DNA from: Nakamurella panacisegetis
GTDB lineage: Bacteria > Actinomycetota > Actinomycetes > Mycobacteriales > Nakamurellaceae
DNA: 64,000 nucleotides
Direction: 5' to 3'
NCBI RefSeq assembly: GCF_900104535.1
Contig: NZ_LT629710.1
Span: forward strand, 2,790,001-2,854,000
The position numbers and the translations under genes were made by a program. The notes under the pieces are model-generated. The model made no database searches and was not told the origin of the DNA. It saw nothing but the letters and a program-made list of their open reading frames with translations. Positions 1 to 64,000 of the stretch are shown in pieces; within the stretch, counting starts at the first letter, position 1, and each line of letters opens with the position of its first letter.

Positions 1-1
1 G

Positions 2-1210
2 CTGCAGGCCTGGTTGCCTGACGCGATGGAGGGCCCGACCCCGGTGTCGGCCCTGATCCATGCCGCGACCATGGTCACCGCCGGCGTCTACCTGATCGCC
101 CGGTCGGCGCCGATCTACAACCTGACCTCGGACGGCCGGCTGGTGGTGTCCATCATCGGTACGGTCACTCTGCTGGTCGGCTGCATTGCCGGGTGCGCCA
201 AGGACGACATCAAGAAAGTCCTGGCCTACTCGACGGTCTCGCAAATCGGCTACATGTTCCTGGCTGTCGGCCTGGGCAGCGGCGTGTACGCGCTCGGCAT
301 CCTGCACCTGTTGACCCACGGCTTCTTCAAGGCCGGCCTGTTCCTCGGGGCCGGCAGCGTCATGCACGGCATGAACGACGACGTCGACATGCGGCACTAC
401 GGCGGCCTGGCCCGCAAGATGCCGATCACCTTCTGGACGATCATGGCCGGATACCTGGCCCTGATCGGCTTCCCGTTCCTGTCCGGATACTTCTCGAAGG
501 ACCCGATCATCGAGGCGGCGTTCTCGGCCGGGGGAGCCAAGGGCGCGCTGCTCGGCGGCGCCGCCCTGCTGGGCGCGGGTCTGACCGCGTTCTACATGAC
601 CCGGTTGATGATCATGACCTTCTTCGGCGAGGCCCGCTGGAAGCACCTGCGATCGGCCGACGGGCGGGAGTACCACCCGCACGAGTCGCCTCTGGTGATG
701 ACCGTGCCGATGATCATCCTGGCCGTCGGATCGGTCGGCGCGGGTGCGTTCCTGGCCGTCGGCAACCGGCTGGTCGAGTGGCTGGCCCCGTCGGTGGGGG
801 AGTTCCACGAGCCGCACCCGCCGGTGGCCAAGATCGTCATCACGGTCGGAACGCTGGTGGTCGTCGCGGCCGGCGTCGGTGTCGCCTACCTGCTGGTCGG
901 GCGGCAGCCGGTCCCGGTGACGCGGCCCGAGAAGGTCAGCGCGCTGGTGCGTTTCGCTCGGGCCGACGCCGGCGGCAATGCCGTCAACGAGGCTCTGGTG
1001 GCCCGTCCCGGCCAATGGCTGGGTGGGGCGCTGATCTACGCCGACAACCGCGGCGTCGACGGCGCGGTCAACGGGTTGGCCGCGGCGCTCGGCGGACTGT
1101 CCGGTCGATGGCGCCGGTGGCAGAACGGTTTCGTCCGCTCCTACGCCCTGTCGATGCTCTCCGGCACCTTCCTGGTCGTCGCCGCCCTGATCGTGGTGAG
1201 GTTCGCATGA
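2..1210 (+). CDS. nuoL: NADH-quinone oxidoreductase subunit L, 3' part only
   Basis: C-terminal part of the NuoL proton-pumping subunit of respiratory complex I; the reading frame is open at the left edge, so the start lies outside the window. The visible protein opens with the antiporter-family motif [19 protein letters not shown], followed by the conserved lysine/histidine helices ([24 protein letters not shown]) and several more hydrophobic helices. It ends with a basic amphipathic stretch and a last membrane helix, as expected for the NuoL lateral arm. nuoM and nuoN follow on the same strand, the normal nuoLMN order. The gap to nuoM is about 106 bp and is filled by a palindromic element. 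Confidence 0.97.
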
Positions 1211-1211
1211 A

Positions 1212-1296
1212 CAGCGCATACAGAACTGCCCGGCACATACGGAAGTTCCCGAAATCGGCGGTTACTAGGCCGATCTGGGCAGTTCGATCTGCGCTG
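1212..1296. repeat. Palindromic intergenic element A (GCGCATA family)
   Basis: An 85-bp imperfect inverted repeat filling the nuoL-nuoM gap. The outer arms (CAGCGCATACAGAACTGCCC at 1212-1231 and its partner at 1277-1296) match at 17 of 20 positions. Inside is a second copy of the about 19-bp unit (GCACATACGGAAGTTCCCG) and a small inner hairpin ATCGGC...GCCGAT. The same unit recurs in elements at 12314-12431 and 25401-25481. The RNA would fold into a long stem. A gap this long between nuoL and nuoM is unusual, so insertion is likely. Confidence 0.75.
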
Positions 1297-1316
1297 ACCG
1301 GGACGGAGGACGCACG

Positions 1317-3050
1317 ATGAACGGCTTCCCCTACCTGGTTGTCCTCATCGCCCTCCCGCTCGTCGGGGCCGGGGTGGTCGCGTTCATGGGCGGGGCGCCG
1401 GTGCGCACCGTGAAATCGGTCGCGCTCGGCTTCTCACTGGTCGAATTCGTGATGGCCGTGGTGTTGTGGATCGCCTACACCCACCCGGCCGCCCAGATCG
1501 GATCGGGAAGCTTCTCCGCGGCTGACTCTCCCTTCCGGCAGACCTTCTCGGTCGACTGGATCCGCAGTTTCGGGATTCACTTCTCGCTCGGCGTTGACGG
1601 CATCTCGCTGGTGATGATCGCCCTGATCGCATTCCTGGTGCCGATCGTGCTGGGCGCGTCCTGGGAGGAGAAGGTGCCCCAGGGGCGCACCGTCGGCGGC
1701 TATTTCGCGCTGATCCTGGTGATGCAGGCGGCCATGACGGGGGTCTTCGCGGCCACCGACGTGTTCGTGTTCTACGTGATGTTCGAGGTCATGTTGATCC
1801 CGATGTACTTCCTGATCGGCGCGTTCGGCGGGGTACGACGGGCCTACGCGGCGACCAAGTTCTTCCTCTACTCGCTGATCGGCGGCCTGTTGATGCTGGC
1901 GTCGATCATCGCGTTGTTCGTGGCGTCCGGGCGTACGCCGGACCGGGCCGGGCTGGGCGGGACTCTGGACTGGAACACGTTGCGCAACATCGCCCACGAG
2001 ATCCCGCCGTCGACCCAGATGTGGATCTTCGCGGGTTTCGCCATCGCCTTCGCCATCAAGGCGCCATTGGTCCCGCTGCACACCTGGCTGCCCGACGCCG
2101 GTTCGGAGGCGCCGGTCGGTGCGGGCACGCTGCTGGTCGGCGTGCTGGACAAGGTCGGCACCTTCGGTTTCCTGCGGATCTGTCTGCCCTTGCTGCCGGC
2201 GGCATCGAGCCGGCTGGCCTGGCTGATCATCACCCTCGCGGTGGTGGGCATCATCTACGGCGCGATCGTGGCGGCCGGGCAGAGCGACCTCAAGCGCTTC
2301 GTCACCTACACGTCCATCGCGCACTTCGGGTTCATCGCCCTCGGCGTCTTCGCGTTCACCACGCAGTCGATCAGCGGGGCCGTGCTCTACATGGTCAACC
2401 ACGGTCTGGCCACCGCGCTGCTGTTCCTGGTGGTGGGGATGCTGACCGCGCGCGGGGCGTCCCGGAACATCGCCGACTACGGCGGGGTCTGGAAGGTCGC
2501 GCCCCTGCTCGGCGGGTTCTTCCTGATCGGGGCGCTGGCCACCATCGCCATGCCGGGGACGAACTCGTTCGTGTCGGAGTTCCTGGTGCTGATCGGCACC
2601 TTCAGCCGATATCCGGCGTGGGCCGTCGTGGCCACCACCGGCATCGTGTTCGCGGCCGTCTACATGCTCTGGATCTTCCAGCGCACCATGACCGGCCCGG
2701 TTCGCGGAGCCGCTGTGCTGCAACAGGAACCGGATGACGAGTCGCCGCTCGGCGGGCCGACCGGCCGGCCCTCGCTCCCGTCGGGAGCGAGGGCCACCAC
2801 GGCCACGCTCGCCCACCAGCCGACCGCGGTGAAGGTCCGTTTCGGCGACCTGACCAAGCGCGAGATCGGCGTTCTGACGCCGCTGGTGGTGCTGATCATC
2901 TTCCTCGGGGTCTACCCGAAACCGGTGTTGGACGTGATCAACCCGACCGCGGAGCAGACCGTCGGCTGGTCGTGCCACACGGATCCGGTGCCGGCCCATG
3001 CGGCCGCCGCCGGTACCACCGCAGTGACCATCTCGGAGGGGTGCCAGTGA
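1317..3050 (+). CDS. nuoM: NADH-quinone oxidoreductase subunit M
   Basis: Antiporter-like membrane subunit of complex I, 577 residues, moving protons across the inner membrane during menaquinone reduction. Visible family signatures include FYVMFEVMLIPMYFLIG (with the conserved glutamate), KAPLVPLHTWLPDAGSEAPV, SDLKRFVTYTSIAHFGFI and the discontinuous helices that follow. The start is the ATG 7 bp after GGAGGA. About 60 residues of charged, low-hydrophobicity linker (around residues 460-525) sit before the last helix, a common variable region in actinobacterial NuoM. Its stop overlaps the GTG start of nuoN as GTGA, so translation of the two is probably coupled. Confidence 0.98.
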   Translation: MNGFPYLVVLIALPLVGAGVVAFMGGAPVRTVKSVALGFSLVEFVMAVVLWIAYTHPAAQIGSGSFSAADSPFRQTFSVDWIRSFGIHFSLGVDGISLVMIALIAFLVPIVLGASWEEKVPQGRTVGGYFALILVMQAAMTGVFAATDVFVFYVMFEVMLIPMYFLIGAFGGVRRAYAATKFFLYSLIGGLLMLASIIALFVASGRTPDRAGLGGTLDWNTLRNIAHEIPPSTQMWIFAGFAIAFAIKAPLVPLHTWLPDAGSEAPVGAGTLLVGVLDKVGTFGFLRICLPLLPAASSRLAWLIITLAVVGIIYGAIVAAGQSDLKRFVTYTSIAHFGFIALGVFAFTTQSISGAVLYMVNHGLATALLFLVVGMLTARGASRNIADYGGVWKVAPLLGGFFLIGALATIAMPGTNSFVSEFLVLIGTFSRYPAWAVVATTGIVFAAVYMLWIFQRTMTGPVRGAAVLQQEPDDESPLGGPTGRPSLPSGARATTATLAHQPTAVKVRFGDLTKREIGVLTPLVVLIIFLGVYPKPVLDVINPTAEQTVGWSCHTDPVPAHAAAAGTTAVTISEGCQ

Positions 3051-4651
3051 GCACGCTGTATATCGCGGCCGGGTCGGTGCCCGATGCCATCAAGGCGCCG
3101 TCGGTCGACCTGACGGCCGTCATGCCGGTCCTGATCGTGCTGGGCGCAGCCTGCGTCGCGGTGGTGCTGGAGGCGGTCCTGCCCCGCGCGCAGCGCTACG
3201 TCAGTCAGCTGACGCTGGCCGTCGTCGCGATCGTCGGGGCCGGGGTCTGGACCGTCGTCGAGGGCAGTCGGCACCGGTACGCGGTGACGTTCTCCGGAGC
3301 CATCGCGGTCGATGGCGGCACGTACGTCATGTGGGGGGTGCTGCTCGCCCTGGCTCTGGCGTCGGTGTTGCTGATGGCCGATCGGGTGTCTGAGCCGGGC
3401 GGTGCCTTCGCCGCCCAGGCGTCGATCCGGGTCGGCTCCGCCCGCGACCGGACCCAGACCGCCGTCGCGTTGCCGATGCAGACCGAGGTGTTCCCGCTGA
3501 CGTTGTTCGCGATCGGCGGCATGCTGGTGTTCCCGGCCTCGTCGGACCTGCTGACGCTGTTCGTCTCGCTCGAGGTGCTGTCCTTGCCGTTGTACCTGCT
3601 GTGCGGGCTGGCCCGCCGCCGGCGGTTGATCTCGCAGGAGGCGGCGGTCAAGTACTTCCTGCTCGGCGCATTCACCTCGGCGATCCTGCTGTACGGCATC
3701 ACCCTGATCTACGGCTACGCCGGCTCGATCAAGTTCTCCGCCATTGCGGCCAAGGCCAGTGCCGGTGGTACCAGCGACCTGCTGCTGCTGGTGGGCATCG
3801 GCCTGCTGGTCGTCGGACTGCTGTTCAAGGGCAGCGTCGGGCCGTTCCACCTGTGGACCCCCGACGTCTACCAGGGGGCCCCGACCCCGGTCACGGCCTT
3901 CATGGCGGCGTGCACCAAGGTCGCCGCCTTCGCCGCCATGGTCCGCGTGTTCCAGGTCGCCATCGGCCCGATGGCCTGGTCCTGGCGACCGGTGCTGTGG
4001 GTGGTGGCGATCGCCTCCATGCTGATCGGCGCGATCCTCGGCATCACGCAGACCGACATGAAGCGGGTGCTGGCCTACTCGTCGGTCGCCCACGCCGGGT
4101 TCATCCTCCTGGGCGTGATGGCGATCAGCCAGAACGGCGCCTCGGGCACGATGTTCTACCTGCTGACCTACGGGTTCGCCACCGTCGGCTCGTTCGCGAT
4201 CTTCACGCTGGTCCGCAAGGGCGACGGGGAAGCGTCGAATCTGTCCGACTGGGCCGGTCTGGCCAAACGATCGCCGCTCATGGCGGCATGCATGAGCCTG
4301 TTCCTGCTGTCCTTCGCGGGGATCCCGCTGACCAGCGGGTTCATCGGCAAGCTGAGCGTGTTCAGCGCGGCCACGGAAGCCGGGATGGGGCCGCTGGTGG
4401 TGGTGGCCATGATCGCCACCGCGATCACCGCGTTCTTCTACCTCCGGGTGGTCGTGCTGATGTACTTCTCGGCGCCGGTGTCCGGCTCGCTCGACCCCGA
4501 CGCCGCGGTGACGACCGAGCCGTTCGTCGTCGTTCCGGGCACCCTGACCGGAATCGTCATCGGCCTCAGCGTTGCCGTCACGTTGGTGCTGGGCATCTTC
4601 CCGCAGCCGTTCCTGGACGGGTTGCAGGTGCCGTGGCCTTTACTGTCCTGA
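3047..4651 (+). CDS. nuoN: NADH-quinone oxidoreductase subunit N
   Basis: Third antiporter-like subunit of complex I, 534 residues from the GTG at 3047, which overlaps the nuoM stop and follows a GGAGGGG binding site. Motifs include LEVLSLPLYLLCG, KGSVGPFHLWTPDVYQGAP and TDMKRVLAYSSVAHAGFILLG, all typical of NuoN. An earlier in-frame start would run back into nuoM and is rejected. It ends 22 bp before the polyprenyl synthase gene, which suggests one transcript joining the respiratory complex to quinone side-chain synthesis. Confidence 0.98.
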   Translation: MSTLYIAAGSVPDAIKAPSVDLTAVMPVLIVLGAACVAVVLEAVLPRAQRYVSQLTLAVVAIVGAGVWTVVEGSRHRYAVTFSGAIAVDGGTYVMWGVLLALALASVLLMADRVSEPGGAFAAQASIRVGSARDRTQTAVALPMQTEVFPLTLFAIGGMLVFPASSDLLTLFVSLEVLSLPLYLLCGLARRRRLISQEAAVKYFLLGAFTSAILLYGITLIYGYAGSIKFSAIAAKASAGGTSDLLLLVGIGLLVVGLLFKGSVGPFHLWTPDVYQGAPTPVTAFMAACTKVAAFAAMVRVFQVAIGPMAWSWRPVLWVVAIASMLIGAILGITQTDMKRVLAYSSVAHAGFILLGVMAISQNGASGTMFYLLTYGFATVGSFAIFTLVRKGDGEASNLSDWAGLAKRSPLMAACMSLFLLSFAGIPLTSGFIGKLSVFSAATEAGMGPLVVVAMIATAITAFFYLRVVVLMYFSAPVSGSLDPDAAVTTEPFVVVPGTLTGIVIGLSVAVTLVLGIFPQPFLDGLQVPWPLLS

Positions 4652-4673
4652 CTGCTGCCGTAGGGTCGTCGAT

Positions 4674-5669
4674 GTGAACGCACCGACCATCCTCGCCGGT
4701 ATAGAACTTGCCGACCCGGCCTTGGCCGCCCGGGTCGCGGCCGGCCTGGCCCGCGTCGAAGAGGTCCTCGAACGCGAGATGGCCAGCGAGTTCGATTTCG
4801 TCACCGAAGCGGCATCCCACCTGATGCATGCGGGCGGCAAGCGCTTCCGCCCGCTGTTCACGTTGGTCGCCGCCGGTGTCGGGCCCAACGCCGACTCGCA
4901 GGACGTGATCACCGCGTCGGCCGTCGTCGAACTCATCCACCTGGCCACGCTCTACCACGACGACGTGATGGACGAGGCCGACCTGCGTCGCGGGGCCAAG
5001 TCGGCGAACGCCCGTTGGGACAACTCGATCGCCATCCTGACCGGTGACTTCCTGTTCGCCCACGCCTCGCGTCTGGTGGCCGACCTCGGTCCGGACGCGG
5101 TACGGATCATCGCCGAGACCTTCGCCGAACTGGTCACCGGGCAGACTCGGGAAACGGTCGGTCCACGCCCCGGTGCCGATCCCATCGCACATCACCTGAC
5201 GGTGCTGGACGAGAAGACCGCGGCCTTGATCGACACCTGCGCCCGCTACGCCGGCATGTTCTCCGGGGCATCGGCGGCCGAGACCGCCGCGCTGCGCCGT
5301 TTCGGCCGGGCCGTCGGGGTGGCGTTCCAGATCTCCGACGACATCATCGACGTGGCCTCGGACGAGTCGGGGAAGACGCCCGGCACGGACCTGCGCGAGG
5401 GCGTCGCCACCCTGCCGGTGTTCTACACCCTGGCCGACCCGACATCCGATCCCCGGCTGGTGGAGCTGGTGTCCGGCCCGATCGAGTCCGAGGCGGAACT
5501 CGCCGAGGCGGTGTCACTGCTGCGGGCCTCGGCCGGGCTGGCCCAGGCGAGAGCGACCCTGGACAACTACGCATCGACCGCCCTGGACGAGCTGAACAGC
5601 CTGGCTCCGTCGCCCGCCCGGGATGCCCTGGTGTCGTTGACCCAGTTCGTGGTGGCGCGGACCAGGTAG
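4674..5669 (+). CDS. Trans-polyprenyl diphosphate synthase (menaquinone side chain type)
   Basis: All-alpha class I prenyltransferase, 331 residues, that lengthens an allylic diphosphate with isopentenyl diphosphate. Both aspartate-rich metal sites are visible: HDDVMDEADLRRG near residue 97 and DDIIDVASDESGKTPGTDL near residue 222, plus GGKRFRP near residue 55 for substrate binding. The GTG at 4674 is chosen because the family N-terminus begins there; upstream sequence overlaps nuoN. Its place right after nuoLMN fits a role in the menaquinone tail (GrcC/HepT-like), though chain length cannot be read from sequence alone. It faces rarD, which ends 24 bp away. Confidence 0.93.
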   Translation: MNAPTILAGIELADPALAARVAAGLARVEEVLEREMASEFDFVTEAASHLMHAGGKRFRPLFTLVAAGVGPNADSQDVITASAVVELIHLATLYHDDVMDEADLRRGAKSANARWDNSIAILTGDFLFAHASRLVADLGPDAVRIIAETFAELVTGQTRETVGPRPGADPIAHHLTVLDEKTAALIDTCARYAGMFSGASAAETAALRRFGRAVGVAFQISDDIIDVASDESGKTPGTDLREGVATLPVFYTLADPTSDPRLVELVSGPIESEAELAEAVSLLRASAGLAQARATLDNYASTALDELNSLAPSPARDALVSLTQFVVARTR

Positions 5670-5693
5670 TCGCCCGAACCGTCAGCCCAAGCG

Positions 5694-6608
5694 TCAGCTC
5701 TGGGCCGGGGCCGGTCGATCCGTCGCCGGCCGGCGCGCATGAACGTGGGCCCGGCGCGCTTCGCGCAACCCGCTCACCGACAGCGCGATCAAGGCGATCC
5801 AGATCAGGACGAACCCGATCCAGCGAGCGGTGATCATCTGCTCGTGCAGCCAGGTCACGCCGATCAGGAACTGCACGACCGGCGTCAGGTACTGCAGCAG
5901 TCCGAGGATCGACAGCGGCAGGGCCCGGGCCGATGCGGCGAAGGCCAGCAGGGGCAGCACCGTCACGACTCCGGACAGGGCCAGCAGCAACACGTGCCCG
6001 GTGCCGTGTCCGGTGAGGGTCGACTGTCCCTTCAGCTGCAGGTAGGCGAGGTACCCGAGGGCCGGAACGAGCAACACCACGCCTTCGGAGGTCAGCGAGG
6101 CCGGCGGCGGGAGCGGGATCACCTTCTTCACCAGCCCGTACAGGCCGAAGGTGACGGCCAGGATCACCGCGATCCAGGGAAAGCGGCCCCCGGCGATCGC
6201 GATCACCAGTACGGCGGCCCCGCCGAGTCCGACCGCGGCCCACTGGACGGGGCGCAGTCGCTCGCGGAAGACGAGCACCCCGAGCAGCACGCTGACCAGC
6301 GGATTGATGAAGTAGCCGAGGGCCGCCTCCACCACCTTGCCGCTGTTGACGGCGTAGATGTACACGCCCCAGTTGATCGAGATCAGCACCGACGCGGCGA
6401 CCACGAGCAGCCAGGTCCGGCCGGCCATCGCGCGGATCGTCGACCACTGGCGCAGCACCGACACCACGACGCCCATCACCACCAGGGACCACACCATCCG
6501 GTGGGCCAGGATCTCCCCGGCCTTGGCCGGTTCCAGCAGGGGCCAGTACAGCGGGAACAGACCCCAGATGAGGTAGGCGACGACTCCGAAGACCACTCCG
6601 CGGCGCAT
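5694..6608 (-). CDS. rarD: RarD-like EamA/DMT-family transporter
   Basis: Integral membrane protein of 304 residues with about ten hydrophobic segments in two EamA-type halves. The N-terminus (VAYLIWGLFPLYWPLL) and GEILAHRMVWSL segment are characteristic of RarD/YojE permeases, and NWGVYIYAVNSGKVVEAALG is the family signature. Substrate is not established for most RarD proteins; the name only marks the family. The C-terminus is a basic, histidine- and proline-rich tail. It begins at an ATG that shares bases with the stop of the upstream Lrp gene (ATGA), so the two are probably co-translated and the regulator may control it. Confidence 0.9.
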   Translation of the reverse strand: MRRGVVFGVVAYLIWGLFPLYWPLLEPAKAGEILAHRMVWSLVVMGVVVSVLRQWSTIRAMAGRTWLLVVAASVLISINWGVYIYAVNSGKVVEAALGYFINPLVSVLLGVLVFRERLRPVQWAAVGLGGAAVLVIAIAGGRFPWIAVILAVTFGLYGLVKKVIPLPPPASLTSEGVVLLVPALGYLAYLQLKGQSTLTGHGTGHVLLLALSGVVTVLPLLAFAASARALPLSILGLLQYLTPVVQFLIGVTWLHEQMITARWIGFVLIWIALIALSVSGLREARRAHVHARRPATDRPAPAQS

Positions 6609-7066
6609 CAGGCGCGGCCGTCTACCACGTTCGGGCGGTCGAGCAGCGTCGACAGGACGATCCGTGATTCCGTCCTGGCCACGCCGTCGGCGGCCCGCAG
6701 GCGCTCCAGGGCCTGCTCGAAATGAGCCATGTCGGCCGCGCGGACGTGCACCAGCACATCGGCGTCACCGGACACCGTGTAGGCCGCGACGACCTCGGCG
6801 ATCGGCGTCAGGATGGCCCGTATCCGGGTTGGGGTGATGTTCCCGCCGTAGGTGACGGCGACGAACGCCTCGGTGTGCCAACCGACCGAACCCGGGTCGA
6901 CCCGGGCCGTGAAGCCGGTGATCACTCCCTCGGCCCGGAGCCGGTCGACCCGACGTTTGACGGCGGGTGCCGACAGCCCGACCGACTCGCCGATCTCGCG
7001 GAACGATGAGCGGGCGTCTTCGATCAGACACGAAATGATGTGATGGTCAATAGAGTCGAGCTGCAA
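6608..7066 (-). CDS. Lrp/AsnC-family transcriptional regulator
   Basis: A 152-residue DNA-binding protein with an N-terminal AsnC-type winged helix (LDSIDHHIISCLIEDARSS, helix-turn-helix around IGESVGLSAPAVKRRVDRL) and a C-terminal RAM ligand domain ending VARTESRIVLSTLL. The TTG start is supported by AAGGAG seven bases upstream; no better in-frame start exists. Overlap with the rarD start suggests an amino-acid-responsive regulator of the exporter and of itself, as with other Lrp-transporter pairs. That link is inference. Confidence 0.93.
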   Translation of the reverse strand: MQLDSIDHHIISCLIEDARSSFREIGESVGLSAPAVKRRVDRLRAEGVITGFTARVDPGSVGWHTEAFVAVTYGGNITPTRIRAILTPIAEVVAAYTVSGDADVLVHVRAADMAHFEQALERLRAADGVARTESRIVLSTLLDRPNVVDGRA

Positions 7067-7178
7067 CGAACTGCTCCTTCAACACGGGCCTGATGGCACA
7101 ATCATAATCCTGACGTATGACCGATGGCGCCGTGTTTGCGGTCCGATGACGGGATCGGGGGCTACCGGTGACCGGGGT

Positions 7179-7670
7179 CTACCGGTAGTTGGTGAACTGC
7201 AGGGCCACCTCGAGGTCGGCCGCCTTCAGCAGGGCGATGACGGCCTGCAAGTCGTCCCGCTTCTTGCCCGACACCCGAAGCTGGTCCCCCTGGATCTGGG
7301 CCTGGACCCCCTTGGGGCCCTCCTCGCGGATCTTCTTCGATATCAGCTTGGCCTGCTCCGACGAGATGCCCTGGACCAGTTTGCCCGACGCCTTGTACGT
7401 CTTGCCGGACTGCACCGGCTCATCCATGTCCAGTGCCCGCATCGAGATGCCGCGCTTGATCAACTTCTCCTTGAAGACGTCGATGGCGGCCAGGGCCCGC
7501 TCCTCGGTCGACGACGTGATGGTGATGCCTTCCTCGCCGGCCCAGGCGATGGTGGAATCGGTGCCGCGGAAGTCGAATCGCTGGCTCAACTCCTTCGCCG
7601 CCTGGTTGAGCGCGTTGTCGGCCTCCTGGCGGTCGACCTTGCTCACGATGTCGAATGACGGGTCAGCCAT
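7179..7670 (-). CDS. YajQ-family nucleotide-binding protein
   Basis: Cytosolic protein of 163 residues, full length for the YajQ/UPF0234 family. It begins [23 protein letters not shown] and carries the family's RFDFRGTD and [23 protein letters not shown] stretches, ending in FTNYR. YajQ proteins bind nucleotides or RNA, and a Xanthomonas homologue binds cyclic di-GMP. Here a GGDEF/EAL protein lies about 530 bp away on the other strand, which may be chance. ATG start at 7670. Confidence 0.95.
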
Positions 7671-7829
7671 CTCGGTACGCCTCTCTCGGTGCTCGGATTC
7701 GTCTCGCCCCGCTCCGGCCGACCTGGCCGGACGGAGCCCGCCTCGACGCTACCGCCACGGATTGGGATAGTTGGCCACCGCCTAGTAATGTTCACGCCGC
7801 AGTACGGGACGAACGCGTCCCGAGAACGA

Positions 7830-7910
7830 GGCAGGTTGCCCGAGTGGCCAAAGGGAGCTGACTGTAAATCAGCCGCGCAAGCTACGGGGGTTCAAATCCC
7901 TCACCTGCCA
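7830..7910 (+). tRNA. tRNA-Tyr (GTA)
   Basis: Class II tRNA with acceptor arms GGCAGGT (7830-7836) and ACCTGCC (7903-7909), anticodon stem GCTGA/TCAGC around loop CTGTAAA giving anticodon GTA, a long variable arm, and T arm GGGTTCAAATCCC. CCA is not encoded directly after the discriminator base. A strong hairpin follows 8 bp downstream. Confidence 0.97.
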
Positions 7911-7917
7911 CACCAGA

Positions 7918-7949
7918 TCTGGCCCCGCACCGCATGGTGCGGGGCCAGA
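7918..7949 (+). terminator. Hairpin terminator after tRNA-Tyr
   Basis: A perfect 14-bp inverted repeat (TCTGGCCCCGCACC and its complement) with loop GCAT directly after the tRNA. No T-run follows, which is common for actinobacterial terminators. Confidence 0.75.
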
Positions 7950-8202
7950 CGGCTGTCACGACCGGGTGAAGACCCCGTGCGCCGACCTGTTCGCGTGACG
8001 TCGTGACCTGAACAGCAGAGTGAATGTTGTCCATCCGTGGAACGATTTGCTGTTCTTCGATCGCTAATCGGGGCGCTGGAAGTTACGCTTCGCTCATGAG
8101 CGGTTGAGACGTTGGCCCAAATGCCGTGCCCGGAACACGCAGGTGGCTTCATCGGCGGGGTAGATCCGTCGCAGACCGTCAGTGAACACGAGAGGTGACG
8201 CA

Positions 8203-10749
8203 GTGCCCGAACGCGCGCGCCGCATCTACCCGCAACAACGCGTGTACGCCGTCGCCACCGTAGTCTTCGGACTCATTGCCGCCGTGCTCTGGGTCATCGC
8301 GGTCCCGCTCTACCACCGTCCGGTCTCGCATTCGTCGCTGATGATCGGCGGTGCCCTGCTGATCCTGGCCTTCGCGACCACCGAGACGCTGTCCCTGCGC
8401 ATCGAGGTGCGCAAGGAGACATTCCTGGTCAGCCTCTCCGAGTTGGCCTCGATCTACGGCCTGATCATCCTGCCCGGTTGGGTGGTCGGGGTCGCCCACG
8501 TCGTCGCGTCCGTCATCGTCTTCCGTTTGCGCCGGGACAACTGGCGCGCGGTGCGGATCAACTTCGTCGTCATCGCCGTCGAGTCCGGCGTCGGCGCGAT
8601 CATCGCGGCCGGCCTCCCCATCGGCTGGGACCAGCACAACCACCCCATCCTGGGGGCGGCCGTCGGTGGGGTGGTCGCCGCGATGGTCTCGTCCCAGGCC
8701 GTGTGGGCCACCTACTCGTTCATGGGAACGCCGGAACCTTTCGTCCGGATGCTGACGCGGTCGTTGGTGGCCGCCTGCTCGTGCGCGATCTTCGCGCTCG
8801 TCGCCTACACGTTGTGCAACACCACTCCGCAGCCGACCGGCTACATCCTGTGCGCGGGTCTGGGCGCTCTGATCATCGTGCTCTACCGCACCTACGCGAA
8901 GTTCCTCCGCCAGCACACGGACCTGTCCCGGATGTACTCCTTCGGCCGGAACGTGGCCGAGGTCGGATCGTCGGCCTCGGATTGGCACGGCTTGATCGAG
9001 CAGGTCCGCGACCAGCTCAACGCCAAGGTGGCTCTGGTCCACCTCAACGAGCCGACCAGCGGCTTCCAGACCCTGTCGGTCGGGTCGGACGGCGTGCTGT
9101 CGGAGCTGCCGCCCGAGCCGCTGGACCCGCTGCTCGCGCTGGCCACGCGGGACGGCCGGGCTCAGGTCTCCAGTGACCGCACGGCCGACAAGAGCCTCCT
9201 CGCCGCGTTGCGTGCGCGCGACGCCTGGGACGTGCTGGTGGTGCCGCTGCGATCCGGGGACCGCGACCGGGGCTATCTCGAGGTGCGTGACCGGTTGAGC
9301 CGGTGGGGACGGTTCCGCGAGAACGACCTGACCCTGCTGGAGACCCTGGCCAGTCACTTCGCCACCGCCTTGGACAACATGCGCCTGCTGGAGACCCTGC
9401 GGCACGAGGCCTATCACGACGAGATCACCGGTCTGCTGAACTGGCGTGGGCTGGCCGGGGAGCTGGAGAGCTCCATGGCCACCGGGTCGATCAGCGCCGT
9501 GATGCTGGTGCAGTTGGACATCCTGCCCGAGGTGAACAACGCCATCGGCCATGACCGCGGTGAGCAGCTGCTCTCCGCCGCCGGTCTACGGCTGGTGGCC
9601 GCGTTGGGGCAGGAGCGTCTCGTCGCGCACATCGAGTCCGATCGCTTCGCCGTGCTGATCCCGAGCACTCCCGAAGGTCACCTGCTGGACCGGGCCTCGG
9701 ATCTACTGACGGTCGTCGGGCGCCCCTACGCCCTGGACGGGATCGAGGTCGAGCCTCATGCCCACGCCGGCATCGCCCACGTGGCAGTGGCGGGTGGGGT
9801 CGACGGCGGGGCCTCGGCCGTCGAGGACGTCAGCACCCTGCTGCAGCGCGCCGAGATGGCTCTGATGGCGGCGCAGTCATCGGACGAGCCCATCCGCACC
9901 TACGGCGCGAGCATGGGACAGGTCTTCCGGCGTCGCTTCCAGCTGGTGACCCAGTTCCGCAAGGCGGTCGAGGACGGCCTCATCACGGTCCACTACCAGC
10001 CGAAGCTGAGCTTGTCCGATCGGGAACTGGCCGGCGTCGAGGCGCTGGTGCGCTGGACGCATCCGGAGTTCGGGCCGGTGTCGCCGTCGGAATTCGTCGA
10101 GGCCATCGAGGCGACCGGTTCGATCGACACCCTCCTGCGCCACGTTCTGGAGATCGTCCTGGCCCAGGTGGCGGAGTGGCGACGCCGGAACATGAAGATC
10201 AGCGCGGCGGTCAACCTGTCGGTCCGCAACCTGTCCGGACCCAACTTCCCCCAGGTGATCCGCGCGGCCCTCGACGCGCACGGCGTCCCGCCGGAGCTGC
10301 TTACGTTCGAGATCACCGAGTCGAGCGTGATGGCCGATCCGGAGCGCTCTCTGCCGATCCTGCGCGAACTCCACTCGATGGGCATTCGGCTCTCGGTGGA
10401 CGACTTCGGCACCGGATACTCCTCCCTGGCCTACCTCCGCCGGCTGCCGATCGACGAGATCAAGATCGACAAGTCCTTCGTCCAGGGGATGGTCACCGAC
10501 CTGTCCGACCACGCCATCGTGCGCGCCATCATCGACCTGGGGCACTCGCTCGGCCTGCGGGTGATCGCCGAGGGGGTCGAGGAGGAAGCGGCCCGGGACG
10601 CCCTGCGGGCGCTGCACTGCGACGAGATGCAGGGGTTCCTGCTGGCCCGCCCGATGCCGATCGAGAAGTTGGAGGCCTGGCTGGCCTCCCGGACGGTCAG
10701 GACGAAGGCGGTCGGCACCGCCCCGCAGATGCTTCGTCTCGTCGGCTAG
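8203..10749 (+). CDS. Membrane-bound GAF/GGDEF/EAL cyclic di-GMP protein, GGDEF degenerate
   Basis: An 848-residue sensor protein. Residues about 10-235 hold several membrane helices, then a GAF-like domain (about 255-400), a GGDEF fold (about 410-560) and an EAL domain (about 585-830). The GGDEF signature is replaced by ESDRF in AHIESDRFAVLIP, so cyclase activity is unlikely. The EAL domain keeps EALVRW, DDFGTGYSSLAYL, IKIDKSFV and AEGVE, the metal and catalytic positions of active phosphodiesterases, so the protein probably breaks down c-di-GMP, perhaps activated through the vestigial GGDEF. GTG at 8203 follows AGAGGTGA; an upstream GTG at 8182 lacks a good binding site. It is a single gene with no operon partner. 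Confidence 0.93.
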   Translation: MPERARRIYPQQRVYAVATVVFGLIAAVLWVIAVPLYHRPVSHSSLMIGGALLILAFATTETLSLRIEVRKETFLVSLSELASIYGLIILPGWVVGVAHVVASVIVFRLRRDNWRAVRINFVVIAVESGVGAIIAAGLPIGWDQHNHPILGAAVGGVVAAMVSSQAVWATYSFMGTPEPFVRMLTRSLVAACSCAIFALVAYTLCNTTPQPTGYILCAGLGALIIVLYRTYAKFLRQHTDLSRMYSFGRNVAEVGSSASDWHGLIEQVRDQLNAKVALVHLNEPTSGFQTLSVGSDGVLSELPPEPLDPLLALATRDGRAQVSSDRTADKSLLAALRARDAWDVLVVPLRSGDRDRGYLEVRDRLSRWGRFRENDLTLLETLASHFATALDNMRLLETLRHEAYHDEITGLLNWRGLAGELESSMATGSISAVMLVQLDILPEVNNAIGHDRGEQLLSAAGLRLVAALGQERLVAHIESDRFAVLIPSTPEGHLLDRASDLLTVVGRPYALDGIEVEPHAHAGIAHVAVAGGVDGGASAVEDVSTLLQRAEMALMAAQSSDEPIRTYGASMGQVFRRRFQLVTQFRKAVEDGLITVHYQPKLSLSDRELAGVEALVRWTHPEFGPVSPSEFVEAIEATGSIDTLLRHVLEIVLAQVAEWRRRNMKISAAVNLSVRNLSGPNFPQVIRAALDAHGVPPELLTFEITESSVMADPERSLPILRELHSMGIRLSVDDFGTGYSSLAYLRRLPIDEIKIDKSFVQGMVTDLSDHAIVRAIIDLGHSLGLRVIAEGVEEEAARDALRALHCDEMQGFLLARPMPIEKLEAWLASRTVRTKAVGTAPQMLRLVG

Positions 10750-10872
10750 TGCGGCGGCTGATCCGGCCTGAACTGCGGTTTTCTTGCGGGGGGCGCGGTG
10801 AGGTACAGTTGCCGAGGCTCTCAGGTGGTCAGTGATCCTCCTGGGAGCAGAACCTTGTTTCATGCAGTACAG

Positions 10873-10945
10873 GCCCCTTTAGCTCAGTCGGCAGAGCGTC
10901 TCCATGGTAAGGAGAAGGTCTACGGTTCGATTCCGTAAAGGGGCT
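10873..10945 (+). tRNA. tRNA-Thr (GGT)
   Basis: 73-nt cloverleaf: acceptor GCCCCTT pairs with AAGGGGC, D arm AGCTCAGTCGGCAGAGC, anticodon stem TCTCC/GGAGA with loop ATGGTAA (anticodon GGT), T arm ACGGTTCGATTCCGT. CCA is not encoded. The 10750-11271 stretch otherwise holds only this tRNA, tRNA-Met and spacer; TACAGT at about 10803-10808 could be a -10 box. Confidence 0.97.
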
Positions 10946-11051
10946 CGGAGATGCTCGGCGGTCCGTTCGTCGGGTGTCGCTCGGGAACGCACGGCTCGCC
11001 CCGGCGAGCATGCCTCACGGAACAAATGAGGCGGACGCTGTGTTCCTATGT

Positions 11052-11128
11052 GGCGGTGTAGCTCAGCTGGTTAGAGCGAGCGACTCATAATCGCTAGGTC
11101 GCCGGTTCGAGTCCGGCCATCGCTACCA
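11052..11128 (+). tRNA. tRNA-Met (CAT), elongator
   Basis: 77-nt cloverleaf including an encoded 3' CCA: acceptor GGCGGTG with CATCGCT (two G-U pairs), D arm AGCTCAGCTGGTTAGAGC, anticodon stem GCGA/TCGC with loop CTCATAA (CAT), T arm CCGGTTCGAGTCCGG. The fully paired acceptor start and lack of three G-C pairs at the anticodon stem base argue for the elongator type. Same order as in mycobacteria, just before rpmG. Confidence 0.96.
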
Positions 11129-11271
11129 AGATCACCACCGGCTATCCGACCTGGAATCAGTCGCGGTGACGTTCGCCGGCCACCTTCGGATGGCCAAATG
11201 CCCGAGAGTCCGTAGGCGCCCAGCCCGCGTGCTCGTTATCGCACCGCAAGTTGAAGAAAGAGGCAGCTGAC

Positions 11272-11436
11272 GTGGCCGCCACCGACGTTCGTCCGAAGAT
11301 CACGCTCGCGTGTGAGCAGTGCAAGCACCGCAACTACATCACGCGCAAGAACCGTCGCAACGATCCCGATCGTCTCGAGATCAAGAAGTTCTGCCCGAAC
11401 TGCGGCACCCACCGCGCCCACAAGGAAACTCGCTAG
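11272..11436 (+). CDS. rpmG: 50S ribosomal protein L33, zinc-binding form
   Basis: 54-residue L33 of the large ribosomal subunit. The GTG at 11272 is preferred over the in-frame TTG at 11251 because AAAGAGG lies eight bases ahead and it gives the usual family length. The two CxxC pairs (CEQC and CPNC) mark the zinc-containing paralogue. Sequence core [18 protein letters not shown] is typical. It is immediately followed by the dehydratase pair, as in the mycobacterial rpmG-hadABC locus. Confidence 0.97.
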
Positions 11437-11441
11437 TTTCC

Positions 11442-11888
11442 GTGGCCCTGGATCCGTCGTTCGTCGGTCGTACGTTCTCCCTGGATGAGCCGTACGTCGT
11501 CGGAATCGAGAAGATCCGGGAGTTCGCCTCGGCGATCGGTGACAACAACCCGATCTCCCACAACACAGCGGCCGCCAAGGCCGCCGGACACGACGGCCTG
11601 GTCGCGTCGCCCACGTTCGCCATCGCGGCCGTGGCGCGCGCCCAGGACGCTGTCATTTTCGACCCCGCTCTGGGGCTGGACTTCACCCGGGTCGTCCACG
11701 GCGACCAGAAGTTCGTTCACCATCGCCCGATCTGCTCCGGTGACGTGCTGCACTGCGCCGTCACCGTCGACGCCATTCGGGCCCTGGGATCCAACGATGT
11801 GCTCACCCTGCGGGCCGAGCTGACCCTGGCCGACGGCACCCCCGTCACCACAGCGGTGTCCTCGCTCGTCGTGAGGGGCACGGCATGA
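11442..11888 (+). CDS. MaoC N-terminal-type dehydratase subunit (HadA-like)
   Basis: A 148-residue hot-dog-fold protein of the MaoC_dehydrat_N type, probably the non-catalytic half of a (3R)-hydroxyacyl-ACP/CoA dehydratase. Its N-terminus SFVGRTFSLDEPYVVGIEKI and FASAIGDNNPISHN segment resemble HadA. GTG at 11442 is five bases after the rpmG stop; the frame also runs back through rpmG, but that part is overlap. Its stop overlaps the start of the next gene (ATGA), fitting a heterodimer made in equal amounts. No hadC follows, so this is likely the two-subunit form rather than the mycolate-specific set. Confidence 0.88.
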   Translation: MALDPSFVGRTFSLDEPYVVGIEKIREFASAIGDNNPISHNTAAAKAAGHDGLVASPTFAIAAVARAQDAVIFDPALGLDFTRVVHGDQKFVHHRPICSGDVLHCAVTVDAIRALGSNDVLTLRAELTLADGTPVTTAVSSLVVRGTA

Positions 11889-12307
11889 CGGTCACGTTCG
11901 ACGGGCTCTCGGTCGGAGATTCGATCCCGGCCGGTTCCTACCCCCTGACCCGGTCCGACCTCGTCCGCTACGCGGGAGCGTCCGGCGACTTCAACCCGAT
12001 CCACTGGAACCAGCGGGTCGCGACCGAGGTCGGTCTGCCCGACGTCATCGCCCACGGCATGCTGACCATGGCCACCGCGGCCCGAGCCGTCACCGACTGG
12101 GTCGGCGACCCGGCCGCGGTGATCGAGTACTCGGTGCGCTTCACCCGGCCCGTGGTCGTTCCCGATGACGGCGTCGGCGCCCTGGTCGAGGTCACCGGCG
12201 TCATCGGTGCCCTGGACCCCGATGCCCGCACCGCTCGCGTCGACCTGACGGCCAAGGCGGCCGGCGTCACCGTCCTGGGCAAGGCCCGCGTCGTCGTCCA
12301 ACTCTGA
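11885..12307 (+). CDS. MaoC-type dehydratase catalytic subunit (HadB-like)
   Basis: A 140-residue hot-dog-fold hydratase with the hydratase-2 motif: YAGASGDFNPIHWNQRVA supplies the catalytic Asp/His pair and is followed by GLPDVIAHGMLTMA. It would pair with the preceding HadA-like subunit to dehydrate beta-hydroxyacyl thioesters in fatty-acid synthesis or a related acyl pathway. ATG start overlaps the upstream stop. A long palindrome begins 6 bp after its stop codon. Confidence 0.9.
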   Translation: MTVTFDGLSVGDSIPAGSYPLTRSDLVRYAGASGDFNPIHWNQRVATEVGLPDVIAHGMLTMATAARAVTDWVGDPAAVIEYSVRFTRPVVVPDDGVGALVEVTGVIGALDPDARTARVDLTAKAAGVTVLGKARVVVQL

Positions 12308-12313
12308 TCCTCG

Positions 12314-12431
12314 GCGCATGCGGAGCTCCCGGCGCATACAGAACCTCCCGGCGCATACGGAAAGGCCCGATTCCGGCAGCAAATCGCCGGAATCGGGCCT
12401 TTCTGTATGCGCGGAGGCTTTCTATATGCGC
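12314..12431. repeat. Palindromic intergenic element B (GCGCATA family), bidirectional terminator
   Basis: Three successive about 19-bp units starting GCGCATG/GCGCATA (12314, 12332, 12351) run into a perfect inner stem GATTCCGGC/GCCGGAATC around an 8-nt loop, then two inverted units end at 12431. The arms of the 12332-12431 part match over about 46 bp with few mismatches. It lies between convergent hadB-like and aspC genes and would act as a terminator on both strands. It is the longest of three related elements in this window. Confidence 0.85.
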
Positions 12432-12464
12432 AGAACCGCTCGCGCCTGCGCGGCGGGTCAGCGG

Positions 12465-13682
12465 TCAGTCCTTGGCGGTCCGTAGGAAGTCGCCCATGCG
12501 CTGCACGCCGGTCTTGAGGTCCTCGTCACCGAGGGCGTAGGAGAGCCGGAAGTAGCCCGGGGTACCGAATGCCTCACCCGGCACGACGGCCACTTCGGCG
12601 CGTTCCAGCACCAGGGCGGCCAACTCGGACGACGACTGCGGGCGGACGCCACCGAAGTCCTTGCCGATCAGGGCAGCCACACTCGGGTAGCAGTAGAACG
12701 CCCCCTTCGGCTCGGGACACGTGACACCGGGAATGTCCCGCAACATCGCGACCATCGTCTGCCGACGCCGATCGAAGGCCTCGCGCATCATCGCCACGGC
12801 GTCCAGCGGCCCGCTGACCGCCTCCAGGGCGGCCCGCTGCGACACGTTGGCCACGTTGGACGACAGATGTGACTGCAGGTTGGTGGCGGCCGTGATGACG
12901 TCCTGGGGACCGATCATCCAGCCGACGCGCCAACCCGTCATCGCGTAGGTCTTGGCCACACCGTTGAGCACGACGCAGCGATCGGCGATCTCCGGGGCCA
13001 CGACCGGCATCGAGACGTGCTCGGCACCCCCGTAGACCAGGTGCTCGTAGATCTCGTCGGTCACGACCCAGATGCCCTTGTCGGCGGCCCACCGGCCGAT
13101 CGCGGCGACCTGGTCCGGCGGGTAGACCGCACCGGTCGGGTTGGACGGAGAACAGAACAAAAGGATCTTGGTCCGGTCGGTCAGCGCGGCTTCCAACTGC
13201 TCCACCGACACCAGGTAGTCGCTGGTCTCGTCGGCGACCACCGGGACCGGAACCCCACCGGCCAGGGCGATTGCCTCCGGGTAGGTGGTCCAGTACGGGG
13301 CCGGGAGGATGACCTCGTCGCCCGGATCGAGCAGCGTGGCGAAAGTCTGGTAGACGGCCTGCTTGCCACCGTTGGTGACCAGCACCTGTGACGGCTTGAC
13401 GTGGTAGTTCGAGTCCCGAGCGGTCTTGTCGGCGATGGCCTGACGCAACTCCGGCAGGCCGGCCGCCGGCGTGTACTTGTGGTTGGCCGGGTTCTCGCAC
13501 GCGTCCGCGGCCGCCTTCACGATGGGTTCCGGCGTCGGGAAGTCGGGCTCGCCGGCCCCGAATCCGATCACCGGCCGGCCGGCCGCCTTGAGCGCCTTGG
13601 CCTTGGCATCGACGGCCAGAGTGGCCGACTCGGCAATGGCCGAGATCCGGGCAGAAACGCGGGGTTTTGTGGTCTCACTCAC
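12465..13682 (-). CDS. aspC: Pyridoxal-phosphate aspartate aminotransferase, class I
   Basis: A 405-residue fold-type I aminotransferase moving amino groups between aspartate and 2-oxoglutarate in the cytosol. Visible features are the SNPTGAVY strand, the Schiff-base lysine in [16 protein letters not shown], the [11 protein letters not shown] motif and the C-terminal arginine in [12 protein letters not shown] at 13682 is chosen: GAAGGA lies upstream and the family N-terminus ([10 protein letters not shown]) starts there; sequence further upstream is repeat DNA. In other actinobacteria aspC is next to tRNA-Trp and secE; here about 9.6 kb separates them. Confidence 0.95.
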
Positions 13683-13770
13683 GAGGACCGATCCTTCCAC
13701 ACCCGCCGCACCGGACGTCGCGCGGCACCCAGCGGCCGATGGCGGCAACCGGACGTGCCGCCCGGCCATC

Positions 13771-13920
13771 CGACCCGCCGACCGATGCCCGTCCGACCCG
13801 CCGGCCGATGGGGCCGACCCGCCGACCGATGCTCGTCGGACCCGCCGGCCGATGGGGCCGACCCGCCGACCGATGCCCGCCGGCCGATGCCGCCGGTCGG
13901 TGCCCGCCGGCCGGTGCTCG
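13771..13920. repeat. GC-rich tandem repeat between aspC and the OpuC-type operon
   Basis: Alternating 23- and 21-bp units beginning ACCCGCCGACCGATG or ACCCGCCGGCCGATG (starts at 13773, 13796, 13817, 13840, 13861) give a 44-bp higher-order repeat, then decay. The 13683-14011 gap holds this array and one terminator and no gene. The ACCCGCCGGCCG core resembles the array after rpoC; in such GC-rich DNA this may be chance. Confidence 0.7.
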
Positions 13921-13934
13921 CCTTCCGGGGCAGA

Positions 13935-13975
13935 CGCCGAGAGCCGGCACCCCGGCGGGGCACCGGCTCTCGGCG
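13935..13975 (-). terminator. Hairpin terminator of the OpuC-type operon
   Basis: A perfect 13-bp stem CGCCGAGAGCCGG with its complement, loop containing a smaller CCCC/GGGG stem, located 36 bp downstream of the binding-protein stop on the minus strand. Confidence 0.75.
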
Positions 13976-14011
13976 ATCAGGTGTGGCGACCGGACGGGCG
14001 CCGACGTCAGA

Positions 14012-15034
14012 TCAGGACAGTCCCTGAGCCTTCAGCCAGTCCTGGGCGACCTTCTCGGCGTCGGTGCCGCCGTACTCCTGCTTGTCCAGGGCGGTGAGGG
14101 TGGCCGTGTCCAGCTTGGCCGACACCGCGTTCAGCGTCTTGGTGATCAACGGGGTGACCTTCTTGGTGGCGATCAACGGCAGCACGTTCTGCGCGGTGTA
14201 GAGGTTCTTCGGGTCCTGCAGCACGACGAAACCGTTCTCCGGGATCGACGGGTCCGTCGTGAACAGGTCGGCCGCGTCGACCTGACCGTTCTTCAGCGCG
14301 GTGACGGACAGCTTGCCTCCGGCATCCAGCGTCTTGAACGTGCCGAACTTGACCCCGTAGGTCTTGTCCAGACCGGGAACGCCGTCGGCGCGCGTCTTGA
14401 ACTCCGGGGCCGCCCCCAGCACCATCGAGGATGCGTGGGAGGCGAGGTCACCGATGGTCTTCAGGTTGTACTTCTTGGCCGTGTCGGCGGTGACGGCGAT
14501 CGAGTCCTTGTCCTGCGCCTCCGACTGCTCGAGCACCGTCATCCCAGCCGGCCCGACGACCGCCGGCAGCGCCTTGTAGATGTCGGCCGAGCTGGCCGCG
14601 GTCGACGTCTTGTCGAAGTAGGCCAGCAGGGTGCCGCTGTACTCCGGGATCAGGTCGATGGACCCGTCCTTCAGCGCCGGGATGTAGACCTCCCGGCTGC
14701 CGATCTTCGGCTTGACCGTGGCATCGACGCCCTTCGCCTTCAGCGCGTCGGCGTAGATGTACATCAGGATGACGCTCTCGTCGAAGTTGGCCGAGCCGAC
14801 GACGATTGGGCCGGTCGTGCCGCCGCCGGCCGCAGAGCTCGCCCCACCGGAAGCAGAGCTGGCCCCGCCGGAAGCAGAGCTGGCCCCGCCGGAGCCGGCC
14901 GTCGCCCCGGCCGAGGCGGCGGCCGCCGATGCGCTCGAGGTGGTCGGTGAGCTCGATGAGCTGGAACCGCACGCGGCCAACACCAAGGTGGAGGCGGCGA
15001 GGGCGCCCACGGCACCGATCAGTCTGCGATTCAT
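14012..15034 (-). CDS. OpuC/ProX-type quaternary-amine substrate-binding lipoprotein
   Basis: A 340-residue lipoprotein that captures the ligand for the ABC importer encoded upstream. The signal peptide ends in the lipobox LVLAAC (cysteine about residue 21), followed by a Ser/Ala/Gly-rich linker with GGASSAS repeats (to about residue 75) and an OpuAC/QAT-type domain starting PIVVGSANFDESVILMYIYAD. The family usually binds glycine betaine, choline, carnitine or, for EgtU-type members, ergothioneine. Aromatic-cage residues cannot be placed without alignment. ATG at 15034 follows AAGGAGAAACAGGA. Last gene of the operon, 68 bp after the permease. Confidence 0.93.
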   Translation of the reverse strand: MNRRLIGAVGALAASTLVLAACGSSSSSSPTTSSASAAAASAGATAGSGGASSASGGASSASGGASSAAGGGTTGPIVVGSANFDESVILMYIYADALKAKGVDATVKPKIGSREVYIPALKDGSIDLIPEYSGTLLAYFDKTSTAASSADIYKALPAVVGPAGMTVLEQSEAQDKDSIAVTADTAKKYNLKTIGDLASHASSMVLGAAPEFKTRADGVPGLDKTYGVKFGTFKTLDAGGKLSVTALKNGQVDAADLFTTDPSIPENGFVVLQDPKNLYTAQNVLPLIATKKVTPLITKTLNAVSAKLDTATLTALDKQEYGGTDAEKVAQDWLKAQGLS

Positions 15035-15102
15035 TCCTGTTTCTCCTTGTGAAGGGTCCGGGGCGCCTCTTGGATGGCGCACCGATAGGGGAAAACGGAT
15101 AG

Positions 15103-15867
15103 CTAGGGAACAGCCACCACGGGTGCTCGTAGGTGCGACCTTTTGTATCTGGCGGTAATTCCCCGAGACGTCACATAGCGCTGGATCGTTGCCACAATGA
15201 GATCGACCACCAACGCCAGCAGCGCGACCAGCACCGCGCCGGCGAGCAGTTGCCCGGTGGCCGTGTGGCTGTCCGGTGTGTCCTGGAAAGGTCCGCTCTG
15301 GAAGCCGTTGTAGATCGGATGCCCGAGGCCGCCGAGGCCGATGTACGCCCCGACGGTCGCGGTGGCGATCACCTGCAGGATGGCGCTGCGCAAGCCAGAG
15401 ATGATCAGCGGCAGCGCGTTGGGGAGTTCGACGCGGAGCAGGACCTGACCCCCGGTCATACCCATTCCCTTCGCCGCGTCCTTGATGGCCGGCTCCACCT
15501 GCTGGATGCCGGCGTAGGTGTTGGACAGGATCGGCGGGATGGCCAGGAGCACCAGCACGATCTCCACCGGCAGGATGAAGACGGTGTTGCTGTGCCCGTG
15601 GAAGTGCGGGGACAGGATCACGTAGAGCAGCACGATGAGGCCGAAGGTCGGGAGCGCGCGGCTGGCATTGACCGCGCCGACGACGACGGCCCGGCCCCGG
15701 CCGGTGTGGCCGATCGCCATCCCGACCGGGAAGGCGACCACCGCGGCGATCAACACCGCGATGAACGAGTAGGTCAGGTGCTGGACGATGTCCGTCCACA
15801 GACCGGTGTCGCCGCCGTTGTCGTGCCAGTTCGCGCTGGTCGTGAGGTAGTTCCACAGATCGTTCAC
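15103..15867 (-). CDS. OpuC-type ABC transporter permease (second)
   Basis: A 254-residue inner-membrane permease of the OpuCB/OpuCD (BPD_transp_1) family with five to six helices. The EAA-loop region is visible at QQVEPAIKDAAKGMGMTGGQ, which contacts the ATPase. GTG at 15867 is chosen because it overlaps the upstream stop as GTGA with AAGGCGG ahead; another GTG eight codons earlier has no binding site. Paired permeases with a separate binding protein are the classical OpuC layout. Confidence 0.92.
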   Translation of the reverse strand: MNDLWNYLTTSANWHDNGGDTGLWTDIVQHLTYSFIAVLIAAVVAFPVGMAIGHTGRGRAVVVGAVNASRALPTFGLIVLLYVILSPHFHGHSNTVFILPVEIVLVLLAIPPILSNTYAGIQQVEPAIKDAAKGMGMTGGQVLLRVELPNALPLIISGLRSAILQVIATATVGAYIGLGGLGHPIYNGFQSGPFQDTPDSHTATGQLLAGAVLVALLALVVDLIVATIQRYVTSRGITARYKRSHLRAPVVAVP

Positions 15868-16526
15868 GGGTTCGGCACCGCCTTGCGCCACGGGGTGAGC
15901 AGCCGGCTGATCAGTTGGATCAGGAAGTCAAGGGCCAGCGCCAGCAGCAGGCACAGAACGATGGCCAGTCCGATCGGGCTGTACGGATCGTTTCCGGCGT
16001 GGAAGCCGGTGTCGATCAAGGTCCCGAGTTGCGCGGTACCGACCAGCGTGGCGACGGCGACCAAGCTGACGTTCGACACGGTCGCCACCCGGACGCCGGC
16101 CGCGATGACCGGCACCGCGAGGGGCAGCTCCACCGCGAAGAAGCGGCCGACGGCCTTGTAACCCATCGCCGTGGCCGCCTGCTTGGTCTCCGCCGGTACG
16201 GACTTGAGGCCGTCGGCGACCACTCGGACCAGCAGCGCGACGGCGTACGCGGCGAGGGCGACGATGATGTTGACGACGGACAGGATCTGCGTGTGCAGGA
16301 TGCCGGGCATCGCGACGAAGAGCACGAGCGAGGGGATCGTGTAGATCAGGCCCGCGATGCTGATCAGCGCGGGGTAGGCGAACTTGTAGCGGGCCGCCAG
16401 CCAGCCCAACGGGAGGGCGATCACCAGGCCGATGACCACGGGCAGCACGGACAGGTAGAAATGGGCCCACAGGTAGGCCCACACTCCCGTCGGACCGCTG
16501 GCGTGGTCGCGGAAGTAGGTCAGCAT
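15864..16526 (-). CDS. OpuC-type ABC transporter permease (first)
   Basis: A 220-residue permease with about six hydrophobic segments and the coupling loop VPAETKQAATAMGYKAVGRF. It starts at ATG 16526, overlapping the stop of the ATPase gene (ATGA), and ends overlapping the second permease. Together with the ATPase and binding protein it forms a complete importer for a quaternary ammonium compound. Confidence 0.92.
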   Translation of the reverse strand: MLTYFRDHASGPTGVWAYLWAHFYLSVLPVVIGLVIALPLGWLAARYKFAYPALISIAGLIYTIPSLVLFVAMPGILHTQILSVVNIIVALAAYAVALLVRVVADGLKSVPAETKQAATAMGYKAVGRFFAVELPLAVPVIAAGVRVATVSNVSLVAVATLVGTAQLGTLIDTGFHAGNDPYSPIGLAIVLCLLLALALDFLIQLISRLLTPWRKAVPNP

Positions 16527-17656
16527 CAGCCGCTCACCGCCGGTGCTCCGTACCGGCCGGCGGCGGCCCTGGCCTCGATGCGCGCGACCACCTCGGCGGC
16601 GGTCACCGTGCCGCGGAAGCGGCCGTCCTCGTCGACCACGACGCCGCGCCCGGACGGCGACGACAGGGCCGCGTCGAGCGTGTTGCGCAGGGTCCCGCCC
16701 TCGGTGGCCAAAGTCCCTCCGAGGTTGAGGATGGCCGGGGTGATCTGCATCGACCCGTCATGGACGCCGTGGTCGACGTTGAACCAGCCCTGCGGGCTGT
16801 TCGCGCTGTCGACGACCAGTACCCACCCGTCCTCGGCCGCCCGGACTCCCTCGGCCACCGTGGCGCCGACGGCGACGGTGGTCTCGGACCGGACGGGCAC
16901 CGTGTCGGTCGCGAAGCCGAGGGCACGGTACCCGCGGTCGCGTCCGACGAAGCCGGCCACGAACGAGTTGGCCGGATGGGAGAGCAGCTCGGCCGGGCTG
17001 GCCAACTGGGCCAGCACCCCGCCGACGTTCAGCACAGCGACCTGGTCGCCCAGCTTGATCGCCTCGTCGATGTCATGGGTGACGAAGACGATGGTCTTGC
17101 CGAGTTCGGATTGCAGCCTTAGGAACTCCTGCTGCAGCTGTTCCCGGACGACCGGGTCCACCGCGGAGAACGGCTCGTCCATCAGCATCACCGGCGGGTC
17201 GGCGACCAGGGCCCGGGCCACGCCGACCCGTTGTTGCTGGCCGCCGGACAGCTGAGCCGGATAGCGCTCGGCGAACCGCGCCTCGAGCCCGACCCGCTCC
17301 ATCAGCTCCATGGCCTTGGCCCTGGCCTGTTTCTTGTTGTGTCCGAGCAGGCTGGGCACCGTGATGATGTTGTCCAGGATGGTCCGGTGGGGGAAGAGAC
17401 CGGCATGCTGGATGACGTATCCGATACCCCGTCGCAGGGTGGCCGGCGGCACCTTGCCGGTGTCCTGGTCGTCAAGCCAGATCGTGCCGCCGGACGGTTC
17501 GATCATCCGGTTGATCATGCGCAGCGAGGTCGTCTTGCCGCACCCGGACGGCCCCACGAACACGGTGATCTGCCCGGACGGAGCGGTCAGGCTCAGGTCG
17601 TTGACCGCCACCGTGCCGTCGGGGTACCTCTTGGTCACTGAGTCGAACTTGATCAT
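16526..17656 (-). CDS. OpuC-type ABC transporter ATP-binding protein with CBS domains
   Basis: ATPase of the importer, 376 residues from the ATG at 17656. Walker A is GPSGCGKTTSLRM, the signature LSGGQQQRVGVARAL, Walker B VMLMDEPFSAVD and the switch histidine FVTHDIDEA. A C-terminal part of about 130 residues (from about 235) with AAEDGWVLVVDS and a terminal GVVVDEDGRFRGTV resembles the CBS pair that senses ionic strength or nucleotides in OpuA/OpuC ATPases. An in-frame ATG at 17752 would overlap the iclR stop and add 32 atypical residues; the internal start is preferred but not certain. A tiny ORF precedes it. Confidence 0.92.
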   Translation of the reverse strand: MIKFDSVTKRYPDGTVAVNDLSLTAPSGQITVFVGPSGCGKTTSLRMINRMIEPSGGTIWLDDQDTGKVPPATLRRGIGYVIQHAGLFPHRTILDNIITVPSLLGHNKKQARAKAMELMERVGLEARFAERYPAQLSGGQQQRVGVARALVADPPVMLMDEPFSAVDPVVREQLQQEFLRLQSELGKTIVFVTHDIDEAIKLGDQVAVLNVGGVLAQLASPAELLSHPANSFVAGFVGRDRGYRALGFATDTVPVRSETTVAVGATVAEGVRAAEDGWVLVVDSANSPQGWFNVDHGVHDGSMQITPAILNLGGTLATEGGTLRNTLDAALSSPSGRGVVVDEDGRFRGTVTAAEVVARIEARAAAGRYGAPAVSG

Positions 17657-17670
17657 GCGGACCCCGCCAT
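17653..17670 (-). CDS. Possible five-codon leader ORF before the OpuC ATPase gene
   Basis: ATG GCG GGG TCC GCA TGA (MAGSA) has AGGAG five bases ahead, a better binding site than the ATPase start has. Its stop overlaps the ATPase ATG as ATGA, so reinitiation could couple the two. It could equally be chance, because actinobacterial starts often lack a strong site. Confidence 0.3.
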   Translation of the reverse strand: MAGSA

Positions 17671-17748
17671 GCTCGCTCCTGTTGGTCGGTTGGCTCGTAC
17701 TGCTGCGTCGACGACCGGTGGTCGCCCCGTGCTCGGCATTTCCGTTCC

Positions 17749-18501
17749 TCATCCGGTCTCTGCGATGACGAGCCGGCCCGGGCGGGTCGGCACGGCGAAC
17801 TGTTCGCCGAGGAGACGGGCCTCGGCGCTGACCGCGGCACCGATGCGCGCGGCCTGCTCGTCATCGATACGGTAGGTCGGACCCACGACAGAGATCACGG
17901 CGACCGCCGCCGCCCGTCCTCCGGGGGGCGCCGGCCGACAGACGGGAGCGGCGATGGCGGTGACGTCCGGCTCGACCGCTGACCGCATCACGACGTGGCC
18001 CGATGGGGGCACCTCGCCGCGGAAGGCGGCGCCGGCGGCGGTACCGCGCAACGGGATGCTCCGACCGATCCAGCTGGTGTGCCGGACCGAGTGCAGACCT
18101 TCGACCATGCCGGCGTAGACAGCGGTGTCGGTGGGACCGGGTAGGCACAGGTACGTCGATTCGCTGCAGGCCCCCACGATGCGCTGCAATGCCGGTTCGG
18201 CCGCGACGACCAGGGCCTGTCGGCTCAGGGCGGCCGCGCCGAGCTGGATCAGCCGCGGCCCGGCCCGGAACAGCCCGCGCTCGTCCCGGCTGACCAGGTT
18301 CGAGGTCTCCAGGGTGCGCAGGAGGCGGAGGGCGGTGCTGGGGGCCAGACCGGCGCGTCGTGCGCACTCGGCCAGGCCGATCTCGCCCTGGTCGCAGACC
18401 TCGGCCAGCAGATCCATCGCGCGTTCGACGGCACGGGTGGACGACGAAGGGCCGGAAGCCAACATTCGCGCGGGAAGTCCGTTCGTGGATACTTCGGTCA
18501 T
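17749..18501 (-). CDS. IclR-family transcriptional regulator
   Basis: A 250-residue regulator with an N-terminal winged helix (SSSTRAVERAMDLLAEV, helix-turn-helix ARRAGLAPSTALRLLRTL) and a C-terminal IclR effector domain beginning about residue 100. ATG at 18501 is preferred to an upstream TTG (18543), whose extension has no domain sense. It is the first gene of the OpuC-type operon and is divergent from the ammonia-lyase-like gene over a 174-bp gap. IclR proteins in this position usually respond to the substrate of the neighbouring catabolic genes. Confidence 0.93.
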   Translation of the reverse strand: MTEVSTNGLPARMLASGPSSSTRAVERAMDLLAEVCDQGEIGLAECARRAGLAPSTALRLLRTLETSNLVSRDERGLFRAGPRLIQLGAAALSRQALVVAAEPALQRIVGACSESTYLCLPGPTDTAVYAGMVEGLHSVRHTSWIGRSIPLRGTAAGAAFRGEVPPSGHVVMRSAVEPDVTAIAAPVCRPAPPGGRAAAVAVISVVGPTYRIDDEQAARIGAAVSAEARLLGEQFAVPTRPGRLVIAETG

Positions 18502-18624
18502 CCGAGGCTTCTTTCTTGCCAACCAGCGGAAGAATGCTGCCAACGAGTGAAACCTTGGCCCGGCGCGGATCGTCCGTCAAGACCTACCGGGGTTCGTGAC
18601 AATGGCGTTACACCGCTTTCATCC

Positions 18625-18641
18625 GGGCCGGTCACCGGCCC
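18625..18641. promoter_or_regulatory. Inverted repeat between iclR and the lyase-like gene
   Basis: GGGCCGG-TCA-CCGGCCC, a perfect 7-bp inverted repeat in the divergent promoter region, 34 bp ahead of the lyase-like start. It could be a regulator site or an RNA hairpin; no consensus IclR box was recognised. Confidence 0.35.
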
Positions 18642-18675
18642 GAGGACCGAGACGACGACGAAATGGGAAGGCAAC

Positions 18676-20211
18676 GTGGGTACTGCTGATCAGGCCGGGA
18701 GCGGATCCGGCGTCGAGCCGTTGGTGGTCGACGGCCGTTCCCTGACCGTCGCCGGTATCCGTTCGGCCGCGTTTCGAACCCGGCCGATCGAGTTGGCGGT
18801 CACCGGCCGCGAGCGGGCTCGGCGGTCGCAGGAGTTCGCCGACCGCACCGCGGGCGAGCGTCCGCTGTACGGCCGCTCGACCGGCGTCGGCGCGAACCGC
18901 ACAGTCTCAGTTCCGGGTGATTCGGGCGATCATGCCGTCCGGCTGCTGCGCAGCCACGCCGCGTCGACCGGCGAGCGGCGGTCGCCCGAGCGGGTGCGCG
19001 CCATGCTCGTGGTGCGGTTGAACCAGCTGGCCACCGGCGGCAGCGGCGTGGACCCGCAGGTCCTGGACGGATTGGTCGCGATGATCGCCGACGACGCCCT
19101 GCCCGCGGTCCGGGAGCTGGGCAGCATCGGCACCGGTGACCTGTCCGCCCTGGCCACCACGGCCTTGGCGCTGATGGGGGAGGGCCCGACCTCCTCGCCG
19201 GTGCGGCACATCACCGGCTTCGGGCCGGCCGATGGTCTGGCGTTCATTTCCAGCAACGCGGCGGTGATCGCCGACGCCGCGCTGGCCGTGTCCTCGATCC
19301 AGGAGTCCGCCGCTGCCGCTCTCGTGGTCGCGGCACTTACCTTCCACGCGGTCGACGGCAACGCCGAGGCGTACTCCGACGGGGCCCTGCGCACCACGCC
19401 GTTCGCCGGAGCGGCGGACGCGGCCCGGACGATGCGCTCACTGATCGGGGCCGACCCGTTCGGCAGTCGCCGGTCGGGGCCGTCCGGACGGGCGGCCGCG
19501 CGGATCCAGGATCCGTTCGGTCTGCGAGCGATCCCACAGGTCAACGGCCCGGTACTGGATCGCGTGGCCGAGGCCGCCGAGGTGGTCTCGAGACTGGCCA
19601 ACGCGCCGACCGAGAACCCGTTGGTCGCCGTCGACGACGCCGATCCCACTGGCGGTGTGGTGGCTCACCACGCCGGCTTCCACCAGGCCTACCTGCAGAT
19701 GGCGCTGGACTCGTTGGCCCTGGCGGTGGCGCAGAGTGGCCAGCTCGTGCTGGCCCGGATGGCCACGCTGATCGAGCCGTCCTTCACCGGGCTCCCGCCG
19801 TTCCTCGGCGACGGTACGCCCGGCGCATCCGGGGTGATGGTCTGCGAGTACGTGGCCGCCTCGGCGCTCGGGGCGATGCGGGCGGCTGCGGCGCCGGCCG
19901 GCCTCCAGACCGTGACCCTGTCTCGCGGCGTGGAGGAGGACGCCTCGTTCGCGTCGCTCGCGGCCACGCAGTGCCTGACGATTGCCGATCGGTACCGGCA
20001 ACTGGTGGCCTGCGAGCTGGTGACGGCCGTGCGGGCCCTGCGCATGCTCGACCGGCCGCCCGCGGGGCGCATCGAGGAGATCCTGGCTCGGTGCGCGGCC
20101 CTGCCGACGGATCTCCGCGACCGGGATCTCACCGAGGACCTAGCCCTGGCCATCGACCTGCTCCCGGCGTTGGCCGAGCTGACCGGTCGGCCCGCCCCGG
20201 CCCGGTCTTAG
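18676..20211 (+). CDS. Aromatic amino acid ammonia-lyase family protein with altered MIO triplet
   Basis: A 511-residue member of the histidine/phenylalanine ammonia-lyase superfamily, normal HAL length. Conserved landmarks: YGRSTGVGANR near residue 65 (catalytic-loop tyrosine), GSIGTGDLSALA near 149, QDPFGLRAIPQVNG near 278 and NAPTENPLVAVDD near 314. The usual Ala-Ser-Gly that self-cyclises into the MIO electrophile is replaced by G152-T153-G154 and the loop is one residue shorter. The DNA reads cleanly, so no frameshift explains it. GTG at 18676 has GGGAAGG ahead. Divergence from an IclR/OpuC operon suggests it acts on the imported compound, perhaps a trimethylammonium amino acid such as ergothioneine or hercynine; other lyase substrates or a non-catalytic role remain possible. 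Confidence 0.85.
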   Translation: MGTADQAGSGSGVEPLVVDGRSLTVAGIRSAAFRTRPIELAVTGRERARRSQEFADRTAGERPLYGRSTGVGANRTVSVPGDSGDHAVRLLRSHAASTGERRSPERVRAMLVVRLNQLATGGSGVDPQVLDGLVAMIADDALPAVRELGSIGTGDLSALATTALALMGEGPTSSPVRHITGFGPADGLAFISSNAAVIADAALAVSSIQESAAAALVVAALTFHAVDGNAEAYSDGALRTTPFAGAADAARTMRSLIGADPFGSRRSGPSGRAAARIQDPFGLRAIPQVNGPVLDRVAEAAEVVSRLANAPTENPLVAVDDADPTGGVVAHHAGFHQAYLQMALDSLALAVAQSGQLVLARMATLIEPSFTGLPPFLGDGTPGASGVMVCEYVAASALGAMRAAAAPAGLQTVTLSRGVEEDASFASLAATQCLTIADRYRQLVACELVTAVRALRMLDRPPAGRIEEILARCAALPTDLRDRDLTEDLALAIDLLPALAELTGRPAPARS

Positions 20212-20260
20212 GAGTACGGCGGCCGGCGGTGCGCTGGACAGGCTCGCCGGCCGGCGCAGC

Positions 20261-20914
20261 TCAGATCATGTCGTCCAACGGGCGTAGCTCGTCGGCATAG
20301 GAGACGGACCGGCGGCGCAGCATGCCGTTGCCGCTGACCGTGTACTGGCCCATCCGCCACAGCGGGGGCGAGTACGCGTGGATCGACACGCTCCCCGCGT
20401 CGCGGCCGGTCAGGCGATGGATGTGGTCCGGGCCGAAGGCGAATACCAAGCCGTCCTGGACGTCGGTGGACATGCTCGGGGCGCCGACGGCCAGGTTGTG
20501 CTCGGTCAGGCAACCCTGGGTGACGGCGACGGCACCCGAGGAGATGTCGTGGTCGTGCCAGCCGGTGTCGTTCTGCGGCGTCCAGCACAGCACCCAGATG
20601 TCCACGTGGGTGTCGCGGTGCAGGGAGACGTAGTGCCGTTTGTCGTCGGAGAACGCGACGTGCTCGGCCCATCGATTGGTGTCCGCCGCGATCCCGGCGG
20701 CGAGTTCGCGCAGTTCCTCCGAGTCCAGGTCCCGGCCGGGCAGGTTCTCCAGGGTGATGCCGCCGGTGGCGTTGGCCACCACGTCGGCGATGAGCCTCGC
20801 GCCGTTGACCGGACGGCCTTCGGTGGACGGCAGCGTGACGATGGTGGCCGCCTCGTCCGCGAGGTCGTCGGGAAGTCGGGATGGAACGACGGCGGTGACT
20901 GCGGGAACGGTCAT
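20261..20914 (-). CDS. Cysteine dioxygenase-like cupin
   Basis: A 217-residue protein of the cysteine/3-mercaptopropionate dioxygenase family, mononuclear iron enzymes that oxidise a thiol to a sulfinate. The three iron histidines appear as H120 and H122 in GWHDHDISSGAVAV and H166 in DHIHRL. A glycine (G127) occupies the position of the mammalian cross-linked cysteine, as in bacterial members. ATG at 20914 overlaps the stop of the upstream amidohydrolase (ATGA) and has AAGGAGG ahead; the longer open frame upstream is overlap. Its true thiol substrate is unknown. Confidence 0.88.
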   Translation of the reverse strand: MTVPAVTAVVPSRLPDDLADEAATIVTLPSTEGRPVNGARLIADVVANATGGITLENLPGRDLDSEELRELAAGIAADTNRWAEHVAFSDDKRHYVSLHRDTHVDIWVLCWTPQNDTGWHDHDISSGAVAVTQGCLTEHNLAVGAPSMSTDVQDGLVFAFGPDHIHRLTGRDAGSVSIHAYSPPLWRMGQYTVSGNGMLRRRSVSYADELRPLDDMI

Positions 20915-21822
20915 GCTGGGCCTCCTTCGAGCAGGCGGGTGGGGTTGGCGACGCTGAAGGCGTGGTCGGCGGCGTCGCCCATGCGGAATTGGGTCGGTCC
21001 CGCGTACGGCCGGTCGGTGCCGTTGACGACGACGTCGATGCCGAGCACCCGGACCAGGGCGTCGACGGCCCTGGCCCCGTAGGACGAGGTCTCCACGAAG
21101 GTCAGACGGTCGATCGGCGCCGGGTTGCCGCCGCCGCGGACGGAGAACCGTTCGTGGTGGACCGGAGCCAGGCCGCCGCCGGCGACGAAGCAGATGCGGA
21201 GTTGCGGGAGCATGGGCCGTCCCGCCACCTGCCACGACCACCAGGACGCCGTCATCTGGGCCGTGTAGTCGACCACGGCCGGCCACCAGGACGGGAGCTC
21301 CTCGGCCTCCGCGGAGGGCGCGACCGGACCCGGGTGGACCAGCACCGGCTTGTCGGCCTCCTCGCAGACGCGCAACACCGGGGCCAGCCGCTCGACGGCC
21401 CGTGGGGTGCGCATCGACGTGGCCGGGATCTGCAGCCCGACGAAGCCGTCGGCCAGCCGTGCGGCCAGTCCGGCGAGGTCCGGTTCGGTGCTGTGCACCG
21501 CGGCCCAGGCCCGGAACGGCGTCGGGAGGGCGGCGGCGCCCCGGTGGTACGCGTCCAGCAGGGGTTCGGCCACGTCCACCGGGAGCGCCTCGATGCCCAG
21601 GGGACTGGACAGAGACACGATGGCAATGGCCAGATCGGGGTCCAACGCTCGCCGGGCGGCCGGATCGTGGTCCTGGGGGCGCACCTGGAACGGCGGTTCG
21701 CCGGGTAGGGCCAGAGTCCATCCGTCGAGGCGCGGGTAGGAGTCCGACCGGCGGAGGGCGTCGATGAATGTCCGCGGCCACAGATGCTGGTGAACATCGA
21801 TGGCGCCCGCGATCCTCCCCAC
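20911..21822 (-). CDS. Amidohydrolase family 2 (metal-dependent hydrolase)
   Basis: A 303-residue TIM-barrel hydrolase. Metal-site landmarks are DVHQH near the N-terminus, PVLVHPGP in the middle and NGTDRPYA near the C-terminus (barrel-end aspartate). The GTG at 21822 is chosen because AGAAGGAGG lies five bases upstream; an earlier GTG at 21858 would put the start inside the 40-bp palindrome and lacks a binding site. First gene of a two-gene operon with the cupin. Family 2 enzymes hydrolyse amides or decarboxylate, often in ring or side-chain catabolism; substrate not known. Confidence 0.85.
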   Translation of the reverse strand: MGRIAGAIDVHQHLWPRTFIDALRRSDSYPRLDGWTLALPGEPPFQVRPQDHDPAARRALDPDLAIAIVSLSSPLGIEALPVDVAEPLLDAYHRGAAALPTPFRAWAAVHSTEPDLAGLAARLADGFVGLQIPATSMRTPRAVERLAPVLRVCEEADKPVLVHPGPVAPSAEAEELPSWWPAVVDYTAQMTASWWSWQVAGRPMLPQLRICFVAGGGLAPVHHERFSVRGGGNPAPIDRLTFVETSSYGARAVDALVRVLGIDVVVNGTDRPYAGPTQFRMGDAADHAFSVANPTRLLEGGPA

Positions 21823-21844
21823 CGGCGCCTCCTTCTGAACTGCA

Positions 21845-21884
21845 GTGAAGCGGTTCACTGATACGTATCAGTGAACCGCTTCAC
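21845..21884. promoter_or_regulatory. Perfect 40-bp palindrome with paired LacI-type operators
   Basis: Each arm is GTGAAGCGGTTCACTGATAC, centred between 21864 and 21865. Each arm contains a LacI-type half-symmetric 12-mer (TGAAGCGGTTCA at 21846-21857, TGAACCGCTTCA at 21872-21883), and the centre TGATACGTATCA is a third CG-centred 12-mer. It is 22 bp ahead of the amidohydrolase start and about 170 bp ahead of divergent lacI, so it is probably that regulator's operator. Confidence 0.8.
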
Positions 21885-22053
21885 CAGATGCCTGTCAAGC
21901 CCGGTGACGCCCACGAAACGAGCTGTTTACCAGTGGCGTAGCAGGTGGAGACGCCCGGTTCGGGCCGCTCCCTGCATCAGCGCCTGCCCCGTCCAGCCGG
22001 GCTGGCTGACTGCTTCCGGGCTCATTGTCGGCGCCAACGGCTACCGTGATTGA

Positions 22054-23097
22054 ATGCCCGACCGCCGCCGCCGGCCGACCCTCAAGGACATCGCCGAGGA
22101 GACCGGCTTGTCGGCGGCCGCCGTTTCCTATGCGCTGCGCGGCCTGCAGGTACCGGTGGAGACGCAGGACCGGGTGCGTGAAGCAGCCGAGCGACTGGGC
22201 TATCAGGCGGATCCGATCGCCCGGGCCCTCGCCTCCGGGCGGACGGGCAACGTCGGGCTCCTCTGTGGGTCGCTGGAGGACATCTGGCAGCAGGGCGTCG
22301 CCGCCGCTCTTGGGCGAGGTCTGCTCCAGGCCGGCCGGCAGGCGCTGATCGTGGATGCGACCAACAGCCCCGAGCAGGAGCGGACGCTGGCTGCGCGGCT
22401 GGTCGACCAGCGGGTCGATGCACTGATCGCCATGCCCATCGACCCGAAGGCCGCTCACTGGGCGGGCATCGCCGAACGGGTGGTGCTGGTGTCGATCGGG
22501 GATGGGCTGCCCGGGGCGGCTACCGCGGCGGAGGTGGTGTTCGACAACGAGGCGGCCGTCGCCGACGCACTGCGCGAGCTGGCCAACGCCGGGCATCGTC
22601 GGGTCGCCGTCCTGACCTCCATGAGCGAGAGCACCCCGGACCGTCCGGCCGAGGCGGTCGTGCACCGGGTCGGCCCGGCCCTGGGTATCGACGTCCGCCT
22701 GGTCACCGCTCCGCACGACCTGCAGGGCGCCACGGCCGCTGCCTGGCGCCTGCTCAGCGCGGCCGACCGACCGACGGGGGTGCTGTGCCTGTCCGATTCG
22801 CTGGCGTACGGCGTCTACGCGGCCGCCCGTGAGCTCGGCCTCGCACTGCCCCAGGACGTCTCGGTCATGGGGTTCGACGACCATCCGCTGTCGGCGCTGC
22901 TGACCCCGCCGCTGTCCAGCTATCGGTGGCCGGTGGAGGAACTGGTGACCACAGTCGTCCGGCGGACCGTCGAGGCCATCGAGCAGGGCAGCACCGGACG
23001 GCGTCGGGTGCTGGTGGCCCAGCCCCGCCGCCGCGGATCGGTCGCTCCGCCGCCCGTCCCGGCGGCGGCCGGCGTGGCCGAGGGGACCCCATCGTGA
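22054..23097 (+). CDS. LacI-family transcriptional regulator
   Basis: A 347-residue repressor-type protein with the LacI helix-turn-helix TLKDIAEETGLSAAAVSYAL and hinge helix (ARALASGRTG), then a periplasmic-binding-fold sensor domain (SVMGFDDHPLSALLTPPLSS near the C-terminus). It is divergent from the amidohydrolase-cupin pair and faces a palindromic operator, so it most likely regulates that operon and itself. The C-terminus has a Pro/Ala tail. Ligand unknown; LacI members mostly bind sugars or nucleosides, but not always. Confidence 0.93.
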   Translation: MPDRRRRPTLKDIAEETGLSAAAVSYALRGLQVPVETQDRVREAAERLGYQADPIARALASGRTGNVGLLCGSLEDIWQQGVAAALGRGLLQAGRQALIVDATNSPEQERTLAARLVDQRVDALIAMPIDPKAAHWAGIAERVVLVSIGDGLPGAATAAEVVFDNEAAVADALRELANAGHRRVAVLTSMSESTPDRPAEAVVHRVGPALGIDVRLVTAPHDLQGATAAAWRLLSAADRPTGVLCLSDSLAYGVYAAARELGLALPQDVSVMGFDDHPLSALLTPPLSSYRWPVEELVTTVVRRTVEAIEQGSTGRRRVLVAQPRRRGSVAPPPVPAAAGVAEGTPS

Positions 23098-23283
23098 ACG
23101 CGTCCCGGGACGACGGTTCGCCGGTCGGGCCGACCGTGCCCTACACTTGACCTCTCTGGGGTGTATTCGAGCCTGCCTGCGTCCAACGGGCCGGACGGGT
23201 GCATCCCGGATCTGCGAATACCGCCGGTGCGGATTGGCAGTAGGCGGTAGGTGCAGGGCCCAGATGTGCAGCGAGATGTACAG

Positions 23284-23356
<73 letters not shown>

Positions 23357-23437
23357 CCCAGAACGAGCAGTACGACCGGTACGACGGCGAGGGCCGCAGG
23401 GTCCTCGTCACGCCAGAGCACGAGACGAGGACCACGA

Positions 23438-23959
23438 GTGAGCGACGATTCCGAGGCGGGCGAGGGCCGTGCCGTACCTCCGGCTGGCGACACCCCCGAC
23501 GACGCCGTCGTGGAGGCCGGTTCGACCGACTCGACCGAGTCGGATGTGAACCTGGTGAAGGAGTCCGCGAGTGAGCAGCCGGAGGCCGTCGAGGTCTCCG
23601 AGTCCGACGACGAGGAGGGTGCTGCGGCGCCCGTCCGCGAGTCGGCCCTGGTCGGTGCGTCGGCCGGATCGGCCCGTGCGGCCGCCCGCCGTAGCGGCGT
23701 CCGCGCCGGCACCACCGCGGCGAAGGGCGCCGCCACCCGGGCTCGCGACACTGGTCGTGATTCCCGAGGCAGTTTGTTCGCACGTCTGCGTCGGTTCCTC
23801 CGGGAAGTCGTCGCCGAATTGCGGAAGGTCATCTGGCCCGCCCGGAACCAGATGGTCACCTACACCATCGTCGTGATCGTCTTCGTCGTTGTCATGGTGG
23901 CTCTCACAGCCGGCCTCGACCTGCTGTTCGCCAAGGGCGTGCTGACGATCTTCGGCTGA
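23438..23959 (+). CDS. secE: Preprotein translocase subunit SecE, long N-terminal form
   Basis: Inner-membrane SecE of the SecYEG channel, 173 residues. The C-terminal third carries the conserved amphipathic helix FLREVVAELRKVIWPARNQM and one transmembrane helix. About 105 acidic and Ala-rich residues precede it, a length common in actinobacteria. GTG at 23438 follows GACGAGGACC; the earlier part of the open frame overlaps tRNA-Trp and is rejected. nusG follows. Confidence 0.95.
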   Translation: MSDDSEAGEGRAVPPAGDTPDDAVVEAGSTDSTESDVNLVKESASEQPEAVEVSESDDEEGAAAPVRESALVGASAGSARAAARRSGVRAGTTAAKGAATRARDTGRDSRGSLFARLRRFLREVVAELRKVIWPARNQMVTYTIVVIVFVVVMVALTAGLDLLFAKGVLTIFG

Positions 23960-24085
23960 TCGTCCGCCGTTCCGGCGAGCGGTGGATCGGCCAGTACCGC
24001 CGGCATTACCCCATGTGCCGCGTTCATCGACGATGACCGCAGCCAACACGCAGTTGTGAAGCCAGATGAGGAAGTGAGTTCCACC

Positions 24086-24874
24086 GTGTCGAGCCCTGTC
24101 GATTCCACCGGCAACCCAGAGTTGGCCGAGGACGTGTCGACCGACGAGACCACCGGCGATGCCGAGTTGGTTCTTGCCGACGACGAGAACAACGGGGAAC
24201 CTGCCGTTGAAGCCGCGCCCGCCGAAGACGCGCCCGAGTCGGCTCCGGCTGACATCGACGCCGAACCGGTCGACCCCATCGCGGAGCTGAAGGCGTCTCT
24301 TCGCCGTGCGGCGGGCGAGTGGTACGTCGTGCACTCCTACGCCGGCTACGAGAACAAGGTCAAGACCAACCTCGAGACCCGGATCAAGTCCCTGGACATG
24401 GAGGAGTACATCTTCCAGATCGAGGTCCCGACCGAAGAGGTCACCGAGATCAAGAACGGCCAGCGCAAGCAGGTCCAGCGCAAGGTCTACCCGGGCTACA
24501 TCCTGGTCCGCATGGATCTGACCGACGCGTCCTGGAGTGCTGTCCGGAACACTCCGGGCGTCACCGGCTTCGTCGGGGCCACGGCCCAGCGGCCCTCGCC
24601 GCTGTCGATCGACGACGTCGTGAAGATCCTGGTCCCGGCCGCGCCGAAGAAGGCCGCCGCCGGCGAAGGGAATGTGACGGCCGGCTCGAGCGTCCGTACC
24701 GAGGTCGACTTCTCCGTCGGCGAGTCGGTCACGGTCATGGACGGCCCGTTCGCGACCTTGCCGGCCACCATCAACGAGGTCAACGCCGACGCCCAGAAGC
24801 TCAAGGTGCTCGTGTCGATCTTCGGTCGTGAGACTCCCGTCGAGCTGTCGTTCTCCCAGGTCGCCAAGATCTGA
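24086..24874 (+). CDS. nusG: Transcription termination/antitermination protein NusG
   Basis: RNA-polymerase-binding factor that controls pausing and Rho coupling. An acidic N-terminal extension of about 75 residues precedes the NGN domain ([29 protein letters not shown]) and a C-terminal KOW domain ([19 protein letters not shown]). Possible GTG starts are 24056, 24074 and 24086; 24086 has the best-spaced AAGTGAG, but the choice is uncertain by ten residues. Part of the usual secE-nusG-rplK-rplA series. Confidence 0.95.
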
Positions 24875-24956
24875 ATCCAGTCTTCGGACCGACCGCTCCC
24901 CAGCGGCGACGGCCCGGATATCCGCACCACACACCCAGCAGAAATCAGGAAGAGAA

Positions 24957-25391
24957 ATGCCTCCGAAGAAGAAGAAGCTTGCAGCGGTCATCAAGCTGCA
25001 GATCAAGGCCGGAATGGCCAACCCGGCACCGCCGGTCGGACCCGCGCTCGGTCAGCACGGCGTCAACATCATGGAGTTCTGCAAGGCCTACAACGCTGCG
25101 ACCGAGTCGCAGCGTGGGGACGTCGTCCCGGTCGAGATCTCCGTGTACGAAGACCGTACGTTCGACTTCAAGCTGAAGACCCCTCCCGCTGCTCGGCTGC
25201 TCCTCAAGGCCGCCGGCGTCGAGAAGGGTTCGGGCACCCCGCACACCACCAAGGTGGCCAGCATCACGGCCGCCCAGGTGCGCGAGATCGCCACCCTCAA
25301 GCAGGTCGACCTGAACGCGAACGACATCGACGCCGCCGCCAAGATCATTGCCGGCACCGCGCGCTCGATGGGCATCACCGTCCAGGGCTGA
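24957..25391 (+). CDS. rplK: 50S ribosomal protein L11
   Basis: 144-residue L11 of the GTPase-associated centre. Begins [18 protein letters not shown] and contains the proline-rich [20 protein letters not shown] and the RNA-binding C-terminal domain ending [13 protein letters not shown] at 24957 with AGGAAGAG ahead. Unusually, 167 bp containing a palindromic element separate it from rplA, normally its close neighbour. Confidence 0.98.
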
Positions 25392-25400
25392 CCCAGTCCC

Positions 25401-25481
25401 GCGCATATCGATCTGCTTGGCGCAGACGGATCTGCCCGTTTCGGCGGGCAACCGCCACTCATCCGGCGGTTCGATATGCGC
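25401..25481. repeat. Palindromic intergenic element C (GCGCATA family)
   Basis: 81-bp element between rplK and rplA. Ends are GCGCATATCGA and TCGATATGCGC in inverted orientation; a second unit (GCGCAGACGGATCTGCCCG) and an inner hairpin AACCGCC/GGCGGTT lie between. It matches elements A and B in ends, unit length and nested hairpin. It could act as a partial terminator or processing site inside the L11 operon. Confidence 0.75.
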
Positions 25482-25558
25482 AGCACCACCAGTGGGAGGG
25501 CCCGCGCCGGCCCGAACAACCACGAACTCCACCCATACTTGATATTCAGGAGAAGGAA

Positions 25559-26272
25559 ATGAAGCGCTCCAAGGCCTACAAGGCCGCTATTGAGCTCGTC
25601 GACCGCGAGAACCTGTACAGCCCGCTCGAGGCGGCCGCACTCGCTCAGAAGACGTCCGCGACCAAGATGGACAGCACTGTGGAGGTTGCCCTCCTGCTGG
25701 GTGTCGACCCCCGCAAGGCTGACCAGATGGTCCGTGGCACCGTCAACCTGCCCCACGGCACCGGCAAGACGGCTCGCGTCGTCGTGTTCGCCGTCGGCGA
25801 CAAGGCCGCCGAGGCCGAGGCCGCCGGCGCCGACGTGGTCGGCAGCGATGACCTGATCGCCCGCATCCAGGGTGGCTGGACCGATTTCGACGCCGCCATC
25901 GCGACGCCGGACCAGATGGCCAAGGTCGGCCGTATCGCCCGTGTCCTCGGACCGCGTGGCCTGATGCCGAACCCGAAGACCGGCACCGTGACGGCCGACG
26001 TGGCCAAGGCGGTCACGGAGATCAAGGGTGGAAAGATCAACTTCCGCGTGGACAAGGCCGCCAACCTGCACCTGGTCATCGGCAAGGTCTCCTTCCCGAC
26101 CGAGAAGCTGGTCGAGAACTACGCCGCCGCCCTCGACGAGGTGCTGCGCTCCAAGCCGTCCGCGGCGAAGGGCAAGTACGTCAAGAAGGTCTTCTTCTCC
26201 ACCACCATGGGCCCGGGCATCCCGGTCGATCCGGCACGGACCCGCAACCTGCTCGAGCTCGAAGAAGGCTGA
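25559..26272 (+). CDS. rplA: 50S ribosomal protein L1
   Basis: 237-residue L1 of the E-site stalk; L1 also represses its own operon in many bacteria by binding mRNA. Signature [19 protein letters not shown] is present. ATG at 25559 follows AGGAGAAGGAA. The inserted palindrome lies upstream, so the normal L1 operator position (before rplK) is not disturbed. A strong terminator follows 38 bp after the stop. Confidence 0.98.
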
Positions 26273-26310
26273 CCCGCGCTGCGCGGGCTGGGGCCGCGCA
26301 CACACATCAC

Positions 26311-26348
26311 GAAAGACCCCCGACCGGGAACCCGGTCGGGGGTCTTTC
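26311..26348 (+). terminator. Terminator of secE-nusG-rplK-rplA
   Basis: Perfect 18-bp stem (GAAAGACCCCCGACCGGG and its complement) with a two-base loop, ending in TCTTTCGTCG; one of the strongest hairpins in the window. Confidence 0.88.
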
Positions 26349-26472
26349 GTCGTTCCGACCGTGCGCGGTCGCCCACGCGGAGCGCGGTGCGGGGCCGCCG
26401 GACGGCAATGGCATGCTGACGCCCAACAGAGCGCCTGGTCGTGGGAACCTGGGGGCGGAAAGTGGGGGATTC

Positions 26473-27408
26473 ATGTTCCGAGAGCGCCGACGTCCGACTG
26501 TCCGCGGCGGGGTGTGGCGGCTGGCCGCCGGGCTCACCGCCGTCCTGATCACGGCGGCCTGCGCCACCTCCGTGTCCGGCTCCGCGTCTCCGGTGGCCGG
26601 TGCGGTCGACCTGCCGTCGTCGACGGCGGCAACCGGCCCGATCACCATCGCCTCGACCGCTCCGACCGGGATCAGCTCCCATCGGACCTCCTCGGCCTCG
26701 CCGACCGTGGTGTCCCACGTTCCGCGGACCACCGGGACGGACTCGACGAGCAGGCCGTCCGAGGCGACCACCGGCGGAAAGATGGATGGTCCGACGTTCG
26801 CCCGGAAGCTGGAAGCCGCGAATGCCACGGTGAAGACCGTCCGCGGATCGCTGAGCATGGCGTCGTCCACGATCTCCATGGACGGCACGTTCAGCGAGAC
26901 CCTGTCAGGTCCCAGCGTGTCCGGTCTGTCGATGTCGGTCTTCATCAAGGCCGGAGGGCAGAGTCTTCCGATGAGTTTCCTGCTCGTCGGGGGGAAGGTG
27001 TACCTCGGGGGTGACACCGTCCTGGCCGCGGTTGGTGCGGGGTCGAAGAAGTGGGCGCTGGCCAGCACAGCATCGTCGAACTCCACCCTCCGCGCGCTGG
27101 CCCAGCAGATGGACGGACTTACCACGTCGGCCGGCGTGTCCCAGTACCGCGAGCTCGCGGCGGCGGCGACCGCCATCCAGGATGGCGGGGTACAGAAGGT
27201 CGCCGGCAAGAGCGCCCACCGATACACCCTGACGACGCTCACCTCCGGCGAGGTCGACGTCTGGGTGGATTCGTCGTTCCGGCTGGTCCGAGTCGCGACG
27301 AACACGACGATGAGCGGATCGAAGACGGCCATCACCATGACGGTCAGCGGTTACAACTCGGCGGTCGTGATCAAGGTACCGCCCGCAGCCGACGTCTTCA
27401 CCGGGTGA
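26473..27408 (+). CDS. Predicted lipoprotein, LppX/LprG-like
   Basis: A 311-residue exported lipoprotein. A basic start ([13 protein letters not shown]), a hydrophobic segment and lipobox ITAAC put lipid-modified cysteine near residue 30; a Ser/Thr-rich linker runs to about residue 95. The rest ([44 protein letters not shown]) has the repeated beta-strand pattern of LolA-like mycobacterial lipoproteins such as LppX and LprG, which carry lipids. The assignment rests on pattern only. ATG at 26473 is chosen over a longer frame (26413) because the signal peptide starts there. It sits alone between terminators of two ribosomal operons. Confidence 0.65.
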
Positions 27409-27685
27409 GACCTCCCGCGCCGGACTGATTTGGTGCTTCACCGGGTGGTCCCGTAGCCTGGAACAGTTCCACCGAAGACCGTCGGCTCCCGCGTGCCCTG
27501 TGAAGGGTTTCGCGGGCGAAGGTTCGCGAGACGCGAATGGCCCACGCAGGAGGACGAGGTTCCCGAGCAGGTTCACCTGCCTCCACGCCCCGTGCCCTTG
27601 CGGCCGGGGCGTTTGTCGTTCCTGCGGTCGGTGGTCACGAGCCATGTTTGTTCCGCACGAACTACGAACGAGGAAGGAGGCGAGG
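27409..27685 (+). promoter_or_regulatory. rplJ leader region with candidate promoter (L10 leader)
   Basis: 277 bp without a gene before rplJ. A candidate promoter is TTGGTG (27430-27435), 18-bp spacer, TAGCCT (27454-27459). The transcribed leader has several short complementary runs (for example around 27500-27560), in the position where L10(L12)4 binds its own mRNA in other bacteria. The fold was not computed, so the leader call is by position. Confidence 0.4.
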
Positions 27686-28291
27686 ATGGCAAAGCCCGAC
27701 AAGGTGGCGACTGTCGCCGAGATCGCGGACCAGTTCCGCAATTCGTCCGCCGCGGTCGTCACCGAATACCGCGGTCTGACGATGTCGCAGCTCACGACGC
27801 TCCGTAAGTCTCTGGGCAGCGACACCGCCTACACCGTCGCCAAGAACACCCTGGTCAAGCGGGCAGCCGCTGACGCCGGGGTGGAAGGTCTGGACGATCT
27901 GTTCACCGGCCCGACGGCCGTCGCATTCATCAGCGGCGAGCCCGTTGACGCTGCGAAGGTGCTCCGCGACTTCGCCAAGGCGAACCCGCTGCTGGTCATC
28001 AAGGGCGGTCTGCTCGACGGCAAGGCGCTGGATGCCAAGGAGGTCGGCAAGCTGGCCGACCTGGAGTCCCGCGAGGTGCTGCTCGGCAAGATGGCCGGCG
28101 CCATGCTGGCCACACTGACCAAGGCGGCGATCGTCCTCAACGCTCTTCCGTCCCAGGTGGCGCGGCTCTCCGCGGCCCTGGTCGAGAAGCGCACCGAGGA
28201 AGAGGGCGCACCGGCTGTGGCCGACGCCCCCGTCGAGGACGCCCCGGCGGCCGAGGCGACCACGCAGGAGACGGCCGAAGTTTCGGTCTGA
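27686..28291 (+). CDS. rplJ: 50S ribosomal protein L10
   Basis: 201-residue L10, which anchors the L7/L12 stalk on 23S rRNA. Start [17 protein letters not shown] follows AGGAAGGAGGCGAGG; a longer in-frame opening upstream lies in the leader and is rejected. The RNA-binding domain shows [19 protein letters not shown] and KNTLVKRA; an acidic Ala/Glu-rich C-terminus of about 35 residues is an actinobacterial trait. rplL follows. Confidence 0.98.
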
Positions 28292-28402
28292 TCCGACCAG
28301 TAGCACCCGGTCGGATCGACCGGTACACCCCAACCCTCACGTGACACCCTGCGAACGCATCTGCTGATGCGGGGGATACGTACCAATGAAAGGACGCCCA
28401 TC

Positions 28403-28789
28403 ATGGCGAAGCTCACCACCGACGAATTGCTCGAGGCCTTCAAGGAACTGACCCTGATCGAGCTCTCCGAGTTCGTCAAGCAGTTCGAAGAGACCTTCGG
28501 CGTTACCGCCGCCGCTCCGGTTGCCGTTGCCGGCCCGGCCGGCCCGGCCGCCGCCGCCGAGGTTGCCGAGGAGCAGGACGAGTTTGACGTCATCCTCGAG
28601 TCCGCCGGCGAGAAGAAGGTCCAGGTCATCAAGGCCGTCCGCGAGCTCGTGTCGGGCCTCGGCCTGAAGGAAGCCAAGGACCTGGTCGACGCTGCTCCGA
28701 AGGCGATCCTCGAGAAGGCCACCAAGGAGGCCGCCGAGGCCGCCAAGGCCAAGCTCGAAGAGGCCGGCGCCAAGGCGACCGTCAAGTAA
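28403..28789 (+). CDS. rplL: 50S ribosomal protein L7/L12
   Basis: 128-residue stalk protein that recruits translation GTPases. N-terminal dimerisation domain ([20 protein letters not shown]), an Ala/Pro/Gly hinge near residues 38-55, and the C-terminal factor-binding domain with [23 protein letters not shown] at 28403 with AAAGGA ahead. A terminator follows. Confidence 0.98.
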
Positions 28790-28840
28790 TTCCGCGCATC
28801 CGCGCCGCCGCCCGATTGGGTGGCACCTGCATCACCGCCG

Positions 28841-28883
28841 CTGGGGCGGAACCACGAAGGTGGTTCCGCCCCAGCAGTCTTTT
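28841..28883 (+). terminator. Terminator after rplL
   Basis: Perfect 15-bp stem CTGGGGCGGAACCAC/GTGGTTCCGCCCCAG with GAAG loop, followed by CAGTCTTTTT: the only hairpin in this window with a clear T-run. Confidence 0.92.
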
Positions 28884-28914
28884 TGCTGGGCCGGCGAAGC
28901 CGCCGCCACGAACC

Positions 28915-29478
28915 TCAAGGGAGTTCCATCGCCTCCGCCCGGGCGATCTCCGCGAAGGCCGCGTCCAGGTAGCGAACCAGCGGGCGGCCCCCGGTCGACA
29001 ACAGGTCGGCCAGCAACAGGGGAGCGTGTCGCCCGTACTCGGCCGCCGTCGGGGCCCGCGGCACGATCGGACGGTCGCCCGGCAGGTCAGGGTCCCGCCA
29101 ATCGGCGGCGACCGATGGCCGGGCGACTTCCTGGTAGGTGACTCCGGGCTCGTGGATACCGAGGGCGCTCGACAGCACGGCGAGCAGGGCCTCCACCCGG
29201 ACCGTGTCGGCCGGTAGCCACAGGGTGGTTGCGGCGTAGGACCGGCTCAGAACGGTTCGGATGTCGTCGGCGTCGAGACCGTCGACGTGCTGGTCTTCCA
29301 ACAGTTGGCGAATCAACGCGCCCAGCAGCAGCCCGGTCGGCTCCGCCGGTTGCGCCGACAGCTCGACGACGGCCGCTTCGAAGGCCGGTCGATCGGCCGA
29401 CTGCGCCGCGTCGACGGCCAACAGGACGGCCGTACCGATCCCCCGGGCCGGCCCACCGAGTTCACGCCAGGACACCAT
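28915..29478 (-). CDS. Hypothetical protein, 187 residues
   Basis: Family not recognised. The ATG at 29478 has GAGGAG about six bases ahead; the longer frame beyond it is antisense to the next gene. No membrane segment or signal is visible. The N-terminal half is helical and Ala-rich (VLLAVDAAQSADRPAFEAAV), the middle contains YAATTLWLPADTVRVEALL, and the C-terminus HAPLLLADLLSTGGRPLVRY. It is antisense to the ribosomal operons and sits in the gap between rplL and rpoB. Codon use looks like that of its neighbours, so it is probably real. Confidence 0.7.
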   Translation of the reverse strand: MVSWRELGGPARGIGTAVLLAVDAAQSADRPAFEAAVVELSAQPAEPTGLLLGALIRQLLEDQHVDGLDADDIRTVLSRSYAATTLWLPADTVRVEALLAVLSSALGIHEPGVTYQEVARPSVAADWRDPDLPGDRPIVPRAPTAAEYGRHAPLLLADLLSTGGRPLVRYLDAAFAEIARAEAMELP

Positions 29479-29637
29479 GTGACTCCTCGGACTGCCGGTT
29501 CGGCTGGGACGGTCGGTAGCGGTCACGTTAGCCACGGACACCGACACCCGGGTTGTTGCGTCCGGCCGCTCAGCCCGTCGCGGTCCCGGCCGGCTCTCGC
29601 CGTGCGCTGCCACCGGCGACCGTCTACCTTCTTGGCC

Positions 29638-30021
29638 ATGATCGATCACTTCGGGGTTCAGGTCCGTGACGTCGACACCTCGGCTGCGTTCTACCTGAAG
29701 GTCTTCGCACCGGTCGGCTTCCGCGAGGCCATGCGCATACCGGTAGGGGACACCGCGGTCGTCGGGTTCAGTGGTCCGGACGGCAATCCGCAGTTCTGGA
29801 TCTCGCCCTTCGAACCGGGCACTGAGCCCAGTCGCGGTCTGCACATCGCTTTCCCCGCCGCCGACCGCGACCAGGTCCGGGCGGTCCACGCGATCGCCGT
29901 GGCCGACGGCATCGAGGTGCTGCACGCCCCGCGGGAATGGCCGGAGTATCACCCCGGCTACTACGCGGTGTTCCTTCGCGACCCGGACGGTAACAACGTC
30001 GAGGCGGTGTGCCACCACTAG
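29638..30021 (+). CDS. VOC-family (glyoxalase/dioxygenase fold) protein
   Basis: 127-residue single VOC module built of two beta-alpha-beta-beta-beta units, as in glyoxalase-like and antibiotic-binding proteins. Candidate metal or ligand residues are H4 (IDHFGVQV), H in RGLHIAF and E in NNVEAVCHH; the segment FLRDPDGNNVEAV is diagnostic of the fold. It starts at ATG 29638 with little binding site visible. No operon partner; specific reaction unknown. Confidence 0.88.
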   Translation: MIDHFGVQVRDVDTSAAFYLKVFAPVGFREAMRIPVGDTAVVGFSGPDGNPQFWISPFEPGTEPSRGLHIAFPAADRDQVRAVHAIAVADGIEVLHAPREWPEYHPGYYAVFLRDPDGNNVEAVCHH

Positions 30022-30782
30022 TGTCGGGGCGGCCACGGCTGCTGATGAGCCGGTCCGGGAGTGGAACGAGACGGTGGCGGTGGCGGCGAGGGTCACGCTC
30101 AAGGCACTGTCCCCCGCGGCGATGGCCACATCCTGATCCGATGCGGCATCCGGTCAGGACCGTGCACATGGTGTTGCCGCAGATCGGACCACGTACGCGC
30201 GGACGGCCCGCGATCGGGGGCGGGGAGAAATTGATCGGCCAGCCTTCTTGACGGATCGCTCCTGGCGGGCCACGCTTGGTCCAGCGACGTCGGCTCCCGT
30301 GTGGTCTCGGGCGCCGTTCCCCGCGAGGTTGGAGCTGTGCGGTAGGGCCCGAAGATCGCTGTGAAGCACCGGTTGCTCGTGACAACCAGGTGGTAGCCAT
30401 CGAAGAGTCGGCCCCCCGGCATCCGCCCGCCAGGGCACGTCTGGACAGTTGTGTCCATTGCTGCTAGGCTGCGTGTTTGCGCTGCCTACTTTTTGCTGCC
30501 ATCGACCGGTTCGGCCCCTTCGCCAGGGCTGGGTCGTGCGTGATCAGGCAAAACTTCGGCGGGCGCCGTCAGTCTCGCGGTCACCGCGTCGTCATCCTCA
30601 AGGAGGGGTCCGGATCAGCAAATCGTTTCGGACCCAGCCGGTGGCGACCCCAGGGAATCTCGAGCCGGACGGCATCGTGCCCGCGTCAGGCAGATCGTAG
30701 TACAGGAGTTCGATCGAAGTAACGGCAACACCAGCACGACAGCACAGTAGACCGACGGCGCTTGTCCTTGGAAGGACGCATC
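30022..30782 (+). other. Gene-free region upstream of rpoB
   Basis: About 760 bp without a convincing gene; open frames on either strand have no family features. It holds the rpoB promoter described at 30442-30470 and a leader of roughly 300 nt up to the rpoB start. Nothing else was recognised. Confidence 0.6.
30442..30470 (+). promoter_or_regulatory. Candidate rpoB promoter with overlapping inverted repeat
   Basis: TGGACA (30442-30447), a 17-bp spacer and TAGGCT (30465-30470) match a housekeeping sigma promoter. The -35 box is one arm of the perfect inverted repeat TGGACA-GTTG-TGTCCA (30442-30457), which could be a regulator site or chance. Confidence 0.6.
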
Positions 30783-34241
<3,459 letters not shown>

Positions 34242-34415
34242 TCTGGAAGCCATCGTCGAGGTGAGGCGGTCGGCCGGCTGGAAACCGGCCGCCGCCCACC
34301 GCGATGAGAAGTTCCCGCTTCCTACCCCCGGGTGCACCGCAAGTGCCACCGAGCTTCCGGACGAGAGTCCGGAAGCGGTGCCCCACCCTTTTGACAAGAC
34401 AGGGACGTGCAATCA

Positions 34416-38378
<3,963 letters not shown>

Positions 38379-38395
38379 TCCACCGCATCAACCGG

Positions 38396-38434
38396 ACGGC
38401 CCGGCTCTCCCACCCACGTGGGGGAGCCGGGCCG
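38396..38434 (+). terminator. Terminator after rpoC
   Basis: About 18-bp stem from ACGGCCCGGCTC to its complement with one G-T mismatch and a CAC loop, 17 bp after the rpoC stop. Confidence 0.85.
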
Positions 38435-38533
38435 TTCGGCGTTGGGGACCACCCGGCGGACCACCTGGCGCACCGTCCCGGCCGTCGCGAGTGGCTGCGA
38501 CACCGGTCCGTCGCCGGCACACCGGCTCCCGAT

Positions 38534-38764
38534 CGGCCAGCGGGGGTGCGGGCGGCCAGCGGGTGTGCGGGCGGCCAACGGTTGTGCGGACGGCCAGCGG
38601 GGGTGCGGACGGCCAGCGGGGGTGCGGACGGCCAGCGGGTGTGCGGACGGCCAACGGTTGTGCGGACGGCCAACGGGTGTGCGGACGGCCAGCTGGTGTG
38701 ACGACAAGCCCGCGGGTGTGACGACAAGCCCGCGGGTGTGACGACAAGCCCGCGGGTGTGGGGT
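38534..38764. repeat. Tandem repeat array after rpoC: nine 19-bp and three 20-bp units
   Basis: Units such as CGGCCAGCGGGTGTGCGGA (19 bp) run from 38534 to 38704, then three CAAGCCCGCGGGTGTGACGA-type 20-bp units. On the other strand the core reads CACACCCGCTGGCCG. The same core appears near 57222-57278 and 58990-59182. The open frames it generates on both strands are repeat artefacts. The whole rpoC to L,D-transpeptidase gap (38379-38906) holds this array and two terminators. Confidence 0.9.
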
Positions 38765-38835
38765 TGGCCAGTGCGGACCCGGTGACGAGTTCCGACCGGC
38801 CCGACCCCATCCAGCCGAGGCTGACCACAGCAGAA

Positions 38836-38868
38836 GAGCCGGTCCGCCCCTTTCGGGCGGACCGGCTC
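38836..38868. terminator. Second hairpin between convergent rpoC and L,D-transpeptidase gene
   Basis: Perfect 14-bp stem GAGCCGGTCCGCCC with its complement; likely the terminator of the minus-strand gene ending at 38907. Confidence 0.8.
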
Positions 38869-38906
38869 CTCGTTCAGCACTGGACCCCTGCAGGTCGCGC
38901 CGACCT

Positions 38907-40238
38907 CTAGTAGGGGGCGTAGCCGAAGACGTAGACCTGGTCCCCGACGTGCAGAGAGTTGAAGTACGTCTGCGCAGCCGACTGGGTCAGGTGGATGCAG
39001 CCGTGCGACTGCACGTACACGCTGCCCTCGTGGAACGCGATGCCACCGTCGAAGAACACCGAGTACGGCATCGGGGCGTTGTTGAACTCCGACGAGTGGT
39101 GGTTGATGTCCTTCCAGTACACGGTGAACATGCCGGCATTGGAGCGGTAGCCGGGGCGTCCCGAGGTCATCACCACCGGGCCGTAGGTGATCCGGCCACC
39201 GCTCTGCAGCCAGGTGACCGAATGGGTCAGATCGACGCAGGCGCGTGCGCTCACCGGGCAGGGGGTAGCGGGCGCCGTGATGGTCGCCGAGCGCGTGGCC
39301 GTGCCGTGGTTGGAGTCGCCGGCATACTGTGCCGTCAACGTGTGCCGGCCGGCCTTCAGGGCCGGGATGGTCAGGGCAGCTGCCCCGGCCGACAGCCGGG
39401 AGGCGCTGCGGGCCGTTCCGTCGACGAACAGGGTGACCACGCCGGTGGCCTTCGTTCCGGCCGACGTGATCCCGACCCGGACGATGCCGCCGGTGCCGTA
39501 GGCCAGGCTGGTCGGTGCGCTGAGATTGAGCGTGCTGGCAGCCTTGGCCGTATTGAGCACGACCGGTCGGCTGGACGGGGCGGTGTAGGCGTTACCGGAG
39601 TAGGTCAGGGTGAAGTTGGCCCGGCCCGCGTTCCAGCTCACGCTCGGCCGGAACTTGAGCGGGCCGCTGCTCGGCACGGCCAGCTTCTGGATGGTTCGGC
39701 CGCCGAGCATGAGGGAGGCCGTCCCGGGCGACACCTTGGGGCCGTTCACCACAACGTTCAGCGCGGCCTTGCCGCCGAAGACGACCGGCAGGGGGACCGA
39801 GACGTACCAGGTGGGCCTGGCGCGAGTCACGTCGAACGCCCGGTCTGCTCTCGACGACGCAACCGCGAGGTTCGGCGCCGGGACGTAGACCGCCCGTACG
39901 ACATGCCGTCCGACCGACGCACCGGTTCCGATCGAGACGGAAGCAATGCCGGAGATGGGCAGAGCGACGGTCGCGACGAGGGCCTGGTCGAGGTAGAACC
40001 GGACGCTGCCCGGGCGGGCATGCTGACCGCTGTCGCGGACCACCGCCCGAGCCACCGTCGCCGTGCCGTAGCCCCGGGCTGTCGGGGTCACGGTCAGGGT
40101 CGTTGTCGTCGGCTGGGCGACCACCGTCGGACCGGCCGCAGCGGCCATCCCGGACCCACCGAACAGCACGACGGCGACCAACGCGATCAGCGTGAGAATG
40201 GCCGGGGTCCCCGGCCGGGTGTGTTGCCGTGTGCTCAC
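38907..40238 (-). CDS. Exported L,D-transpeptidase (YkuD) with Ig-like repeats
   Basis: A 443-residue cell-wall enzyme that would make 3-3 peptidoglycan cross-links. The signal peptide (ILTLIALVAVVLFGGSGMAAAAG) is followed by two or three Ig-like beta repeats of about 90 residues (TTTLTVTPTARGYG; ALNVVVNGPKVSPGTASLML; STLNLSAPTSLAYGTGG) and a C-terminal YkuD domain from about 330. The catalytic motif is HEGSVYVQSHGCIHL: cysteine and histidine are kept, but the usual arginine after CI is histidine. GTG at 40238 follows GAAGGA. Confidence 0.9.
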   Translation of the reverse strand: MSTRQHTRPGTPAILTLIALVAVVLFGGSGMAAAAGPTVVAQPTTTTLTVTPTARGYGTATVARAVVRDSGQHARPGSVRFYLDQALVATVALPISGIASVSIGTGASVGRHVVRAVYVPAPNLAVASSRADRAFDVTRARPTWYVSVPLPVVFGGKAALNVVVNGPKVSPGTASLMLGGRTIQKLAVPSSGPLKFRPSVSWNAGRANFTLTYSGNAYTAPSSRPVVLNTAKAASTLNLSAPTSLAYGTGGIVRVGITSAGTKATGVVTLFVDGTARSASRLSAGAAALTIPALKAGRHTLTAQYAGDSNHGTATRSATITAPATPCPVSARACVDLTHSVTWLQSGGRITYGPVVMTSGRPGYRSNAGMFTVYWKDINHHSSEFNNAPMPYSVFFDGGIAFHEGSVYVQSHGCIHLTQSAAQTYFNSLHVGDQVYVFGYAPY

Positions 40239-40297
40239 ATGCAGTCCTTCGATGGGCGGGGTTGAAGCTTGAGCGTATCCGGCGAACGGCCCCACTA

Positions 40298-42436
40298 TCA
40301 CGACTTGGCCTGCAGCCGGTCGAGCACTGCGTCCGGAGCGGGGGCATGGCGGAGATACTCCCGGCGGAATTGACCGCTCCCGCGCGCGAGCGAGCGGAGA
40401 TCGGCCGCGTAGCGCACCAGCTCGACGGCCGGTACGTCGGCCTGCACCTGGGAGCGGCCGGCGCCGACGGCCGCGGTGCCTCTGACGCGTCCGCGGCGGG
40501 ACGACAGGTCGGCCAGGACGGCGCCGACGAATTCGTCGTCCACCGTGATCTCGATGCTGTCAACGGGCTCCAGCACCTGCACTCCGGCGGTGGAGCAGGC
40601 ATTCTTCAGGGCCAGCGCCCCGGCCAGCTGGAAGGCGGCATCAGACGAGTCGACGCTGTGCGCCTTGCCGCCCACCAGGGTGACCCGGAGGTCGACCATC
40701 GGGTGGCCGGTGACGCCCCGTTCCAACTGCTGCCGGACGCCTTTCTCGACACTGGGGATGTACTGGCGGGGCACGGCGCCGCCGACCACCCGATCGACGA
40801 ACTCGAACCCGTTGCCCTCGGCCAACGGCTCGACCTGCACCTCGACGATGGCGTACTGACCGTGGCCGCCGGACTGCTTCACATGCCGACCCAACCCGTC
40901 GGCGGCGGACCGGATGGTCTCGCGCAGTGGCACCAGCACCGGGTGGGTGGTGATCTCCACGCCGGCCCGGGTCCGCAGCCGGTCCAGCACGACGTCGAGC
41001 TGAGCGGTCCCGACCGTCCAGATCACCATCTGCTCGGTGTCCGGGTCGACCTCGACCCGTACGGTCGGGTCCTCGGCCTGGAGCCGGGCCAGCGCCTGCA
41101 TCAACTTGTCCTCGTCGCCGCTGGCCCGCGGGGTCACGGCGGTGGGCAGCAACGGCTCTGGGATCGTCCACGGCGGCAGGACGGCCGGTTGCGTCGGGTC
41201 GGACAGGGTGTCGCCGGTCTCGGCATGGGCCAGCCGGGCCACGGCGACGATGTCGCCTTCGACCGCCCGGGCGACGGGCTGCAGGTTCGCGCCGACCGGC
41301 CTCGACACGGCTCCGACCCGCTCGTCGAGGTCATGGGCCGGATGCCGCTGCTCGTCCCGGTCCAGTCCGGAGAACGCGGACAGGTGCCCGCTGACGTGCA
41401 CCGGCGAGTCCGGCGTGAGCACACCCCGGTAGACCCGGACAAGACTGACCCGCCCGACGTACGGATCGGTGGTCGTCTTGACCACCTCGGCGACCAGTGG
41501 CCCGTCGAAGTCGATCGGACCCAGCGTGGCTCCGGCCGGGCTGAACAGGTCGATCGGGTGTTCGCGAGGGTCGGGGAACGCCCGCGCGATCAACTCGAGG
41601 GCCTCCGGAACCCCGAGGCCCGTGGTCGGGACGACCGGCACGACCGGGTGGAACGCGCCGCGGGCGACCGCCTTCTCCAGGTCGGCGACCAGCGTGTCGA
41701 ACTCGATCACCTCACCGCCCAGGTAACGGTCGAGCAAGGTGTCGTCCTCCGATTCGGTGATGATGCCCTCGATCAGCGCGTCCCGATCCGCCGCCGGGAC
41801 GGTCGCCGTCTCCGAACGTGAACGGTGCCGTCGGTCGGCATCCAGCCGGTACGCGGTCCCCGACAACAGCCCGACCAGGGTGTCGCCGTCGGGCACGTAC
41901 AACGCCTGGACGCCGGCGCCGAACGACTCCCGGCACTCCTGCACGGCCGACGCGAAGTCGCCGCGCGGTTGGTCGATGTGGGTCACCACGATGGCCCGCG
42001 GCGTACCGGCCGCGGCACACTCCTGCCACAGGGCCCGGGTCGGGGCGTCCACCCCGTCGACCGCTGACACCACGAACAAGGCGGCGTCTGCGGCGCGGAG
42101 GCCGGCGCGCAGTTCGCCGACGAAATCGGCATGGCCCGGGGTGTCCACGAGATTGACCCGCACCGGGTCGGGCCGACCCAACAGGGACGGATCGGCCAGC
42201 GTGGTGGAGGCCACCGTCATGGACACCGAGTGCCCCAGCCGCTTCTCGATGTCGTCGTGGTCGAGTGCGGTGGTGCCCTCCGCGACACTGCCGGCCCGGT
42301 TGAGCTCCCCGGTCAGGTACAGCACCGACTCGGCGAACGTCGTCTTGCCCCCGCCTGACGGGCCGACCAGGGCGACGTTCCGGACCCGGTCGGCCCTGGT
42401 CTGGGACGGCACCGGGATGGGTCCGTTGGTGGTCAT
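40298..42436 (-). CDS. EF-G-like translation GTPase paralogue (FusA2 type)
   Basis: A 712-residue second elongation factor G, distinct from fusA at 53 kb. It keeps domains II-V of EF-G (for example QSGGHGQYAIVEVQVEPL and VPRQYIPSVEKGV), but the GTPase domain is altered: P-loop GPSGGGKTT rather than [14 protein letters not shown] kept, and G4 reads THID where EF-G has NKxD. FusA2-like proteins occur widely in actinobacteria with unclear function. ATG at 42436 has GGAGG ahead; upstream extension rejected. The transpeptidase gene starts 60 bp after its stop. Confidence 0.9.
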   Translation of the reverse strand: MTTNGPIPVPSQTRADRVRNVALVGPSGGGKTTFAESVLYLTGELNRAGSVAEGTTALDHDDIEKRLGHSVSMTVASTTLADPSLLGRPDPVRVNLVDTPGHADFVGELRAGLRAADAALFVVSAVDGVDAPTRALWQECAAAGTPRAIVVTHIDQPRGDFASAVQECRESFGAGVQALYVPDGDTLVGLLSGTAYRLDADRRHRSRSETATVPAADRDALIEGIITESEDDTLLDRYLGGEVIEFDTLVADLEKAVARGAFHPVVPVVPTTGLGVPEALELIARAFPDPREHPIDLFSPAGATLGPIDFDGPLVAEVVKTTTDPYVGRVSLVRVYRGVLTPDSPVHVSGHLSAFSGLDRDEQRHPAHDLDERVGAVSRPVGANLQPVARAVEGDIVAVARLAHAETGDTLSDPTQPAVLPPWTIPEPLLPTAVTPRASGDEDKLMQALARLQAEDPTVRVEVDPDTEQMVIWTVGTAQLDVVLDRLRTRAGVEITTHPVLVPLRETIRSAADGLGRHVKQSGGHGQYAIVEVQVEPLAEGNGFEFVDRVVGGAVPRQYIPSVEKGVRQQLERGVTGHPMVDLRVTLVGGKAHSVDSSDAAFQLAGALALKNACSTAGVQVLEPVDSIEITVDDEFVGAVLADLSSRRGRVRGTAAVGAGRSQVQADVPAVELVRYAADLRSLARGSGQFRREYLRHAPAPDAVLDRLQAKS

Positions 42437-42548
42437 GTCGCCTCCGGGCAGCGTTGCGCGGGCACACCTTTCCCTGGAGGGCATTGTGTCCCCGTTGGCC
42501 GCCGACCGCACGGTGGGCGTGACCGGCGCCGCGGCGCCCGCCCGGGAG

Positions 42549-43091
42549 TCAGCCCGCGACCACGTTGCCCCCGCTGATCTCGACCGCCACCGACGGCAGT
42601 GGCTTGGACGCCGGCCCGTTGACGACCGCGCCGGTCAGCGCGTTGTACTTGGAGCCGTGGCAGGGGCAGTCGAGCTCGGTGCCGGCCACGGCGACCGTGC
42701 ACCCCATGTGCGTGCAGATCGCGCTGAAGGCGACGACCTTCCCGGCACTGGGCTGGGCGACGACGATCGGTTTGCCGTTCGCGTCGGTGGCGGCCACGGC
42801 GCCGCCGACCGGCACCTTGCTCACCGCGACCAGGGCGTTCCCGCCCGGCGCAGCGCCGCCCGCCGAGCCGGCGGCCGCCGATGTCGCCGATGTCGCGGTG
42901 GTGGAGGTGGAGGCGGCCGGGGTACTGGAACTGCCACAGGCCGCCAGTGCGAGGGCGCCGGCACCGAGCCCGGCGGCCAGAAGCACCTCCCGGCGGTTCG
43001 GGGCGGGCAGGTGGGAGCCGGTGGTCTTCGGTGCGTCGGCGGGGCTCGGGTCGGTGGCGGCTTCCGCGGCGGCGGTCAGGTGAGTCGTCAT
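42549..43091 (-). CDS. Rieske [2Fe-2S] lipoprotein, Tat-exported
   Basis: A 180-residue exported iron-sulfur protein. The N-terminus has twin arginines (PNRREVLLAAGLGAGALALAAC) ending in a lipobox, so folded export by Tat and lipid anchoring are likely. The Rieske cluster ligands are visible: CTHMGC and, after about 15 residues, CPCHGSKY. It ends shortly after, too small for a cytochrome bc1 subunit, so it is a stand-alone electron carrier or the Rieske-like lipoprotein common in actinobacteria. ATG at 43091; GTG a few codons upstream is possible. Divergent from the membrane protein gene. Confidence 0.9.
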   Translation of the reverse strand: MTTHLTAAAEAATDPSPADAPKTTGSHLPAPNRREVLLAAGLGAGALALAACGSSSTPAASTSTTATSATSAAAGSAGGAAPGGNALVAVSKVPVGGAVAATDANGKPIVVAQPSAGKVVAFSAICTHMGCTVAVAGTELDCPCHGSKYNALTGAVVNGPASKPLPSVAVEISGGNVVAG

Positions 43092-43204
43092 GACGGCTAT
43101 CACGACCCGTTCTCGGAAAAGGTTCAGATCGGCCCGGTTGAACGTTCCGGGCCCGGTCGGCGTGTGGTGGGCAGGGGCAGTCGAACCACATCGAGGAGGA
43201 GACC

Positions 43205-43630
43205 ATGGTGAGCACCCGGAACCTGGCGACGAACGTGCGTTCCCCGGCCGGGAACCCCGTCGATCGGCGCTCGGCACTCGGCCGCGGGCTGGCCGCGGCC
43301 GGGGTGCTGCTGAGCGCGGACGTTCACCTGGTGCTGTACTTCGACGGGTTCAGCGGCATCAAGGTGATCGGACCGGCGTTCATGGCCAACGCGATCGGCG
43401 GGATCGTCATCGGCCTGGCCGTGCTGCTCTGGCACCACTGGCTGCCGCTGCTGGCCGCGGTCGGATTCGGTGTCGCGACGCTCGCCGCGTACTACATCTC
43501 GGCCACCGTCGGGTTGTTCGGCGTTCACGAGACCTTCGGGGGCAATCAGGTCGTCCTGGCCGAGGTCGCCGAGTGGGTGGCCGTGGCCGGTGCTGTCCTG
43601 GCGCTGGCGGCCGAACGTCGGAAGGCCTGA
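43205..43630 (+). CDS. Small four-helix membrane protein
   Basis: A 141-residue integral membrane protein with about four hydrophobic segments (GRGLAAAGVLLSADVHLVL, AIGGIVIGLAVLLW, LLAAVGFGVATLAAYYI, VAVAGAVLALAA) and a basic N-terminus. Domain family not certain; length and layout resemble small actinobacterial membrane proteins found next to ECF sigma factors. ATG at 43205 with CGAGGAGGAGACC ahead. Followed 47 bp later by the sigma-factor gene and divergent from the Rieske gene; the group may be one stress-response unit. Confidence 0.8.
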   Translation: MVSTRNLATNVRSPAGNPVDRRSALGRGLAAAGVLLSADVHLVLYFDGFSGIKVIGPAFMANAIGGIVIGLAVLLWHHWLPLLAAVGFGVATLAAYYISATVGLFGVHETFGGNQVVLAEVAEWVAVAGAVLALAAERRKA

Positions 43631-43677
43631 TCATCACCACAGTGCATTCACGGGGACAAGGCGGAACGGAGGCGGGG

Positions 43678-44193
43678 ATGGCGGCATCGGAGTCCAACGC
43701 CGACCTCATGCGGGCGTTGCACGACGAGCACGCCGCCGCCCTCTGGTCGTTCGCCCTCGGGCTGACCAACGGTGACCGCGGACGGGCCGAGGACGTGGTC
43801 CAGGAGACGCTGCTCCGCGCCTGGCGCCGGCCGGAGCTGCTCGAACAGCACGACACGTCGGCCCGCAGCTGGCTGTTCACGGTCGCCCGTAACATCGTGG
43901 TCGACCAGTGGAGGGCCCGAGGACGGCGCCCGGAGTCACTGACCGACCACGTCCCGGAGCAGTTCACCCCGGACAGCACCGACGCCGCGCTCCAGTCGAT
44001 GCTGGTCGGCGAGGCGCTGCGGCGGCTCACCACCGAGCATCGGGCCGTCCTGCTGGAGTGCTACTACCGGGGCAGCACCGCGGTCCAGGCCGCCGCCCGT
44101 CTCGGCATCCCGCTCGGAACCGTCAAATCGAGAACGCACTACGCGCTCCAGGCCTTGCGTCTGGCCCTGCAGGAGTTGGGGGTGGTCACATGA
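43678..44193 (+). CDS. ECF-type RNA polymerase sigma factor
   Basis: A 171-residue sigma-70 of the extracytoplasmic group. Region 2 (LHDEHAAALWSFALGLTNGD, then ARSWLFTVARNIVVDQWRAR) and region 4 (LTTEHRAVLLECYYRGSTAVQAAARLGIPLGTVKSR) are complete, with the HTH near residues 125-155. ATG at 43678 with GGAACGGAGGCGGGG ahead; earlier open frame overlaps the previous gene. Its stop overlaps the anti-sigma start (ATGA), the classical coupled pair. Confidence 0.95.
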   Translation: MAASESNADLMRALHDEHAAALWSFALGLTNGDRGRAEDVVQETLLRAWRRPELLEQHDTSARSWLFTVARNIVVDQWRARGRRPESLTDHVPEQFTPDSTDAALQSMLVGEALRRLTTEHRAVLLECYYRGSTAVQAAARLGIPLGTVKSRTHYALQALRLALQELGVVT

Positions 44194-44870
44194 GTGAGCA
44201 GCCGCAATCGACGCTGTGCCTGGACGACGCCTCCTACGTGCTCGGCTCGCTGTCGCCTGCGGAACGGCAGGCGTTCGAGCAGCATCTCGCGACCTGCCGG
44301 GACTGTCAGGCCTCGGTGGCCCGCCTGGCGGGTCTGCCCGGTCTGCTCGGGCTCACGTCGGCCGCGGATCTGGAGCAGGATCCGCCGCCCGTTCCGGACA
44401 CTCTGCTCCCGCGTCTGCTGAGGGCGGCCGCCCGGCAGGGTCGGCGGCGGCGGTGGATCTGGACCGGCACGATGGCGGCCGCCGCAGCCTGTGTGGTGGC
44501 TCTGGTGATCACCCTGGTGCTGCGTCCAGCGACTCCTTCCGGTAGCTCCGCCCTACCCGCGCCGGTCGCGATGGAGCACGTGGTGCCCGGGCCGATGAAC
44601 GTCTCGTTGCAGCTGGTCGACAAACAGTGGGGTACGAGCATCGTCGTCAACTGCCACTACGAAAGTGCCCACGAACCGGGAGAGTGGTACGACCTGGTCG
44701 CCTACGACGCGGCCGGAAAGGCCGTGCCGGCCGGAGGCTGGAAGTCGGTGTCCGGGGCGGGGTCGGTCGTCACCACGGCCACGGCCCTGCGGCTGTCCCA
44801 GATCTCCCGGGTCGAGGTCCAGCTACCGGACGGGACACCAGTGTTGTTCGCCGTCCCCCCGCACGGCTGA
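44190..44870 (+). CDS. Zinc-binding anti-sigma factor with one membrane helix
   Basis: A 226-residue membrane protein whose cytosolic N-terminus carries the ZAS motif HLATCRDC (HxxxCxxC) after AERQAFEQ, binding and silencing the sigma factor. One helix (about residues 93-113, MAAAAACVVALVITLVL) separates it from an extracytoplasmic part of about 110 residues with beta character (LQLVDKQWGTSIVVNCHY; SRVEVQLPDGTPVLFAV), the RskA-like C-terminal fold. Translationally coupled to the sigma gene. Confidence 0.93.
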   Translation: MSEQPQSTLCLDDASYVLGSLSPAERQAFEQHLATCRDCQASVARLAGLPGLLGLTSAADLEQDPPPVPDTLLPRLLRAAARQGRRRRWIWTGTMAAAAACVVALVITLVLRPATPSGSSALPAPVAMEHVVPGPMNVSLQLVDKQWGTSIVVNCHYESAHEPGEWYDLVAYDAAGKAVPAGGWKSVSGAGSVVTTATALRLSQISRVEVQLPDGTPVLFAVPPHG

Positions 44871-44891
44871 GCCCAGCGGCGGGAGGAAGGG

Positions 44892-44927
44892 CCGTGGCCC
44901 GTCCGGCGAGTACCGAACGGGCCACGG
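44892..44927. terminator. Bidirectional terminator
   Basis: CCGTGGCCCGT...ACGGGCCACGG, 11-bp stem with extra CGG/CCG pairing inside, between the convergent anti-sigma and polyol dehydrogenase genes. Confidence 0.75.
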
Positions 44928-44941
44928 GGTGCGGGGCGGTC

Positions 44942-46441
44942 CTAGACCGGGATCGGCGCGACCAGCTTTTCCAGGGTGGCCCGGGCGCCGACCTGGTGCA
45001 GCGAGTTCAGGGTGTCCACATAGCTGGAGACGAATCGCTTCTCCTCGACCAGGTCGCCGAACAGTTCGCGGTCGGAGACGAAGGCCAGCGGTTCGGTGCG
45101 TTGGCGCGCGGCGGCGGCCTTCAACCGGTCGGCCAGCCGGTCGACGATCTCGATCGGCTCGCCCTGCTCGTCGACGCCCTCGGCGTAACGGGCCCAGCTG
45201 GCCACCACGGCCGTGGCCAGCGTGATGTCGCCACCGGTCCGGAGTTGCTCACGGATGACGGCCAGCAGCCACTTGGGGATCCGGTCGCTGCTCTCGGCGC
45301 ACAGCCGGGCCACCGTGTCGCGGACCCCGGCATTGGAGAACCGGGAGATCAACTGGTGCTTGTACTCGTCCAGATCGATCCCGGGCACGGGTTCCAGGGT
45401 CGGGGTGGCCTCGCGGTTCATGTAGGCCAGCAGGAACCGCGCGAACAGCGGGTCCTGGCAGACCTCGTGGACCAGCCGGTAGCCAGCCAGGTAGCCGAAG
45501 TAGCACAGCGCCTGGTGGCTGGCGTTGAGCAGTCGCAGCTTCATCAGCTCGTACGGCTCGACGTTCGTGACGATCTGGACGCCGACGTCCTCCAGGGGTG
45601 GCCGGCCGAGGCTGAAATTGTCCTCCAGCACCCATTGGGTGAACGGCTCGCACACCACGGGCCACGCATCCTGGATGTCGAACCGCTCGCTGATCGCGGA
45701 ACGGTCGTCGTCGGTGGTGACCGGCGTGATGCGGTCGACCATGCAGTTCGGGAAGTGCACCGTGGTGTCGACCCAGTCGCCCAGGCCGGCCTCGCCCGAT
45801 GCGGCCTCACGGAGCCGGGCGAAGGCGGTGAACACCTCGTGGGCGACGTGGCCGTTGCCCTGGATGTTGTCGCAGCTCATGATCGTGAACGGGGCGAGAC
45901 CCCGTGCGCGGCGGCGGACCAGAGCCTCGGTGATCAAGCCGAAGGTGGTGGTGGGTACGGCCCCAGGCGCCAGGTCCGCGGCCACCGCCGGGTTGGTCTC
46001 GTCGAACTTCCCGGTGACCTGGTGGAAGTTGTAGCCGCCTTCGGTCACGGTCAACGACACGATCCGGGTGGCCGGGTCGGCCATCTTCTCGATCACGGCC
46101 TGCGGGTCGTCCGGGGCGAACAGGTACTCGACGATCGACCCGATGACGCGCGGCTCCCACGACCCGTCCGGGGCTTTGAGCACCAGCGTGTACAGACAGT
46201 CCTGGGCGTCCATCGTCTGCTTCATCCGCTGGTCGGACGGCATGACGCCAACCCCGCAGATGCCCCAGTCCAGGGCCTTCCCGTCGTTCATCAGCCGGTC
46301 CAGGTACATCGCCTGGTGAGCGCGGTGGAAGCCGCCCACCCCGAAGTGCACGATCCCGGTGGTCACGGCGCCGCGGTCGTAGGTCGGGACGGGGACGCTC
46401 CGGCCGACCTCGGCCAGAGCGGCGGTGTTGAGCTGAGCCAT
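44942..46441 (-). CDS. Mannitol 2-dehydrogenase-type polyol dehydrogenase
   Basis: A 499-residue NAD(P)-dependent long-chain polyol dehydrogenase oxidising mannitol (or arabitol/sorbitol) to the ketose. It shows the nucleotide-binding start IVHFGVGGFHRAHQAMY, catalytic-region KLRLLNASHQALCYFGYLAG and VVCEPFTQWVLEDNFSLGRP, all typical of the mannitol dehydrogenase family. The start is ATG 46441 with AGAAGGAA ahead; the longer open frame upstream lies over the permease gene. It is the last gene of the operon and would process the sugar alcohol brought in by the adjacent transporter. Confidence 0.93.
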   Translation of the reverse strand: MAQLNTAALAEVGRSVPVPTYDRGAVTTGIVHFGVGGFHRAHQAMYLDRLMNDGKALDWGICGVGVMPSDQRMKQTMDAQDCLYTLVLKAPDGSWEPRVIGSIVEYLFAPDDPQAVIEKMADPATRIVSLTVTEGGYNFHQVTGKFDETNPAVAADLAPGAVPTTTFGLITEALVRRRARGLAPFTIMSCDNIQGNGHVAHEVFTAFARLREAASGEAGLGDWVDTTVHFPNCMVDRITPVTTDDDRSAISERFDIQDAWPVVCEPFTQWVLEDNFSLGRPPLEDVGVQIVTNVEPYELMKLRLLNASHQALCYFGYLAGYRLVHEVCQDPLFARFLLAYMNREATPTLEPVPGIDLDEYKHQLISRFSNAGVRDTVARLCAESSDRIPKWLLAVIREQLRTGGDITLATAVVASWARYAEGVDEQGEPIEIVDRLADRLKAAAARQRTEPLAFVSDRELFGDLVEEKRFVSSYVDTLNSLHQVGARATLEKLVAPIPV

Positions 46442-46470
46442 CTTCGGTTCCTTCTCTTGCCTGATATGCA

Positions 46471-46506
46471 TCCGGGCGGGAGCGCTGGTCAGCGATCCCG
46501 CCCGGA
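46471..46506 (-). other. Intercistronic hairpin between permease and polyol dehydrogenase genes
   Basis: TCCGGGCGGGA / TCCCGCCCGGA perfect 11-bp outer stem, with inner CGCTG/CAGCG, loop GT. Total about 17 paired bases. No T-run; it may attenuate or protect the transcript rather than fully terminate. Confidence 0.65.
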
Positions 46507-46536
46507 CGGAGTGTGAGGTTGGCGGTGCGGCTGGAA

Positions 46537-47427
46537 CTACTTGACCGCGCCGAGGGACAGACCCTGCACCAGTTTGTCCTGCGCCGCGAAGCCGGCCACC
46601 AGGACGGGTACGGACACCGCGAACGCGGCGGCCGAGACCTTGGCCAGGAACAGACCCTGCGAGGTGATGAAGCTGGTCAGGAACACCGGTGCCGTCTGCG
46701 CCTGCTGGCTCGAGGTCAGCAGGTTGGCCATCAGCAGTTCGTTCCAGGCGAAGATGAAGCAGATCAACGAGGTCGAGGCGATGCCCGGCATGGCGATCGG
46801 GGCGACGACCCGGGTGAGGGTCTTGGCCAGCCCGGCGCCGTCCAGCGAGGCCGCCTCGAACAGGGCCGGTGGGATGTCGGCCAGGAAGGACCGCATCATC
46901 CACACGGCGATCGGCAGGTTCATCGCGGTGTACAGGATGATCAGGAACCAGGAGTGGTTCAGGGCGCCGATGTTGTTGGCGATGACGAACAACGGCACCA
47001 GGCCGGCAGCGGCCGGCAGGAACTTGGTCGACAGGAAGAAGAACATCACGTCGGTCCACTTCTTGACCGGCTTGACCGACAGGGCGTAGGCGGCGGGGAT
47101 CGCCAGGACCAGCACGAGCAGGGTGGAGACGACCGAGTCCAGCAGGGAGTTGAGCAGGAAGGGCCACGGGCTCTGGCCGGACTTGGAGCCGAAGAACTCG
47201 CGGTATCCATCCAGGGTGAGCGGGGCGAACAGGTTGGGCGCGTTCAGCGAGGCCTGGGCCTCCGCGTGGAAGCTGGTCAGCACCATGAAGAACACCGGCG
47301 CGATGAAGATCAGACCGATGATCCAGGTGCCGACGGTGGCGATGATGCCGCCGGCCTTCCTCTTGCCGGCGCCACCCTCCTTCAACTGCTTGTGGGCCCC
47401 GGTGGCCGGGATCGCAGTGGTGGTCAT
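46537..47427 (-). CDS. ABC sugar/polyol transporter permease (MalG/SmoG type)
   Basis: A 296-residue inner-membrane permease with about six helices and the EAA coupling loop FEAASLDGAGLAKTLTRVVAP. ATG at 47427 overlaps the first permease's stop (ATGA). No ATPase gene is present in the operon, so energy probably comes from a shared MsiK-type ATPase encoded elsewhere, as is usual for actinobacterial CUT1 systems. Confidence 0.93.
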   Translation of the reverse strand: MTTTAIPATGAHKQLKEGGAGKRKAGGIIATVGTWIIGLIFIAPVFFMVLTSFHAEAQASLNAPNLFAPLTLDGYREFFGSKSGQSPWPFLLNSLLDSVVSTLLVLVLAIPAAYALSVKPVKKWTDVMFFFLSTKFLPAAAGLVPLFVIANNIGALNHSWFLIILYTAMNLPIAVWMMRSFLADIPPALFEAASLDGAGLAKTLTRVVAPIAMPGIASTSLICFIFAWNELLMANLLTSSQQAQTAPVFLTSFITSQGLFLAKVSAAAFAVSVPVLVAGFAAQDKLVQGLSLGAVK

Positions 47428-48392
47428 CGCGCGTTCTCCTCTTTGAACAGACTGGACACGGTGCGCAGGGCGAAGGTCGCGATGATGATCGTGCCGATCA
47501 CGATGATCACGCCCTGGGCGGACGCGAGCCCGTTGTCATTCGAGCTGAAGATCGTTTGGTAGATCTTGTTGGGCAGGTTCTCGGTGTTGACGTTCAACGG
47601 CGTGATGGTGAAGACGGCGTCGAAGTTCTGGATGATGTAGATGGCACCGAGCAGGCCGGCGAGCTCCAGGTACTGCCGCATGTGCGGGAGCGTGATGTTG
47701 GTGAAGGTCTGCCACGGAGTGGCGCCGTCCACCGAGGCCGCCTCCAGCACGTCACCCGGGCGGGACTGCAGTCCGGCCAGCAGGATCAGGGTCATGAACG
47801 GCGTCCACTGCCAGATCAGGGCGATCTGCACGGCGAGCATCGGGTGCGGGCCGGTGATGTCGATGGCCGTCGGCGCCGCGTTCGGGGAGAACCAGTGGTG
47901 CACGGTGGTCAGCACGCCGTTGAGCAGACCGATGTTCGGGTCGAACATGCCGAACTTGAAGAACAGGGCGGCGGCCACGGGCACGATCAAGAACGGCGCG
48001 ATCATCATGGTGCGAACGGCGCCGCGGCCCATGAACTTGCGGTTGAGCAGCAGCGCGATGCAGAGCCCGAGGACGAGTGACACCAGGACGACCGTGACGG
48101 TCAGCTCCACGGTGTGCCAGATGTCCTTGAGCATCTGCTTGTCCTTGAACACCTTGACGTAGTTGTCGAACCCGGCCCAGCCGTAGCGGTTCGGGTGGTT
48201 GGTGTTCCAGCGCCGGAAGGAGAACACGAGCGTGGCCAGGAACGGCAGCTGCGTGATGACGATGGTGAAGACGAGAGCGGGAAGCAGCGGACCCCGGCGA
48301 GTCCAGCCCTCTTTCCGGGCCCGGCGGTTGGCATCCCGCACCGCAGGGTCTTGGGCGGACAGCGCCGTCCGTGGTTGATCAGTGACGGTCAT
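47424..48392 (-). CDS. ABC sugar/polyol transporter permease (MalF/SmoF type)
   Basis: A 322-residue permease with about six helices and coupling loop LEAASVDGATPWQTFTNITLP. ATG at 48392 is chosen; a TTG nine codons earlier would be alternative, neither with a strong binding site. Partner of the following permease. Confidence 0.92.
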   Translation of the reverse strand: MTVTDQPRTALSAQDPAVRDANRRARKEGWTRRGPLLPALVFTIVITQLPFLATLVFSFRRWNTNHPNRYGWAGFDNYVKVFKDKQMLKDIWHTVELTVTVVLVSLVLGLCIALLLNRKFMGRGAVRTMMIAPFLIVPVAAALFFKFGMFDPNIGLLNGVLTTVHHWFSPNAAPTAIDITGPHPMLAVQIALIWQWTPFMTLILLAGLQSRPGDVLEAASVDGATPWQTFTNITLPHMRQYLELAGLLGAIYIIQNFDAVFTITPLNVNTENLPNKIYQTIFSSNDNGLASAQGVIIVIGTIIIATFALRTVSSLFKEENAR

Positions 48393-48471
48393 GAGGAACC
48401 AATCTTTCGGGTGACTCAAGCGGGGTGATCGCCGGGACTCATCGGCAGGGGTCCGGCAGAGCTTCCACCGG

Positions 48472-48513
48472 CCAGGGGGCCGGCCCTCGGCGAACCGAGC
48501 GCCGACCCCCTGG
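48472..48513 (-). other. Intercistronic hairpin after the sugar-binding protein gene
   Basis: About 19-bp stem (CCAGGGGG...CCCCCTGG, two mismatches) with loop CGAA, between the binding-protein and first permease genes. Such hairpins often raise binding-protein mRNA level over permease level in ABC operons. Confidence 0.7.
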
Positions 48514-48572
48514 TGTGTCTGACTTCGCCGGCTTCACCGCCGGCTGGTGGAACGACTGGCGCGTCGCGCCGG

Positions 48573-50093
48573 CTACTTGTAGTTCGAGGCCACGGACTCG
48601 GCCAGGGTCTGGCCCTGGTTGAGCGCGTCATCCACGGAGCCGGATCCCGAGATCGCCGATGAGATCAGGGCGGTCACCTTGTCACCGAGATCGGTGAACT
48701 CAGGGATGTCGACGAACTGGATACCGACCGTGGGCCGCGGCTGGGTGCCGGGGTTGGTCGGGTTGGCGTTCTTCAGGGCTTCCAGGGTCGCCGGGGCGAA
48801 GGCGGAGGCGGCCTTGGTGTAGTCCGCGTTGGAGTACAGCGAGGTGCGCTTGCCCGACGGGACGGTGGCCCAGCCGTTCTTCTGGCCGACCAGGTTCTCG
48901 TACTGGGCGGAGGAGGCCCAGGAGATGAACTTCCAGGCCGCATCGGCCTTGGTCGTCTTCTTCTCCATCATCCAGGACCAGGCGTACAGCCAGCCCGAGG
49001 ACTTCGTCATCTTGACCGGAGCCTGCGCGTACCCGACCTTGCCCGCGACCGGCGAACCGGAGCCTTCGAGCGAACCGGCGGCCGACGTCGCGTCGTACCA
49101 CATGGCAACCTTCGACTGCTCCATGGCGGTCAGGCACTCGGTGAAGCCGGCGGTGGACGCACCCACCTCGCCGTGGGCCTTGACCAGGTTCACGTAGAAG
49201 TTGGTGGCGTCCTTGAACGGCTGGGCGTTGACCTGGGCGTTCCAGTCCTTATCGAACCAGGTGCCACCGAACGTGTTGACCACCGTGGTCAGCGGGGCGC
49301 CGAGCTGGCCCCATCCGGGCTCGCCGCGGAGGCAGATGCCCTTCATACCCGACTGCGCGCCGTCCACCTTGGCCGCCAGGGCGGAAACCTCGTCCCAGGT
49401 CGGGTTGGCCGGCATGGTCAGACCCTTGGCCGCGAAGACGTCCTTGCGGTACATCAGGAACGACGACTCACCGTAGAACGGCTCGCCGTAGATCTTGCCG
49501 TCGCTGGACAGCGACGAGGTCAGGGCGGGGAAGATGTCGCCTTGATTGAAGCCGGTGTCCTTCTGGGTGTACGGCGTGAGATCGGTCAGCCAGCCGTTCT
49601 TGGCGTAGATCGGCGCCTCGAAGTTGGACAGGGTGGCGACGTCGTACTGGCCGGCCTGGTTCTTGAACTCCAGGGAGGCCTTGTTCCGCATGTCGTTCTC
49701 GGGCAGCACCGTGTAGTTCACGTTGATGCCGGTCTGGGCCGTGAAGTTGTCCTTGGTCAACGCCTGCAACGCAACCATCTGGGGGTTGTTGACCATCAGC
49801 ACGTTGATGGTCGTACCCGCGTTGGACTTGTCCAGGAACGGGTCGGCGGCCGGGGCCGCAGTACTACCCCCGGACGCGGCAGGGGCCGAGGACGAACCAC
49901 TGCCGGCCGGTGCCGAGGCGGCGGCCGAGGAGGAGCCGGCCGGGGCCGACCCGGCCGGAGCCGAGCTGGCCGCCGCGGAAGCAGCGGAGGTCGACGACGT
50001 CGAGCCTCCGCTTGACGAGGAGCTGCTGCACGCCGCGGTGACGAGCATCGCGGCGCAGCCGGCGGCGATTGCCGCCTTGTTGGTCCAGCGCAT
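48573..50093 (-). CDS. ABC sugar/polyol substrate-binding lipoprotein (SmoE-like)
   Basis: A 506-residue family-1 extracellular solute-binding lipoprotein. Signal peptide ends at lipobox LVTAAC (about residue 22), then a Ser/Ala/Gly-rich linker of about 60 residues, then the binding domain from TTINVLMVNNPQMVAL to the C-terminus. Landmarks KIYGEPFYGESSFLMYRKDVF and KFISWASSAQYENLV are typical. With the dehydrogenase next door, mannitol or sorbitol is the likely ligand. ATG at 50093 with AAAGGAA ahead. Regulator gene lies 164 bp upstream. Confidence 0.93.
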   Translation of the reverse strand: MRWTNKAAIAAGCAAMLVTAACSSSSSSGGSTSSTSAASAAASSAPAGSAPAGSSSAAASAPAGSGSSSAPAASGGSTAAPAADPFLDKSNAGTTINVLMVNNPQMVALQALTKDNFTAQTGINVNYTVLPENDMRNKASLEFKNQAGQYDVATLSNFEAPIYAKNGWLTDLTPYTQKDTGFNQGDIFPALTSSLSSDGKIYGEPFYGESSFLMYRKDVFAAKGLTMPANPTWDEVSALAAKVDGAQSGMKGICLRGEPGWGQLGAPLTTVVNTFGGTWFDKDWNAQVNAQPFKDATNFYVNLVKAHGEVGASTAGFTECLTAMEQSKVAMWYDATSAAGSLEGSGSPVAGKVGYAQAPVKMTKSSGWLYAWSWMMEKKTTKADAAWKFISWASSAQYENLVGQKNGWATVPSGKRTSLYSNADYTKAASAFAPATLEALKNANPTNPGTQPRPTVGIQFVDIPEFTDLGDKVTALISSAISGSGSVDDALNQGQTLAESVASNYK

Positions 50094-50257
50094 CTGGAGT
50101 GGTTCCTTTCGGTTGGTACTGCGGGTGGGGAGTGTGGCCGGGGGGTGGCCACGGGTGCAGCCCGATGCCCGACGAGGACTTCCTCGTCAGTTCCGGTGGG
50201 TATGTGGTTGTCGCGCCAGTGGTCGGCCGCGCCCGGGTGGGGGCCGCCGACCCTGTC

Positions 50258-51031
50258 TCAGACCCGGATCACTTGTGGGCCGAGTGCGCTGTAACGGTGG
50301 GCCTCGTGGGCCGAGAGTGTGGTGTCGGTGATGAGGGTTTCGAAGTCGCCGACGTCGGAGAACCGACAGAAGCTGGTGACGCCGAACTTGGTGTGGATCC
50401 CGACGAACACCTTGCGTCGCGAGACGGCCATCGCCTTGGCCTTGACCGCGGCTACGGCGCTGTCGGGAACGGTGAGGCCGCGATCACGGGTGAGCCCGTT
50501 GGCTCCCATCACGGCCAGGTCGATGACCAGATCGGACAGCATCGCGGTGGCCCAGTGGTCGACGGTGGCCAGTGTGCGCCCGCGGACCCGGCCGCCGAGC
50601 AGGATCACGTTGATCGCCGCGCAGGCGGCCAGGATGCCCGCGGTGGCCAGTGAGGATGTCACCACGGTCAGCGCGCGGCCGGAGTTCACCAGCTCCTCGG
50701 CGACCAGTTGCGGCGTGAAACCCTCGTCCAGGTAGACGGTCTCGGCCGGGCCCAGCTGCTCGGCGGCGGCGACGGCGATGCGCCGCTTCTCCGGGACCCA
50801 GGATTCGCTGCGGTGAGCGATGTTCGATTCGAAGCCGACCCCTTCGACCGGATAGGCACCGCCGTGGGTCCGGCGCAGGAGGCCGTGATCCTCCAGCACC
50901 TTCAGATCCCGGCGGACGGTCTCGGCGGCCACGTCCAGCTCGTCGGCGATCTCGGTGACGGCGATATGACCGGCGCCCCTGGCCTGGGCCAGGATCAGCC
51001 GACGACGCTCCTCGCCCTGCTTCGCGTTCAT
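50258..51031 (-). CDS. DeoR-family transcriptional regulator
   Basis: A 257-residue regulator with N-terminal DeoR helix-turn-helix (VTEIADELDVAAETVRRDLKVLEDHGLLRRTHGGA) and a C-terminal phosphosugar-sensing domain (YLDEGFTPQLVAEELV, NVILLGGRVRGRTL, VMGANGLTRDRGLTV). It is encoded just upstream of the polyol operon on the same strand, probably as its repressor. ATG at 51031. The following 1 kb has no convincing gene. Confidence 0.93.
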   Translation of the reverse strand: MNAKQGEERRRLILAQARGAGHIAVTEIADELDVAAETVRRDLKVLEDHGLLRRTHGGAYPVEGVGFESNIAHRSESWVPEKRRIAVAAAEQLGPAETVYLDEGFTPQLVAEELVNSGRALTVVTSSLATAGILAACAAINVILLGGRVRGRTLATVDHWATAMLSDLVIDLAVMGANGLTRDRGLTVPDSAVAAVKAKAMAVSRRKVFVGIHTKFGVTSFCRFSDVGDFETLITDTTLSAHEAHRYSALGPQVIRV

Positions 51032-52071
51032 CGTCCCGACCTCCTCGTCGCTGAGTTCCGTGCCTCACGGGCTCTGGCCTCCGGTGTCGGCGGCCTGCCG
51101 TTGCTGCTCCGCATGGTGTGGGTTCGACCACATCTGGTGCTCACTATTGGTACCCCTGGTCTTCCGTGTGCGTCCAGTCACAATGACCACATTTCGTGCC
51201 CGATCCATGACTGGAACCGGGCACCCACTACGCGCTGAAAAGGCTCTGCGGGTGCGACATTCGTCGAGTCTGTGCCTGAACTATGACGTGGACCGGCCCG
51301 GTTTCTGTGGGTTTCGGTGTCGGGGGCATGTGGATACGTCCAGATTTCACCGTGATCGCCCCGTGATCTGGCCGAGACCGGGTCGATACAGCCTGTATCC
51401 GTGTCGATTTGGCTGGTGAGGCGACTAATTCGATGCCCGAGTTCGGGCGGGGGCCCTGTGGCTTTCCGCTCGGCGGACGCACCGATTCGAAGTACGGTCG
51501 CTCGGGGGTGTGCGAGCCGCGCATGCGGTGAGAGAGATCGCGGGCGCCGTGGGCACATGAGGTCGGGCGCCCGCCGTTAATGGCAGTCGACCGTCACCGC
51601 GTCGGTGGAAGTGGTCGTGGCCGGCCACGAGCGGGGGACGCACGGACCTGGTCGGCCGTCGGCACGTTTGCGGGTAGCATGGTGGGCGAACCCAGCGCTG
51701 CGGCCTGGCTTGCCCCTCACGTTGCCTCGATTCCTTCGAAGCAGGGTGGGATCGGAAGCTGGACCGGTGGCCGAAGTCCGGGACGTCGTTCGAGTGACGA
51801 CCCGGGGCCGCCCAGCATTTGATCGGATCTTCGTCTTTGTGCCACGCGTCTGACGTGCGGTAACATCTACGGTTGACCCGCTCTAGCTGGGTTATCGTCA
51901 TGTACTCGGCATTCCCGGGCGTTCGGCGGCGAAGAGCTGTCGCGGCTTGGTGGTGGCCGTTCGCGAGGCGAGCCCCGTTCGCGGGGAAGTGCCACCGCTC
52001 GAGCGGCACACAGATGGCAGTCGAACCGCACGAACCGCTTGTTCCCCTTACCCAAGGCAGAAAGAAGTCGC
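51032..52071 (+). other. Gene-free region upstream of rpsL
   Basis: About 1 kb without a supported gene. It presumably holds the str operon promoter; TTGACC at about 51873-51878 is a candidate -35 but no well-spaced -10 was seen. A small inverted repeat GATACA-GCC-TGTATC lies at 51385-51399. No tRNA, transposon or attachment site recognised. Confidence 0.6.
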
Positions 52072-52446
52072 ATGCCAACGATTCAACAGCTCGTCCGAAA
52101 GGGCCGGCAGGACAAGAGCAGCAAGACCAAGACGCCCGCCCTCAAGGGCAGCCCCCAGCGTCGCGGTGTGTGCACTCGCGTCTACACGACCACCCCGAAG
52201 AAGCCGAACTCGGCTCTGCGCAAGGTCGCCCGCGTCAAGCTGACCAGCCAGGTCGAGGTCACTGCCTACATCCCGGGCGAGGGTCACAACCTGCAGGAGC
52301 ACTCCATCGTGCTCGTCCGCGGCGGCCGGGTGAAGGACCTCCCCGGTGTCCGTTACAAGATCATCCGCGGCTCGCTCGACACCCAGGGCGTCAAGAACCG
52401 CAAGCAGGCTCGGAGCCGCTACGGCGCCAAGAAGGAGAAGAGCTAA
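52072..52446 (+). CDS. rpsL: 30S ribosomal protein S12
   Basis: 124-residue S12 of the decoding centre, starting [19 protein letters not shown]43 (in [11 protein letters not shown]) and K88 (in [12 protein letters not shown]) are the wild-type streptomycin-sensitive residues. ATG at 52072 with AAAGAAG ahead; an upstream TTG start is rejected. Its stop overlaps the rpsG start (TAATG). Confidence 0.98.
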
Positions 52447-52916
52447 TGCCCCGCAAAGGCCCCGCACCGAAGCGGCCGCTGGTCGCCGATCCGGTCTACA
52501 ACTCCCCGCTGGTGACCCAGCTGGTCAACAAGGTCCTGCAGGACGGCAAGCGCTCCATCGCGCAGGCCATCGTGTACGGCGCGCTGGAAGGCTGCCGCGA
52601 GAAGAGTGGCACCGACCCGGTCGTCACCCTCAAGCGTGCGCTGGACAACGTCCGCCCGTCGCTCGAGGTGCGCAGCCGTCGTGTCGGTGGCGCCACCTAC
52701 CAGGTGCCGGTCGAGGTCCGCGTCCCGCGGCAGACGACCCTGGCCCTGCGTTGGCTGGTCGGCTACTCGAAGGCCCGTCGTGAGAAGACCATGACGGAAC
52801 GTCTGATGAACGAGCTCCTGGACGCCAGCAATGGTCTGGGTGCCGCCGTCAAGCGTCGCGAGGACACCCACAAGATGGCCGAGTCCAACAAGGCCTTCGC
52901 TCACTACCGCTGGTAG
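52446..52916 (+). CDS. rpsG: 30S ribosomal protein S7
   Basis: 156-residue S7, which nucleates the 30S head. Begins [19 protein letters not shown] and ends KAFAHYRW, with the RNA-binding basic surface ([17 protein letters not shown]). Starts on the last base of the rpsL stop (TAATG), so coupled. Confidence 0.98.
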
Positions 52917-53096
52917 TCAGTTCGGCGGCCGCCGACATCTGATCGGCAAGCGGCCGCCCGGTCTGAGTACGCTTGAAAGCACACCCCCGGCGCGGCAGAG
53001 GCGGAGACCCCGCCCTGCCGCGCCAGCATGCTGTGAGCCGTCGGAGGATTCCGGCCGGCCGCGGCACACAGAACAAGAGACGAGGAAGAACCGCAC

Positions 53097-55193
<2,097 letters not shown>

Positions 55194-55255
55194 GCATCGC
55201 AGTGACGCACGAACGGGGAGCGGAGCCAGCCGTGAGGCGAGCGATGGTCCCCGCG

Positions 55256-55273
55256 AAGCAGAACGGCGAGTAG
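55256..55273 (+). repeat. Partial duplicate of the fusA 3' end
   Basis: The 18 bp AAGCAGAACGGCGAGTAG that close fusA (55176-55193) recur exactly here, including the stop codon. The two copies are 80 bp apart, so the copy is out of frame with fusA. Looks like a short duplication after the gene end. Confidence 0.8.
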
Positions 55274-55286
55274 TTTCCCGGAAGCG

Positions 55287-55320
55287 GTACGGATTCGCTC
55301 TTGCGGGAGCGAGTCCGTAC
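55287..55320 (+). terminator. Hairpin between fusA and tuf
   Basis: GTACGGATTCGCTC pairs with GAGCGAGTCCGTAC (one G-T) around TTGCGG. A second, 9-bp hairpin TGAACCGGC/GCCGGTTCA follows at 55360-55383. The 55194-55496 gap holds these, the fusA-end copy and the tuf leader. Confidence 0.7.
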
Positions 55321-55496
55321 CCTTCCAGAGGTTTGACCACCTCGAATCCCCAAGCTCGGTGAACCGGCAGTTCCGCCGGTTCATCAAGGGTGCTGATTGA
55401 AGACCGGTCAGCTCCAGATCCACCCACGAACGCCTGACGACCGGCACCAGTTCATGTGTCGCGGGCGCATCATCACAGTCCTGAGGAGGACCTGCA

Positions 55497-56687
55497 GTGG
55501 CGAAGGCGAAGTTCGACCGCAGTAAGCCGCACGTCAACATTGGCACGATCGGCCACGTTGACCACGGCAAGACCACCCTGACCGCGGCCATCACGAAGGT
55601 GCTGGCCGACAAGTACCCGACCCTGAACCAGGCGTCGGCCTTCGATCAGATCGACAAGGCGCCGGAAGAGCGCCAGCGCGGTATCACCATCAACATCGCG
55701 CACGTCGAATACCAGACCGAGAAGCGTCACTACGCCCACGTCGATGCGCCTGGTCACGCCGACTACATCAAGAACATGATCACCGGTGCGGCTCAGATGG
55801 ACGGTGCGATCCTGGTCGTCGCCGCCACCGACGGCCCGATGCCGCAGACCAAGGAGCACGTGCTCCTGGCCCGCCAGGTCGGCGTTCCGTACATCCTGGT
55901 CGCCCTGAACAAGTCCGACATGGTCGACGACGAGGAGATCCTGGAGCTCGTCGAGCTCGAGGTCCGCGAGCTTCTCGCCGCCCAGGACTTCGACGAGGAC
56001 GCCCCGGTCATCCGGACCTCCGGTCTGAAGGCGCTCGAGGGTGACCCGAAGTGGGTCGAGACCGTCGTCGAGCTGATGAACGCGGTTGACGAGTCCGTGC
56101 CGGAGCCGGTGCGCGACACCGACAAGCCGTTCCTGATGCCGATCGAGGACGTCTTCACGATCACCGGTCGTGGCACCGTCGTCACCGGCAAGGTCGAGCG
56201 TGGCGTCATCAACGTCAACGCGACGGTCGAGATCGTCGGCATCAAGCCGAAGTCCTTCCAGACCACCGTCACCGGCATCGAGATGTTCCGCAAGCTGCTC
56301 GACACCGCCCAGGCCGGCGACAACGCCGGTCTGCTGCTCCGCGGCACCAAGCGCGAAGACGTCGAGCGTGGCCAGGTCGTTGTCAAGCCGGGCTCGATCA
56401 CTCCCCACACGGAGTTCGAGGCGCAGGTCTACATCCTGGGCAAGGACGAAGGCGGCCGCCACACGCCGTTCTTCAACAACTACCGTCCGCAGTTCTTCTT
56501 CCGCACCACCGACGTGACCGGCGTCGTCACCCTCCCCGAGGGCACCGAGATGGTCATGCCGGGCGACACCACCGAGATGACCGTCGCGCTGATCCAGCCG
56601 ATCGCCATCGAAGATGGCCTGCGTTTCGCGATCCGTGAAGGCGGCCGTACCGTCGGCGCCGGCTCGGTCACGAAGATCGTCAAGTAG
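55497..56687 (+). CDS. tuf: Elongation factor Tu
   Basis: 396-residue EF-Tu. GTPase motifs [14 protein letters not shown] and NKSD are present, with effector region [15 protein letters not shown]; ends VTKIVK. GTG at 55497 with GAGGAGGACC ahead. A strong terminator follows, so the S10 operon is a separate unit. Confidence 0.98.
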
Positions 56688-56727
56688 TTCCCGCTCCGGT
56701 TCGCCGGAGTCCGTAGTTCCGCATGAC

Positions 56728-56766
56728 CCGCAGGGCCCCGACGCGATTCGCGTCGGGGCCCTGCGG
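56728..56766 (+). terminator. Terminator after tuf
   Basis: Perfect 18-bp stem CCGCAGGGCCCCGACGCG with its complement and a three-base loop (ATT); strongest possible hairpin with no T-run. Confidence 0.88.
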
Positions 56767-56824
56767 CGTTGTCCCGGTGCGTTGTGCGTTGTGTCCCGGT
56801 GCGTTGTGCGTTGTGCGTTGTGTG

Positions 56825-57650
56825 CTGGTGCTGGTGCTGGTGCTGGTGCTGGTGCTGGTGCTGGTGCTGGTGCGTGGTGCGTGGTGCGTGGTGCGTGGTG
56901 GGTGGTGCGTGGTGCGTGGTCGTGCTGATGCGTGGGCGTGTTGGTGCGTGGTCGTGTTGGTCGGTCGTGGTGCTGGTCAGCCGCGCGGTGGTTGGCGTCC
57001 CGCGGGCGTGAGTGGCGTGTTGATTTGCCGTGGTGGGTGAGCGGCGGGTTGGCTGCTGGCGGGTGTGAGCGGCGGGTTGGTCGCCCGCGCGTGTGTGACT
57101 GGTTGATTCGCCGGTCGCCGGTGGCCGGTGGCCGGTGGCCGGTGGGCGGTGGGCGGTGGCCGGGCGGCGGCCGGTGGGCGTCGCGGTCGCGGTGAGGTGG
57201 ACGTCGCCCTGGGACGGACCATCCTCACACCCGTTCGGCGCCTTCACACCGATTGTCGGCGCGCCAACTGGTGTGTCCCGGGGTAGGTGGGTGTGAGGGC
57301 ACCCAAGAGGTGTGGCTTGGCGCGATGTTGGTGCATTGGTGCTGCCCTGCGCGGTGCGGTGCCGGTGCGCGTGCCTCTGCCCGAGCCCGAGCCCGGTGCT
57401 CGGTGCGCGTGCCCAGCGTGGGCCTTGGCCGGTGATCCCGCCGGTGCTCGGTGCGCGGTGCGCGGTGCGCGTGCCCAGCGTGGGCCTTGGCCGGTGATCC
57501 CGCCGGTGCTCGGTGCGCGGTGCGCGTGCCCAGCTTGTGCCTTGGCCCGTGCTCCTGCCGGTGCCCGGTGCCCGGTGCCCGGTGCGCGTGCCCATGCCGG
57601 TGCGCGTGTCCCTGGCGGTGCCCGAGCCATGCCTGTGCCTGTGCGGCGTG
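56825..57650. repeat. Low-complexity and tandem-repeat region between tuf and the DUF559-type gene
   Basis: Eight perfect CTGGTG hexamers (56825-56872) run into seven CGTGGTG-like 7-mers (to about 56921); GGTGGCC-type runs follow at 57117-57180; two to three copies of a 55-62-bp unit centred on GTGCCCAGCGTGGGCC lie at 57409, 57471 and 57526. Units TCACACCCGTTCGGCG and TTCACACCGATTGTCGG at 57222-57260 belong to the array family seen after rpoC. Open frames here (Val-Leu, Cys-Trp, His-Arg-Ala-Pro repeats) are artefacts. No gene in 56688-57721. Confidence 0.85.
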
Positions 57651-57721
57651 CTGGTTGGTCAGGGCAGGGCGGCGGGACGCGATACTCCCGGCGTTGAATC
57701 GTCACGCCCGCCGGCGGGCAC

Positions 57722-58723
57722 TCACCGAGGGATCTGGATCGGGTCGAGAGCCCGAACCGACCCGTCGATGCCGACCGTCGCCAGTACCTTCTCGGCTCGA
57801 GCCAGGAGCGCACGGATGCGCCGGCCGAGTCCGGGCAGGTCGAACAAGTCGGACCAGACGATCCGCACCACCTGCCAACCCAGCTCCCGCAGGCGCTTCT
57901 CCCGGAGTGCCTCTTCGACGACGACGTCGACCACATCCCGCCCGTCGGTCATCGCCGGGTCCCGGTACTTGACCTTGCCGTCGAACTCCAGCAGGAGGCC
58001 GCTGCCGAGGAATCCGAGATCCGTCCGGCCGATGAATTCGCCCCTTCGGCCGTAGACCCGGCATTGCAGATCCGGTTCCGGCAGGTCTAGGGCACGGCAC
58101 GCCACGCGCAGCCGGCTCTCGCCCACGCTCTCGGCGCGTCCATCCGCGAACTGCAGGGCGCGCCGTGCCACCGACGCACCGACGCAGCCTCGGACGTCAC
58201 CCAAGGCCCGCGCCACTTGATCGGCGATCGTCGGGGCCTGGTGCAGAGCGGCGTCGGCGACGGGTACTGCTACCCCGAAGGTTTCGGTGCGAGCCACGTC
58301 GACCAACGTGCGGGCCAGCGACGTCGCCCGGACGCCGTCGATCTCGATCACGTCGGCCGGATCCAGCGGAGCGACGTGCAGGATTCTTCGAGAGTCACCG
58401 CGAGCGCCGGTTCGGCCCGGCCTGGTCAGGTGGATCCGCCCCAGGACTGCAGAATCGACCGGGAGCCCGTGCAGCGCTGCGGCCGAGATATGGCTGACGA
58501 CCACGCTGGGCGCGGCGTGGGCGGCCGCCCTGGCCCGCAGAACGTGCTGTCCGCGTAGGTCCTGGCGGTCGAAGTACTCGGCGGGGGAGTACACCCCGCG
58601 GTGCACCGAGCGGATCTCGCCCGACGCTCGAGCTCGCTCGACCTCCGCCGGGGAATACCCGGTGGCCATGAGTTCGCGTCGGATCAGGAGAGGCTTGCGG
58701 TCGATGTCGAGGACGACGTTCAT
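57722..58723 (-). CDS. AbiEi-like N-terminal plus DUF559-type nuclease-fold protein
   Basis: A 333-residue protein of a type common in actinobacteria. The N-terminal 100 residues (MATGYSPAEVERARASGEIRSVHRGVY, with a winged-helix look) resemble the AbiEi antitoxin domain; the C-terminus carries a PD-(D/E)XK/Vsr-like core: D in RTDLGFLGSGLLLEFDGKVKY and the following E-x-D/K. This is the DUF559 pattern of endonuclease-like proteins. No toxin partner (AbiEii) is adjacent. It is antisense to and isolated between tuf and rpsJ, flanked on both sides by repeats, which suggests acquisition. ATG at 58723. Confidence 0.75.
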   Translation of the reverse strand: MNVVLDIDRKPLLIRRELMATGYSPAEVERARASGEIRSVHRGVYSPAEYFDRQDLRGQHVLRARAAAHAAPSVVVSHISAAALHGLPVDSAVLGRIHLTRPGRTGARGDSRRILHVAPLDPADVIEIDGVRATSLARTLVDVARTETFGVAVPVADAALHQAPTIADQVARALGDVRGCVGASVARRALQFADGRAESVGESRLRVACRALDLPEPDLQCRVYGRRGEFIGRTDLGFLGSGLLLEFDGKVKYRDPAMTDGRDVVDVVVEEALREKRLRELGWQVVRIVWSDLFDLPGLGRRIRALLARAEKVLATVGIDGSVRALDPIQIPR

Positions 58724-58989
58724 GCCGACAACCGTGCCGATCGATCGTCTTCGGGGCCAGGTCCCAGCCGACTTTGTGGATCGATCAGACGTGTGGGGAC
58801 AGCTCCGCCGACCGGAGGCCGTTCCTCATCGGGGGGCGGGTCGACCTTGTCCGGGACGAGTGGCCCCGCGGTATCCATCCCTACCGGTCGCCTGCGCACC
58901 GCCGGGGTCGCGCCCGCGTTCGACGGGTCGGAAGCTCGCGTCGCACGGGCCATGGCCAGGGCGGTGCGCGCATCTGTGGGCTCGGCGCC

Positions 58990-59182
58990 CACACCGATTG
59001 GTCGTTCTCCCACCCATTGGTCCCTGTCACCGCTTGGTCCATGTGACGCCGGTGGTCCCTGCTACACCGGTTGGTCGTTGTCACACCCGCTGGTCCCTGT
59101 CACCGCTTGGTCCATGTGACGCCGGTGGTCCCTGCCACACCGGTTGGTCGTTGTCACACCCGCTGGTCCCTGTCACACCGGC
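58990..59182. repeat. Tandem repeat array with TGGTC..TGTCACACC core upstream of rpsJ
   Basis: About ten 17-20-bp sub-units (TTGGTCGTTGTCACACCCGC, TGGTCCCTGTCACCGC, TTGGTCCATGTGACGCCGG, TGGTCCCTGCCACACCGG) form a 73-bp higher-order unit repeated about 2.5 times. CACACCCGCTGG matches the reverse complement of the array after rpoC. The 58724-60174 gap contains this array, two further arrays and no gene. Confidence 0.85.
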
Positions 59183-59280
59183 CCCCGGGCGGGGACCAGG
59201 TGTGCCCATGTTCAACCGGTGTGTATCGCGCCGGAAGGTCCCGTAATTCGTGACGGAGGTCGGGGCCGACTAGCGTCGCC

Positions 59281-59555
59281 GGCCGTTCCGGCCCCGCCGG
59301 GCGTGCCGGTGCTCTGGACTGCTCCGGCCCTCGCCGGCCGTTCCGGCCCCGCCGGGCGTGCCGGTGCTCTGGACTGCTCCGGCCCTCGCCGGCCGTTCCG
59401 GCCCCGCCGGGCGTGCCGGTGCTCTGGACTGCTCCGGCCCTCGCCGGCCGTTCCGGCCCCGCCGGGCGTGCCGGTGCTCTGGACTGCTCCGGCCCTCGCC
59501 GGCCGTTCCGGCCCCGCCGGGCGTGCCGGTGCTCTGGACTGCTCCGGCGCTCTGG
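59281..59555. repeat. Five tandem 55-bp repeats
   Basis: Copies begin GGCCGTTCCGGCCCCGCCGG at 59281, 59336, 59391, 59446 and 59501, essentially identical. No spacers between units. Both strands are open in all frames across them, giving long spurious ORFs. Confidence 0.93.
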
Positions 59556-59586
59556 GCCGGTTCGGGACAGTCGTCGGTCGGGCCGG

Positions 59587-59656
59587 ACCATCTACCGCCA
59601 GACCATCTACCGCGAACCATCTACCGCGAACCATCCACCGCCAGACCATCAACCGC
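59587..59656. repeat. Five 14-15-bp ACCATCTACCGC repeats
   Basis: ACCATCTACCGC, with small changes, starts at 59587, 59602, 59616, 59630 and 59645, directly after the 55-bp array. Confidence 0.85.
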
Positions 59657-60174
59657 GTGGGCCGAGGACCACGGTCAACCGTCCGAACCGACCCCACCCG
59701 ACAAGACCGACGTCCAACGGCCCCGGCATCGTCCGTGTGATCGACTCGATTTGAAGTCCGGACCAGGTCTAGGGCATACTCGACGGGTTGCCCTCTCCGG
59801 GTGGATGCTGTTTGCCGCCGGTGAGCACTGCAGGTCCGACAGCAAGTCCACCGGACTACGAAACCAGCAACCACCAGCACGGCCCATAAGCATCACCGAA
59901 CCATGTGCTCGCACGAGCACAACTGGTCCACCACACGGAGTAGCACACGTGTGAGCAGTCGGCGCGACACGCCCGACCGCGTGGACCGGAGTACCTGAGA
60001 CAGATGAACAGCGGCGAGCATTGTCTCGCTCCGAGAAACGCCGGTCGAGGCCGTCGGATCGCGGAACCGTGCCCACCCGGGCCACACCAGGGTGGGCGCA
60101 GTACGGCACGAAGGCGTGACGTACGACCCAAGACAGACGAACTCCAGCAGGATCAACCAAGAAGGACGGCAAGC

Positions 60175-60480
60175 GTGGCGGGACAGAAGATCCGCATCAG
60201 GCTCAAGGCCTATGACCACGAAGCGATCGACGCCTCAGCGCGCAAGATCGTGGAGACGGTGACCCGGACCGGTGCACGTGTAGTCGGCCCCGTGCCGCTG
60301 CCGACCGAGAAGAACGTGTACTGCGTCATCCGCTCGCCGCACAAGTACAAGGACTCGCGCGAGCACTTCGAGATGCGGACGCACAAGCGTCTGATCGACA
60401 TCCTCGATCCGACCCCGAAGACGGTGGACGCGCTGATGCGCATCGATCTGCCGGCCTCGGTCGACGTCAACATCCAGTAG
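60175..60480 (+). CDS. rpsJ: 30S ribosomal protein S10
   Basis: 101-residue S10, first gene of the S10 operon, also NusE in antitermination. Starts at GTG 60175 ([19 protein letters not shown]) with AAGAAGGA ahead; upstream frame is leader. Signature [20 protein letters not shown] present. Confidence 0.98.
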
Positions 60481-60482
60481 GG

Positions 60483-60522
60483 ATCTCCTCCGACCCCTCG
60501 GGTGAAGAGATCTCGAGGAGAT
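60483..60522 (+). promoter_or_regulatory. Possible ribosome-site-sequestering hairpin before rplC
   Basis: ATCTCCTC (60483-60490) can pair with GAGGAGAT (60515-60522), covering the only strong Shine-Dalgarno-like site ahead of rplC. ATGGGTATTTCAAATCATGGC at 60521 also opens a seven-codon ORF that overlaps the rplC start. Suggestive only. Confidence 0.35.
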
Positions 60523-60536
60523 GGGTATTTCAAATC

Positions 60537-61214
60537 ATGGCTAACACGATCAAGGGAATTCTGGGCCACAAGCTCGGCATGACCCAGGTCTTCGACGAGG
60601 CGAACCGGGTTGTCCCGGTCACCGTCATCGCCGCCGGCCCGGTCGTCGTCACTGCGGTCCGCACTCCCGAAGCCGATGGCTACTCGGGCGTTCAGCTGGC
60701 TTTCGGTGCCGTCGACCCCCGCAAGGTGACCAAGCCGGTCACCGGGCACTTCACCAAGGCAGGTGTCACGCCGCGCAAGCACATCGCCGAGCTGCGGACC
60801 GAGGACGTCTCCGGCTACGAACTGGGCCAGGAACTGACCGCGGAGCAGGTCTTCGAGGCCGGCATCCTGGTCGACGTCACGGGCACCTCCAAGGGCAAGG
60901 GCACCGCCGGCGTCATGAAGCGCCACGGCTTCAAGGGCCTGAGCTCTTCGCACGGTGTGCACCGCAAGCACCGTGGACCCGGTTCCATCGGTGGCTGCTC
61001 CACCCCCGGCCGTGTCTTCAAGGGCATGCGCATGGCGGGTCGGATGGGACACGAGAAGGTCACCATCCAGAGCCTGACGATCCACGCGATCGACGCCGAC
61101 AAGGGCCTCATCCTGATCAAGGGCGCGATCCCTGGTCCCAAGGGTGGCGTCGTCTTCGTCAAGTCCGCGGTCAAGCACCTCGGCACCGTTGCTGTGAAGG
61201 GGGCGTCCAAGTGA
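60537..61214 (+). CDS. rplC: 50S ribosomal protein L3
   Basis: 225-residue L3. Core signature [20 protein letters not shown] and [11 protein letters not shown] present. ATG at 60537; nearest GAGGAG is 16 bases ahead, rather far. Stop overlaps rplD start (GTGA). Confidence 0.97.
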
Positions 61215-61978
61215 CCACCGTCGTCATCACCACCCCGGCCGGCGAGAAGGGCGATTCCATCGTCCTGCCCGACGCCGTCTTCGGTGTTCAGTCCAACATC
61301 GCCCTGATGCACCAGGTCGTCGTCGCTCAGCTGGCTGCCGCTCGTCAGGGCACCCACAGCACGAAGACCCGCGGTGAGGTCTCCGGTGGCGGCAAGAAGC
61401 CGTACCGCCAGAAGGGAACCGGCCGCGCCCGCCAGGGCTCGACCCGTTCGCCGCAGTTCGTCGGTGGCGGTATCTCCCACGGGCCGGTCCCGCATCTGTA
61501 CCTGCAGCGCACCCCCAAGAAGATGAAGGCCGCCGCTCTGCGTGGCGCTCTGTCCGATCGGGCCCGCGGCGGGAACATCCACGTGCTGTCCTCCCTGGTC
61601 GAGGGCGACAAGCCGTCGACCAAGGTGGCCATCAGCGCGCTGGCCCAGGTCTCCACGGCCAAGAACGTCCTCGTCGTCATCTCCCGCGAGGACGAGAACG
61701 GCTGGAAGAGCCTGCGCAACGCCGACAACGTGCACCTGATCGCCTCTGATCAGCTGAACACCTACGACGTGCTCAAGAGCGACGACGTGGTCTTCACCGA
61801 GCAGTCGCTGAACGACTTCCTCACCTTCGCCCGGGCTTCCGCTGCCGTGGTCGAGACCGAGATCGAAGAGCCGGTCGCCGAGAAGGCGCCCACGAAGAAG
61901 GTCTCCGCAGCCAAGAAGGCCGCCGCGACCGAAGAAGCAGAGGCCGTTGAATCCGGCACGAAGGAGGAGTCCAAGTGA
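61211..61978 (+). CDS. rplD: 50S ribosomal protein L4
   Basis: 255-residue L4, whose extended loop ([19 protein letters not shown]) lines the exit tunnel. Acidic/Lys-rich C-terminal extension from about residue 215. GTG start overlaps rplC; stop overlaps rplW start. Confidence 0.97.
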
Positions 61979-62268
61979 TCTCCGATCCGCGCGACATCAT
62001 CCTCGCGCCGGTTGTCTCCGAGAAGAGCTACGGCTTGCTCGAGACCGGCCGGTACACCTTCCTGGTGCACCCGGATGCGAACAAGACCCAGGTCAAGATT
62101 GCCATCGAGAAGATCTTCGATGTCAAAGTGACCTCGGTGAACACGATCAACCGGCAGGGCAAGCGCAAGCGCACCCGGGCCGGCTTCGGCCAGCGCAAAT
62201 CCACCAAGCGCGCGATCGTCACGCTGTCGGAAGACAGCAAGGCGATCGAGATCTTCACCGGCGCCTGA
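61975..62268 (+). CDS. rplW: 50S ribosomal protein L23
   Basis: 97-residue L23 at the tunnel exit, docking site for SRP and trigger factor. GTG 61975 overlaps the rplD stop (GTGA). Begins [20 protein letters not shown]; ends KAIEIFTGA. Confidence 0.97.
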
Positions 62269-62289
62269 GGCGAAGAGGACTAGGGACTA

Positions 62290-63129
<840 letters not shown>

Positions 63130-63194
63130 TGACACAGTCCTTGAATTCGAATTCCATCCACACCACCACCGAGAACTGAGCAGGAGGACAAGAG

Positions 63195-63476
63195 ATGCCA
63201 CGCAGTCTCAAAAAGGGCCCGTTCATCGACGACCACCTGCTCAAGAAGGTGGACGTTGCCAACGACAAGGGCTCGAAGGCCGTCATCAAGACCTGGTCGC
63301 GTCGGTCGACGATCATCCCCGACATGCTCGGGCACACGATCGCCGTCCACGACGGCCGCAAGCACGTCCCGGTGTTCGTCACCGAGTCGATGGTCGGCCA
63401 CAAGCTTGGTGAGTTCGCTCCGACGCGGACCTTCAAGGGCCACATCAAGGACGACCGTCGCGCACGGCGCGGCTGA
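63195..63476 (+). CDS. rpsS: 30S ribosomal protein S19
   Basis: 93-residue S19 of the 30S head. Starts [18 protein letters not shown]; signature [23 protein letters not shown] 63195 with GGAGGACAAGAG ahead. Confidence 0.98.
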
Positions 63477-63496
63477 GTACGGGACAGGGAAATCAC

Positions 63497-63934
63497 ATGA
63501 GTGCAAAGAAAGATGTTCAGGTGGTTGAGGCCCCGCGCACGCGGGCCCAGCTCAAGCACCTGCGCATGACGCCGATGAAGGCGCGCCGCATCGTCAACCT
63601 GATCCGCGGTACGGATGTGGCCGCCGCCGCCTCCATTCTGAAGTTCTCCCCGCAGGCCGCCGCTGAGCCGGTTGCCAAGCTGTTGGCCTCGGCCATCGCG
63701 AACGCGGAGAACAACCAGGGTCTGCAGGCCGACACGCTCTTCGTCGACACCGTCTACGTGGACGAGGGCCCGACGCTGAAGCGCTTCCAGCCGCGGGCCC
63801 AGGGTCGCGCCTTCCGCATCCGGAAGCGCACCTGCCACATCACCATCGAACTGGTCTCGCTGTCCGCGGCGGGAACCACTGAGGGTCGTCGCGGTGCTCG
63901 CGGCAACCAGAGCGCGAAGGGAGGGACCCGCTAG
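63497..63934 (+). CDS. rplV: 50S ribosomal protein L22
   Basis: 145-residue L22, whose loop lines the exit tunnel. [14 protein letters not shown] and [16 protein letters not shown] present; tail [16 protein letters not shown] 63497 after GGGACAGGGA. Stop shares one base with the rpsC GTG. Confidence 0.97.
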
Positions 63935-64000
63935 TGGGTCAGAAAGTCAACCCGCATGGGTTCCGGCTCGGTATCACCACCGACTGGACCTCGCGCTGGT
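63934..64000 (+). CDS. rpsC: 30S ribosomal protein S3, 5' part only
   Basis: Starts GTG 63934, overlapping the rplV stop (TAGTG); [20 protein letters not shown] is the S3 N-terminus. Cut by the window edge. Confidence 0.96.

Follow-up and report, generated by a model that had tools for sequence, protein, structure and literature searches.

What would a homologue of the aromatic ammonia-lyases act on when it has lost the residues that form the MIO cofactor and is encoded beside a betaine-type importer? This question is raised by a locus in the 64,000-nucleotide stretch of the genome of the soil actinobacterium Nakamurella panacisegetis analysed here (hereafter the window). Ergothioneine and hercynine are made by fungi and some bacteria; the former is an antioxidant and the latter its sulfur-free remnant. 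To our knowledge, the complete breakdown of either compound by soil bacteria is only partly understood. A first-pass annotation of the window had proposed a lyase for ergothioneine, hercynine or a related betaine, and had overlooked the genes for the dioxygenase P0007 and the amidohydrolase P0008, which point to hercynine.

Table 1. Features of the lyase locus, in window coordinates.
Feature	Position	Strand	Evidence
P0006, substrate-binding lipoprotein of OpuC/ProX-type importer	14012..15034	-	Pfam OpuAC, 174 bits; PDB relatives Lmo1422, AfProX, EgtUC
P0005, ABC permease 2	15103..15891	-	Pfam BPD_transp_1; 28 bp overlap with permease 1
P0004, ABC permease 1	15864..16526	-	Pfam BPD_transp_1
P0003, ABC ATPase, betaine/proline/choline type	16526..17662	-	Pfam ABC_tran; NCBIfam proV, 309 bits (cut-off 326.6)
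P0002, IclR-family regulator	17749..18501	-	HTH_IclR and IclR_C, both above Pfam cut-off
Divergent intergenic region, IclR/lyase	18502..18675	.	Between two likely start codons; likely shared promoter/operator (putative)
P0001/P0010, MIO-less aromatic-lyase homologue, proposed hercynine trimethylamine-lyase	18676..20211	+	Pfam Lyase_aromatic, 334 bits; AF2 model
Lost MIO triplet site, Gly-Thr-Gly-Asp for Gly-Ala-Ser-Gly-Asp	19129..19140	+	Alignments; 120/120 relatives among best of 1672 matches
P0007, ergothioneine dioxygenase orthologue	20261..20914	-	218 bits to 8qfl; 60-62% identity
P0008, distant amidohydrolase, probable ergothioneine-sulfinate desulfinase	20911..21858	-	PF04909, 25.9 bits, just below 26.4 cut-off; co-occurrence with P0007
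P0009, LacI-family regulator, conserved near dioxygenase/amidohydrolase pair	22054..23097	+	Pfam LacI, Peripla_BP_3; match in 38/101 loci

The ORF list and Pfam confirmed all the genes first described, namely an IclR gene and an overlapping OpuC-type operon, divergent from a full-length lyase homologue (Table 1). The longest ORF of the lyase starts at 18547; the GTG at 18676, preceded by GGGAAGG, is the likelier start, which puts about 174 bp between the divergent genes. The ATPase gene also has an in-frame ATG at 17752, a start that would share bases with the IclR stop codon; the stop codon of the P0008 gene overlaps the start of the P0007 gene.

Alignments placed GSIG-TGDL in the lyase at the site where histidine ammonia-lyases (HALs) have GSVGASGDL, which rules out the usual formation of the cofactor. 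The resulting GTGD is one residue shorter than GASGD, and the Ala/Cys-Ser-Gly triplet of the MIO-dependent enzymes is absent, as had been read from the sequence. The motif G-T-[GAS]-D was found in all 120 relatives taken as the best of 1672 matches (window copy counted in), indicating that the lesion is no sequencing accident. The sole other PF00221 match of the genome was a normal HAL with GSLGCSGDL, adjoining hutU. In NCBIfam the lyase matched only HAL, aminomutase, TAL and PAL models, every one below its cut-off.

The lyase also carries the motifs GVGANR, SSNA and VE, in agreement with the ergothionase-type proteins in the alignment, whereas the GSxGYL rows described below have GVG but neither S[SC]NA nor a non-Gln residue before the Glu. 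The AF2 model (pLDDT 90.9) has the fold of HAL, TAM and ergothionase, and the fold comparison was tied among them (TAM 39.5, HAL 39.0, ergothionase 38.8) and did not discriminate. In a first tree with all columns, in which the HAL, PAL and TAM rows were a convenience sample, the actinobacterial clade and the ergothionase-type proteins fell on one side of a branch supported at 98/94. When the four motif stretches were left out (540 to 491 kept columns), this grouping appeared in 2% of the bootstrap trees and was not rejected (AU p = 0.243), and the two GSxGYL rows no longer stood together. Common descent with ergothionase is thus neither shown nor rejected by these alignments, and a single origin is not claimed. 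Among Rhizobiaceae plasmid matches considered as ergothionase sources, L034 and L036-L038 turned out to be normal HALs, and L033 was of the ergothionase type.

P0007 matched the solved ergothioneine dioxygenase (8qfl) closely in both sequence and structure, and it is an orthologue of that enzyme; the idea of a dioxygenase acting on thiourocanate was dropped because of this match. Residues H120, H122, H164, H166, H179 and Y181, including the equivalents of His147 and Tyr149, were invariant in 11 of 11 rows, and by analogy the cupin-type histidines would have metal roles. Of the 22 genomes (among 101) with P0008 or the dioxygenase, 20 have both, from which we infer that it is probably the ergothioneine-sulfinate desulfinase. 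NCBIfam gave no match for P0007 or P0008.

Relatives of the lyase are encoded in at least 546 genome stretches. A set of 101 loci was screened by tblastn (E <= 1e-10), comprising the best 80 of these, 20 chosen stretches of relatives and L035; Streptomyces was over-represented, at least two contigs entered twice (L042/L129 and L052/L143) and a number of flanks ended at contig ends. The importer lay beside the lyase in 75 loci, urocanate hydratase (hutU) was linked in 35, and the dioxygenase was matched in 33, on either side of the lyase; the neighbourhood is thus conserved, and on an Arthrobacter plasmid importer, hutU and lyase are consecutive. The earlier proposal that import, sensing and elimination are encoded together held for the importer and much less for the presumed sensor, since IclR was found in just 20 loci, with LacI or RpiR in many others. 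At the genome level, lyase and dioxygenase co-occurred (17/23 versus 4/78 genomes, Fisher 5.7e-11, kinship ignored), the lyase clade being scored above 220 bits, at the gap from 224.6 to 160.4, with up to 14 candidates per genome.

An OpuAC binding domain, ABC permeases and an ATPase were recognised by Pfam, consistent with an OpuC/ProX-type importer. Mapped on AfProX, P0006 retains the equivalents of Tyr63, Asp109, Arg149 and Phe15, with Tyr190 as Phe, whereas Tyr111 is replaced by Asp, Tyr214 by Gln and Lys13 by Ala; it keeps two of the four cage aromatics, and the full quaternary-amine cage is absent. Permease and binding protein are separate ORFs here, unlike in EgtU, where the two are presumably fused, which fits the residue numbering of the EgtU paper. 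As far as the excerpts of that paper go (PMC9732360), P0006 has the OpuC/ProX-type binding fold in common with EgtU and retains a Glu and an Arg at the positions of E375 and R379, whereas Phe293, Tyr341, Tyr443, Asn339 and Gly244 are replaced by Tyr, Asp, Gln, Asp and Phe, in a mapping made through AfProX in which the excerpts match Phe293 and Gly244 only and the other positions follow by inference. On these residues, so mapped, the EgtU signature is absent, and an EgtU-type importer was rejected. A second OpuC-like binding protein of the genome (2940533) likewise lacks most cage residues. Plasmids of Klebsiella, Rhizobium and Priestia carry another HAL type, broken in a different way (GS[VL]GYL), and the same importer subfamily accompanies it in Klebsiella and Rhizobium. 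On the Rhizobium plasmid the GSVGYL lyase lies with CoA-transferase, dehydrogenase and hydratase genes and no hut genes, so that importers of this type do not necessarily imply a histidine betaine.

Taken together, we consider it probable that the locus serves the import and opening of histidine betaines, with the lyase as a predicted hercynine lyase. The importer would take in ergothioneine and/or hercynine; P0007 would oxidise the ergothioneine thiol to ergothioneine sulfinate, from which P0008 would strip SO2 to yield hercynine; and the lyase would abstract the beta proton of hercynine and expel trimethylamine, leaving urocanate for the ordinary Hut pathway of the genome. Such an elimination would not depend on MIO, since a quaternary amine leaves readily by itself and is unable to form the MIO adduct. 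The ergothionase-like lesion and motifs, the adjoining dioxygenase and the linkage to hutU and importer all support the substrate range first suggested. Counting against the pathway, dioxygenase and hutU were both present in only 10/101 loci, within the stretches examined, and 17/101 had no binding-protein, ATPase, dioxygenase or hutU match; the dioxygenase occurred without the lyase in G001, G008, G011 and G012, and the lyase without the dioxygenase in six relatives; the genome's own hutU (390.8-392.5 kb) lies 2.4 Mb from the locus; the loss of two cage aromatics makes P0006 a poorer fit to a quaternary amine; the ergothionase grouping vanished without the motif columns; the Rhizobium locus pairs the same importer type with no hut; and the EgtD search, its cut-off passed by 0/14 control genomes, had no strong positive control.

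The shared deletion and motifs would fit an ergothionase proper, converting ergothioneine to thiourocanate and trimethylamine, with the dioxygenase acting on thiourocanate or in a parallel route, and the neighbouring dioxygenase does suggest that ergothioneine is handled. However, the orthology of P0007 points to a product that, once desulfinated, we take to be hercynine, and the hutU linked to the lyase in L051 shares 76% identity with the copy in the genome's own histidine cluster and 75% with the L035 copy, as expected for urocanate, so this reading appears unlikely. The lesion and the importer type would also suit an enzyme that releases trimethylamine from the betaine of another aromatic amino acid (trimethyl-tryptophan, -tyrosine or -phenylalanine), and the CoA-dependent genes of the Rhizobium locus lend this some weight; hutU linkage and the ergothioneine dioxygenase nevertheless favour an imidazole side chain, and we regard such a substrate as distinctly improbable.

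Loss of the cofactor triplet might instead mark a HAL homologue that has degenerated or turned regulatory and has no lyase activity. This is very improbable, given that Tyr49, Arg268, Asn298 and Glu404 (P0010 numbering), whose catalytic roles we assume from HAL, were invariant over 42 aligned rows, seven of them ergothionase-type, that relatives are so widespread, and that one MIO-less relative, 6s7j, is a functioning enzyme. Chance proximity of lyase and importer to an unrelated dioxygenase pair, as the genomes with one and not the other might suggest, can hardly be credited when the dioxygenase is found on both sides of the lyase and the two co-occur as they do, kinship being ignored in that comparison.

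If the hercynine reading is right, hundreds of genes (at least 546 stretches) named as histidine or aromatic ammonia-lyases would be misnamed trimethylamine-lyases, MIO would prove dispensable for leaving groups that are quaternary from the start, a bacterial source of trimethylamine that has been overlooked would be added, and a route from ergothioneine to histidine catabolism would be directly testable in an actinobacterium. A broader proposition, for and against which we see about equal weight, is that hercynine trimethylamine-lyase is a new enzyme spread across actinobacteria, bridging oxidative ergothioneine desulfurisation and Hut, that the GS[VL]GYL type became MIO-free independently, and that MIO has disappeared repeatedly, wherever a quaternary amine is expelled. 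Among the matches listed in the literature searched, no description of a hercynine lyase or of hercynine degradation was found, which is weak evidence of novelty as most subscription journals lay outside the search, and ergothioneine dioxygenase had only one passing mention.

A pathway of ergothioneine dioxygenase and ergothioneine sulfinate desulfinase is reportedly known from actinobacteria (PDB 8QFL series). Compared with it, P0007 is an orthologue of the first enzyme and P0008 probably the second, and the added lyase and importer would carry hercynine on to urocanate. The lyase resembles histidine ammonia-lyase (HutH) in fold, length and the catalytic Tyr and Glu positions, and its predicted product is probably likewise urocanate, whereas it is without both Ala-Ser-Gly and Asn-Gly-Thr, and the canonical HAL sits elsewhere in the genome. 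With the crystallised ergothionase (ergothioneine trimethylamine-lyase) of T. denticola (6s7j), and with ergothionase-type proteins from Burkholderia, Sinorhizobium and elsewhere, it has in common the aromatic-lyase fold, the one-residue deletion at the same site that removes MIO, the motifs GVGxN[KR] and S[SC]NA, and a residue other than Gln ahead of the catalytic Glu. In contrast, its identity to 6s7j is 22% in the structural alignment, it has Glu-Tyr where 6s7j has Gln-Lys and the other ergothionase-type rows Glu-Lys, Gln-Lys or Glu-Ala, and its actinobacterial clade is separate and fully supported in the tree; unlike ergothionase, it has genes for ergothioneine dioxygenase and hut enzymes linked to it, and its predicted substrate is probably hercynine.

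The window covers positions 2790001-2854000 (G000:C1) of a genome that consists of one contig of 5.01 Mb. The ORF list and Pfam search of the window revealed genes for an IclR regulator, an ATPase, two permeases and an OpuAC-type binding protein, closely packed on the minus strand, and a PF00221 protein (334 bits) divergent from them, which bears out the arrangement described in the first-pass annotation, an IclR and importer operon divergent from a MIO-defective lyase homologue. The defect was equally evident in the alignment, where the lyase reads GSIG-TGDL at the position where HAL has GSVGASGDL, and G-T-[GAS]-D was found in all of the listed lyase homologues (n = 120/120, the best of 1672, window copy counted). 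The single other PF00221 match of the genome was a canonical HAL, 2.4 Mb away and beside hutU, M20 and hutF homologues. According to its AF2 model (pLDDT 90.9), the lyase is predicted to be an ordinary member of the aromatic-lyase fold.

Active-site motifs were compared in an alignment of 39 proteins, including 14 actinobacterial, eight ergothionase-type, 13 HAL and two GSxGYL rows. Both GVGxN[KR] and S[SC]NA were present in 13/14 actinobacterial and 8/8 ergothionase-type rows, and the residue preceding the Glu was other than Gln in every one of them (14/14 and 8/8); the HAL rows showed GFG (12/13), NGT (12/13) and Gln-Glu (13/13), and the two GSxGYL rows also had GVG and retained Gln-Glu. The actinobacterial lyases formed one clade of the tree and the ergothionase-type proteins another, each at 100/100. 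Trees built with and without the motif columns revealed that the union of these clades hinges on those columns, so that the likeness between the lyase and ergothionase may reflect either common ancestry or convergence.

Neighboring genes were searched (tblastn, E at most 1e-10) in 101 loci, made up of the best 80 of at least 546 stretches, 20 stretches from relatives and the Arthrobacter plasmid locus L035. The binding protein was matched in 76 of these loci, in 75 of them together with the ATPase and a permease; matches were also obtained for the dioxygenase (33/101), the amidohydrolase (31/101), LacI (38/101), RpiR (35/101), IclR (20/101), hutU (35/101), M20 (31/101), hutF (29/101) and canonical HAL (9/101). 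In the same set, including the best 80 of at least 546 stretches, 58 loci had the dioxygenase or hutU and ten had both, and the binding protein, ATPase, dioxygenase and hutU were all unmatched in 17. Gene order varied: the dioxygenase/amidohydrolase/LacI block was found on one or other side of the lyase, as was hutU, which in L035 lies directly between importer and lyase.

Among 101 genomes of relatives, the lyase clade was present in 23, and the dioxygenase was found in 17 of these 23 versus four of the 78 without the clade, a statistic that ignores kinship. The lyase clade was unmatched in four genomes of the same genus (G001, G008, G011 and G012), although the dioxygenase/amidohydrolase pair was present; desulfurization may therefore stand alone, independent of the lyase, in some relatives.

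Klebsiella, Priestia and Rhizobium plasmids were seen to encode another kind of MIO-less HAL, in which GS[VL]GYL takes the place of GSVGASGDL. In the Klebsiella loci the GSVGYL lyase lies directly behind an importer near the window's (ATPase 58%, binding protein 47% identity) and adjoins hutU, hutI and a hutF-like gene, to which the K. michiganensis locus adds hutG and hutC. The Priestia plasmid has a GSLGYL lyase with hutU and hutI, its transporters being of the MFS type. The Rhizobium plasmid likewise has a GSVGYL lyase immediately after an importer resembling that of the window; no annotated hut genes were found in the stretch, and the CoA-type genes that follow suggest a different fate or a different betaine. 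Taken together, the loci on these plasmids support betaine lyases feeding Hut; the importer type by itself does not settle the substrate.

Locations of the lyases and associated genes
Feature	Location	Remarks
Lyase of the window	window 18676-20211 (+)	start probably GTG 18676, preceded by GGGAAGG
LacI-type gene	window 22054-23097	part of the conserved dioxygenase/amidohydrolase block, which its product may regulate
Second OpuC-like binding protein of the genome	G000:C1:2940533-2941483 (L148)	most cage residues absent too
GS[VL]GYL lyase	L154:8791-10323	annotated histidine or aromatic ammonia-lyase
GS[VL]GYL lyase	L159:9806-11338	annotated histidine or aromatic ammonia-lyase
GS[VL]GYL lyase	L151:586-2124	annotated histidine or aromatic ammonia-lyase
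GS[VL]GYL lyase	L157:9905-11455	annotated histidine or aromatic ammonia-lyase
CoA-transferase, 3-hydroxyacyl-CoA dehydrogenase and enoyl-CoA hydratase genes	L157:11433-14367	Rhizobium plasmid, after importer and lyase
Ergothionase-type protein	L033:4761-6428	Sinorhizobium meliloti pSymA; GSVGQADM; 302 bits to 6s7j (Treponema denticola ergothionase); closest database record named HAL/PAL/TAL family ammonia-lyase

The window's binding protein, P0006, resembles AfProX in retaining the equivalents of Tyr63, Asp109, Arg149 and Phe15, with Phe for Tyr190, and differs from it in having Asp for Tyr111, Gln for Tyr214 and Ala for Lys13, the functional roles of these AfProX residues being presumed here. 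The Klebsiella binding protein has the main pocket changes of P0006, save Phe258, which is Leu in Klebsiella. Most of the EgtU residues given in PMC9732360 were unmatched in P0006, and this tells against one part of the MIO-less betaine-lyase reading proposed earlier; the ergothionase-like lesion and motifs and the gene linkage lend support to an MIO-less lyase acting on a betaine of this kind, now sharpened to hercynine.

P0007, linked to the lyase, is an orthologue of ergothioneine dioxygenase, and its partner P0008 is a distant amidohydrolase and probable ergothioneine-sulfinate desulfinase. The genes, the MIO lesion, the orthology of P0007 and the linkage are observed; all substrates and reactions of the pathway are inferred. 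The two enzymes would take off the sulfur to leave hercynine, which would therefore be the substrate at hand for the lyase; elimination on hercynine would yield urocanate, which would then be the substrate of hutU. EgtD (TIGR03438) was not found in the genome by a profile search in which the control genomes were likewise all below the cut-off; on that result, both ergothioneine and hercynine would be of foreign origin. The most likely reading, and a reasonably probable one, is that the lyase is a hercynine trimethylamine-lyase. An ergothionase proper comes next, a reading that the ergothionase-like lesion and motifs would also suit and that seems rather unlikely beside a pair of enzymes whose product would be hercynine.

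MIO turns a free amine into a leaving group, and trimethylamine requires no activation of that sort. A hercynine trimethylamine-lyase would have its precedent for MIO-free trimethylamine elimination in ergothionase, which according to PMC13405746, pointing to the structural paper, has no MIO; the T. denticola enzyme has SSIG-EGDI at the site of the lyase's GSIG-TGDL.
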